64,000 nt of DNA from Argopecten irradians (Eukaryota; Mollusca; Bivalvia; Pectinida; Pectinidae), in contig NC_091134.1 in the NCBI RefSeq assembly GCF_041381155.1, forward strand, positions 13,394,008 to 13,458,007, written 5' to 3'. Each line of letters starts with the position of its first letter. Position 1 is the stretch's first letter. The position numbers and the translations under genes are program-made. Below, in pieces: positions 1 to 64,000 of this stretch. The notes under the pieces were generated by a model. The model did not search any database. It saw only the letters and a program-made list of their open reading frames with translations, and had not been told where the DNA came from.

Positions 1-174
1 TATTTGTAATATATTTAAACATAATCTGTATAAATAATTGATTGTTTTGAAAAGACAATTGATCAAAATAAACTTACATCTCTGTCTTTGTTGACTTTGT
101 AAAGTCTGATTGAGTATATTAATGGCAAGACAACATGACATTTATCCAAAGAATAATGTATCAGATATCTTGAT

Positions 175-985
175 TGCGATGTAAGATATCTCATATAGTA
201 TATGATATATCTTATATAATTTATAAGATATCTTATATACTATATAAGATATATTATATAATATATCTTATATCAAATTTTCAATGAATCTTCAAATATA
301 AGATATCTTTTTTAATTTATCTATATACGACATCTTATATATAACACAAAAAGTCTCCATACCCAAAATATCTCTTGAGTCTACATTGAGTCAAGTACCG
401 TATACTTCTACTCGTTCAACCAAACTCTTGGTGGCTTCGCATGCTACTCCAATATTAAGCGTTTAAATTGAACAAGACAAAAGCATGCATTTAGATTGTC
501 CGTTATTATATTTATTGTCGATACGTCCGAACCGATAACAGGAGTTATGGAAATAAATGCTTTTGCGTTTTCAATATGTCATTGAATGCAACCAAACAGC
601 GCTAGCTTCTCCCTTTCAGCGTCATCTCCGCCATTTCGAACGGTTCTTAAATGTGCACCAAAGTACTCCGAATAATGCTCGAGGGAGAAATTAGTTTCTG
701 TTTTAAATGCTACGAAAACTCATAAATGAGATATCTTATATGCATTATGAGAAATCTTATGTACATAAATAAGATATCTAATTTCCTTTCTATATGAGAT
801 ATCATATTTTCTATATAAGATATCTTATATAATGATATCAAATATAATGTATAAGATATCATATATTATGTATGAAATATCTTATATACTATATGAGATG
901 TCCTATAGGTTATATGAAATATCTTATATAAATATTCATATAAAAGATCTTATATAATTATACCATATATCTTATATAATTCAAT
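175..985. repeat. AT-rich palindromic GATATCTTATAT repeat field
   Basis: Two blocks (about 175-345 and 725-985) are built from many imperfect copies of the short palindromic motif GATATCTTATAT and its reverse complement. Between them lies about 380 bp of ordinary sequence. No coding potential is visible. The field lies beyond the 3' end of the minus-strand discoidin-PAN gene. A TTTATT at 511-516 (AATAAA on the minus strand) is a possible but distant poly(A) signal for that gene. Confidence 0.7.
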
Positions 986-1031
986 TAAATACGAGATAGA
1001 CCTTGCTCCTTCCATAATTGTTATATCGGCT

Positions 1032-1033
<2 letters not shown>

Positions 1034-1100
<67 letters not shown>
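1034..1100. repeat. (TA)n microsatellite
   Basis: A run of alternating TA dinucleotides broken only by single CC interruptions. The short reading frame across it on the minus strand (Tyr-Ile repeats) is an artefact. Confidence 0.95.
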
Positions 1101-1101
<1 letters not shown>

Positions 1102-1342
1102 GATAAACAAATATATTTAATCTATCAACAAAAGCACTAGAAGACATCAGCTTAATTCTGTCTAAAATCAATCCAGGTGTGTAAATATAGGGATTCATCG
1201 TCCATTTGACTGCATATACAGTAATATCAACTCAGTTGGTTCCGAACATAAAATAATGGAGCGCTAAAATGTTTGTTGTCAACTGCGTTCACAATACCGT
1301 GGGCGTAGGCAAAATGAAGACCAATCCTTAAATGATCATATT

Positions 1343-4300
1343 CTAATTACCATTCCGAACAAAATAGGAAACACCTCCAGATGGATTGATGGTGGATCCA
1401 TGTTTGGAAAAGACTATATTTGAATACACCTGACAAAACATTCGGTGTGCGTCAATAGTGAAGGACACACACGATGTGCGTTCATGACACATTCTGCCGC
1501 ATGCTTGGAATGTCGCTGACTTTGATTCGGCGATGAGCATACTCTTCAGAGCGTCATACGGCGGGGTTGGTAGCCGAACATATGTAGTCTTGGTAAAAGC
1601 TGCTGGAACAGAACAATCAAAACTAAAGATGATTCCTTAAAAAATGTTAAGATATATCTAAATTAAAACTAACGCTGATTCCTTAAAAAATTGTTAAGAT
1701 ATATATAAATCAAAACTAACCTTGATTTCTCACAAAATAGTTAAGATATATCTAATTCAAAACTAACGCTGAATTCTTACAAAATAGTTAAGATATATCT
1801 TAATTAAAACTAACGCTGATTTCTTATAAAACAGTTAAGATATATCTAAATCAAAACTAACGCTGATTTCTTGAAATAAAACTGGTTTTGATATATCTAT
1901 ATCATATTTATCGTTACAACACAGTTAAGCATACATTCGTAAACATATATATTGAACATATATAATGGACATCGAAAATGTACAATTGCACTTGTATAGT
2001 ACAGTTTTCGGTTTATATCATTAATTAACATATCATATACCAATGCATAGCTTGCGTATCACTTTGTCGCACATTACATCTTATTAATTGTGTATGTTAT
2101 CTTGATAAATGTTCTTAAAATAGTTCCTGTGGATCTGTCATTAATGCAATGCCATGCAAACATAAGCAATTATCTCAGTCAATGAGACGGGACATTGCAA
2201 ACAGCGACGCAATTTTTGCATTAATGGCCTTATAAAATTAATTTTGAAAATTAATATGAATGATCTTTACAAGCAGAAATGAATCATATTATTACAGTAG
2301 CTTACGTACGGTCCTTTTTTACTTTGTAACATCCACTGACGTCAAACCGCATACTTATATGGCCATGCCATGATTGCGGATTAATGCGAAGATACAGTGC
2401 TGTGATTTCAGGATTTAGTGTTGTTACGCTTGTCTCAAGTGAGTTGTTGTTTCCATGAAATAACTGCAATAAATATTTAAAACTCAAACATTAATATATC
2501 CCAGGCCCTAATAGCCTTAGATGTCGATGGACCCTAAAACTCAAACGAACAAACTAACTATTCGAATATTGATATTCAAATAATTAAAGAAAAAGTTGTG
2601 AATAGGAAAGTTTTATTGTATTTAGAGGGATAATCACAAAATAAAGAAGTTATTTATACAAGTAATTGTGATTCTGAATACAATTATTGGATATATTGTC
2701 TAATTATTGTACTTTTTCATTCTACATGCGATCGTCCTCTCGATATTTCAGGGGTTTCTAAGCAACACCTTAAGTCTACATCTGTGTAATGATCCTGGGA
2801 CCTGAGTACCTTTCACAGTATCAGAAAACATTCGGACAAAACTAAATTTCTTTGGAAAGTTCTATTATATTTCATTTTGAGTTACTGATTATCACACTAT
2901 GCGTTCAACCTTTGAAATTGGGGTCTAAAATTTGAAATCTGAAAATCATAAAAAAGGCGTTTTGGTTTCGCAAAATCGAGTTTAGTCGCTTAAAGTAATA
3001 TATGACATTGTAAAACAAACTAGTTCATAGAGAATATTCCTTGTTTCTTGATGAATACCTGTAATATTCCATCGAGTGAAGTGGAAACTTTGACATGTAT
3101 CACGAGTGAAACACATCAACTTTGACATGTATCACGAGTGAAACACATCAACGTTTCCCCTAACGAAATGAAATGTTACTGGTATTTATAAGATTTTGTC
3201 TCGCTTCCATTTTCAGAAGACCAACACTACTAGTTCTGCCAAGGATTTTTCCGCCAATGTAATTAACAGAGTTATTTGTCCTTGCGATTACTACGTCGTA
3301 TTTTTGTGAGCATAACGTCATATTTCTACAGAAAAATATCACGATTTTTTTCTCGCACAAACTAATGACGTAACAATCAAAATTATATTTTTACTGTGAA
3401 TGCTGCATTCCGATTGGTCAAAAACGAGTGATGATATCAAAAAATGTTATTTCAACTGGAGTGAAGTATATCGCTTTTATGTGAAACGTAAAACCTTATA
3501 TTTCACTGCAAAGAATACCAGAAAGATTTCTCAATATGGACCACGTGGTGTCTGTAAATAGTTCCTTAAATAAACTGTACCTTTGGTTTGTTGTTTGAAG
3601 TCACAGTCGTCCACGTGATTCCATCCATGCTATAATGGAGAAAGTACGTGCTAACCCATCGGTCAGGTATTTCACATCCTTGAAGCATGATGATATCCAA
3701 CACGGCCTCTCTTGGAAATTTTACCTATAATAAGTTTACAAAGTATGCTGAATTAAAATTATGGTGAAATATTATAAGATATTTTCAATTTTGTTTTATT
3801 TAGATAAGCAACGTTTGTTTTTGTACAATATCTAATAGGTAATGATAATACCCGACCTTAAAATTAAAACAATTCGAGCTGTCTATAAAAACCTATCCGA
3901 ATGACCAAGAACAAATGACCTTTATACACAGGGCAATTTGTATAAAAAGTAGCCATTTGGGACCATGAGAAAGCACTCTTATAGCAGGTGGTCTTTATAC
4001 ACTAGTTGTCCTTAAGGCAGGTTTGACTGTAGTGTTTGCCATTAGTCTATGAAATACCGACAGAGATGTGCAGAGAAAAATGCTAACTAAATGAAATTAA
4101 CACTATAATAACATCTCTCAGCTTTTAATCTCAACTTTTAGTCGATACGATCAGGTACCATATGAAGAATACTCTAATAACATGGTTTTATCACTAAAGC
4201 TATATCGCACGAAGATAAAAATATTATCTAGGATATTTTTTTTTCAAATCTATAAGAGAGTCTTTCTACGATGGCCGACAGCGGCCGGCAAAAAACAACT

Positions 4301-7300
4301 CCTACAAAACGTTTTTCGTACTTAAATAGTCATTGATATTTAAGTAACTTTTATTTTCTAAAAATATTTTTTGTCATGAAAAATAATAATGTACAAAATA
4401 TTTAGGTACAAAAAATATTTTCGAAAAATATTTTTTGTCGTGACAAATTTTTATCACATTTTTATGTACAAAAAACAACAGGTCTGATGCTAAACCCTGT
4501 ATTTAAATGGAAGCTTCCTATTCTCAGGTGTACAATTAATCTTTCAGATAAGGAATTCAACAATGAATGTTCCATTTGGCTTGCTTAAAACATAGACTGG
4601 GTCATACACAATCAATTAATACAGGTTTCTTAGTGGACTTTATTTTATCTATATTCGAGAAAGTGCATAAAAGTCGCAAACTTTAAGTGGTAATAAACAG
4701 GTCATAATCTCTATTTTTTGTCTAGTTATTATCCCTTTTATATATCTTTGTATACCAAAGGTTTAAATGTCCATTTAACTTAACTATTTGTTGCAAAACA
4801 CGCCAGATTTTCCTGCAATCCTCAGTGTAATAGAACCCCACAAGTATCTGATATGCAATTAATCATCGTGATAAGGAGTACGGCTATGACCAAATTGGGG
4901 TGGTATTCACAAAATACCACGTCGCCTTTTGTTTTACTTTACTGTGATGATAGTACTGAAAACTACGAAATGTAAAACCGTTAATGATTTTTGTTACCAA
5001 TGTTAAATTATATACCAATATTAACTTTTAATCCCGAATATCAGAACTATAGTCAGAATAAGGAATTCGGCCAATGAAGATGACATGTAAAAATAGTCCA
5101 ACCTTAGGCGCGTTTGCATTCCTTATCTGAAAGATTAATTGAATATCTGAGAATGGGAAGATTCCATTTAAATACAGGGTTTAGCGTCAGACCTGTTGTT
5201 TTTTGTACATAAATATTTGATAAAAATTTGTCATGACAAAAAAACATTTTAGAAAATATTTTCTGTACATAATTATTTTGTACATTATTATTTTTCATGA
5301 CAAAAATATTTTTAGAAAATAAAAGTTGTACTTAAATATCAATGACTATTTAAGTACGAAAAACGTTTTTTAGGAGTTGTTTTTTTACCGGCTGTCGGCC
5401 ATCGTATCTTTCCGCAATACATTTTAAACAATATAATAGGATTGTAGAGTAAAGCCTCTGTAACTAAATGCCACCTATTGCAGATACATTGTGAACGACT
5501 TCCCCTATCAATGGTTGATTCGAATGCGCCATTAAGTTTTATTACGTTATTTTACTTTAATTGAGGTCAAAGAAAAAATATTTTACTTCATAAACATTTC
5601 GCTTTGACATATTTCTTTTAATACCGGATACAGCTTTTTAAACACTGTTGTTTACGAAAAGAGAAGTACTGGTATTTTTTTACAACTTACTGAAGTGAAT
5701 TTACCAAGTTAAACCCAAGATCTCACCAATTCGACTGCACGTCTGACTTACAGTGAAGGTATAGTTATGACTCATCAACTAAAATATACCATTTTATAAA
5801 ACTTCATTTACCTGGATATACTGTTGACGATCATTAACTGTTGCTTTCCAGACAATTTCCTTCCCGTTGTGATCGAAATCGTAATAGAATAACCTGGCTT
5901 GTGTCATTGGTAAACGAGTGACGTGTGAAACGTAAGAATTCGAATCGGTGATGGCAGCATCATCAACACCATACAAACCAGATATCAGGTACTTGGAACA
6001 CACAGTTTGGTCTGAATCGAGTTTTGATAATGCTTTCAGAGAAATGGAAAGAAATGTGTTTTTCTGTTAAATGAATACATACGTAAAATATCAGGTAATT
6101 TTTATATAAAAATTATTTCAAATGAAACAAAAATAAATAAATACGGTCTTCAATGTATCATGGCCAACAAAGCTAATCAAATTCAGTTGAATCCGTTTTT
6201 AACTTTAAATATTTCAATTTTCACAGAAGTTGGACTCAATGAAACTACTTAAAAAAATCCGGTTTCATTTACTCATGAACTTGGGTATCTTAACATCGGT
6301 TTAGTTTTCGCGCAAGAAAATATTTTATCTAGCCTAAGAAGCTTTCTACTAGGCCTAGGCATAGATCTAAACAAGGATGGTTTAAAAACAATTGCCAATA
6401 TTACGAACAGATTTCTACAATTTTAAAAGAATTTTTATGAACTCTCGTTTTACTGACTCCGTGGCTCTTGTGTATCGTTCGAGTCAGCAACATTGCCTAC
6501 CGAAACAAAATGTCTCTGTGTGACGTGTGTGGAAACTACGTTAGGACGTCTCAGTTACAAACAAATGACGAGGCCTAAACGGCGTTAAGAAATACTATAT
6601 AAAAGTCAATGAGTGTTGATTTACTTTTAATCAGTTGTTTATCTTGTATCAAGGCTAAAGGCTACAATTATAAACCACTAGTACCTTTCCGTTCCCATCA
6701 CGTTACGGTGACTCTCCATTTTAAATCGAAGCGAAAGACAACCGTATCACACAGTATAGACATTATCCTTCGCATCTTAGGCGGACGATTTTTGCAATCA
6801 CTTCTTAATCTATTGTAAATGTTTATGTTTCATCTAGATTAAATTGATTATAAAGTTGTTTCTGAATAAATGTACGACAAATTGTGATATTTGCGCTATT
6901 TATCTTTAATTAGTTGTAATCTAATAACGCACTATTTTCTTACGTCTCTCGTTGTAGACTTGCACAAGCCCAGAAACTCGCATTTTTTTTAAACAAAAAT
7001 CTAATACGATTGAATTGAAATTAAGGATTGAATCATGCTTTGGTCGATTTCATGGGTTGATGAATTGAGTTGCTCTTGAAACAAATTCAACATGAACTGC
7101 TTCAATTTGTTTCAAGAGCAACTCAATTCATTACCCCATGGAATCGACCAAAGCAAGATTCAATCCATGAATAAAAATAAGTCGAAAACAAACGAAACAC
7201 TTAATTTTCAATTTTAAACCTATCATAGCATTTCTGTTCTTAAAAACATATATCGTTTAATGAGATCATGAAAATCAAACGGAAAAAGACCGTTCTATGG

Positions 7301-8244
7301 TCATAATGGTCCGCCGAACCTGCCTATATCATAGGATGATTTCCATATATATAGCTAAACCTGTCTATATTGTTATGATAGGCTTTTGCCTAATATAAAT
7401 TAGGTTAAAGCCGATCCATTTTTGGCATATTACTTGTTCATAATGAAAAGATATTCGGCAAAATTTGCAGGCAAGAATAGGATACAGTGAAGCACTAATC
7501 ATCCTATGGATGCATTACCTTACCAAACATTTGTACAATACATTCATTAAAAAGATAATTTTATAAATTCATTGATTTTGGCCAAAAGACGAAATCAATG
7601 AAATTAAACCCTCACAAAAATCTATGATTTGGCAGTAATGCCGTACATATCATCAACGTATTATGAAGCCATGGAAAATGTCAAACAGTTCTAAGTCAGC
7701 TGCGCACTGACAACGGACCGATATTTGCTACAAATTGAATTTTTAGTGCTTCACGCTTAATAAATTCACTATTAATGGTACTGTCAAAGATATTTGTTTA
7801 TAGAAGAAGCCAACGGCTATCATATTATTTAAAAAGGACATCCACTTGTCAACGGACTCTCAGAATGAAGCTGTTAACGTTTAGATAAACAAGTTCACTT
7901 GCAATACGCTTTTTTTAAATCATAAAAAATCGATATAATTCCTAACTGGTCTGCCCTGTTAAGCTCATTCGTGCAATGATTATCATTGCATCTAATTTAG
8001 AAGTATTGCAATGTATTGTTTCTGAATACTGAATACATTGTCACTGGGTTAAAAAAATAATTACGCTTTTATAACATTATCTTATTATTCATTGATACAT
8101 TTTGAACATAAGGGCAGTTATCAAATTATAGTGTATAACATACCGTATCATGTACATATACCAACCTGACAAAGCGTTAGAAAGTTCCCAGCAAATCGCG
8201 AGTAGACAAAACAGAATGTGCATCTTCTTTTCAACGTTCCCCAT
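1343..8244 (-). CDS. Secreted discoidin (F5/8 type C) plus PAN/apple domain protein, five exons
   Basis: Exons on the minus strand: 8166-8244, 5812-6011, 3581-3724, 2310-2463 and 1343-1602. Splice phases agree (1, 0, 0, 1) and the total is 837 nt, giving 278 residues plus stop. Exon 1 encodes a signal peptide (MHILFCLLAICWELSNALS from the second Met; a Met seven residues earlier is also possible). Residues 31-186 form an F5/8 type C domain, with the usual boundary cysteines (Cys31, Cys186), the WKATVNDRQQYIQV edge, and the hallmark SWHGHISMRFDVSGC near its end. Residues about 193-278 form a PAN/apple-like domain (FQACGRMCHERTSC, then FCQVYSN). Discoidin domains bind glycans or lipids and PAN domains bind proteins or carbohydrates, so an extracellular adhesion or recognition role is likely (inference). 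Intron 2 carries a large foldback repeat. The ligand is unknown. Confidence 0.85.
1619..1908. repeat. Tandem repeat, ~46-47 bp unit, about six copies
   Basis: Successive units begin AAAACTAACGCTGATT and contain GTTAAGATATATCTAA. The first and last copies are diverged. The array begins just upstream of the PAN exon, inside intron 4 of the discoidin-PAN gene, within about 17 bp of the acceptor side. Confidence 0.85.
3088..3151. repeat. Perfect 32 bp tandem duplication
   Basis: The unit beginning CTTTGACATGTATCACGAG occurs twice back to back (3088-3119 and 3120-3151), in intron 3 of the discoidin-PAN gene. Identity of the copies suggests a recent duplication. Confidence 0.9.
4264..5413. mobile_element. 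Foldback element with ~295 bp inverted repeats
   Basis: The left arm (about 4264-4557) and the right arm (about 5115-5413) are inverted copies. The outer ends read ACGATGGCCGACAGC on the left and the complement, GCTGTCGGCCATCGT, on the right. The inner ends share CTTTCAGATAAGGAAT and its complement. About 560 bp of non-coding spacer separates the arms. No transposase frame is visible, so this is a non-autonomous foldback-type element, inserted in intron 2 of the discoidin-PAN gene. Target-site duplications were not resolved. Confidence 0.8.
7025..7167. mobile_element. Hairpin MITE-like inverted repeat
   Basis: Two arms of about 65 bp (7025-7090 and 7101-7167) are near-perfect reverse complements around a 10 bp loop. 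The arms carry GGATTGAATC, CTTTGGTCGATT and GAATTGAGTTGCTCTTGAAA. It lies in intron 1 of the discoidin-PAN gene. It could be a small snap-back transposon or a source of hairpin RNA. Confidence 0.8.
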
Positions 8245-8508
8245 GCCAAACTATGTCACGGTCCTCATCCGAATGAATGATCTGAAAAATTTCTGGCACT
8301 TATCTTTTGGTTAACTGTTTGATAACACTTGAAGGTAACATATGGTGTTGTCGATAACTTATTTATATTTGGACAGATAATCTATAATATCGATTTACAA
8401 TACCCCACTGGATCATTTAATTAAATGTTAATCGTTTTAGTCGCACAAGAAGCGCATTATTTCTTTCCTTTTTTTCTCTATATATTAACTTTATTTTGTT
8501 CATTTATT

Positions 8509-8665
8509 GGGGCCGAGAGGTTGAGATGTCTCGACATATTACCACAAACCCTCCACCTGGGTCGCGAGTTCGTATCCCATGTGGGGCAATGCCCAGCTTT
8601 CCATCCCCAACAAATCTGGCACGTCCTTACTTGACCTTGGCTGTTGATAGAATATGAAATTGATA
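8509..8665 (+). mobile_element. tRNA-derived SINE copy (bivalve type)
   Basis: The head resembles a serine/leucine-type tRNA: GGGGCCGAGAGGTTGAG (A-box region) and GCGAGTTCGTATCCC (B-box region). The tail, CTGGCACGTCCTTACTTGACC, matches the conserved 3' tail I associate with dispersed bivalve SINEs. The middle seems shortened. The anticodon arm is not tRNA-like, so this is not a functional tRNA gene. Confidence 0.65.
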
Positions 8666-11076
8666 ATACCAGAGCTCCATAATATCATTACCCCGCTCGT
8701 TTTAGTCGCACAAGAAACTAAAGCATTATTTTCCCCCTTTTATTTATATATTAAATTTGTTCTATTTTTATTTTTATTTATTTATTTTTTTTTTTTGCAA
8801 CGAAACCTCTGACCATATGATTTCCGTCAACAGTTTAAACAAATATGTTTATAGAATGCTATTCCAAGACCTCATTCAATTTAAATAATCGGTATAAAGT
8901 TCAAGTATACCGGGGAAACTTTAGTTTTTAAATGTTTCGATCTACCCATTCAAGGTGACAAGGACCAAGACGGGTCTGTCAGCAATCCCTCAAACCCTAC
9001 CGCCTCCCTTCCATCATTTCCGAACAATTCGGTTGGCCTGGTAAAAATGTACGTCTACTGGCAATTTGCCACCTTAAACATGAAAGTATTGATCATTAAT
9101 TCACATGTTAAGTATTTCTAATAATCATGACACTTGATATTGACATTATTTGCTCGAACAACACACAATTAACCACCTTGCCTACTTGTGTCGAAATTAA
9201 TCTAAATTTAAAGGGTTTGTGTTTCCATATCAAGTTTATCAATACTCATGTTTTGCAAATTTGTTTCGGAATTTATGACATTCTAATCATTAGCTTTATC
9301 AGTGAAATTCTGCTTGCTTGATTTAATTATGTTTGCTTACCAATCGTATCAGTAAATTGAATAATAACATACACACTCAACAAATTAGGTCATATAACAA
9401 AAATACATGACTTATATATATTACATACAATACAGTACAGTGTACTTGTCGTCTTCTACGTAGACTGTTCAGTACAGTACTTTTGAAATGTATCTATGAT
9501 AGAGAGATAGAAAAAGAGAAAAAGAGAGGGGGTTACCAGATTTATGTTTAATTACTGAACAGGACAGGATTTTATTGACAATTTCGTTATCTCGATAAAA
9601 AGTAGAAATCATGTATTTTTCACACTTGCATGTGCATTTGACATGAACAATTTTAAAGGAAATAAACTCTCTGCACTGAATTTAAGTTTTTATTTTTTTA
9701 AAGGTACTTTGTTAATTGATGGTTGAAACATCATCAGGTATGGCCATGCATGCAGCGAGTGTTACCGTTTGATATTGGTAACGAAATTTTAATTCGAAAT
9801 TTCATTTATTCATTTATCTAAATCTTACGTTAACGTTCTTCCTTCGTTCAATTATGCATTTATATGGATACTTTTCAGTTTCTTAAATCGTTAATAAAAT
9901 TAAACATCCAAGAGTTAAAATTTTTAGCATCACTGACGTGTCTGAAATGGCACATACTATGGTCGAATTATTTGACATTTTGTAGTTATAAATCGATAAT
10001 ATCATTCAATAATGCGTTAACATAAAACCTCACAGGCTCCGATTTCTCGAAACAAAAGTACAGACTTAAGTCAAAACTTAAGTTTTTCTCCTTATGTAAC
10101 TTATGTTGATAAAATTGACTTAAATCAACTTTTGACCTAAGTTTGTTTCGAGAAATCGGGACCAGATGAATCTGATGCGATAGAATCAGACCGGAAATAA
10201 TTATAAATTATATAGGGTTATTGTCGACATAACCGTATATCTCAATGCAAAAACTTTACTAAGGATTGATTTCTGCCTGCTTTGACACCAATACAGCAAT
10301 GTCCTTTAATTTGCGAATGGGAACATAATTTGTATAAATTTTTGCACCGGCCCATCTGGGACAGGAGGGGCAGGGTCAATCAAGGGCAAGATAAACCGCT
10401 AAAGGTAAGTAACTCATTAAAATCCTTGAGAACAGAAGCTTGACATGTGCTTATAACTTGACACAGCTTTTTTGATGTCATTTTTGGCTTGACGCATGAT
10501 AGACAAGGTTCATGATACTTATTATGGTGAAGGTAATATAGTTTTCCTCATATTATATACATTTGACCTTTATATACACCATGATACGCTAGGTGGCATA
10601 ACATACAAATGTAATTTGTAGGTTACCCACTACAGGTTGCACACCAATGAATGTCAAAGCACGATAACCAATGCGTACTTTTAAACACATTTTGGCCGGA
10701 AATGATTTGTGAAATCGTCTTAATTTGATATTAATGATTGTTTTGACGTCATATTATCTTCAATGTTACGCATATGTCAATGCTCAACTATAGAAAATAA
10801 TTCATGGCCGAATTCATGAGTCATTTCAGGACAATCATGTGGTTAAAAAGAATAAATTAATTTGTGTGTTTCTGTTTGCGGAGGTTTCGTGTTGGTGTTA
10901 TTCTTGGGTTAGAGGAGTTATGCCCTATTAGGTATCTTTACCGCTAACAAACATGCACTGATAACTGATAACTAGCAGAATACTATTTTTTTTAATTCAC
11001 ACAAAATTACAACACAATACACGTGCACCTGACTCAAATTATGCGAGATCACACAATGGTCATCACTTGAAGGAAA
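8666..11076. other. Intergenic region between the discoidin-PAN gene and lectin 1
   Basis: Divergent spacer between the minus-strand discoidin-PAN gene and the first lectin gene. It contains a T-rich stretch near 8760-8800, a purine-rich tract near 9497-9533 and a small MITE near 10037. Short open frames here have no recognisable domains, splice context or biased composition. Confidence 0.6.
10037..10161. mobile_element. Small MITE with ~18 bp terminal inverted repeats
   Basis: The left end reads CCGATTTCTCGAAACAAA and the right end TTTGTTTCGAGAAATCGGG, which are inverted copies. The interior is also partly self-complementary (ACTTAAGTC, GACTTAAAT). About 125 bp long and non-coding. Target duplication is unclear. 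Confidence 0.75.
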
Positions 11077-11206
11077 TTATAAATACAAGTCGGTGTTTTG
11101 AGTATGTTTCTCCCACCATTGGGTATAGATAGCATGTTAGGTTATAAATACAAGTCGGTGTTTTAAGTATGTTTCTCCCACCATTGGGTACAGATAACAT
11201 ATTAGG
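11077..11206. repeat. 65 bp tandem duplication upstream of lectin gene 1
   Basis: Two copies of a 65 bp unit (11077-11141 and 11142-11206), each containing TTATAAATACAAGTCGG and TTTCTCCCACCATTGGGTA. The matching place upstream of lectin 2 (about 17375-17440) holds a single diverged version (GTCGACGTTTTAAAGTGTTT, then CACCATTAGCTG). The unit therefore looks like part of the ancestral promoter that was duplicated in lectin 1 only. Confidence 0.8.
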
Positions 11207-11213
11207 TTTGCCG

Positions 11214-11260
11214 TTATCTTTATCGGATGTTCTGTGCTTTATCACTGATAAGGGATAAAT
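11214..11260 (+). promoter_or_regulatory. Conserved GATA-site cluster upstream of lectin gene 1
   Basis: The block TTATCTTTATCGGATGTTCT is followed by TTATCACTGATAAGGGATAA. It contains several GATA-factor core motifs (WGATAR) in both orientations. The same block lies upstream of lectin 2 at 17441-17493 at a similar distance from the start codon (about 202 versus 233 bp), while flanking sequence is more diverged. GATA factors drive haematopoietic and gut genes in animals, so haemocyte or digestive expression is plausible (inference). Confidence 0.55.
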
Positions 11261-11415
11261 TGAATATTGATATTATTATCAGAGATACATTGGTGACCTA
11301 GTTACAAAGAATGATGGAGCAGTAGTGTTGGTGAAATCAAGCAACTGTTTAAAAAGTTAGATTTGATACTGCCAAACAGAAAAAGCCTAAATAGTTCTCA
11401 GGGATTCAAAACACC

Positions 11416-14400
11416 ATGAATTCAACTTCAACTGTACATCTTATAGCGTTGATATTAGGATTTGTGATAGGTACGTACAATTCTTATTAATTGAAACTAA
11501 CAGGAAGTAAACAATAATCTTCTTATCAATGTATAACAGAAACTATATATATATATTTTTTTTTTTTTTGTCTTGGTTTTTCCGCCAATCTCATTAGACG
11601 TCGGTACCCCACGTGACCACCTTTAAAACAATGATCGACTGATAAAATTGATTGAAAAAAGTTGATTGACCGATCTGTCTATAAATAGATAGGGATTTCC
11701 CGATTCAGTGCATCAAAGCGTCGAAGTCATTTAAGCGTTTGAATGCGACATGTATTATAACGTTGAAAAATTAAGCGTTTCTAATGAAAACTGCAGTATG
11801 AGGATGCATTCGCCATCTTCTACTGTACATGTATCTGAAAATCAGGATTTATAAGAAAACTGTATCTTAATCCTCGTGTCATTGGTATGATCATTTTGAT
11901 ATTTACCCAATCAATTTCTGGTAATATATCCTGAAATGCAAATGCAGATGTATACACTAGATTTTTATGTGTCTTTTTTATTTATTGCTTGAAAAGAAAA
12001 ACCAATTCAAATAATACAACAATTGTAGCATTTTGAATTCGGTCGATGTATGTTTTTATTGCCCAAAGAAAAATTATCAACCTCGGACTACGTCCTCGGT
12101 CGATAATTTTTCTTTGGTCAATAAAACATGCATCGACCTCATCAAAATGCTATAATTGTATATTAAAATATATGATAGCATTTTAATACTTTTTAATATT
12201 GGTGATCGGGCAGGTTAAGATTTGCAGAATACATTGTTAGTATCTTACAATACAAGGATTATATATGTGCACGACTTATGAAAGCCAAGATGACCTTATT
12301 ATATCAACATTCAGCCATTGGCCTATACACAACTTTCAAAACGAAAGCAAATTGCCTGATATTTATTTAGTTTGGCTTGAAGCAAGACGCTGCTTTGTTG
12401 CGTAGGAAATTATTATTTCACTAAACCTGATTAAGAGTGTTCTCCTTTTTATTACCGTGGAAAATACATAAGCGCCTTAGTAAACAGTTCCAGTAATCCC
12501 GTTTTTGAAATTCTGAGTGTCGTATGGTTATTACTTAACAGACATTAAATTACCAAAAAAATCAAAGAATTCCATTCAAAGAATCATTTACAATATATAC
12601 ATTTGTTATAGCTAAGACGATACCGCAAAACAGGGGTTTCGATATTATGAAAATGACGTCATTCCACTAAATGTGACGTCATGTTTCGGCGATATAGAAT
12701 GCCTTTATAATTACCGGAAGGTTAAAATTCTGGGTCAAGTTAAGTTAGAAAATATTCCGTCAGAAGTGGACCAGATTCACATTAATCGTATAAGCGTAAT
12801 CATATTTTTTTAAAGTACATGTTCATCCGCAGTAGTTATCAGTAATATTATGCGGTAGTTGCAGGATAAAATTCTAAAATATTATTTTACTAGATTTCGT
12901 CGATTGAGTTCATGGTTCTGTTATATAAAAATATATCATCAGATATCATCATGTATCTACTCTCAATCCTTTGTTACAATTTATTTATATAAGTTTTATC
13001 ACCTTAACCATTTTTTTTCTGATCGACCTTACACGGTATACAGGACGTTCCTCTGCTAATCTCGCTGCTGAGCTTGGAGACTGTCCACCCTCACTTCCGC
13101 GAAATCAAAACGTGAGGTCGTATAATAACGTTTGTCTATACCTCATCACGGGAAAGATGTCCTGGAATGGGGCGAATTCGAACTGTCATCAGCACGGAGG
13201 TCGTCTGGTACAGATCCAGGACCAGGATAAACAAGACTTCATCTACCATACACTGAAGGCCATGCACTGGGGCGACTGGGGTGTATGGATAGGGGCCACG
13301 GACCACCACAGCGAGGGAACATGGAAATGGACAGACGGTGGGATATATTATCGTAAAAAAATATGATATAAATTATTTGACATAGACGGTAACTTATTTC
13401 AGTCAGATAAATGCTTGAGCTAGTTTTTCGTTCTTCATGACAACATGATTATCTACAATACAAAACTGTCTATTTACTATTCTTTTTAATTTTGTTGTGA
13501 ATCTCTTTCGAATCATTCCATTTCTGAATGTAAACGTTTAAAACATATGATGAGACAATAAAGTTCTGAATATCTCCTCTTGTATTTGATGATAAGATAT
13601 CATTTTTGTTTTAAAGCCACACTATACGTAACTACATGTATCAACAAAAATTCAAGTTAAATTCGACTCCGATGTCGTTAGTGTTTTTAGATGTTGTTGA
13701 AATTAAGATATATTAAAGAGTTTTTATAATGTTTTTTTTTAATAACTTTGGTACAGCAGTTGTTGAAAGCCGATACATGTAAACATGCCTTCATTTTAAA
13801 CTGATCGCCATAGAAGTTACAATTATTGCCGAACGGAAGTCGGAAAAATCATGACCCGTTTTAGGAAGAGTTCTGACAGACGTTACGTAGTTACGGTAGT
13901 CACATGGCGTTCTCGGCAACGACATTACAATGTCGGCTAACTTTGGCTTGTTTTACTAAGTGGGACCCGCCTAGCGATGTTCAAATATTTATTTGATTTT
14001 TATCAAAATATTTTGAATCATAATCGCTCATCTTGACTTCGACTTAGTCCTATCTCTGCATGATTTACAGCAGGAATTTTTTTTCAACGTTCTTCTAAAT
14101 CATGGAAAAAAATAAGAAAGATACGGATATTGGGCCTTTAAATATCCTCTAGGTACGAAACTGTCATATGGATACTGGCATCCGGGCGAAGGACCAACTC
14201 ATGGATTCCTTTTTTCTAAGGCTGGGTATGAGGACTGTGCCTTAATGCGGCTCAATGATGGTGGACGATGGTTTGATTACGACTGTGGGACTATTCTATA
14301 CCATCATACCTCTATCTGTGAATATCGTAAGATTATGTACTGGGTAACACATTGTTGAAATATTTTTCAAGGTGATAAAATTGTCTCGCATTATATTTTA

Positions 14401-15942
14401 CCTGATACGGCAATCCAATACTACTACAAATAAGATTTTGTTTAATTTTGAAACAAAAGTATGAAGAATGACATTAATATAAAATATTTTGTTACATGTG
14501 ACAATACTTTAATGATGTAAGAGAAAAAGAAAATTGCAGAGCCTCTGCCTGTAAGCGTATTAATAGATTAAAACGCCAGTCATGTGGAATAATTTCATTT
14601 AGATACAATGAATCATTTTGTCTTGATCATTTACAGCAGAAATGTTAGAATATGAGAAATCACTTATAAATATATGTTAAATGATTGTCCATCTAAGATG
14701 CCACAGGGGCTCTATTAGACATAGATGTGAAGTAATCAGCAAATTTCGAATGAACATTTTTGCAGTTTCACAACACATTTACTATTACAGAAAAACTTGT
14801 ACGACCAACAACACAATCGCCAGCAGAAAATAGATCGACCCGGACAATATCACCAATTGTCACAGAGACAACTCGTACTACAATATTGACAACCACTACA
14901 AGTACGTTTTGAACATTCTTCATTTTCGTATAAACTTTCTGTGTAGTACATACCATGTAGGCATCGACAGCTTTTGATACATTTACATATAAAATAAGTC
15001 TCATCTATAGATAAAAGCTCTTTTTTAGATCAAAATGACAAGAAGTATCTCCAAGCATTGGCCTTAAAATGTGCAATTGACTACCACATGTTGAAAAATA
15101 ATGAGAGTCATGTTCTGTATTTGATTTATTTCACAGGTTTCTCATATTAAAAATTAATTTGCTTTAACATGCGATGTATATATTGGAGAGAAATATTGGA
15201 TTTTTATTTGAAAACATAATCCCAACAGAAACCTGCTCCAGATTACATCCGACTGCAGCTGCTGTGAGAATCTACAGGAACATCTGTCTGAGTTTTATCC
15301 GAGGTAACAAATCATGGAATGACGCTCAAAGTGAATGTACAACTCAGGGAGGTATGCTGTTACAGATACACGATCAGCAGGAACAGGATTTCGTATTTGG
15401 GAGCCTCAAGTCTCTACATTGGAGTGACTCCGGAGCCTGGATAGGAGCTACAGATCGAAACAATGAAGGACATTGGAAATGGAACAATGGTAAGATGACA
15501 GATATTAATTTCCGTATTCAGGATAAAAAATTGAAAATGACACATTGCAAACAAAACATTCTAAATTTGTTATGTTTCTGTTATACATACTTATTAATAT
15601 TGCCTAAAGTATTATTCGATATATATGTTTATGCAACAATGCATACTTATCTAATATTATCATAATGTTTTTTAACATATACATTACTTTGTAAAACTAG
15701 ATAAAAATATACATATTGTAAAACGAAGAATGAGTCGTTTTGGTGTTACGTACCATTATGTTGTTGATCTTATTGATACTGTAGGAGCATCACTTAACTA
15801 CAGCAACTGGAGTCCTGATGAGGGACCACACCACATTGCCCTGAACGAAAACTGTGCTTATATAAATGTCGATAATGGGTTGTGGTATGATTTCAATTGT
15901 GGGGAAGTTATCTACAATCAGGCATATATATGCCAAGACTGA
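11416..15942 (+). CDS. Secreted protein with two C-type lectin domains (lectin gene 1), six exons
   Basis: Exons: 11416-11470, 13044-13337, 14153-14326, 14791-14901, 15229-15489 and 15785-15942. All five introns are phase 1; total 1053 nt, 350 residues. Residues 1-19 are a signal peptide. The first C-type lectin domain (about 30-175) contains WIGATDHHSEGTWKW, YWHPGEGPT and RWFDYDC. The linker (about 176-211) is Thr-rich and probably O-glycosylated. The second domain (about 213-350) contains WIGATDRNNEGHWKW, NWSPDEGPHH and LWYDFNC. Both domains have the six cysteines of the long form. At the usual Ca2+/sugar site, EGP replaces EPN or QPD, and WFD/WYD replaces WND, so the sugar specificity cannot be assigned. 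Poly(A) signals follow at 16398 and 16427. A secreted recognition lectin, perhaps in innate immunity, is the best guess. Intron 2 carries a MITE and intron 1 a hairpin repeat. Confidence 0.92.
12019..12160. mobile_element. Hairpin MITE-like element in lectin 1 intron 1
   Basis: Arms of about 68 bp are inverted copies. The left arm carries TGTAGCATTTTGA, GGTCGATGTATG and CCAAAGAAAAATTAT; the right arm carries their complements. The centre is almost loop-free (CCTCGGACTACGTCCTCGG). Lectin 2 has no such element in its much shorter intron 1 (539 versus 1573 bp). Confidence 0.8.
13615..14137. mobile_element. TTAA-flanked MITE in lectin 1 intron 2
   Basis: Ends read TTAA-AGCCACACTATACGTA on the left and, on the reverse strand, TTAA-AGGCCCAATATCCGTA on the right (about 12 of 16 positions match). 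The 523 bp element is flanked by TTAA duplications (13611-13614 and 14138-14141), as in piggyBac-type transposition. It ends 15 bp before exon 3. Removing it and one TTAA leaves an intron of about 288 bp, close to the 300 bp intron 2 of lectin 2. Confidence 0.75.
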
Positions 15943-16397
15943 TGGTTAGGAGTGTTATCTCCCTTTAACAAAAGCTGAGCAATATCTTATAACAATTCAA
16001 ATTTGCTTGTGACGAGTATTTCTTATGTCTTAAAAATATTTCATCAGCTTATAAAGGGAAAAAACATCGTCGTTTGTGTGGTCGCTGAACATCGACTGAT
16101 ACAAAGGCGTTATGTCTTTATGGAAAAAAGAGTCCCTCAATGAATTTTAATTGTAAAGATATCATCGTTTATAGTTTGACTTTATGTTTTATTGAATAAT
16201 TGTGTAATTTTATAATAACCCGTTTCGCTGTTTATGTAGAGTGTTCTCACATTTTGTGTGATGTCTACAAACATAAAACGTCTAAGTTTAAAATGGGTTA
16301 TATTACTTATGGACGTTTTGACTGTGTATTTTTGAAAAAATGTAATAATTCAAATATCAAAAACGTAAAATGCAATTTTTAGACAATTTTACTCTGA

Positions 16398-16432
16398 AAT
16401 AAATACAAATTCAAATATGTTTAGCAAATAAA
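16398..16432 (+). terminator. Poly(A) signals for lectin gene 1
   Basis: Two AATAAA hexamers (16398-16403 and 16427-16432) lie about 460-490 bp after the stop codon. The 3' UTR between has no other features. Confidence 0.5.
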
Positions 16433-17440
16433 ACTATATTGAAGATCATTTTGTATTTGTAATTGTTTATTTTGCTTATAAATCCGTTATATTTCAGATT
16501 TTATTTTTTTTATCGTGTTGCTGTGTCATACTTAAGTGTATATAGTGTATATAGTACAGAGAAATCACACATATGGAGTAAATAGATACCAGAAAGAATT
16601 AGTCTTTGACATACATGTCATGCAGTAATGTCCCTTTCTACACAGAGGTTTGTTCTTTTCACTAAGGGACACCTGAAGGCTTTCTTATTGACCAGAGTAG
16701 TAAAGTTGAATGTATTATTAAAACAGCTGTAATTGTGTTTTATAACTTATCAATAAGTACTTATATATTCTCATATAAAAATATAAATAGGTCCTCCAAC
16801 TAGGGTAGCCATTTTGAAAAAAGCTTCATTTTGCACTGAAAAATTCTGCCGTTCTAATAGTATATACTTATTCATTATCACAAATTATATCCGATAACCT
16901 AAATTTCAATCTAGATTTATCTATTTCCTAGGGATAATTACCTGTTTTCCTTTTGAGTTCATAATTAACGAACCAGTAACGGGGCCAAACTTCTATTTAA
17001 GGCTTGGTCTTCTGTTCACAGGGACCACGTCGATGATCTATTTTCATTTAGTTGTTTGTTCTTTTCAAAGAGAAAATGGTATATATTTTGTTTTTAGAGT
17101 TTTAATATCTTATTTTATATTTTTCTTCTTTCTCTTCATCTTTGTAAACTGTACACTTCCATATTAAAATTAACAAATTAACTTAATTGTGTTGATGCCA
17201 TTTTATGATTACAGAAGTTACTTTCCTTTGGTTGTTTTTACCGCTACGAAAAGTGTACAGACAGCTTCCTGACTTGAACTTACCACTTAATACACCTGAT
17301 TCAAATGAATTGGGGATGCAACAATGGTCTTTTTTTTAGATATTAACAAAAACGTTTTAAAATTCACTTAGCATACGCTAGTCGACGTTTTAAAGTGTTT
17401 TTCGCTCACCATTAGCTGTGATAGCATGTGAGGTGAGCTA
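16433..17440. other. Spacer between the two lectin genes
   Basis: About 1 kb of AT-rich sequence with no supported gene. The last 70 bp (from about 17375) are alignable by eye with the upstream region of lectin 1, which marks the 5' limit of the duplicated gene unit as at least this far upstream. Confidence 0.6.
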
Positions 17441-17493
17441 TTATCTTTATCGGATGATCTGTGCTTTTTGACACTGATAAGTGATAAATTGAA
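17441..17493 (+). promoter_or_regulatory. Conserved GATA-site cluster upstream of lectin gene 2
   Basis: TTATCTTTATCGGATGATCT is followed by CACTGATAAGTGATAAATTG. It is the counterpart of 11214-11260 with the same order and orientation of GATA cores. A second shared block, TTTGATACCGCCGGACAG, lies nearer the start codon (lectin 1 has TTTGATACTGCCAAACAG) and is probably 5' UTR. Confidence 0.55.
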
Positions 17494-17673
17494 GTGGTTT
17501 TTATATCATTAACGGGCCCTATCCACCACGATCATTGACACGCATGGCGATAGAGTTACCCAAAATACTTAGGCAATATTGTCAACATTGAAACCACGAA
17601 GTTACCTAAAGAAGTTTTATTTGATACCGCCGGACAGTTATTGCCTAAAAAATCTTCAGAGACTTAAATCACA

Positions 17674-20600
17674 ATGAAACCAACTACAGTTGTGCCTCTT
17701 ACAGCATTCATATTAGGATTTGTAACAGGTATGTGAACATTATATTATTAATTTGAATCTAACAGGAAGGAAAACATGATCATTTATATTACGTCTTATA
17801 GATGAAATATTTAATAAGGGGCAAAGAAGAAATTCTGACAGTGTGGACAAAAGATTGTTGAATTTTCGAGGCGATCTGCCCATTTGTCAATACACAAGAA
17901 AAACAAATAAAATTACATATTTAGGACGCCGCGGACGTTCACAAATACATGAACAATGAACACATATAGAACATATAGATAAACTAAAGGGACAATATCT
18001 ATGCGTATTGCCTGAATATCTAATACCTATGATAATAGGACTATTATATAAGTATTATTATATAACCGAAACCAATAGTAATGTAATATGTAATAGTTTT
18101 TGAACATTTTTGATATGACTGGTCGAAGGGATGCATTAATCTACTAGCATTGATCGACTATCATTTCACAAGGGCTATTTCCTTGCTTTTCAATGAAGTA
18201 ACATGTTCACTGCCTTCTTTATGTCATCTCAAAACCTAAATCAAGTTTATTAATCAACCTTATTTAGGACGTCCCTCTGCTAATATCGCTGTCGAACTTG
18301 AAGACTGTCCACCCTCACTTTCATATAATGACGTCTGTCTGCTTTTCGTCTCGAGAAAGATGTCATGGAATGGGGCCAATTCGAACTGTCATCAGTACGG
18401 AGGTCGCCTGGTACAAATCCAGGACCAGGATAAGCAGGACTTCATCTACCATACACTGAAGGCCATGCACTGGGGCGACTGGGGTGTATGGATAGGGGCC
18501 ACGGACCACGACAGCGAGGGAACATGGAAATGGACAGACGGTACGTCTATCTATCAAAGAAAAAAAGTAAAACATGATATGAATTCTTTGACAGAAATTT
18601 GACCACAATATTAGCAACGTGAATACGTAATATATACATAGATGAATTTTATATCCTGTTATATTTGTTGTCAACGAGGCAAAATAATCATGAAGTATAA
18701 TACAAATTGAATTCATGTAATGTCCATCAAAAAACCTCAATCGTTCTCTTTTCCATTATACTGCAGGTCATAAACAAATATGTTCAATATAATTTAGAAC
18801 GAAAGTGAATTCGAACCTGTTTGTATTGTGTCTGTTTTAGGAACAAATGTAACGTACGGGAATTGGCATCAGGGCGAAGGACCAACTCATGGATTCCTTT
18901 TTTCTAAGGCTGGGTATGAGGACTGTGCCTTAATGCGGCTCAATGATGGTGGACGATGGCATGATTACGACTGTGGGACCATTCTATATCATCATACCTC
19001 TATCTGTGAATATCGTAAGTCTATTTAAAGAGTAATATACATGTATTATATATATATATATATCCCGTAAGTCAATCTTCTTACATTATTTGTTTATTTT
19101 CGGAAGAAGTCTACACTATATGAAGTAACCGCTTTAGCCTCCTACGCTGCCTGAAAATGAAAGTTGTTATGGTCCTTTCGGGTCACCTCGTTGTTTATAC
19201 GAGGCGTAACCTACACAACAAAGACAAAATGAGAAAAAAATATACATTTGTATACATTTGAACATTCCGTATGTAAATGTGAGCCATCATCGATTTAAAA
19301 AACGGATTTAGGACAATTTTATGTCATTGTTTTTGTATCAGGGCTGCTATCGTTTTAGTGATGGCAGTTTGCATAGTTGTATTGGATGATTTTATTTGAA
19401 GAATTGTCACTCTTCCCAACGGTAGTAACTTTTTGTTTGTTTGTGAAGATTTTTTGTTTGTTTGTGAAGATTTACTAGAAATATGTTTTAGCCGCTGAAA
19501 CTTAGCGGGGTAGAATTTTTGTCTCTTGGAACTTTCCTCTCTTCTTGTAATATGTACCTGTAGAGTAAGAGTTTAACCAATTTTTTCTAGATCCCAAATA
19601 CCTCTAAAATTTGTCTATAGACACTATGGTAGGTTCAGATTGTTGTTTTAACAGTCAAAATATCAGAATATCAAACTCAAATTTGTGTACAAAGATGTTC
19701 CATGCATGATAAAGGATTTGGTTTCTATTCACATGGATATAACTGTTTAAACAATCTCCAAAATAAGAACTAAGATATATTTCAGTCTTTAAAAACACTG
19801 TCAAGTGATGGTTTTCATTTTTACAGAGAAAGGTGGTCGAAATAACGTTTCACAAACGTCAGCAACTAGACCGACTTCGACAATGCCAACAACAATCACA
19901 TCGACAGCGAGTAAAACAACTACAAGTACGTCAGTCACAGCGACAGCGAGCACGACTACAAGTACGTCAGTTGCATATTTAAACATACAAATCTAAATCA
20001 TTTACGTGTAATAGATATCAGGAAAGCAGCACATTTCTCATTACAAAATACGTCTTTTATAAAAAGAACCATGAGAGTCCTGCTCTGTTGCCTTTATTGA
20101 AACATTTTGTATGTAGTGTAGATTCATAGACAATTTTATGACATTTTTATAACATATTTGCATTCGGCAAATCAGGAACCTTCGGCACTCTTTCGTTTAT
20201 GGAGAGTGAGAGTTTCGGATTGTATTTTCAGGTTTACTGAAAGTGCCGAAAGTTCCCGATTGCCGATTCAGTTTACATTTGTTTTATTGCTCTACAGAAT
20301 CCTGTCCTAGATTCAACCCAGCTACAGCTGTTGTGAAAATCTACAGGAACACTTGTCTAAGTTTTATCCGAGGTAACAAGTCATGGAATGACGCTAAAAG
20401 TGAATGTACAACTCAGGGAGGTATGCTGTTACAGATACACGATCAGCAGGAGCAGGATTTCGTCTTTGGGAGCCTCAGGTCTCTACATTGGAGTGATTCC
20501 GGAGCCTGGATAGGAGCTACAGATCGAAACAATGAAGGACATTGGAAATGGAGCAATGGTACTATTAAAGACAAATTGTACTTTTCAAATACGGGAAAAT

Positions 20601-21003
20601 GGCAAAGAAAAGACATTTATAACACATGGCAAAAAACAGTTAACATTACGTATATATGATTTTTTCCTCCTATGTGTGAAATTATAGCTCAAACCTTCAT
20701 TTGAATATATTTCATTATATATATGTTTGTTTAAACAATCAACTTAATAGTGTAGGTATCTTATATTATCTTATATTATCATATAATATTTTAGTTTACT
20801 GCTTCTTACTGTAACTAAAGCATTGGTTAATTTATAATGTAGGTGCATCACTTAACTACAGCAATTGGAGCCCTCGGGAGGGACCACACCACAGTGCCCC
20901 GAACGAGAACTGTGCCATGGTGAATGTCGATGATGGGATGTGGTACGACTACGATTGTGGAGAAGTTATCTACAATCAGGCATATATATGTCAATTCGAA
21001 TAA
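17674..21003 (+). CDS. Secreted protein with two C-type lectin domains (lectin gene 2), six exons
   Basis: Exons: 17674-17728, 18268-18540, 18841-19014, 19827-19961, 20298-20558 and 20843-21003. All introns are phase 1; total 1059 nt, 352 residues. The layout matches lectin 1: signal peptide 1-19, first lectin domain about 29-168, Thr/Ser-rich linker about 169-212, second lectin domain about 214-352. Key motifs are WIGATDHDSEGTWKW, NWHQGEGPT, RWHDYDC, then WIGATDRNNEGHWKW, NWSPREGPHH and MWYDYDC. Compared with lectin 1, exon 2 is 21 nt shorter (seven residues lost between the first two cysteines), and WFD in domain 1 is WHD. Exon 4 has two possible in-frame donors (after 19925 or 19961). EGP stands where EPN or QPD normally binds Ca2+ and sugar, so binding is uncertain. 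It is clearly a tandem duplicate of lectin 1. Confidence 0.92.
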
Positions 21004-21686
21004 TGAAAAGTGCATAGATCGTAGTATCGCAGTGCTTAAACTAGATTTGAGAACTATCGTACAAAATGCCTTTACTAATTCTTGTTTTGACTGAAACGTT
21101 GTGAAGTTTGAGATATAGTTTCAGAGATACGTAAATCAGTATAAATTATCTAAACCGGATTTCACAGGGACCAGTATAATTGGTCTGTATACTAGTGAGA
21201 ATACATTTATGGGATCTGGATTAAACAATAGCCGGTTCTGACAAGTTATACTGTACATATCTTTGTGCTTCATATGTACTGCTGTAGAGTTAAAATTTTC
21301 ATTATTTTCAGTTCAAAATCATATGTATGATTATAGGGTACATTTTACTCTTTTACTGTAATTGTACATATTTTGGCAGTGGGTTTGTCTTATCTCCTTC
21401 CATGCCACCAGTATCGCGCCTATAGCATTTCTTATAATATGTTGATTAAACAATTATCACATACTTGGCCCGTCCAGCCATGTCATACGGCCATGTCTTA
21501 AATATCGTAAGACACTGTGCAATAACACTTTTATGACGTCGCATGTACAAAAAAAGAGTAGTTTTAACATCATTAACTATATATGGTGTCGCATGCTTTT
21601 CTAAGTAGATGGAAACGTCACACCCGAAACGGATTTCTACTGTTTTATATTGATACCAAATTCAAAGTTGTACTTATATTTCTATT

Positions 21687-21692
21687 AATAAA
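21687..21692 (+). terminator. Poly(A) signal candidate for lectin gene 2
   Basis: AATAAA about 680 bp after the stop codon; an alternative hexamer lies near 21908. No closer canonical signal was seen. Confidence 0.35.
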
Positions 21693-23952
21693 AGTTATGT
21701 GATATATAAAACCTTCTCGCGGCTCTGTAGTATGAAATGTATCAAAACCCATTAAATAATGTGATATGCCACTCGCCTAAAGGCTTTGAACATATCAAAT
21801 TACTGAACTTATTTTATAAATTTCATATCACATAGTCACTCATGAAAGATCCTATATCAATTATATGTTCAAATGAGTGAATCCATCATAGTGCTAAGTT
21901 GTTCGAAATAAATTCTTCTCTAAGCTTTGATTGCTTCTGTCAAAACAAATACGGTTACAGACGCATTTGATATTTGTGGGCCGTAAAAACTTTAAGTTTT
22001 TTCATATTCATGCTTGACTTAAATAAAAATAATAATTATAAAAAAATAAAGTTTCAGTTTTCTGTTAGTTGAATCGTGGTCTAATTTGTTTACCCAGTGT
22101 TGAAGTTCGTCACATGGTAGTTTCTAATGTCGGGTGAATCTTGTTTTTATCAAAAGCGATCAAAGATAATCGTATATTGAACGAGATAAGTGAATGTTAT
22201 ATTTTGATTAGACCACATGTATATACACAATAAAATGTCATTCGAAGAAATACCTTAGCCGCAAGTTATTTCTTAGCAATTGCTTTATAAATGTATATGT
22301 AAATATTAGATAAACAGATATAATTCCAAATTGCAGTTTTACAACTAAAATGAAGGAGATTTTTTTTGTGAAAAAAATATGAACCTGTTTTGGAGTCAAT
22401 ATGGTGCATATTTTTCAATTGCAAATTACCGTAAAGGAGTATCCATTTGGTGTTTTGACCGGTGTATACTTACATGTATGCTGTTACGTACTGTGCACTC
22501 GTGACAGATACACCCATACCATTAGTTATGCATCATGAACTAAAATAGTTACATATATACATTTACTGCTTTTATTTCTATATGGAATTCCATGTCAGAT
22601 CATTTTGCATTGTATCATGATGTAATGAATGTTGTAATCTTTAGTTTATATTTAACTTTTGGTCTTTAGCTTTTTGCAATCTACCACTTGTTGATTACCA
22701 CCAGCTGATCGGGTATTTCGATCAATATTTATTCGTTTGGATCTTTTTTTTCATGTAAAAAATATTTTCTGTGTAGATAAGGTAAATACAGGTATAGTCA
22801 TATAGTTATATGTTCATACAACGTTACTGAGGGTCACGTTATGAACAAAACGATTTTTGCTTGTTGAGAAATACCTCAGTAGGTTTTCTTTCTATACATA
22901 CATTGTATTCGAGAAATTCATGTTATTAGGAATATATCACAAACAAATTCATTGCTATTGCAAACAGAAAAATATACAAAATTACACTTTTTGTCCCACG
23001 AAATTATTTCAGAAGAAATAATACAGGTGTTCGGAGATATTTGATTAATAAATAAAACTTTTAAGCAAGAGAAGAACACAACACAACAAACACATAAAAC
23101 ATACGCGTCCTTCACACGTTACACATTGTAAAAACGCACACACAAAATTCTTAAAAAATCACAGAGACTTCAACCTACGTTACAAGTCCCTGTGTAAAAA
23201 ATACTGAATACGATGTTAATGAGACGTTATGCGTAAACAACTTGTCAACGCTTCCGCGGTGCTGATGCCTTTGATCTGATATCTTATGCTGTATTTTAAA
23301 CCTTTCTGGCTAGGTTTGTTTGATAATTGTGCAACTGTCCCGCCGAACGGCATTCAACTCAACTACTCGCATCGTTGAATCCCATTTAAATACAGAAGTT
23401 CAATCATCCGATTATATATACTAGCGGTATGATAGGAATCAAAAACCAAGATCTCATTTAGGTTTCTTTTTACTAAAATTTGTCATACATTATCACAGGA
23501 CTATCATCGTATAGCAATAGGTTGACACAAGACGGCATTATTGAAATAGTCAAAGAATCTTTGACACTTCACGGGTTACTATCAAAATCGTGATACCGTT
23601 GCTATAACGACAGTAACAGTACTGAGATATTGTATAGAACTATATGACCTCATATTTATAATGTGTATATACATATACATTACGTATATCCCATTTTATC
23701 TCTTAAAGATGAATACAAGTATTTATAGGCGTGTCCTTTTATCTTCCAAATCCATCTTTGTTACGGATACCTCATATCATTTGTTATTTTAAAATAAATA
23801 AGTAATGATATTTGTAACCATATGATAACATATCTAAAAATGAAGTCATCAGGCATAAAATATATACCTGGTATATTCCGTCGCTACAAACACCAACATA
23901 ATTATAAGATCTAACAAGTCTGACAACAAATAAAACCAGTGTAATGTTTTCA
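21693..23952. other. Intergenic, no supported gene
   Basis: AT-rich spacer between lectin 2 and the MITE pair. Short open frames on both strands lack recognisable domains or splice context. Nothing further was identified. Confidence 0.6.
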
Positions 23953-23956
23953 TTAA

Positions 23957-24520
23957 AGGGACAATTCACTCAGGCTAATTCTTTTATATAACCAACAAGC
24001 AAAAAATAGCATAAATGTATTGTTCTACATTTCTTATGAAACATATAACATAAGATATTGACAAATTCCACGTCATTGTTTAGTATTTTAACTGATACCG
24101 TTGTAATTACAAATCGTTGATCAATACGATTAAGCAGGTACAATATGTACGCTGTACCAATATCCGAGCCAAAGTCACGCACGTTAAACAAATGAACTAC
24201 GTGTACATTACCACTGTGGAGGTGATATTATACTTTTTTAGGCAAGACAATTCACCTAATAAGGTAAACACACTTCTGTCAGAGCGATTTGAGCAGTTCT
24301 AGATAAAAGTAGCATTACTCTACGAGCAAGGGACTGGGTTCGGCATACATGATATTCGACCACAATGTGTAATGGCGGACAGCGAGTGAGTTTGAACATT
24401 TCACCACCATGGGATTTTCTGACATACCACAGTAAAACCGACTGATCTAATTTCCATTAGAACTGGGGGTTTTCCGATATGTAGAGAAATTTTAATGTTC
24501 TAGTAGAATGAATTGTCCCT
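23957..24520. mobile_element. TTAA-flanked MITE, 564 bp
   Basis: The left end is TTAA-AGGGACAATTCACTC. The right end, read on the other strand, is TTAA-AGGGACAATTCATTC. Terminal inverted repeats are about 15 bp with one mismatch. Flanking TTAA copies lie at 23953-23956 and 24521-24524. No transposase frame is present. TTAA targets are typical of piggyBac-type elements. Confidence 0.85.
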
Positions 24521-24524
24521 TTAA

Positions 24525-24924
24525 AGGCCCATTACCTTTCCGGAGCAAAATATAAAGGTTTCTTAAAAAACATTAATAACATCAGAAAATGCATACCGAT
24601 GACCTAAATAAAGGTTACGACACCAAACATATGCAAGATTTCATGCGTAATATATGAAAACAGTGGAGAGTCAATTCGCTGTTTTGCCGTCTGGCGCAGT
24701 GATAGTCAACTACCGCGCGGTATTTACGACGACGGCGGGAAACATAAGACGACCCGCGTTATGAAAATAAACATTTTATTTATTTTAATCAAATCGTTCG
24801 GAAGGTGATGATAAATGTAGTATTAGCGGTAAGTTAATAAGTTTTATGACTCTACAAAATTATTGATCTTGTTTTACATTCCCATTTTAAAAATTAAAAG
24901 CCGTTTCGGAAAGGTAGTGGGCCT
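24525..24924. mobile_element. TTAA-flanked MITE, 400 bp, abutting the previous one
   Basis: Ends are AGGCCCATTACCTTTCCG on the left and, on the reverse strand, AGGCCCACTACCTTTCCG on the right: 18 bp terminal repeats with one mismatch. Flanked by TTAA at 24521-24524 (shared with the preceding MITE) and 24925-24928. Non-coding. Confidence 0.88.
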
Positions 24925-24928
24925 TTAA

Positions 24929-26107
24929 CATGTCTGTTCGCCCGTGACCAATCTGAATATCGATCATATTGAATAAAAAATAGATTCATTCCAATATTCT
25001 GCCTTTAATTGAATCACTGAAAGATTTAAAGTGCCGATATTATTCCCGGAACTGTATTCAGTTGTAAGCCTTATTTGGAATATCTGTGTATTCTACAATG
25101 ACGTGGTCGTAAATGTGAGGTTTTAAATTCTTTAGTGGCCATACACATATTCTTGTTAAGAAAACTATTGAGAACAATGCAAGTAGTTGGTTTGTAATTT
25201 GAATATTTATAAACTGCGCATGCGCCAGTACTAATACGGCGGAGATTAGACAGAACAGATTGTCCTTATATATATCATTGCGTTGTAGCATAACAGTTCG
25301 CATATTGGATCACCGTATTCATTTGTTCATGTGATATTGCGATTTGTCAGTTGATGACCTACAGATTGTTGAATGCTGTGTTTGTGAAATACCCTTGAGA
25401 AAATTCAAAGACCACAACATTTTACCTGAAGCTGATTCAATCTGATTTAAACGTTGTTTGTCGGACACTTGCCGTTGAAAGTCTGGAACAACGAGGTTTT
25501 TTTTGTAAATAACGATATCATTTGTTACAGTTTTAAGCATAGCTGTATTACAAATGAGATTAACTTTCTTTAAATGTTTTTTTGGATTTTTCGGTTTTCG
25601 GAAGTGCAGTTTGTATTTAGCTCAAAGGAAGAATTGTGTTGTTCTTGTTTCGAATTTGTGTCAACTTTAACACATTTAAACATTGAACTGAACTAAATAA
25701 TGACTTTCAGCAACTTATTGGATATAAATCTATGCATGTAAAACCCAATTAGGATACTTTACAATTGACATGTATCCGCATTGAGAAAAAGAAAAGAAAA
25801 ATTCCAGATGGATTGTTATACGTGACTATGAGTGAAGTGTGATCTCTACGCTGTGTTTGAAAACAATCGTAAACCACATGCAAGAAGTTTTATTGATATG
25901 TCTACATGCTAACTGGATATTTTATTAACTTGATTTAAGACACTTCCGAGTAACGTTGACAGAGTTTCAAACCTTGTTTATTTTAAATTTCTTTTAATTT
26001 ATTCAAACATTTTCCAAAAGTCATAGTAACACTTCTTCATATCTAAATCTATAGTACAAGTGACAGAATACCCGCCTCTTCATAGGAAGAAAACATTAAT
26101 GTAAATA
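24929..26107. other. Intergenic, upstream of the multi-membrane-segment gene
   Basis: No supported gene. Two short minus-strand frames (near 25058-25303 and 25319-25540) were inspected and show no recognisable domain. The sequence immediately before 26108 presumably holds the promoter of the intronless membrane protein, but no clear TATA box or initiator was identified. Confidence 0.5.
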
Positions 26108-26962
26108 ATGAATAATATTATCGATGTCTTAGCAAAATCCGCTGAACGATTGCAGGCAAACTATTCGAAAAAAAGGCAAAATGAAAATTTTAATTTGAAA
26201 GCTGAATGGGAAACATGGGCAATTTTGTCAGTCGTAGCCATTATATCAATGCTGTTAACTCCATTGGCAGTGGTTGCATTTTCAGTGTATTTTCTGTTTC
26301 TTCTTTGTTGGTCAGTAGTTTTATATATGACTGAATTTCCCAGCGAAAGTAATAGAAATACAGCGGGAAATGAATCTGGGATACGTGTTCTGAACCTCAC
26401 CTTGCGCATTGCATATAGCATGTTTAAGAGTAGGTTATGGTTCAAAAATAATAGAAAAAAGGCTACCTTCTTTTTTCTGCATGTTTTCATATTTTCATCA
26501 ATTGATCTTACCATCTTCATTTACCTACAAACCATTCTCATAATAACTGATATCTTAGTCGCTTTCATTATTTTCTTCGTCATTTATCTCGCTATAACAG
26601 TACTTTCTGCTGTTATGAATGGGTGTGACATGAAGGAACTTAAATTGGACGCATGCCACTGTTTCAACATTGTCAAAAAACCTGCTCATTTGATAAGTAT
26701 CTGTCAATTTTTCTCACTGATGATATCAATTATCTTATTCATCAATCAGATATTGATTGGCTCCTCTACTATATGGACTGGTCTTCTCATTGGGTGTCTC
26801 GTTTATACATCTTTCAAACTATACTTTTCCATACTTTATTTTATTGCAGTCCTTAAGGAGGCATGCAGCGGAGACAGGTCTTCGGGAGACAGGTCTTCGG
26901 GATACAGGACTCCGCGGGTTACGTGTATCACGGTTGGGGCGAATTCTATACAACAAAATTAA
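26108..26962 (+). CDS. Intronless multi-pass membrane protein, unknown family
   Basis: A single 284-residue open frame, far longer than chance for this AT-rich sequence. After a charged N-terminal region (1-35) come strongly hydrophobic stretches at about 38-74 (room for two helices), 120-138, 141-169, 195-216 and 222-248, so about six membrane segments. A Lys/Arg-rich loop (about 107-119) and a Cys pair (CHC near 183-185) lie between them. The C-terminal tail contains three copies of a five-residue repeat (SGDRS, SGDRS, SGYRT) encoded by a 15 bp tandem DNA repeat. I do not recognise the family, and no catalytic or channel signature is evident. An AATAAA at 27067 is a plausible poly(A) signal. 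It could be one exon of a larger gene, but the frame is self-contained. Confidence 0.65.
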   Translation: MNNIIDVLAKSAERLQANYSKKRQNENFNLKAEWETWAILSVVAIISMLLTPLAVVAFSVYFLFLLCWSVVLYMTEFPSESNRNTAGNESGIRVLNLTLRIAYSMFKSRLWFKNNRKKATFFFLHVFIFSSIDLTIFIYLQTILIITDILVAFIIFFVIYLAITVLSAVMNGCDMKELKLDACHCFNIVKKPAHLISICQFFSLMISIILFINQILIGSSTIWTGLLIGCLVYTSFKLYFSILYFIAVLKEACSGDRSSGDRSSGYRTPRVTCITVGANSIQQN

Positions 26963-27066
26963 TATACACATGTATGCCATGTAATATCGCAATATTTCCT
27001 GATTAGCTATCAGAGAAAAAAATCACTAAAATGCATCGCCGCAATTTCTAATTAACAACTCGCTGA

Positions 27067-27072
27067 AATAAA
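27067..27072 (+). terminator. Poly(A) signal candidate for the membrane protein gene
   Basis: AATAAA about 105 bp after the stop codon at 26962. Confidence 0.45.
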
Positions 27073-27168
27073 TCGCTGTAAACATGAACCTGAGGCACAA
27101 ACTGAAGTCGCCGCAAACGATATATAGTTAGTATAAACAATATTTCATTTTCAAAACAACGTCATTAA

Positions 27169-27526
27169 AGATGCCCCACCGCTGACAAATGGTATTTTTT
27201 CACCATAAAAAACAGGAGCAGACGATTTAGTATTTTTCTTCAGTTACAAAAGTTACTTACTTTACACCATTACCACCATTGAAAAGTTTGAGCTTCTAAT
27301 TTTACTTCAAGTTAAAAATATGAAAAATATTTAATTCCATCCCGAAAAAATTCCGTGACACTATATCCTATATGGAATGAAGTACTGATTGCGCATGCAC
27401 CAAAGGCGAAATAAATTATTTTATATTATTTTTTGTGTTAATTAGGCATATATATATACACGATTAAACACCAATTATTGTTCAAATGATTAACATCATT
27501 TATGCTCTGTCGGCGGTGGAGCATCT
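27169..27526. mobile_element. TTAA-flanked MITE (family with GGCGGTGGAGCATCT end), full-length copy
   Basis: The left end is TTAA-AGATGCCCCACCGCTGACA; the right end is TGTCGGCGGTGGAGCATCT-TTAA, an inverted copy. TTAA duplications lie at 27165-27168 and 27527-27530. The element is 358 bp and non-coding. Related copies occur at 40281-40491 (left end missing) and 61577-61917 (opposite orientation). Confidence 0.88.
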
Positions 27527-27530
27527 TTAA

Positions 27531-30500
27531 ATTACATTACATTACATTGAATTAATGTAAGGATTCAGAAAAAAAAAGTGTTTATATCCTTTTTCAAATA
27601 TATCAAATACATTGCTCCTTTCTTAAAACCGCTAAAATAGTTCTGCAGAATGTATTAATATTTATATTACAAGTCGGTCATGAGCTCAATTGTTTCAGAG
27701 ACATTGCAATCTTTATCTTGCAGATCACGATGAATGCAAAGCTGAAGTAATATCGTTTTATCGCATCTCTATAACATTGTATTGATTATAGGCACAATGT
27801 AGAAACCAGTTTATGGTTCATTATAATCCAATTAATATTCTAACTTAAAATATGGCTGTGATGTCATCTGTTGAGAGGTATATCTAAGTCTACTATTATC
27901 ACATACTATTGAAGAATAGAAACCTTTTCCTTTGGAATAGTTTGTGAACTTTTCCATGGCAAAAGGTAACATCGGTTGAAATTGCGTGTAATGACTGGTG
28001 AACACAACAAAGAACCTAGTTAGCAGCTACTTGTTTGAATATACATAAAAAACACATGAAAATCCATTATATCCGTAATTTCACATTCATTAAATCCAGG
28101 GAGAGATGGAGCAATCTACGAAAACTACAAACAGGCAAATACAGTACAGCCATTTTTGTTATTTTAGATCCTAAGTAATTGTCGTGATTTTTTTGTTTTT
28201 CTATCACTTCATTTCAAACTTTGTTTTCACGGTTGATATATCCATAGCCCGTAAAAACTAGACCCAAAAATGTTCAGAATTCCTTAAGAAAAAATTACAT
28301 ATTCTTTACTTGTTCCTATGTATTATTTGCATTTGTCTATTCTTTTCATCTTATACATCTCATATTTACATTCTGCAGGACGATAATAGCTCCTCAGGAA
28401 TGCTTTCATAAATCTTGTGCCGCGTGATTTCACTTTTCTGTGCACATGTAGTATGTTTCATTGGATGTTATATGTATCACTGTCTTAAATCTCTCAAAAA
28501 AGGCCTTTTCAAGACCTTGTCATGCATACAATAATATTTATTTTGACATATAGCACGTTTAATCCAATCTAGCTATTTTTCCCCAAAGTAACCTTGCCCA
28601 GTGGACAGTCCATTACCTTTTTGAGGTGAACTTTTAACCTTATTATGATAAAAAAAATATTAATTAATAGGCCTAATGTGTTTCTTAAAATCTTGTAATC
28701 AGCTCCATCATGAAAAAAGGGTTTTGATCCAAATCATACACTTCATATCCAAAAATCAACATTACTAGGTTCAAAACTGCATGAATAGCTTCATATATAT
28801 GGTCCTCCGTGTTGAACAGTGCACGTGACTTGTATTTGACTAATTTCGGTCATTTATATAGAAGCCATTGCTAACCTACTGTCAAACATATTTTTTGTTT
28901 TTGTAACCAATCCTATATAATTCTTTCCCTTATCAGAAGATATCATTTGAAGAAAATATCTCCACTAATGCTCTTTGAGAGTTTTACCTTTGCCTTGTTT
29001 TATGTAATGGATAGCATAGTTACACAATGCATGCCTGAAGCATGAAAAATGTCAACATCTGGATAAAAAAGAAGAACAGACAATGTTCTGACCGTCATTA
29101 CTGTGCAAGAAAGTGACTTTTGATGCTTTACAATAAGGACATTGTCATAATACGGAAGACAAAGTGGACAATTAGGATTTTTTAACGGAGAGTGTAAACC
29201 AGTACAAAACTAAAAATATGAGTAAATTTGGAAGTTACCATTTCGGGTTTAATGACGCCCTGAGCTTCAATAAGAATTCTCATTCAATGTATTTCCAAAA
29301 ATCACTTAGATACAGCATTGTACCAACTCGACTTGATTTTTGCCCAAAGAGCGGCAGAGGAACATGAAAACTTGTGGAAATATGAGTCAAATAACTTTCA
29401 AACAGGATGAAGATATGGAAAAAATACCTGAAATATCGTGAATGTGTATAACAAACTACCGCCAGAGGGATTTTACATAGAAAGAAGTGTTATGAGAGTG
29501 TAAATCATCCAAAATGGTGACTGAACCGGATTTATCAGCATTGCATTAGTATATGGTAATATTTTAATATGTATATTATGTGTAATGGGCTCTGAACTAT
29601 GTAAATATGTAATTTAAAAAAAAAAAGTTTTAGATATTATGATTCATAACATATTGATGTAAAATATAAGTACACCTCACTTTATAACTTTGTTTTAAAA
29701 TTATAGAGCAAAGGATTGGAAGTGTGATGTGCTCAACCTTCGCCCCAGAAATTTCAATTGGAGGACTCGCCCCTGTTGGGATACACCAGCTTCAGCAGAC
29801 TGTAGGTCGTTTTATGTAACAAAACATTCTCTTAGACCGACGGCAGCTACCTGTGTGTATGCAGTCATTTTAGATGAGAAGCTGGTAGCGGAAACAAACT
29901 TGGCACCAACTAACAGCGGCCAAATCATATGAACGGACTTGAAGTGAATTCGATCTCCCAAAAGGATAACGTGCTTTTTAAACACTGACAAATATAATAC
30001 TCATGCAGCAGACAATTCGTCATTGATCATATTATATGTACATTATATTGAAAATATGAAAACAAGAGATCGTTATGGAACTTGAACTGAATTGTGTTGT
30101 TTGAAACAGTGGATTAAAAAAAAGTTTTATGTTGTTCTTTTGGATTATTTTTTTTCTAATTTGGATTAAAATAATATTTAGTATAAAAAGGAATTTCACA
30201 TGGAAACCTTACATGTGACCCTCTCCCTTTATTACGTTTATAAGTGACTGTCTTACAACAGAGTTATATCTTACACAGTAAATGGTAACGTTACATTGTA
30301 GGACAGTTACAGGTAATCCCATAATCTAGGAGTTATAAGTACTGGGTTTTCTCCGGGCACTCCGGTTTCCTCCCACACTAAGATCCCTCGCGCGCTTACA
30401 TCCGGGCCATCGAGAGTGATTTACATAAGTTGTAGAACTTGTTTCGTAATCGATGTAAAATAAATAAAGTTTATATTTATATATAAGTACTGAAACATCA

Positions 30501-33234
30501 GTACTGAGATCACAATCATGTTTTAATAATTAAACACAAGTCTGATGATAATTATGATTTGGTGTTTGTCTTTAGCATCTCGTCTTGGCTGCTGCTTATT
30601 ACACATTTGGGATTAAAAGGTATTCGATTTCACCATATTTGTGCGACTGATGCAAACAAATAGGTATATATACACTTTATATAATTAGGGCATTGGGCCA
30701 ATATGTGAGTATTTTCTTACGACGTAGTTAGTTTAATTTTGTTTTAGTACTTATTTGAAGTTTTAATCTAAAACATCTCTTTGGTGGTATCTATTGTAGT
30801 TTCTGTAATGTAACTCTCATGTTATCGACTTTTACCTGTGTACATTGTCTTATGTAGTACGTATACCGTGTATTGTGTATTATGTGAATTATTATTATGA
30901 CGTCACCTATACGACAAATATTTCGCTACTTTATATCCAAAATACGGAAAATATAATCATCTACTTACTCAAAATCAAATAAATCCAATATATGTCTATA
31001 AAGTATATATTCTAGGGTGTGTTCTTTTTTCGGTAATATGTTCTAAGACACCTCTGACTGCACATAAACTATCCAAATATGAAAATTGTGCAATTTGAAG
31101 TTTAATGTAAATACAGTGGAATTTTCTTAAACCGATCATGGTCGATGCAAAGAATTTTGGACGGTTTAGAGAGGTTTGTGTGTTGGAGAAGTGAACCAAA
31201 TATCGGTCATCACGATACTGAAAAAAAACACTTTCATATTTGTCCTCAGTAAGTAGAAGGAATTCCACGTCCTACATTCTGACCATTCAATATATCTTTC
31301 AGATGATTACTTACCGGACGTTCTAACTCATGTCCTCATACGTATCACAAAAATAAAACAAATCTTATAAATACGCACTGCATGATCCGGAAATGACATC
31401 ATAAGGGAAACAAAACAATCAGGGAAAACGTTAGATTTTTGTATGAATAAACAAATTTATTTCTATAGATAATAACAGACAATGAAATTAACATTACCTT
31501 CGTTATAAGCCAAATATATATTTAAAGAAGTCCAATTATGATAGACTTGTACAGCATTAATTAGAGAATTTAGATTTACAGATTTGTGAAGATAACGTAT
31601 TTTATACACATAGTTTTCACTATAATGAGTATTTCATTATCAATAAGCCAAATATATATTTAAAGAAGTCCAAAAAGGAAAGATTCTTTATTGAAACTAA
31701 AAGGAATAAAAAGAGTGTCTAAAAGAGTTTCAAGACTCACAAGGAGTTTTTGCATCTCTTGACATTCCCAAAGCAAGTGTGTATTAGTTTCATATTCCGA
31801 GTTGCAAAGTGATGCTATGATAGTATTATTAGATCTACATTGACATCTCCATTCGGAAAGGGCGTCTGCTCAAAAGCGGCACATTCCGCATTCTAGAACA
31901 AACTTTAACTCAAAATGATGTATTCTTCGTGTCTGATAATTCCCTTAAAATATAAAGTTTGTTCTAGGTTGTGCTCTTTTTGCTTTTAAAAGAATAAACT
32001 ATCAAAGAATATGCCAAAATTGACAAAATTTTCAAATTTGTATAGGTACCATTGTTATATAGCAAAAACATACTCTCTTTCAACAGAAATATCATTAAGT
32101 TTTTATCAGGGGCGTATTCAATATTTCAAACGTAACTTAGCAACTTAATTTCTAAATAGGCCTACTTGATTTGAAATTTGGTAGATTTAGGGGCCAAAAA
32201 GAGCCATAACCATATCTAGTCCTTTGAGTTTATCTCTATTATAAATTGAATAAATTTTATAATTTTAAAAACTTGTCCCATCGTTTGCTATGTCCGTGCC
32301 GTAACGGACCAATACATTTCGGATTTGATGTGGGGTTTGGCAGGGTGATAGCTACGATCATTTTCAGAAAAAGCGCACGGGGAAACTTTCTGCTAGAAGG
32401 CTAAAGTAATCGATAAGAACGCTAGCATTAATCCAATATGGCGACACTGGCAGTGTTGTGTGTATCGTTTCCATTTCCTACATGCATCTGTGAGCCTATG
32501 ACCATTAGTTAGCTATATATAGACTTATTATACTATAGAACTACATGTAAGTATTAGAAATTACACATACTATGTATAAAATCTAAAATATCTTATCAAA
32601 TCATTCATTCTGAAAAACACTGTTTCCATTCTGCATTCGTCGTCTGCTAGAACTAAGAAAAATTCTATAAGAATAACTAAGAAAAAACTTCAGATAATTA
32701 ATATAAGAATATGTTGGAAATTAACAGATTGAAGAACAGATATGTGAGCATTTTATTTTGTATTACAGTTGGAGGGACTGCGACCTTTTCTGTGATTTAA
32801 TATACCAAAAATGACTTGTCAAAGACGCATGTGTCAATCATGTCTTTTCAATTAAATCTTAAACCATTTACTAATATGTTATGGAACAGTCCAAATAATA
32901 TATACTTAAATATTGTTCGATTTTCATAACATTTGTAAACAGTAATCAGAGCTTTCCTTAGATTAGTAATAGGGTAACCAGTTATAGTACTAGAAATAAA
33001 AGTGCGATGGAACATGTTTATTTTCAATATTACAAAAAGAAATATATTATTTAAACAAATCAACAAACCTTTTATTATCAATGACATATACAATGGTATC
33101 TTCGAATTAAGTACACACACTTTTTACAACATAGCTGATATACACACAAATTTAGTATCGAGTTTCCATTTCTTTTCTTTCTTGACCTCATTGGCTTCTA
33201 TAAGTACTTTCTTGTTTACTGAACTTTCTAGAGT
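27531..33234. other. Long intergenic region before CNTD1
   Basis: About 5.7 kb without a supported gene. It holds a SINE-like fragment (30349-30475) and a possible DNA-transposon end with CAGTGGAATTTTCTTAAACC near 31113. A 67-codon plus-strand frame at 29729-29932 has rather non-AT-rich composition but no domain or consistent splice partner. 5' non-coding exons of CNTD1 may lie here but cannot be recognised. Confidence 0.5.
30349..30475 (+). mobile_element. SINE-type 3' fragment
   Basis: Contains GGGTTTTCTCCGGGCACTCC and GGTTTCCTCCCACACTAAG, the conserved body motif I associate with bivalve tRNA-derived SINEs, ending near AAATAAATAAAG. The tRNA-like head is absent, so it is 5' truncated. Confidence 0.6.
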
Positions 33235-33373
33235 ATTAATGGTATCTTCTTTTTTACCAAAGATACCCATGATGGCTTCTATGAGTATCTTGTTTACTCT
33301 TTCTAGAGTATTTTTGATCAAATTAATGACAGCCATCATGGGTATCTTTGGTAAAAAAGAAGATACCATTAAT
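33235..33373. repeat. Perfect 43 bp inverted repeat upstream of CNTD1 start
   Basis: 33235-33277 and 33331-33373 are exact reverse complements (arm begins ATTAATGGTATCTTCTTTTT) around a 53 bp spacer. The spacer side resembles nearby sequence: GGCTTCTATAAGTA at 33192 and GGCTTCTATGAGTA at 33273 show a local direct duplication. It ends about 100 bp before the CNTD1 start codon and may lie in its 5' intron or leader. Confidence 0.9.
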
Positions 33374-33475
33374 AAAAATATTGAAAATTATCGGTCTATA
33401 TTTAGATGTATAGATTAAGTGTCATGTTTCTGATCATCATAATATTTTCTTATTTTTACATACAGAATTCTAATA

Positions 33476-36400
33476 ATGGATAGAATCTTTGGAACCCCAG
33501 AGGAACCTTTGTTTAATGATAAATATACAGCTGTGACTGCAGATATCCTCCAGGAATGGCTGATTTCCCTGGCTTCTATCAATACTAAGACAATTACCTG
33601 TCCACTTGAGGTAACAATCCTGTCATGCTGTGTCAGCTCTATAACACTAACAGGTTCTATTGAATGTGTTATTAAAATTACAATCCAATAAGAAAGGGGA
33701 GATAACTCATATACTTTACTATCTAGATGTGAGATAACTTGGGCATATGTTGTACTGTTTCTTTATTATGTTATATATTAGACAAGAAAGTAATTCCAAC
33801 CGTGTGGACAAAACAAAATTGTCAAATTTTCATGGCGATCTGCCCCTTTATCAAGTCATACAAAATAAACACGATTACAAAATAGGATACGAACATAATG
33901 CGGGACATAGTAGACAAATATTAAACTATACAGCACAATGGAGCACAATTTACTCTTTGGCAAGTGGCAGCCGAAGGCCGGATCTACGAAAATGTATCCA
34001 TGCTGTTCGGCAGAAGGCTAAAATATGAGCAATGTTTTACATATATATTATGTTATACATATATATATCTATTGGTGCAAAACCATGTTTCAAAAACCAC
34101 AATAATTAAGAACACAAATATTAATATAAAAATAATTTATTTTGCTTTTGGTGCATGGTAATTATCTATTAAGAAAGGGGAAATAACTCCGGTGGGATCC
34201 CACTCACATTTTCCATTGGGGGCCCCTGTGAGACCAGAGGGGCGGGGTCAAATACGGTCAAAATGACTTGGAATTTCAAAAAATCTTCTTCAGAGTTCAC
34301 AGGTTTGATGGAAGCAAAGGGCCAGTATATAGTGTTTATATGTCTTTGTTTGATTCTATATCAGAACTAAGGTGACAGTTACGGCCCATCGGCCTCTTGT
34401 TTATTTTATTTTCACTTTAATTTTCATTATTTCAGCAAGGCCTTTTCAAGAGTGGTGAATATGCAGAATTTGTGTTTAATTCTTGTGACCTGTTTAAGAT
34501 GGCTCCTGAAGCAAAGTACCTTGCATTAGAAATATTTGACAGGTAGGTTGAGAAATTGGATTGAAAAATTATGCAAGATATTAGGAGTTACTTCCCCTAC
34601 ATTACTCAAGAGCATAAAGACATGGATACTTAATTGTCTACATTATTTAGCTATTAATTATTGAGACATATATTTATTTTTATAATCTTATTTCGATGTA
34701 TTTTATAGTACAATAAGTGTTGGGAATCAGTTGTAAAATCATATTCGATGATCATGTTCGGTTTAGAACAACCTACTAATTATCAATTTTATAATCGGAT
34801 ACCATTTACAGAAAACTCTCCTATATTTGAAAATATATTTAACCTTTTACTTTCTCTAAAGAATTTAAGAAAGATATATCCTATGAACCAACAGTACAAA
34901 CAAGTATTTGTTTTAATTCAAATTGTTTATCTAACATGTCTTCAGACATTTTGAAATGTGATTTTGCACCAAAAACACACATTTATGAAGGTTCAGAATA
35001 GTATAAAATCAGCACAAGTTATCTCTTATTTTAATAATTGACTTTCAAAATCGATAGTCTTTGGGAAAATCATAATTAATCGATCATAGATTAAAATTGA
35101 GAATCGGTCCAACACTGAGTTCAATATTTAATTACTTATAAGAAGAAAAAAAATGTCAATGTATGGGCTATTAACTCTTACACTTACTCCTAACCATTTT
35201 CACATTTAGATAATGGTGTAAATAATAAATTTTACAAATTGATTCCTTTAGATATTCATGAAATAATTAAAATCACAAAAAAGATATCATAGTAAATATA
35301 TATAGGATTTAAAAATTGAAAACTGTGATGAAATTAATTGGATATAAAGTTATATGTGCTGCAACTTTGCGGAAATTTTGACATGTTAATTCTTCTTCAC
35401 TAATTTATTGAAAACCACCAGATTTGATGATTTACACTGCTCATCAGTGAAAATCATTCAAATGGACAGACAAACATTTATGATGCCTTATAAACATTAT
35501 AAACATTTAGTTACAGCATACATATATGCAATGTAAAAGTCAGACATCAATGCTTAGAATTAGTTTTTGAGACTACTTGGTAAAATAAAATAGTTTAAAT
35601 GTACGATTCCATTGATTTTCAAACAGATTATTTTCCCAAATCAATACGCAACTTCATTGTCTGTATTGTGACATCATGATTATGTTGGATTCAATATGCG
35701 CCATTTCTGGATTTGGGTCAGTTGGCTAAATGCAAGGTAGCAGTATCATCGGATGGCAATAAGATCTATTTGAAGACAGCGAAGTATATACATGTACACA
35801 TTCATATATTTGAAGATAAAATCCCAATATTTTGTAGGTTTATGGTACAGCACATCAAGGATCTGTACAGCCATGTGATGCAGAGTGAAAGCAAGCATTA
35901 CCAAGCTGACTGGAAATCTCTACTTGACAGAATCAAGAACCAGCTGAAACTCCGAGCAGTGTCATGCTGTCAGATCGCAAGCAAACTAACCTCACACTAC
36001 CATGTAAATAGAACATATAATTAAGGTTTTACAAAATTAGATCAATTGAATTTAAACCTTGTGTCTAGGTAAAGACCAGTGACTCTAGGGACAAAGCAAA
36101 AATGGTCTTTGTAGCCAAGGGGTCTTTTAACACAGAAAGTGATCTCGGTGTTCTGTATACAGAGGTGGTCGTTAAGGCAGGTTTCATTTTATTATTATCT
36201 CAAGTAGAATTTTTTTCTCCCATTCTTGAAAAAGTAATATCCCGTGGTTGCTATAGAAAAGATAACTGACTGCCTTTTACTGGGGTAGGGAAAAAGACAG
36301 CTTGCAAGACTGGATTTATTATGACATGACATTATCAATAATACATGCACTTATTATGCAGAGAGTATTGTCGACAACATCATTAATTTTGACACATTGC

Positions 36401-39400
36401 TACATCCCTGTGATGTTGATGCTATGAAAATAATTCTAAACAAGTGAAGATTTCTTTAAAGTATATGGGAGTAAAAGACATGAAACATGGGTTTTTCATT
36501 TTGACAGATATACCTATACATAAATTAAATATGAACCTTCGCCAATGATTTTGGCCGCTGAGCGTCTGCTTAACAGAGCCAATATGTAAGATTATATTAT
36601 ATCATTTATTCTCATTCGATTTTATCATATAAAATGTTTTTTATGACCCCACTCTGTCAAATGAGGGATATACAGTGTCTACCCTATCCCCTTCATCCTC
36701 ACCTTCACAGGCTTCCCATTCTGTTGTTGCATGGCAAAGGACCTACATGTAATTGCTTCTGACTCACTGACATTTTAGTTTAATCATGCAAGTACAAAAA
36801 GAATGTTTGAGTGAACATACATAATTTGTATATTTTAGAGTGACTATATATATAAATGTTAAATGCAGGACTAAATTGTTTTGTGTACATTTTCTATAAA
36901 ATATAAAAATAATATTCTAAAGATAATGTCTGTATTCTCTAATACAAAATTTGTACAATTTCAGAAATCAGACCAATCTTTTTTTATACCATTTCAATTT
37001 TCCTTGAATTTCATCAAATTAAGTTTTTCAACATTGATAGGAATTTAAATGGGTTTTTAACATAAATATAGGCTTAATGTATACGTGTACAGTTTCTATA
37101 AAATATTTTTTATACCATTTCAATTTTCTTGAATTTCATCAAATTAATTTTTCAACATTGATAGGAATTAGAATGGCTTTTTAACATAAATATACACTTA
37201 ATATATATGCACTAAAAAACAAAGCTTTCATTTAAAGTACAAAACAAACTTTTTTGCTTTTTAGAATATTTTGTATTTTATCGATGATCCTTAAAATATG
37301 TCTAACCATGTCATATTTTTCTTACTTAACACATTTTATAAAGCTTAATGAACTTCCATCAATGAAAATTGTTTTTAGATCATATCTGCATCCAAGGCTC
37401 GGAGGTTCCTGCGCGACCATTGTGGTCATCGGTATGCTGCTGAAGGCATCCTGCAATCTGAGCTGCGAGTTCTGAAAACGCTTAACTACAATGTAACTAT
37501 GCCATCAACTCTCACCTATATTGAGACCCTGCTGGAAATTCTAGGTAATACTACTAAACTGGATTTAAAATCCTAATTTGAAATCCTAATGCATTCAGCA
37601 GACCATCTTCCTTACCAAGAGTTTGTAATGTTCCTGTAGATGAGTATGGCATTTAAACCCTTGACATGCAAAGATGGTACAATGACATATGCACATATAT
37701 CTAACAAAATTTAATACAATAAATTCAATAAACAAATTAGTGTCATACTGCTGATTTAATGTATGTGTGATTACAATAATGGTGATCATAATTGTTTGTG
37801 GTCTTTGAATGTGTTTGCTAACATTTGTGTTTCTTAATTAACAAGAGTTATTCCCCCTCGTTTCAATCTGTCAGTATATTATAATGCAAAAAGGGCTATT
37901 CCAAAATTATCCATGCAGGTGAAAGAGATGGGATGCACTTGTATTAACATTTGATTGGTGATGTGGATAAATCCCTATTTCTCCACAGGCCATAGATCAT
38001 GGTGACCTATTATGATAGTCTTTTGTCCGTTGCTGTGCGTCGTCTGTCGTCCGTCATGTGTCGTGCGACGTCCTTTAACTTTATATGTAGACTAACGTTG
38101 GAAAGATTTCAGATGAGATTGAAAATCAGCTTGATTCAATTGTAACTTATAGTTTATTGCCCTTTGCAATTAAAATTATTGAATCTTGTGAACATGATAA
38201 TTTGAGTAAATATGATCTGAGCTTAATGAAACTTTGCATTTAAACTAACATTGTAAATATCTTGAACAAGTTTGAAAATAAGCTTGATTCATCTCTTACT
38301 TATTTACGGAGTTATTGCCCTTTGCAATGATAATTATTGAACCTTGTGAACACGGTAATGTGAGTTAAATATGCACCCATCTTAATGAAACTTTGTAAGT
38401 AGACCTATTTAATGTTATGTTCCTATTTCATGAACAAACAACATCAGTTTGCTAGTAAATTACATAACTAATCTATATCAAATATCAGGTGAGTGGTAAT
38501 TAAAGGCCCATGCTCCTCTCATCTCTTCTTAAAGTGTTTTTGATATATATACATAGGTGGTGGGGCCTCAAAAAATGCTGATGCCCTCCAAAATATGTTA
38601 GATAATATGTAACACTCCATCCTTATGGTGGGGGATTCAAGGGATTGACCCGCCAAGTGCCTAAGGGGTGGGGCAAAAAGAAACAATTTGGCTATTTCCA
38701 TATAAACGACTTCTCCTATGAAACTAAGTATTGAATAGCACTAATATTGCATTAGTAACATCCTTATGAGGTGGAGAATGAAATTTGTACAAATGGTGGG
38801 GCTGACCCCTTAAGGGCCTGAAGGTAGGGCCAAAATGGTCAAGTTGGTTATTTCAATATAAATGCCTGAAACTATACGCATTGGTTATTTATGTTTAACA
38901 ATCATTTTGCATTTGTAGCATCCTTATGGGGTGGAGATTCAAAATTGTACATATGGTTGGGCCAAAAAGGTTTCATTTTGCTATTTCAAATAGCAAAAGT
39001 TTTTATGAAAATTACTAAATAAACCAGGTGAGCGATACAGGCCCCCTTGACCTCTTGTTCAAAGTTTCACATTATAATATGCTTGTAAATTGTATGTTGA
39101 TACATTTTTTTTTCTCAACAGGGCACAATAACCGTGAGGCAGAAGTGAAAGTGTATCATGCTGTATCTATGCAAGTATTAACAGTTGTCTACATCAGCTA
39201 CTCAGAAGTGTACAAGCGCCTGTTTGAGGTGACAGTACGATCAACACCAAATAAAGACAGGTACTAATTTATGCTTATTCTGGGCCAAATTATTGTGCAT
39301 ATCAAACAAAATCTATGGATTGTGAGTTAAAATCCTACAGACAGTTGTCAGTAATACAGTGGACTCGCGATAATCCGGACGACGATAGTCCGGAAAACTC

Positions 39401-42400
39401 ACAATCCAGACGGAAATGTCAGGGAACGGATTTCCGTATCGGTATTTATACTCACTAGTCCGGAAATTCGTATTCCGAATCCTGAACTCCATTTTGGGAA
39501 CGGAATGTAATTTTCGTAAATAAATTCCCGCATTAATCCGGACAATTTGTTGTCACGACGTGCCAAGAAAATCCAAGGCCAGCTACAGTCATGTGTACAA
39601 TACACACTTATTAAATCATGATCACTTGTCACTGACTGTGTTGTCATAACGACGGCTGCCAGGTCATAGCCACGGGCGTTTACGTGTACACCTTTCCCAC
39701 ACGGGTACATGCAGTCATGTAACGGTTCATTAGTTTTCTATAGGAGATCAAACTTCAGTGTTGTAATTGAGATACGCAATATATTTTTAGCCAAACGCTT
39801 TTAAACATGCAGTTTGAGTTTGGGTACGGGTACGTATGTTGTAGATACCTTACTTGTTTCGCATGCAGAATATATCGCTATGAGTATCGGATACAATAAA
39901 GTGAGATAATACTCACAAAATAAACAATAATTTTAAATGTATGTGAATCTATTCGAATTCATCGTCTGTGGTATAAGATATAAAGGCTACGGCATATGCC
40001 ATCTACACGTGTGTGATATTGTGCATGAAGTTAGACGTGAACGGGCGCGTGGTTGTTACACACGTCTGTAAGTCATAAAGCAAAGACTTGTGGAAATGGT
40101 GATTAAAAACACACATTATACAAAATAACAGTTATATAAGTTCATAAAATGTTCACAACTATTTGTTATCATAGTTTTTTATGCCAAGAACGTAGATGAT
40201 ATTGATCCTTGGTTAGTTAATTTGCCGTACGACAGATCAAGAGTGGGATAGGTAGTTATATGCATACATAGTAATTGCACAATATGAAAAAAAATAATTA
40301 ATTGCATCCCGAAAAAATTCCGTGGCACTATATTCTAATGAAATGAAGTACTGATTGGGCATGCACCAAAGGCAGAAATAAATTATTTTACATTATTTTT
40401 TGTGTTAATTAGGCATATATATACACGATTAAACACAGATTATTGTTCGAATGATGAATATCATTTATGCTCTGTCGGCGGTGGAGCATCTTTAAGCTAA
40501 CTTTCATTCGCAATGCATCAACAAATCTTCAAAATATATTCACCATTGGCACTACAAATGTATGTACTACATGTAAATGGAATGAAGTGCATGCTCCAGA
40601 ATCAAAATAAATTACTATATGTATGTATATGTTTTTGTTTTAATATATACATTTATTAAACATGCTTTGTTGGCTATGGAACATCTTTAATTAATTAATG
40701 CACATTTTCCTATTTAGATGGAAATATTTATTGGGATCAGAAATTAATATCTATTGCAACATAAAATTGCCGTTAACTACTGGAAATCATTCGTACTGTA
40801 TGTTTATTTGAATTGATACATATTATCATAAAATTTCATTTATATAAGGACGTTTAGCAGAAGTTAAAAAAAGCAAATTAACTGCGTAGCAAATTAACTG
40901 TGTACAGGTTGTTACGTTAAACCACCTACTGGTCATGTCTCATCAAGGATTGTTCAAGTCCGCATTTTACTTTTCTTAGCTAGTGATATATAGTTTACGT
41001 AAACATAAAGACTTCTTATCAATCTTACTTTGGATAGTTCAAACCAAGGACGTAGATGAAATTCTTGTTAGAACACATAAAGTGATGAACCTTGTGTGAA
41101 GTAAGATTTTCAGTGTTGGCAAATCGTCGCCTATGAGATATTTTGATCTTAAATCTTGTGCACTCCGTGTCTACCTGTAGTCTAAACGTAGTGCACTCCG
41201 TGTGAACAAGGCTGTATAACTTTTAGTCTACTACCGACTAGCTGTACCTAAAAATTGTGGAACAGTTACAAAACTGTCTTATTATACTGCGTATATTTAA
41301 AGGTTCACTTTGACATTGACATTTATAGACACACTGAAATTGATTTAGACCTGAATCTTTAATTCCTGTGTCATTTGGTGATTCTGACTTCAGCAAGACT
41401 CATACAAAATTGCTTCCTAAAGCTAGTTTTGGCATATTATCACGAAATACCAGAGTTGATTACGATTGGTATATTTATTTCTATAGTGAATCATGTCCTT
41501 TCTGAGACATGTTGACAGACAATTGTGGCTAATGTGCTGTGAAAACGTCTCTATGTTTTTAAATTTGACATACAAGATATGTATACAACAAGTATCTATA
41601 AAATGTATAAATGTGTATGCAAGTGTAAAAGGAGCGGGTCGGTGTGACTTGTACATAGTGTTAAATACGGTCTCTGTCACTCAGCTGACGGAGCATGCTT
41701 CTTTGGCTCAGTCGGTAGAGCCGTAGATTTCCACGCCGGAGACCCGGGTTCTATTCCTGGTCGGGGCACTCGACATGAATGTGTATTTTCCCTGTTCTTC
41801 TACATTGGCGCCCAACTAAATAACCTATGGAAGGTGGTTAAAGAGTCTCGGGTTGAGATTTAGGAAATCTCAAGAAAAACAGGGGGGGTAGTGTAAAAGG
41901 AGCGGGTCGGTGTGACTTGTAAATAGTGTTAAATACGGTCTCTGTCACTCAACTGACGGAGCATGCTTCTTTGGCTCAGTCGGTAGAGCCGTAGATTTCC
42001 ACGCCGGAGACCCGGGTTCGATTCCTGCTCGGGACACTCGACAGGAATGTGTATTTTCCCTGTTCTTCTACACAAGTAGTAAGGGAGGCAACTCTTACAA
42101 CATACAAGCGTATTGGATATCAACCAATGACAAAGCTGGTCATCAATTTTTTTAATTTTTTTCCCAAATTTTGCATAATAATGTAAAAGATAGATTATGA
42201 GACCTTGAAATTTTGTAATACTGCAAAATCTCCTTTACAACAACATTAAATTTTTAATTGAAAATTACATAGGGATATGGAGACAGTTATGATATAGTAA
42301 TGAGACAATTGCTTCATATGTTTGATACGTACCCGATTGTTTTTCAAACTGAGATTTAATAATTTACCCTCTGTGCTAGCTGATAATGCATAATACAAAT

Positions 42401-45400
42401 GAAAAGCTCTAACGGAGTGTATTCACCTACAATTTAAAAAAAATACATACATATATATATATATATATACATCAGGCCATGTGAAATACAAAATTTTTAC
42501 ACGATGGTCCAGTGATCTGATTACAGGACCAAACTCACCTTCACAAGACATTTTGACATAAGATTGCTTACTATATGAAGCGTAACATTAACAAATGATG
42601 ACTCAACCGGAAGTTGTAAAATGCAGATTGCCCTTGCGACAGAAAAATGGCACACCACTGTGCCATTTTCATTTATGACTGTTTTTAAGTGTGATCCTAT
42701 AGCACTATATGTTTAATATATAATGGAGTAGCTGGACTAGAACACTTTTATCGATCCGTACCGCAACACTTATATAGATATATGATAAAAAATACATTCA
42801 AAATGTATAGTTTTTGGGGGGAGAAAGAATGGGGATATAGTATCTCTAAATGCAAATGCTAAATTTACTGTGATATAGAGAAAAATATAACAACAGGAAG
42901 AATATTGCAATAATTATAAATATATATTTCAAACGAGCATGTAATATGCACAGCAAGGACATTAACATTTTTACATTAGAATAATAACTATATAATAATA
43001 TATCGGCCGCATTAGTATAAGATAAAATGGACAAAGTATATTAATCCTAAGTAAAGAACATGCATATATCACAGGGGATAATTCAACATTATATTTTTTC
43101 AGTGTCATGGAAAATGTGCAGATTACATTTGTAAAACAATTACCATTATAAAGTGGGCCTCAACAGTAAACCTCCACAATATACAAACTCCTCCCATTGT
43201 GAAATGTGACACCCTCCAACACACACAAATTACAACACTACAAATTCCCTTATATAGTCCTCCTGTTTTCTAATGTGATCTGTAGGCTACGTGATCCAGT
43301 GTGCCCCTACAATATACAGACTCCTTCCCTTTTGAAATGTGACCCTTGCAGTATATACAGGCTCCTCCTCCTGTTTTCAAGAGTGACCCCTACAATACAC
43401 AGTCTCTATACCTGTTTTCAAGTGTGACCTTCAAACTATTAAGACTTCAACCGTTTTCAAGTGTGAGTACTGCAATCTATTCAGACATCTACCGTTTTCA
43501 AGTATGACTTCACAAAGTACATGTGACCTTTACACTTTACAGACTCCTCCCATTTTGGAATGTGACACCTACGATATACAGACTTTACCCGTTGTCAAGT
43601 GTGACTCTCACAATATATAGATTTCACCTGTTTTGATGTGTATCCGTTCAATATATAGACTCTACCCGTTTTCAAATATGACCACTACACTATACAGACT
43701 CCTCTCGTTTTCAAGGTTTTCAAGTGTGACCCCTGAAACATATATACCGACTCCTACCATTTTCAAGTGTGACCCTCACAATATATAGATTTCGTCCGCT
43801 TTCAAGTGTGACCCCTGTAATATACTGACTCTACTCGTTTTCAAGTGTGATCCCTACAGTATTCAGACTCCTCTCGTTTTAAAGGGTGACCCCCTGCAAT
43901 ATACAGACTCCTTCCGTTTTCAAGTGTGACCCCTTACAATACATCCCTGCAGATAGGGTGTGATAATTGTTCCTGCTGCCACTATTGCATGATCGAATGG
44001 CGGCTAAATTTAGAATATCATCTTTTCTCTTCTTTCTAACCGACTTTATTCTTCCTAATGTCTCCTTTGACTTCGCCTCACTTTTGGCCTATGGTTGAAC
44101 GTTCGCCCCTGTAAGGTAGGCTCTGGGTTTTGTCCCCTGGCTAAGACACACCAAAGTCTATAAAAGTGGTAGCTTCTTCTCCTGCTTATCGCTCAGCATA
44201 CAGAGTAGGACGACTGGTTCGCCCGTTGTCAGTATAATTTGACCGGATGAGGTGTGATGCTTGGTGTCTTCAGCACCATGCTTCAGTGATATAGCACTAT
44301 AAAACAGTTCCACTATATAAGATGACACAATACAAACATGCGTACTGCAGTCTCCCAAAGCACGCACCTTGCATTACACACAAGCTACACAACGCACACA
44401 TGTACATGGGATGCCTTCCTTACATCACTGCGGTTGTTCATGATCATAGGACGCTAATAAATCTAACAAATAAACAAACATGATTACTTATTCGATTTCT
44501 TGATTACTGAATTATAGAATTCCTAGGTACAAATTTACTTAAAATGGTTCAAAATGTATTGCTTTCTAGCACCAACAAACATAAACTTAGGGAATCCCAT
44601 CTACCACACCGTAGACAAGAGTTGTCTCCATTCCCCTTTATCAAGCCACAAGGGCACAATGGCTGGAGAGGAAGGGAGGGGGGCAGAAACGCGGGACCCC
44701 ATAAAGTTAAGGTGAATAGTACATCACGAAAATTGGTTTTACATTGAAAAAAACTTATTTTTCAGTATTGTGTTACCATTACTATAGTATGCGAATTGGT
44801 CTTATCGTAGTTGAGAGTCCTCAACCATGCAGCTCAGTCATGCGGCAAAACCAGGAGACAAGCCCCAAATAATTCAATGTTTTAAATAATAAAAAAGGGT
44901 TCAACGAATCCTCACAGGAAAGGGATAGAAATGGATTTAGCTCACTGTGGAAAAAGGTGTATCACAGTTATAGTTTAAGATAATAAATATATATAATGTC
45001 TATTGAGGAGGCACAGTCACAGACTGCGCCGACATATTCAGACCTAAAGAAATCAGACCATCAGAATGGAAAGAGAAAAACCGGAGGTAAAAGTCAATGA
45101 AAGTCGTCTGACCACTCCAGGACAAAGAGAGAGCAGACATGATTGCCTGAAATGAGGAGCAATTGAGGAGAGTCAATTTAGCCGCAAGAACTGCATATGA
45201 GCCCTCATCTTGCATATCGCCTGCTCATATGCAATAACCCCTCCCCTGATTTTTTCATGGTAAAACCTTAATGCCCGACAGAGACAATTCAACCGATCAT
45301 TCTCCTCAGTCTCTAGAGGGGAGGAATCCTAATGGAATTTTTGCCAAAGATCAAAGAGAAGGGTAACAGCAGAGCTATCTCTTGTCCAACTGAGGCATGG

Positions 45401-48400
45401 AGAGTGAATAGACAATGTATGGGCTCTAACACAAATGCTAAGTTCCACTGTAGAGTTAACAGCCGTACCCTAGGCCTGTCCAGACTGTACCGAGACAAAC
45501 AGAGGTGAAAGAATACACCTCTAGTATACCATGAAAAAACAGTACACTAGCAACAGTTGTACGGTAGCCTGCATTATTATCAGGTAAGATTGCGTTCCCG
45601 AAACAAAAGCAATCAGCTGGATTAACCAGAGGCCTTGATCGGATTGATTTTCCTGTCGATAATCCAATCACACATCTTCCAGCGTGACTGGTAGACGGCA
45701 GAAGAAGGTGACCTCATTGATGGAGCGTCGACGGCTGACACGTCCGAGGAAAAACCTGTCTGTCAATCGGAATGCCTGATACAGAACCGAGGCTGGCGCA
45801 GGATACTGGTTCTTGGTGGGAGATCCATAGGGATACCCCTTAGAAACGACAATTAGCTCTGGAAAACAGCTTTGTCTCGGCCACAGGGGCGCTATCAGAA
45901 GGCAAGAACAATAATGTTACCGAATCTTCTTTAGATACCTCACCAAAAGGTTGAATGTAGGAACTACATAGGCTGTACCCTCTCCCAACTCAGAGATAGT
46001 GTGTCCATGGCCCAAGCTATTTGGTATGGTATCTAAGAGAAAAAGGTTGGCAACTGTTTGTTCAGGAAAGTGGCAAAAAGGTCTATGTGTGGTGTGAGGC
46101 ATGTCCCCACATCTGCCAAACGCCCTCGAAGATCGAGAGATACAACTGCCATGCTATCAGAACCGACTGGCGCCATCTTTAGAGAGTATTCGCCAAAACA
46201 TTCAAACTGCCTGGAAAATGTTTGACTAAAATAATAAACGCATTTCCTAATCCTGGAATGCGGTATCTTCCGAAAAGTCTGTAGAGCCAACAGAACAGCC
46301 CTCATATCCAGCCAGTTGATGCTGGCAATGACCATCGAGCTTAGCCTCCTACCATGTGACGGACGCATCCGTGAACAAGGTCGTAGTGGGATCTGGCTTT
46401 AACAACAGAATCCTCAGGAGAACTCTGTCCTTCAGATTCAAGCCAAACATCCCATTATCTGCTGACAGCGACCCAGTTCGCAAAGAGGAACATCTAGAAA
46501 GGTGTGATGCGAAGTCTCTTAGGGGGTTACCACATCTGCCAGAGCGTGCGGTAACCCAGAAAACTGAGAAACCAATCAACGAACTTGAACGTGGAACCAG
46601 CCGATGAAAGTCAGAGCAAAATCTCTGGCCTTCTCGAACTTCGCGAAGGGCAATACCCTAAATCGTGTTGAAACAGTTTCCCAAATGAGGAAAAAGCCAA
46701 ATGGGATGTCCAAGAAGAGCTGACACATGACATTTTGCTATTCTAGGTTGAATGACTGCTAAGTTTGTACAAATGAATTACATTGAAGATTTATTCCCAT
46801 TCGATTAAAATATACTTACTTTTTAGAAAAGAAAAAAAAACTTTCTTTTCAATATTTTGACGTTTTGCCTCTATTGTAAAAGATGGTTCATTTATTATTA
46901 CAAATTCTTAATAATTCACAACATACTTCATTTCATCAAGAAGTAACAATTTAACTCCAAGTCCAGTAAAGTGATTTGAACCTAAATCCATGGCTGCATG
47001 CGATCAAATAGACTTCATTTTTTAAATAACTTCCTATTGTGCAGGAGGCTCACAGAGTCTCATGTTTTATGGTTGAATGACAAGCTACTTAGTTTGTTGA
47101 AATGCATTACCTTGTCCCTGTTAAGTTTCATTTTTAAACTTCATTAATATTTTCGGAAGACTACGTATTGATGATTGATGATACATTTTATTATATTGGT
47201 ACACATTTCGCTTTAAACTTGTTTCTATAATTCCCTTGGTCACTTTCAGGAATAAATATATGGCTGTGAGAGCAGACAAAATGCTGCTGGCGGTATCTGT
47301 GATAGTTTCTTCTGTCTACATAGCTGACCAGCACTTGTCTGATAAGGTAAGCACTTTCCTTTCTTTCAAATATCTATGTATATAGGATAATAATGATGTT
47401 AGTGTTTTTCTCGCACAATAAACATTTGAAAACAGACAGGACCATAGTACTTGTCTTTATTTGTCTGTCTGCCGTAATGTTGGATATTGTTAGAAAACTT
47501 TAGGTATTTAGGTATTTAAGAGGAAATCCGTGTAACCTTGTGTAACCAAAATAACGCATACCTTATGATTACACGTATAAAGCCCTATAGTAATCAGGAT
47601 GTCCGTCTGTCTGTCCATCTGTCCGTCCGTCAGTCCGTTTTTCATTTTTTCACTATTTCTGAGAAAGTACAGAAAGGATCTCAAATTTCATATGTATGTT
47701 CCCCTAGGACCCTAGTTCGGCACATTGCATTTTGGGACCGATTCGTCAACAAGATGGTCTACATGCCGCTATCTTGAAGTTTAATAGTTATAGATTATTG
47801 CCGCTATTTCTTTGAAAATGCTGAAGGGATCTGTCTCATATTCCATATATAGGAAACTTGGAACCGATCTATCAACAAGATTGCCAACAGGCAGCCATCT
47901 TGGATTTTGATATTTAAAGTTTAAAAAGCAGAGAAAATATCCCTCTTTCCATTGTCAGAAGGCGCCACGATCCCTCTGGGATCTCTGGTACTATACTGTC
48001 ATCAGTCATTTTCTAATCGTAAGTCACATTGAGCGGGAACCTTTCTGACGTGTCAGTATTCTAGTATTTTACAAATCAAGACAATGCTAATCGTTCAGTG
48101 GGGGAAGAAACTACATCATAAAGACAATCGTGTTTCTAGGCCACCAGACAAAACCCAAAGCTTTCCCCACAGGTAGAATGCTTATCTCAGGCCAAAATGA
48201 GGCAGAATCAAGGGATGAAATGGCGAAGGGGAAGGAGGGGAAGATTAAAATTCGAATTTATTTGTCATTTATCATCAATTTGCAGTGGGACAATATCTCA
48301 CTTGCTAGAAGATGCGTATTTGAAACAGAATACCAGTCACTGAACATGACCTTATTTAGCCCTGTGAATTAACCATGTGACCCTACGATGTAAACTATTA

Positions 48401-51400
48401 ATTGGTTAAGGAAGTTTTCAGCAATTTATAATAGTTCTTTTATGATAAAATAGAGCAAATGTTTGTTCAATGTGACCTATGTCTAAAATTTATGAGCGGT
48501 TTAGTGAACTGGAAATACAGGAACATGAATGCAGAAACTGCATTAAATGCAAAAATACCGTTTTCAACTGTAATATTGTTTAGCTATGTAAGTAAAAGAA
48601 AATTCTATACTCATCCTTCGATATTTGACCTCTAAAATTACCATGAGACCAAAGACCCAGATGTTGTTAATAGCTGGCCCTATGCCAACTATTTTGCATA
48701 TCAATGAGTGGCAGTGAAACGGCCCTTTGCACAATCTGGTTCCCATGACTGAATAACATCAAACATACAAATGTATAATATCTAGTGGTTGTCAATGGCT
48801 TGGTTGGCAATTGAATTGCTAAAGTCCTAATGATTCAATATCATCCTGTCATCATTAACATACAATCCAATATTGTAATATTGAGGGATTGAACTGCTGA
48901 GTTTTCAAGAATCTGTATTCGATGTACATGTACGATGTACTGCTCTGGCAGCTGGCGTAACATTGATACACGATTAACATCTGATTAAAGGTGAATCGAC
49001 ATTCATTCACTGTTATCTTTAAATCACTTCTTCTGGCATATGCTTTGTAATTAAGACAGGTTTTAGATAGAGGGACATGTAGTAACGTTAATGTTGTATT
49101 CTGCGTTGCGTTAGGCATACATCTTATAATTACCGCAGTAGATTACTGCTCGAATGATTATAATAAATATGTTAAGGATTGGATTACTTTAAAATCATTA
49201 AGTCTGATGCAGTATAATAAACTGTATGATAATCTGTGACATATCTTTAAAACAAATCTTCCGAAAATAAAAGATGTGTAGTATTAGCAAAATTAAGAAA
49301 AAAATGAGAAAAGATGAGTACATTTACTACAGCTACATAGATTATGGTATAAAATTAATTTTTCCTTGAATCGTGAGAAAGTACATGCTGTCTGATTACC
49401 CCCTTTTCATTACATACATTTGCCCTTAGTATTTTCAACACGACCACAAAGCATTTGATTTGTAGAAACCACCCACAATATATTCTTTTTATTTGGTATT
49501 TGATTATGTATAAAGGTAAACACCAGCATGTCCATGCTTGCTTGATGTTTTGTGAACATAATTGTTGATCGAATATAAGAATGGTAAATCCTTTTGCATC
49601 TAATTTATAGGTCGACATGTATTGACACAATAAGAACGTAATAAAGAATTATGTGGGTTTTTCTTCTAAATAAAATTCAAAACCTATTTCTCAAAATGTC
49701 AAATTTCTGTCCTGTGGTGACTGGTGAATGGTAGTAATTTGGGAAGTATCGGATAAACAAACAGTTTACTCGCATTGACGCAATCATTGAAGTCTCATAA
49801 TTGATGATCTCATTATTTTTTTTCCAAATTAGATTGAAAACCTATTTGGTGAAATCAAATTCCTGTGGTGACTGGTACTAGGTTGAAAGTATCGGAAAAA
49901 CGAACGGTTAGCTGTAGTTGATTGATAAGGTATTGATTTTGTATACATTGTGTACAACATAATGTACAGTGAAATATATGGGCTTTTATCATACAAAGAG
50001 TGCAGATAAAAGTTTATATACAGTATTCATTGAACGGATTAGGGTCAGGGCAGGTAGTCCTTAAAGCTACATATATATACATTCAGTCATTAGAAGTGAA
50101 CCACTTAACACCTATTAAAATTAGTTCCACTTTAGATTGATCAGTATAATATAATAAATATAATCAATAATAATAGCTGGAAGAACGTTAACGTTTTCAA
50201 TTCACATTTTAAAATGCGAGTAATTGGTATTTGTTGATTGATCAATATCTCATCCCGATAGAGTAACTACCCAATAATCGATTTAACTAAAACATTCTAG
50301 CGTATGTCTAAACAACAAGAAATGGGTCTAACATTGCCACTTCAACTGCTGTAGAGCCAACTTTAGCCATGAAAAGTACAGAACAATTAAATTACCAATA
50401 TAGATTTTAAAGGCAGGGAGATTGGTCTAAGGTCTCTCAGTGACAAATATTCCATGGGTGTACATATAGCGAAGTTTATTTTTACAGAGGATTTAGTTCG
50501 TACTTGCGTGATCTTTTAATGTCCAGCATTGTCATCGGTGACTGGATTTAGATTGAGAGGAGACATAATTTATTTGATATGTCTGTGACTGCTTCGTAAT
50601 ACCAACACTGTATAGAATGAACAAATTGGGATTTAAATATCAACCAGCTGTATAGCAGTGTCTTGAACCGTGTATTGACAATGTGAAATGACCTGGTAGG
50701 AATCCCTTGGAAAGGGAAGGTATAGATATCAGCCTAGTGACTATCATATATGGACTCACACATTGATCATTTATCGTACACGGATAAGGAAACTGTTTCC
50801 GTTGCCAAAATGCCAATGTTGAATCAACATATAAACAGACTAGTGCATAACCGAATTAAAGTTCTCAGTGATTTACAGATTATCGGAACTTACCCATACA
50901 TTGGGTAAGGGCTATATATCTCTGTCATTTCTACAGTATACCAGCGAAGGTTAGACTAACATTCAGTCATGTTTCGTGAAGAAGTGTTATTAATCTTCCG
51001 ACAAGAATCATATTGCTGTGTTAAAGAAACTCACATGAAATTCAAATAACGATTGGTAGAGAGGTATGTAATTATCCTCGACAATATTTTAAAAGCTGTC
51101 GAAATCAAAGTGCAATTTTACCTGAAGTGCTTTAATTTAATTTCCTGTTAACCTGTGTGCTCAGGTTTAAAGCTGATTTATCACTAACACATATATATTA
51201 TTATTGCCTGATTTGTTCTTGACTGGATTTACCTATATAATACCCAAGAGCATTACGACTCACTTAAACAGATATGGTGATTTAATTCACGTTAACGCGA
51301 GGCATATAGATATTAAAGTACGATTCATGCGTACTTTTACTGTGAATATTGGACTAAACTCGGAGTTGGCTGAGTGTATCTGGATGTGTGGATTTGATCT

Positions 51401-54400
51401 TGTCACCGCGTAGCTGAATTCATATTGGAGGTGCTTAATATTTGATATTGATGGTAGAAAGAAGCGCATTTGGTTTTATGAATGAAAATCTACCAACATA
51501 TCGACATTGACGGACAATCATAAAGTGATGATATAGATTGACATAATCTCATTGATGTTACCAAGAAATCACGTAATATGCAATATCTGTTTTCTGTGGG
51601 AGTTTCCATTAAGTTTTGTATCTGTGACAATTTAAACAACAAATGAATGTGAAGGAAATTTATTGTGCTGTGATGCTTCGGTATTTGTGTTTATGATACA
51701 GAGCATTACAATGGCAATGAAGAGGCGAGACAAAAACTACAATCCTACGGAGAAGGCCATACGAGAGGCGGCATTCAAACACCTTCAAAAAGATGATGAG
51801 GATAAAGTACCAATAAAAACTGTGTTGTATGTACCTCACCGGAGCCGCTACTTTGGACGATTCCCGATCGTGTCTGTACACAAACATCCTCGGGATGGCC
51901 GTTATGTGGTTGTTGAACAACGTGCCATACACACAAATTTCTCAGATAGGCATCATGAAATCCAACGTTTGGAAGAGCTGGAAAAAGAGAGCGGGTCTTA
52001 CGACCCAGAAATTAAATTTCGCAGTCTAAAACCAGCATGGAAATGGGGTACAAAAGGAAATAATATCGAGCGTTCATTTAACCGGTCATATAAGGAGCCG
52101 TACCTACCACCTATAAATATGCCATGGTCATCGGGTTCCAAAGTGGGGTCTCTTGATAATGCTGATCACACACCAGGTGGGGGTAACAAAAAGGTGCCTA
52201 ATTATAAACTAAAATGGGAGGCAAGAGCTAAAATTGGCTCGTTAGACAACATCGACTACGATAAACGATGGAATCAAAGTCAATCAGGGTCCGACATTAG
52301 CGTCCAAAGCGATCCCATTGGTGGAGTAGTTCTGCCAAAAATCAAAACCGGTCATCATGGACAGCCGTTTCTTGGTCCTCTCAGCTCCTCAAACTTTGTT
52401 CCTGGCGGAACAGCACATTTGGTGAAAAAGAAAAACACAGCAAAAGCAAAAGTTGGATCGCTAGATAACATAAACTACGAGACATACGGAGGGAAGTCAG
52501 AAATCCCACATTTTGGTAAACCGAAGTGGAAAACGGAGGCCAAAGTTGGATCTTTGGATAAAATCTTTCATAAACCAGGGGGAGGAGATGTCGTAATACC
52601 AAATTTAAAACCAAAGTGGAAGTCGGAGTCAAAGATTGGATCGCTAGATAACATAGATCACGCTCCAAATAAACAAAAATTCCATGTGCCACATTTTCAG
52701 GAAAATTGGAAGGAGTCTGCAACATCGAAAGTCGGTTCATTGGAAAACGCGGAACACGTGCCAAAGGGTGGTGATGTTACGGTTTACAACCATTCACAGA
52801 AATGGAACAAAAAGTCAAAAATTGACCATCTTTGGAAGAAAAAACCTGTTTATATTGATCCCAATGACATTGAATATGATGAAGATAAGGAGATCGAAGC
52901 TAGAATCCGGGCAATGCTTTATCATGGCGAGTAGATTATCGTGGTAGAGATCTGTGGAGTCCAAAGATCTTATCTAGTATTTAATTGAAATGCCATCTTT
53001 CGTACCTTACATATCTTGAACATTGTAGTTGACTAGTTGTGTAGTACAAAAATCATTCATATTATTATCATGTTCAAAGAGTTTAAACGTTGACATCCAT
53101 TTTTCAGAGTAGAACTTTTATTCTTAACATCCAACATTTCATTATTTCTTTTATAAAATTTTAATGTTAACCCAATGCTTACAAAACCGAACATAATGAA
53201 GTACGTGCGCTAAATGATTTGTTTTGATACTCTAAGTCGTGAAATAAAATTCGATTCGAAGTACGAACTAAACATATCGGCAAAACCCTACGAAATCATG
53301 TAACACTATACTTCCCATACGATAAGGTATATTGTAATGATTTAATAAACGATAAACTACAATGTATAAACCTTATTTACTAACATTGATTTCGAGATAA
53401 GTTAACCAACTTTCGTGAGCGCGTAATGGATGATAGAGTAGTAGAAAACCGGAAACCCACGTGATCCGGTAGAAAACTCCTGTCCTTATATACTTGTGTT
53501 AAGAATTAAGCCATGAAGAACGATAATTATCTTAATCATCCCGCCATCCGATCAGCCATTACATTGTATTTCTTACAGTCTATAATACGTGATTGACTTT
53601 TTAGTCTTAATTTTCTTTTAAGAATGTTTCTCAGCATTATACTTTAATTTGATCACACTTCATCAGACTGAATAATGTTAGGTAGCAATTATTTTTATTA
53701 TTATTATTTTTTTTATATTTTATTTTGCATTGAATATAGTGACTTATTTAAATAGTAATCAAAGTACCAAACCTATCAATTTATCGGGTAAATACCAGAG
53801 ACGGTAGTCTGTCCTGTTGCCCTGTTAGAGTTAGCATGGCGATTGCATGAACCGCATTAACTTCATTATTTGTTCTTTCAAAAGTCTTTGTATGTCTGTA
53901 CGCTGCTTTAATTAAGATAATTAAGTTATTTCTGTAAGAATATTTACTATGTACAGTAAAACACGTTTATATCGAGCACTCTTTCACAACTCGTGATGGT
54001 TACCGTCATGGTTCCTGTAAGATGCAGGTAGTTATATGTGTATAAGAAATTGTACTTATAACAAAGTGGTTTTGTTGGTCCCCAAAGATTCGTTATAACC
54101 GTATTTTACTGTATGCTTTTTCTGTGTAATAATGAGCCATACTGTGATGGTTGTTACATATAAAATATAACAAAGAATGATTGTCATCGATATGAAATAT
54201 TTTTAATAAACAAATGTTTATATTGCTCTTTGAGTTCGATTTTTTCCTTGATCCTTCAAACAGTCTTGATTAAGATCAATCACTTAATAAATGTGCTTAG
54301 ATTTTTTTGTAATTTTCTTCTTTTTTTCTTCATCTAAGTGAGATAACATTTAACAATACATCTGTAAAGAAATTCAAATCCTAAACTTAAATATATTAGA

Positions 54401-56633
54401 AATACATGTATAGCATTTCCATATTTTATCACGCCAATCTTGGAATCGAAACTTCTAAGACGCATAACCAGTACCTTAGCTATTTTACTCGAGGAAGTAT
54501 TACAATTTCTGACGATCTGCCACCGTCATATATAGCTGATACGTCAGAATTCGTCCCCTATTAATAATTTTCCCTTATTAATATTTTTCCGACCCAGATG
54601 GTTGGAAAATATTTTTACATACTTTAGCAAATTTAAGCTGACAGTGCAAGTTAAAAAGTATACATTTGAGATTAATTTTTTTATATTCGTTCTGAGACAA
54701 CCCCTTTCGTTTCTAAGAACGGGCAGTCGCCATTTTGTTTTAACTCTGCTTGGATACAATACGCCAACCGACCACTATATAAAGCGCGTGAATCGACACA
54801 CGTGCGCTCAGTCATGTACATATACACCTAGCAGTTGTCCACTGTTTATCACTTACTAATACATAAACAAATTACCCCTTACCTGTAAATATATGTAGGG
54901 CTTGTTTAGCAGGCAAACACGTCAATTCATCTAAGCTGTCATTTAGATGTTTCACAAAATGAACTTTCCACAAAAATAAAGAAATCAGATTCACAATAAT
55001 AAGCCACATATTTCCACGTATACTATCGTGCCCGATGTACTCGAGTGGCCACGTGCACGTGACCACATTTCCTGAACAAGTCCACGTATATAAACTACCG
55101 AAGGCACACACGTGTACATGTGCGTGAATTATCTAATCTATATTGAAGTGCTTTATTAGCGCGTATTTGACATATTTTGGGATCTAGCTGACACTTTTAC
55201 TTCAATAAAACCTTGTCAGGTGAATGCAGTGTTTATTTTTAGTTTGACAATTTATCTGCTATAAGAATTTCCGAGTTTGTTTACGTTATAATCAAAATGG
55301 ATCTCTCATGTGGAAAGAATGTATGGATTCATTCATTAATTTTCATTTAATTGTATAGATCTATATATGGTTCTTAGAACCTTTATTTGAGAAAACATTT
55401 AATTCTTATGGCATGGCCTCAGTATATACGTAAACAAGTCCGGGGTATATATAGTACAGTATATCTAAAGCCGGTCAGGTGTAAGTTGTTACACCTTGAA
55501 CAGCGAGCGTTCGACTGATTGCACGTGTGTGTGGTTCACGCGCTTTATATAGGGGTCGGTACCCGGTGTTGTATCCAAGCAGAGTTAAAACAAAATGGCG
55601 ACTGCCCGTCCTTAGAAACGCAAGGGGTTGTCTCAGAAACGAATTTTGAAAAAAAATGAAAAAAACTTATCTTTTTTAATCTCAAATGTATACTTTTTTT
55701 AACTTGCATTGTCAGCTTTAACAAAACTACATCAATTGAAATATGAGGTTATACTACATATTTAAATTTGCATAGATATTAAACTCACTGAAACTGTTTT
55801 TAAAAGATATCCATCCACATTGTTTACAATTCTGTTTTCGATATAATTGTATTTAAATTCGTCGTCATCGCAGGAACACAAAATGTCATGGGATTTCAAT
55901 TGAAAAAGATGGGGAAACGGATAAAAAAATAGAGTTTGGACATGTGATTAATGATGGTGGTAGCTTTGATTTTTGTTGTTTTGAAAATGGTGTTATAAAG
56001 AACGACAAATGAGATAAATAATTAGCATAAAAGGGTCAGTTACCTTATCTTTCAATCTAAGTACGTTAGTGACACGCCAGGTAATGCTCTCCAAACGACG
56101 ACCTAGGGATATTTTGTCAAATTAATGGGAGACAACTCGTATATAGGCGGAGAGTTAATTTGGTTGTATTGTAAGAGATATGGACACCTGATAGTCAGAT
56201 CAGATGTTAATGATAGGCTACTAAAAATACATATTACAATCAATTAACGTTTTAGCAACATGTTATAATGGTATAATATTGATGAAACGTTTACCAATTG
56301 CTCTACAAAGTTTAAAAATTAGATTCTGAAATTGGAAGCAGAACAATCCATCAAAAAAACTTTCTGTGCAGGATATATTATACCTACTAACTAATAATGG
56401 TAGTCTTTACCGCAGATCAACTTATCATCACCAACATAGCTTAAACCAAACCTTTTAAACAGACAGCACTGTTATCATGGTTATATTCAGAACACAAAAA
56501 ACTCATAAAGTGTTTTTTTTCTTCTTTTAAACAGATAACCGAGGAACTGAGTACGATAACACACATACCATGTGACGATATTGTAGACCTTACTTCAGTC
56601 ATAGTTCAGTTGATATTGGAAGGGAACAAATAA
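33476..56633 (+). CDS. CNTD1: CNTD1-like cyclin N-terminal domain protein, seven exons
   Basis: Exons: 33476-33610, 34436-34542, 35838-36003, 37379-37544, 39122-39260, 47250-47346 and 56535-56633. Phases agree (0, 2, 0, 1, 2, 0); total 909 nt, 302 residues, close to the about 330 of the vertebrate protein. Diagnostic stretches are EAKYLALEIFDRFMVQHI (about 69-86), LKLRAVSCCQIASKLTSHYH (117-136), LQSELRVLKTLNYNVTMPST (about 161-180), TYIETLLEILG, and DKMLLAVSVIVSSVYIADQH in exon 6. These form the cyclin fold. CNTD1 and its nematode relative COSA-1 act in meiotic prophase at sites of recombination to mature crossover precursors. An acceptor-like TTACATACAG lies 11 bp before the start codon, so a 5' UTR intron is likely. 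Introns 5 (8 kb) and 6 (9.2 kb) are crowded with repeats, and intron 6 contains a tau-repeat gene on the same strand. Confidence 0.9.
36980..37216. repeat. ~122 bp tandem duplication in CNTD1 intron 3
   Basis: Two copies begin TATACCATTTCAATTTTC and contain TCAACATTGATAGGAATT and TTTTTAACATAAATATA. They lie immediately upstream of exon 4. A fragment of the spacer (TTTCTATAAAATAT) also occurs just before, at about 36890. Confidence 0.85.
37985..39055. mobile_element. Dispersed repeat with internal tandem units, CNTD1 intron 4
   Basis: Begins near CATGGTGACCTATTATGA, passes through GTCGTCTGTCGTCCGTCATG, then contains two degenerate units of about 185 bp (with TTATTGCCCTTTGCAAT). About three units of 160-170 bp follow (each with ACATCCTTATGRGGTGGAGA or similar and GGGCCAAAA). 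It ends CCAGGTGAGCGATACAGGCC, CCTTGACCTCTTGTT. I associate this end sequence with a repeat common in bivalve genomes. It has no coding capacity. A related end (ACGGCCCATCGGCCTCTTGTT) closes a shorter copy at about 34185-34402 in intron 1. Confidence 0.6.
39356..39480. mobile_element. Possible pogo/Tigger-like transposon end
   Basis: TACAGTGGACTCGCGATAAT followed by CCGGACGACGATAGTCCGGA resembles the terminal sequence of pogo/Tigger-class DNA elements, which begin CAGT after a TA target. The partner end was not found within intron 5, so this may be a truncated copy. Confidence 0.4.
40281..40491. mobile_element. Truncated copy of the 358 bp TTAA MITE
   Basis: Matches about 27325-27526 closely (for example CCCGAAAAAATTCCGTG and TGTCGGCGGTGGAGCATCT), with TTAA at its intact right end (40492-40495). 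The left half is missing. A more degenerate relative ends near 40690 (GGAACATCTTTAATTAA). Located in CNTD1 intron 5. Confidence 0.8.
41624..41804 (+). repeat. TRIM 5' LTR
   Basis: Starts TGTAAAAGGAGCGGG and ends CCCTGTTCTTCTACA. The Pol III-like A box lies at 41704-41715 and the B box at 41747-41757. The D-arm GCTC/GAGC and the T-arm CCGGG/CCTGG can pair, but the anticodon stem cannot. Confidence 0.88.
41892..42072 (+). repeat. TRIM 3' LTR
   Basis: Same length and termini as the 5' LTR. The A box is at 41972-41983 and a canonical B box, GGTTCGATTCC, at 42015-42025. Confidence 0.88.
43140..43960. repeat. Degenerate minisatellite, ~38-41 bp unit, about 20 copies
   Basis: Repeated phrases are CAATATACAGACTCC, CCCGTTTTCAAGTGTGACC and close variants. 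Units vary in length and are diverged, indicating an old array. It lies in CNTD1 intron 5. Confidence 0.85.
44088..44485 (+). mobile_element. SINE-like dispersed repeat
   Basis: The start (GGCCTATGGTTGAACGTTCG, then CTCTGGGTTTTGTCCCCTGG) has tRNA-like A and B box regions. The body contains GACTGGTTCGCCCGTTGTCA and ATAATTTGACCGGATGAGG. The tail ends AGGACGCTAATAAATC and AACAAATAAACAAAC. I associate this pattern with bivalve interspersed repeats. Located in CNTD1 intron 5. Confidence 0.55.
44990..46700 (-). mobile_element. Decayed DIRS-like retrotransposon (RT/RNase H remnants)
   Basis: On the minus strand, three broken frames in order carry RNase H-like pieces. LFTDASVTW lies near 46360; INWLDMRAVLLALQTF and then HIDLFATFLNKQLPTF lie at 46033-46368; EGTAYVVPTFNLLVRYLKKI lies near 45917-46000. 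This order (T-DAS, N-LEMRAV-LAL, DLFAT-N-QLP, W-G-AYVFPPF) is that of DIRS/Ngaro-type elements. Frameshifts and stops separate the pieces and no intact frame remains. Sequence to about 44990 may be the downstream part. It is antisense to CNTD1, in intron 5. Confidence 0.6.
47590..48010. mobile_element. Dispersed repeat fragment in CNTD1 intron 6
   Basis: Contains CCGTCTGTCTGTCCATCTGT and two diverged direct segments: ACCGATTCGTCAACAAGATG and ACCGATCTATCAACAAGATT, each followed by GCCGCTATCTTG or GCAGCCATCTTGG. Non-coding; family not identified. Confidence 0.4.
49668..49912. repeat. Diverged direct duplication in CNTD1 intron 6
   Basis: Two segments about 160 bp apart share AAACCTATTT, TCCTGTGGTGACTGGT and AAGTATCGGA followed by AAACAAACAGTT or AAACGAACGGTT. 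No coding function is visible. Confidence 0.5.
51711..52934 (+). CDS. Intronless tau/MAP-type microtubule-binding repeat protein nested in CNTD1
   Basis: A single 407-residue frame. The start chosen is the Met of MAMKRRDK, because TATGATACAG just before it resembles a splice acceptor; in-frame Mets 6 and 16 codons upstream (51693 and 51663) are also possible. Six repeat cores of the tau/MAP2/MAP4 type begin at residues 144, 174, 247, 278, 308 and 340. Examples are KVGSLDNADHTPGGG, KVGSLDKIFHKPGGG, KIGSLDNIDHAPNK and KVGSLENAEHVPKGG. Spacing is 30-32 residues, as in tau, except one 73-residue gap. Each repeat is preceded by a KPKWK-like motif not usual in tau. The N-terminal 140 residues are basic and of no family I recognise; the C-terminal end is acidic. 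It probably binds microtubules. It lies on the same strand inside CNTD1 intron 6, and AATAAA follows at 53243. Further 5' exons cannot be excluded. Confidence 0.85.
   Translation: MAMKRRDKNYNPTEKAIREAAFKHLQKDDEDKVPIKTVLYVPHRSRYFGRFPIVSVHKHPRDGRYVVVEQRAIHTNFSDRHHEIQRLEELEKESGSYDPEIKFRSLKPAWKWGTKGNNIERSFNRSYKEPYLPPINMPWSSGSKVGSLDNADHTPGGGNKKVPNYKLKWEARAKIGSLDNIDYDKRWNQSQSGSDISVQSDPIGGVVLPKIKTGHHGQPFLGPLSSSNFVPGGTAHLVKKKNTAKAKVGSLDNINYETYGGKSEIPHFGKPKWKTEAKVGSLDKIFHKPGGGDVVIPNLKPKWKSESKIGSLDNIDHAPNKQKFHVPHFQENWKESATSKVGSLENAEHVPKGGDVTVYNHSQKWNKKSKIDHLWKKKPVYIDPNDIEYDEDKEIEARIRAMLYHGE
53243..53248 (+). terminator. Poly(A) signal candidate for the tau-repeat gene
   Basis: AATAAA about 310 bp after the stop codon, the first canonical hexamer downstream. 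A second lies near 53342. Confidence 0.45.
53954..54111. mobile_element. TA-flanked MITE, 158 bp (Tc1/mariner-pogo type)
   Basis: The left end is TA-CAGTAAAACACGTTTATA. The right end, on the reverse strand, is TA-CAGTAAAATACGGTTATAAC. Inverted ends of about 20 bp start CAGT and are flanked by TA on both sides. Non-coding. In CNTD1 intron 6, about 1 kb after the tau-repeat gene. Confidence 0.85.
54630..55722. mobile_element. Foldback element with ~190-220 bp inverted repeats in CNTD1 intron 6
   Basis: The left arm (about 54630-54818) contains ACAACCCCTTTCGTTTCTAA, GGGCAGTCGCCATTTTG and CTCTGCTTGGATACAA. The right arm (about 55505-55722) contains their complements (TTGTATCCAAGCAGAG, CAAAATGGCGACTGCCC). 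The arms are locally less AT-rich than the surroundings. The spacer of about 690 bp shows no transposase. Transcribed with CNTD1, the two arms could form a long RNA hairpin. Confidence 0.85.
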
Positions 56634-59600
56634 TAAGATGGAGGATTTGAGAACGTGTTACATTCCAAGACAACCAACGCCTCCATCCTCAGGTCATCTT
56701 TGAACAACACCAGGAGCATAGCTATCAAATTTGAGAAATACTGTTGGTTTGGAGCAGCTATTTAGTTCCATTAATTCCAGTTTCAGTTAGTATATGGTAT
56801 AAACCCTTGCATTGTTACTACTGCAGGACGGTAATAACTTTGTTAGAAAATATGTTACGAAAAGAAGAATTATTTTCAATCCAGTCATACATTTGTATGG
56901 TTTTTATTTCGCCGGCTTCGTTTGTTATACATATAGCTGTTCTCTTAATTTTTTCCGATATCCTTAACTGAAAGCACCAAAAGTTCCGTTATAAATGTTG
57001 ATATTTAATGTAACTATATTCAGTACCACCAGATGTTGTTACTCATTTTCGATTTTTCACTCTACTAATTAAACATGTTTGTGATAATCAATGTCGTGTA
57101 TTTAGGGAAAACAATAAGTGTTTATCTAAAGCCTTTGTGATAGTTTCATTGTTTATCAATATTGATTGTATGATTGTACGCTTATATTGTGATTTGTCAG
57201 ATGTATAAAACAATGTGGTTGTTTAAAACAAATGTATACATTCAATTAATGCAAATACATGTATGTATTTACTTAAAATTGATATTGAATGTCAATTAGT
57301 TATTCCAACTAATTCTATCTCAAGTTGTACTTACGCAAATGTATCTTACTTGAAGATAAAGGTTGATGCGAACACAGAGAATCAAAGTTATTACATATAC
57401 TTAGATTGTTTTGTATGTCGTGCTTGACCTTAAGATGTTTCATTTTATACTATCATCCATACTTTGCATTTTGAATGTCTTGAAATAAGTGTAACGAACT
57501 TGAGTTTTGGTGCAGGAATTTCACCATTTGCTAGATAAGATATAGTTAAAACATGTGTTCGATACATCATAAAGAACATGATATAAGATAAAATTACGTG
57601 CCAATGTTTTACACATCAATGATATCTGTGAACTCGATTTTCATTTGTAATTTGTTATAAATAGTAACATGTTTTCCTGCTATACAAACTTTTGTTTGGA
57701 ATATCTGGAATTAAGAAGATCTCTGTTTTCTTTATTCGTTTATCATTTCAGGTATACAGCGAAATATGTTTTTGTTATGTTATATGGAATATTGACATGC
57801 AAACAGAAACATTAAAATTGCGTGAATATTAATATATGATTGAGTATTATATGGTAATTTCTGTTAAAAAGGGATGTGTACAATGTTTTGATGTGTTATT
57901 ATAGTAATTATTAATGTACATACATGTATATATGCGTCAGACAAATATCACCTTGAAACCACATGCACATAGACTGTTATTTTTCATAAATTATTTTTTA
58001 AACTATCACAACAGAATGACATATCTTGTAAAATGTCGTATGTTTTCCTTCAAACAATGACGTTTGAGTATTTTATGTAAAATCTTCTTAAAAATTTGGA
58101 TTAGCTACTTTGACCATATAATGATGGAGTTAACATATAACAAACTACCTGAAGGCGCTCTATTATTCAGCTTAAAGGAACAAAGATGAACGATGCCCAG
58201 CTTAATCTGAGCGAAAATATGGATATCGTAGATTTCCACATGATTAGAAGTTCTCTTTCGTAAACTCCGGCACGACAAGGAAAGCTTTAAGATTCTGAAG
58301 GTCAAATATTTAGTAAGGTACACTTTTTCATTTTGGTGGGTTTTTTTTTCTAGACACAATAAACTAGTTAGTGAAACAAAACATACGTGTTACATCTCGA
58401 ACCATCAACAAAACATATACAAATACAATGAATCAAAACTCCATTGCCAATGAACAAACTTCAAATGACCTTCAACAAAACAATATGACAATTAACTGCC
58501 ATGTAATATTGGAACAAGCATGCTGCTACACCAACATGGTATTACAATATGCATTGTATGTACCAATCTGTTCATCCTTATCAACACACATTTATAATGT
58601 ACTCGTTTACTCAATACACCACTACAAAACACAAATACACATAAATGATTCATCAGGCAGCGATCGAAGTCGACCAGTTACTGTTTTGTTTGCTACTGCA
58701 TATTTCATATACCCCTGTCCAAATCGAGTGACTATGTGACTGTTGTCACATGATATCAATGTACATCCACATGGAATTGTGGGTTGTTTGTTATCAATAT
58801 TCAGTGTATGGCAGCAATTTCTAATAAATAAAAGCAAACTTCATTTCCACAATTGAACGTTTGTTAATGATAACGTCAGTTTCATATTGATAATGATGAC
58901 AGCGTCAGAACAACCACACTGATATGACAGTAGCCTAATAAGAACTTACATGCGCGTATCGATCTGTGTAAACATATACATGTACTAGGTTCATTTCACT
59001 GCATTGCTGTATGACATGGTATTAGTCAACTACTGTCCGTGGTATGTACATGTAGGACAATGGTGGGAAAGATGATGCGAACTAACCTATAGAAAGTGCA
59101 TGTAAATATATTTCAGAAAAGTGGCGTGATGGTGCATTTAATCGTGGTATAAGTATTGACTGTAAGCGAAAAAATTGGGCTCTATAAAATTGGCAAACAC
59201 ACCGTGTAGTTTCGTAAAAGACACGCCGACAATCGTCTACTCCTAAGTACAGTATGAAATTACCTGAAGTATTTACTCAGAAAATTAAAGATCTTTCTAA
59301 TATCATCAGAAAGATATGAAACTCCAACTCAAATAATGTGTACATTTTAGGAAGGATCACGAAGGAAAAATATATAAGTATTTCTTTTATAATATAGATA
59401 CACATTCCGAAACGATTTCAATGAATAATTGATGTCATCCAAGTCATGCACCATTGATACCATTGTAATGGGAATACTGTAGGTCAGCCATCCGTGACCT
59501 ACGAATTGGAAGAGTGGCCGAATCCTTTAGCATATTGAACAATTTAATTTGAGTACGTGTTGAATGTTGACATACTGATAGAAATCTAGTCTGTAGGTTA

Positions 59601-60786
59601 TACGTTCCCAACAAGGATATCGAGCGAAAGGTGTTGGCTCGATATGTATCATATTTCAGAGTGAAGTTGTTATTACGGTTGAACTTTGTACTGTTTTTGT
59701 TTGCAAGGATGTACAATATAGAAACAATGAAAATATTGAATGGAATATTGGCTTTGTTTGCAAACTGACGTGATCAATAAACAACGGATATCACTAATAC
59801 CAGGTAGAATTATCACGCTATACGATTATTGTGATCTATGGAAAGGACGTTCAAAATATATTGTTCGCTACAAGTAGAGTTATGCATATCTTTGCAGGTG
59901 TGTGAGTATACAATACCTGCCGAAAGAAAAACATTTTTGTGTTAAAATTGTTATACATAACGCGTGAATTTGTATCCATTCGCCGGGTCATAATTACTAT
60001 AATTATGATTATATATAATTTGCCACGATCTCGAGGAACTATAGAGGACACAATACATATATGTATCGGTGAATACTGTTATGAGCAGTGTGGCTATTTT
60101 GTGAGAATAAAGGCAGTACCCAGAGGGCTTAGGTCTACATTATTTCTTCAGGAGGAAGTTTACAATATTGCACCCTACATCTTATTTGGAGATGCGATTT
60201 ATGAAGAACACCAATGAAACAACAGGCAACGTGAAGGTGTCCTCAATACCAACGTATATACATGTCGTTTTGTCGTTTTGAAACGAAGATATAACTTTAC
60301 ATGGATTTGTGTTGATCAGGAGGTGTTACATACAAACGACATAAATGATAATGAGTCTGTTCATTATTTAAGACTTTAAACCAAGGAAAACAACAGAAAC
60401 GTTTCCAAAGATTATATAGATAATAAACTAACTTTAGCTGAGGAGTCATACAGTTTCCTCATAAACTTTAGCTGAGGAGTCATACAGTTTCCTCATAAAA
60501 GATTCCTGATATGTTTTCCTCCTAGTCAAGAAATTCAAACAAGTCTATATGTAAGATCTGATTATAGGATCATCTAAAGGAGGAATGAAATGATACAAAT
60601 AAATGGAGTAAAAACAAAGCAAGGAGTGGTGTTAGTGTAACCATCGATGTACGGAACATAAGTATTCACAGCAGAAAGCAGAGTTGAAATGGAACACCTG
60701 TTAAAATAGTTCTCAACTGAAGTGTGAATCGCTAAATAATAAGTGATACAACTCATATTTGTAATCCAGCATATATTGATCAAGAA
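56634..60786. other. Intergenic after CNTD1
   Basis: The first part is presumably CNTD1 3' UTR; no clear AATAAA was found close to the stop (an ATTAAA occurs near 57811). Frames near 58371-58739 and 59939-60217 were inspected, but neither has a signal, domain or splice partners. A 34 bp tandem duplication lies at 60430-60497. Confidence 0.5.
60430..60497. repeat. Perfect 34 bp tandem duplication
   Basis: The unit containing AACTTTAGCTGAGGAGTCAT and ACAGTTTCCTCATA occurs twice in a row (60430-60463 and 60464-60497), about 300 bp upstream of the small secreted-protein gene. Confidence 0.92.
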
Positions 60787-61275
60787 ATGGCAGTTAAAGC
60801 TAACGTTTTCGGAGTATTAGACTTTTTCATATTGACAGGTTTGACAATTCTCTTTGTGAAAGCACAAGGGCCTTACTATCTAGGCGACTATTCATTCGAC
60901 TATCCCAGTTACTGTGTATGTTTGAACAGCTCATCTGTGGAAGCAAGTTTTTCTTCGGTGGTGTTTGAACGTCACAATCTGAACGCTAGCAGAAGACGGC
61001 TAGACTACAGTATGTACGCAGTAACCTTCAATATGACAGAGTTAGGACCGTGTGTTTCAGAGTCCCTGGACATACACACAGTACCGTCGCTACAGGAATT
61101 GAATTTCACATTGTATCCGAGACACCGAATCTCGCCATATTACATTCTACAGGTGATGGCAATGACACAGCTCCAGAAACTTAACTACAGTGAGGTCTGT
61201 GTTTCTATCGTTTTGAATAATACAATGAGGGATATCTTTCAACCAAACTCATCAGAATATGTCACGCTTCATTAA
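60787..61275 (+). CDS. Small secreted N-glycosylated protein, unknown family
   Basis: A 162-residue frame from ATG to stop without visible introns. Residues about 7-25 (VFGVLDFFILTGLTILFV) are a hydrophobic signal peptide or anchor, followed by AQG as a likely cleavage region. The mature part has four cysteines (43, 45, 89, 138), enough for two disulfides. Seven N-glycosylation sequons lie at Asn47, 66, 82, 106, 133, 144 and 154, which is very dense for the length and supports a real secreted protein. Composition is Tyr- and Ser-rich. I recognise no family. The start is chosen because the signal peptide begins there. It could be the first exon of a longer gene, but the frame ends in a stop with no better donor evident. 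Confidence 0.6.
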   Translation: MAVKANVFGVLDFFILTGLTILFVKAQGPYYLGDYSFDYPSYCVCLNSSSVEASFSSVVFERHNLNASRRRLDYSMYAVTFNMTELGPCVSESLDIHTVPSLQELNFTLYPRHRISPYYILQVMAMTQLQKLNYSEVCVSIVLNNTMRDIFQPNSSEYVTLH

Positions 61276-61576
61276 GTTTTGATGTGGCTTTGTTATTTTT
61301 TTTTCAACATTGCGCACTCTACTGAAGAAATGCATATTTTTTTATTCGCGGGGTTGATATTTCGCGGTTTTTGTTACGGGACACATTTACGGGGGTTAAA
61401 TTTCGCGGTTCATCAACTCTTTGAAGTCTTGTTCTCATGTACGTTGGTATAGAATTAGCGGATCTCAGAGAAAATGTACATTTATACCGAAAATAACGCC
61501 ATTGCGAAATTTACCAGCAATACGGCATAATGTAAAATATTAGATTGAGCATGTTAAACAAGGAATCACTGTTTAA

Positions 61577-61917
61577 GGTGTTCCACCGCCGACAGAGCAT
61601 ACACGAAATTTGAAATATAACTAATGTATACTAGTGTTTATATGGGTCAAACAAAACATAAATGCATATGCAATAATTTATTTTGCTTTTGGTGCATGCA
61701 CAATCAGTACTTTATTTCATATAAGGCATCGTGCCATGATTTTTTTTTCAGGATGCAATCAATTATTTTCATTATTTTCAATTTAAATAAGGTTCTCTTA
61801 CTTTTCAATGGTTGTTATTGTGTATGGTAAGTAACTTTTGTAACGGAAGAAAAATACTAATTCGTCTGTTTTAAGTTTAATATAGATAAAATACCATTCG
61901 TCGGCGGTGGAGCATCT
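61577..61917. mobile_element. TTAA MITE, third copy of the GGCGGTGGAGCATCT family
   Basis: The left end is TTAA-GGTGTTCCACCGCCGACAG; the right end is TCGTCGGCGGTGGAGCATCT followed by a TTAA-like TTGA. The interior runs opposite to the 27169 copy (ATTTTGCTTTTGGTGCATGC here, GCATGCACCAAAGGCGAAAT there). About 341 bp, non-coding. Confidence 0.8.
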
Positions 61918-62348
61918 TGAAAGATACTGGAGGCCATTTTCAGTGACTTAGAACGCATCGTTTATTGTAAACATGCGCGCATACGATTTCATTTATCATT
62001 TTGACGAATGTTCTTCGTTTACTTGATAAAACGATATATTTAGTTATCACATGAAAGATAACATGAAATATGTTAATATTGAATGGTTAACGAATATATA
62101 ATTGATTTAGATAAAAACAACAAAGATTTCTATACAGGATCGAGCTTACAATAGGTGTACTCGGGATTTCTTCGATATAGTATAAAACCTAGGCCTGTGT
62201 CAAAACTTTTGTTTGATATCCGAAAATATTTGTGTTATAAACATACCATTCCGTAAATTTGTATCAGTGCATACAATACTGCAATGGCAGTCCTTAGCAC
62301 AGAAAGTGAACCGTAATGTAATTTAACACTGACAATGTTCCGTTACAA

Positions 62349-62383
62349 TTTTTTTTTTTTTTTAGTTTTTTTTTTTTTTTTTT
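62349..62383. repeat. Poly-T tract
   Basis: About 35 bases of T interrupted once by AG. On the minus strand it would be a poly-A tail, but no retroposed body is recognisable next to it. Confidence 0.9.
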
Positions 62384-63073
62384 ATATTCCATACAAATAA
62401 AGCATTATCTTTAAGGCAGGCGATGAAGACCTCTTTTGTTAACAAATAAAATTGTTAATGCAGGACGAGATTGAGACATATTTATTCAATTCAACACTAT
62501 ATATATTGTAGTTGAAAGATTAGCACCGAGATATTTTTCCACAAGAACGGAATGCATTAGTAATTGTACTTTATATGTTGAATACACACGAGAATAAAAT
62601 GTGCCTCAAAATTCAAGGATCATATTGACACTACGTGATTGAATAGCGACCAGTTGAGTTAACAAATAATGGCCGAATGAAATATTTGCAATTATTTGTC
62701 ACGAGTGTTTGTACAAACTCAGCTAAGGGATAAATTACAGAAAAATACTTATTGTATTGCTGGTAAAGTCTGATACAATATTGTGTTACTTCTGCATCGT
62801 TATTATTTTTATTATCAGAATCATTGAATCGAATGCTCTCTGAATCAAGGATGGTTTTCTACTGACAAAGAATAGTTGACACAGAGTTTAAATTTAAAAT
62901 TTTTGATAGTTTACCTTAACGTTAACATATGTTATTCTTTAAAAGAGGATATTTTAGCGTGTTCATATTTTCGCAAAGAAAGTTTTCAAAATGTTGGCGA
63001 TGTGATTATTTTCACACTGCGTATTTAAGGTATGAGATAAATAGGCACATGATTTGCACTTTTTAACATGTTC

Positions 63074-63153
63074 ACAGGCTGATATACATGTATATAGGAT
63101 CCTAAATGATGATTTACAGGCTGATATACATGTATATAGGATCCTAAATGATG
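63074..63153. repeat. 42 bp tandem duplication
   Basis: The unit ACAGGCTGATATACATGTAT, continuing ATAGGATCCTAAATGATG, occurs twice (63074-63115 and from 63116). Confidence 0.92.
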
Positions 63154-64000
63154 GTACATTTCATATGAGATTTTATGAAACGCATCTAAAAAAATTATTT
63201 TTGCGAGGCTTGACGGGTTTCATCAAGTATCCTATAAATTGAACACAATTTGAAGATACTATTTTATCACATGACTACAAAAACCTACATTTCGAAGAAT
63301 CTCACGTCAAAACGTATTGAAAAAATCCAGCGATGGCCGCCATTTTGTCCTGTCTTCGAAATCCTGACGTCATTTTATTTTTCTGTCTTTACGTCACAAT
63401 AAGTTTCCAGCCAATGAAAATCGCTCCAGGTCATATTACACTACTGGCATATGCACAAATATTACACAGGCGAAATACCATATATCCGCATTAAAATGTA
63501 AGTATCCTATTGTTGTCCTTCTCTGAATAAATTGACTGTGGTGGGGCAGACAGCGCACTGTTACGTAATAACAGAAACAATAAAGTGACGTCAGGAAAAA
63601 ATACGTGTCGTCAGGACTTCAAGAAAGGCGGGACAAAACGTCTTCCTCCGCTCGATGTGATGCAAATTATCTTCAATTTGTAGCCATATTTAACTCGCCT
63701 TGTCCGAAAGGCTGGTTGGAAGGGTTTATACGATTTTTGGGTTTGAACGATATTAAAAGCTTTTTACATTTTCGGTGATCATAGAAATTGTAGCAACTTC
63801 TGCAAAGACACCTAAGATTTGTTTAGGATGCCCCCCACCCTATCTGTAATATGTTGTGTGTATGAATATCTGCGTATGAGTCTGCAGAATATTCGTTTTG
63901 TGTATCTTTGGAATAGTAAATTTCGATCCTTCCTATAGTGCTAACTCAATGAAGCATACCGATACAGACTCTCTACTCGGTTTCATTACACTGTAAACAG

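Follow-up and report, generated by a model that had tools for sequence, protein, structure and literature searches.

A 449-bp segment of the Argopecten irradians genome raises the question of whether an animal LTR element can carry a tRNA-type RNA polymerase III (Pol III) promoter inside its own LTRs and, if so, how such an element would be transcribed and copied. The segment lies in a 64,000-nucleotide stretch of contig NC_091134.1 (the window, to which positions refer unless another sequence is named). Our best explanation, to which we give a probability of about 0.8, is that it is a Helenus-type TRIM, a non-autonomous element for which the tRNA-like promoter would direct Pol III transcription and a Gypsy-type element would do the copying; we infer the polymerase and the partner from sequence features.

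Structure of the element

A preliminary description of this locus proposed a complete miniature LTR element with equal 181-bp LTRs, a primer-binding site (PBS), a G-rich tract and CAAG flanks, and every one of these parts was found again when the sequence was re-read (Table 1). The two LTRs differ by six substitutions and no indels. The 11 bases of the PBS can pair without interruption with the 3' end, CCA added, of a tRNA-Lys(CTT) whose gene lies in the same genome (L049); complementarity ends at 11 bases in this element and in a sister family, B, and covers 18/18 bases in a protein-coding LTR element with the same PBS junction (L083, see below). A run of seven Gs (41882-41888) stands 3 bases upstream of the 3' LTR. 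The list of open reading frames contains none of 130 or more amino acids inside the 449 bp, and the enzymes for copying must therefore be supplied from elsewhere. Short direct terminal repeats, a PBS, a polypurine tract, small size and no coding capacity, the features that define a TRIM, are all present. Predicted folds also suggest a hairpin upstream of the purine tract.

Table 1. Features of the element at 41624-42072, in window positions
Feature	Position	Strand	Remarks
Complete TRIM	41624..42072		449 bp; LTR-PBS-internal-purine tract-LTR; read directly from sequence
Left target-site duplication CAAG	41620..41623	.	Second copy at 42073-42076
5' LTR	41624..41804	+	181 bp, TGTA...TACA
tRNA-like segment, 5' LTR	41697..41768	+	RF00005, 28.6 bits (gathering 29), E 8e-4, model positions 1-71 of 71
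A box TGGCTCAGTCGG	41704..41715	+	LTR position 81
B box GGTTCTATTCC	41747..41757	+	LTR position 124
TTTT, candidate weak Pol III stop within the LTR	41786..41789	+	LTR position 163; putative function
Internal domain	41805..41891	+	87 bp
PBS TGGCGCCCAAC	41806..41816	+	Single T separates PBS from 5' LTR end
Polypurine-like tract CAGGGGGGGTAG	41880..41891	+	Adjoins 3' LTR
3' LTR	41892..42072	+	181 bp, TGTA...TACA
tRNA-like segment, 3' LTR	41965..42036	+	RF00005, 17.7 bits, E 0.84; below gathering, alone not significant
Right target-site duplication CAAG	42073..42076	.	Direct reading

Some other features of the window and the genome were recorded along the way. A degenerate 39-bp tandem repeat (about 10 copies, 43522-43941) lies near the TRIM. 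A 423-amino-acid open frame at 51663-52934 (+) contains six stretches of tau/MAP tubulin-binding repeats (PF00418, E 6e-42), and three short frames at 12971-13366, 15174-15665 and 20243-20659 (+) match the C-type lectin domain (PF00059) and are possibly exons of a lectin cluster. Outside the window, tRNA-Lys-type 3' ends recur every 2.3-2.8 kb on the same strand at C15:3407579-3435147, C16:16665617-16684912 and C762:2700-22629, apparently as tandem tRNA clusters.

Copies across the genome

The pair of LTRs is the only LTR-type repeat pair in positions 41300-42400, as might be expected if a local segmental duplication were imitating an LTR pair. A search of the 845.76-Mb genome (that of the window) makes that explanation extremely improbable. 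The full element gave at least 46 matches when the best 40 of 1433 candidates were scored, 44 of them nearly full-length at 96-100% identity and falling in 40 loci (four pairs overlap inside arrays), which is beyond chance. The LTR alone gave at least 73 matches (best 40 scored of 1399 candidates) and the internal domain at least 40 (best 40 scored of 305 first-look candidates); all three counts are lower bounds.

For closer study, 48 loci were picked by their similarity to the window copy. One (L038) duplicates another (L004) and was set aside; the other 47 loci contain 48 places. Of these, 38 are two-LTR elements and 6 are solo LTRs, three are 3-LTR arrays, and in one array a partial LTR accompanies three others. 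The preliminary description had called for a search for solo LTRs and for full copies with target-site duplications (TSDs) of 4-5 bp. Both were found, and the length is 4 bp: exact 4-bp TSDs flank 31/38 two-LTR copies, 4/6 solo LTRs, 2/3 three-LTR arrays and 0/1 three-plus-partial arrays, and 5-bp TSDs flank 0/38 two-LTR copies. Left and right flanks taken from different places as a control agreed over 4 bp in 60 of 2256 combinations. Two of the tallied places (L025 and L027) have identical flanks, are apparently one insertion and are thus counted twice.

Identity between the two LTRs of a copy, with gaps ignored, ranges from 93.6 to 100% (median 98.1%) over the 38 pairs, and some insertions look recent because 5/38 pairs are without substitution. 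One insertion (L008) also has empty sites. When its flanks are joined, they align across the junction to two related sites (L100 and L101) that have ATTG once and are without the element; L099, a third related site, likewise lacks it and has a gap at the junction. These are the three that were viewed among four other matches to the flank. We considered whether the L008 insertion is polymorphic and rejected this, as the related sites lie on unplaced contigs and, at 88-89% identity, differ too much for alleles; they serve as empty sites. The flank of another copy (L003) is itself a dispersed repeat.

A local duplication is refuted by the dozens of dispersed copies with 4-bp TSDs of their own, by the solo LTRs and the LTR-internal-LTR arrays, and by the empty sites. 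The repeated genomic occurrences also dispose of the doubt, raised when the element was first described, that its two LTRs might be no more than such a duplication.

A second doubt was that the repeat unit might occur in the genome only as an ordinary SINE. A tRNA-derived SINE is a single unit with a LINE-related or A-rich tail and with no LTR, PBS or polypurine tract. The tRNA-like segment with its A and B boxes is what a SINE copied by a LINE, or two such SINEs in tandem, would have in common with the window element. Against this identity, a fixed LTR-PBS-purine tract-LTR unit with TG...CA ends and 4-bp TSDs recurs at dozens of places, solo LTRs have TSDs (4/6), and the arrays contain n+1 LTRs. 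We rejected it on TSD length and LTR arrangement and give it next to no credence; TSDs, solo LTRs, arrays and empty sites exclude a plain SINE.

The tRNA-like segment and its boxes

The Rfam scan of the LTR that had been proposed beforehand gave a full-length tRNA alignment (RF00005) in both LTRs of the window element, with both scores under gathering (28.6 and 17.7 bits; gathering 29), and no Rfam match anywhere in the window reaches its gathering score. The alignment bears out the description of a tRNA-like unit with A and B boxes in which the D and T arms are kept and the anticodon stem is broken: the two arms with their boxes are intact in the window LTRs, and the anticodon arm contains non-pairs and is degraded. 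Some other copies of the same family, A, score higher. RF00005 passes gathering in 5/8 LTRs of four other family A loci (29.4-31.4 bits), i.e., in both LTRs of L002 and L003 (31.4 bits), in one LTR of L008 (29.4 bits) and in neither LTR of L014.

The boxes are widespread among the copies. The A-box motif TRGCNNAGYNGG is found in 88/92 family A and 31/31 family B LTRs, the B-box motif GGTTCNANNCC in 84/92 and 30/31, and some TTTT in 84/92 and 31/31. In the window, ARAGORN calls only the segment in the 5' LTR (41697-41769), as tRNA-Glu(ttc), a call best taken as a by-product. Across 16 TRIM loci scanned, it called a tRNA in both LTRs at 13, and such elements therefore inflate counts of tRNA genes.

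A sister family and a chimeric array

When A box, B box and PBS are sought together at tRNA spacing, the genome has 286 exact places and a reversed control none. With the copies and TSDs described above, this confirms across the genome that the element is an animal TRIM whose LTRs each hold a tRNA-like unit with A and B boxes, as had been claimed from the window alone. By eye, the listed part of the 286 places falls into two main families, that of the window element (A) and a second one (B). A family B copy (L059) has an LTR of 130 bp and an internal domain of 93 bp. Exact 4-bp TSDs were found at 9/19 family B places parsed, with truncated, chimeric and array copies included. The B cloverleaf is nearly complete, more so than that of A, although ARAGORN gives it an odd four-base anticodon, and RF00005 passes gathering in 8/8 LTRs of four family B loci (48-55 bits).

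One copy of each family was aligned. The LTR alignment scored 87 against a maximum of 50 in 300 shuffles, and the internal domain 64 against a maximum of 36 in 300 shuffles. Common to both are the LTR ends, the boxes, an ATTTTC stretch, the PBS with the nine bases TAAATAACC that follow it, and the purine tract. These nine leader bases lie outside the complementarity to the tRNA and thereby point to common descent of A and B.

With two families to compare, we can ask what has been retained of the tRNA. Between the single copies of A and B, 16/16 positions of the D arm and 14/17 of the T arm are identical (30/33 together), compared with 1/7 and 5/7 in the two acceptor halves (6/14 in total; Fisher p 0.001 vs the D and T arms) and 9/22 aligned positions in the anticodon-variable part. 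Two points temper this result. The A and B boxes are generally conserved among tRNAs, and part of the identity between the families is therefore expected from tRNA ancestry. The 3' half of the acceptor (5/7) is also fairly alike between A and B, which counts against the Pol III reading.

The families have also met in one array (L068, C5:9356483-9357590), which reads by eye as B LTR, B internal domain, hybrid LTR, A internal domain and A LTR. The 5' part of the hybrid LTR is B-like and the 3' part A-like, and the switch lies in or beside the tRNA-like part, where the LTRs are most alike. The accessible part of the paper that named Helenus (PMC10886601) yielded no mention of a chimeric A/B array.

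We suggest, tentatively and at somewhat less than even odds, that A and B constitute a natural experiment. They would be sister Helenus families, one with a nearly whole cloverleaf (B) and one with a partly decayed cloverleaf (A), that have both kept the boxes and the D and T arms around them, the LTR ends and the PBS with TAAATAACC. Their RNA would be a Pol III transcript with neither cap nor poly(A) tail, its repeat R would span the region between the A-box start and the T-run, and the families would recombine at the tRNA patch, as in L068.

Transcription and copying

What has to be transcribed and copied is an LTR-PBS-internal domain-purine tract-LTR unit with tRNA-like LTR segments, observed as dispersed copies with 4-bp TSDs, solo LTRs, arrays and an empty site. 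The PBS, the purine tract, the TSDs and the LTR-mediated by-products point to copying of the retroviral type, and use of Pol III by the window TRIM is likely, judging by sequence. In the 5' LTR, Pol III would start just 5' of the A box and pass over the weak TTTT; it would then cross the short internal domain and stop at the TTTT of the 3' LTR or past it. The repeat R that strand transfer requires would be the stretch between start and stop. Cassandra RNA is described as beginning in the unit of the 5' LTR and terminating in that of the 3' LTR (available text of PMC10886601), and a Cassandra-like layout would here place R between the A-box start and the T-run. A tRNA-Lys(CTT) would prime the minus strand at the 11-base PBS; Gag, reverse transcriptase and integrase would come from a Gypsy-type element; and the tRNA-like part would act as a promoter rather than as a tRNA.

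The rival to be weighed here is an ordinary TRIM that starts at a Pol II promoter in its LTR and carries the tRNA-derived sequence as a passenger insertion, with the boxes as relics. Variation within family A gives it some support, as there is no clear constraint on the boxes. Non-major letters in the 92 LTRs amount to 0.72% in the A box, 1.19% in the B box, 1.72% in U3, 1.40% between A and B boxes and 0.65% in the tail, and the boxes thus do not clearly stand out as better conserved than other parts of the LTR; the 92 copies were chosen for their likeness to the window copy and vary too little for a test of box constraint. TATA-like words are also present, rarely (3/92 family A LTRs). Neither AATAAA nor ATTAAA, however, occurs in the LTRs of family A (0/92) or family B (0/31), unlike at seven non-TRIM loci with the same PBS (see below); these words occur in 2/45 family A internal domains. 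Two further points weigh against a passenger insertion: both families have kept the D and T arms, whereas their acceptor and anticodon parts have diverged more, and fungi, one plant and members of six animal phyla show the same architecture, according to the accessible part of PMC10886601. We consider a Pol II TRIM unlikely, though clearly more probable than the SINE or the local duplication.

Transcription by Pol III has a difficulty of its own, in that the polymerase would have to read through the first TTTT, which counts against it. TTTT is the most variable segment in family A (2.45% non-major letters), and one copy (L041) has no TTTT in either LTR yet has a perfect TSD, from which it follows that TTTT is not strictly needed. 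The internal domains contain TTTT in 0/45 family A and 0/18 family B copies, raw counts to which we give no weight.

Search for an autonomous partner

The PBS junction ACATTGGCGCCCAACG occurs at 37 places in the genome. Eight were viewed, and they comprise one TRIM copy (L079) and seven non-TRIM loci, which look like two families only. None of the seven continues with TAAATAACC after the PBS. In 7/7, AATAAA or ATTAAA stands 78-88 bases upstream of the PBS junction, and 7/7 are without a B box in the last 160 bases before it. Two of them encode enzymes: L083 has protease, reverse transcriptase, RNase H and integrase domains, and L084 has reverse transcriptase, RNase H and an integrase zinc-binding domain. 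We take both to be Gypsy-type from the order of their domains. Having the PBS in common does not prove partnership, and the resemblance of the L083 LTR start, spacer T and G-rich tract to those of the TRIM is only suggestive.

Another of the seven, L081, contains a 3.1-kb element (positions 195-3283 of the locus) with LTRs of about 810 bp that are 99.75% identical, a 1.5-kb interior and, by eye, the 4-bp TSD GTTA; one piece of the interior, scanned against Pfam, gave no match. L085 is without an LTR pair, and L082 is an array. We also looked for an autonomous element with the leader of the TRIM, using the PBS and TAAATAACC followed by A or G (most TRIM copies have T or C there). None was found among the 12 of 13 places viewed, all of which are TRIM-like and resemble family A or B copies by eye; this negative result weighs against our best explanation.

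Comparison with known systems

The preliminary description suggested that a tRNA-based TRIM would be new in a mollusc. This did not hold: the arrangement was published by Kojima in 2024 under the name Helenus, for TRIMs with tRNA-derived sequence in their LTRs (PMC10886601). As far as the accessible text of that paper goes, Helenus is recorded from fungi, from a single plant and from six animal phyla; in bivalves, 51 families are found in five pteriomorph orders, with oysters, mussels and scallops among the hosts. The elements are 311-1263 bp long, animal copies have 4-bp TSDs, and some families have solo LTRs and tandem arrays. Bivalve families have PBSs for tRNA-Lys, His, Ile, Pro, Glu and Ser, and Gypsy is given as the likely partner in animals. 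The same text states that Pol III transcription of Helenus is unvalidated. The literature we searched yielded no experimental Pol III test of Helenus, and the available portion of a 2026 meeting report names Helenus in a single sentence and the reference list (PMC12859917). The earlier suggestion of a SINE-LTR hybrid copied through LTR priming agrees with the origin hypothesis in the accessible part of PMC10886601.

The window element fits Helenus in the structural features tested (boxes, TSD, PBS and size). It has a tRNA-like segment with an A box (TRGCY...YGG) and a B box (GGTTC) in each LTR, a PBS and a polypurine tract; its 449 bp lie inside the range of 311-1263 bp; and it agrees in the 4-bp TSD, the tRNA-Lys primer, the presence of several families per genome, and the solo LTRs and arrays. 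This likeness is to the published description of the kind. Argopecten irradians stands in the species table of the paper (Table 1 in the accessible text of PMC10886601), and the window family is therefore possibly already in Repbase.

Three other kinds of TRIM are similar in part. Cassandra, a plant TRIM, likewise has a Pol III unit in its LTRs and forms tandem arrays (available text of PMC7215508). Its unit is derived from 5S rRNA, whereas that of the window element has tRNA-type A and B boxes, and there is no 5S rRNA match among the six Rfam hits up to E 1 in positions 41500-42200. The biv-TRIM of Satovic et al. (2019; accessible part of PMC6934838) also comes from bivalves, is similar in size and occurs as solo repeats and in tandem arrays, but it has its own repeats of 202-218 bp, an inner domain of 77-80 bp that contains TGATCCCAAAGGAC, and no clear PBS in that text. 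We rejected the window element as a biv-TRIM on its 181-bp LTRs and the absence of TGATCCCAAAGGAC. Ajax, a nemertean TRIM, has the promoter of a small-RNA gene in its LTR and belongs, like Helenus, to the class that Kojima proposed as TRIMp3; it differs in its partial 5S sequence in the LTR, its 5-bp TSDs and its tRNA-Leu primer (same text, PMC10886601).

What our results add to the published description of Helenus is an empty site, the comparison of sister families, the chimeric array and the contrast in poly(A) signals. The TSDs, the empty site and the dispersed copies support the existence in animals of LTR elements whose LTRs contain tRNA-type promoters.
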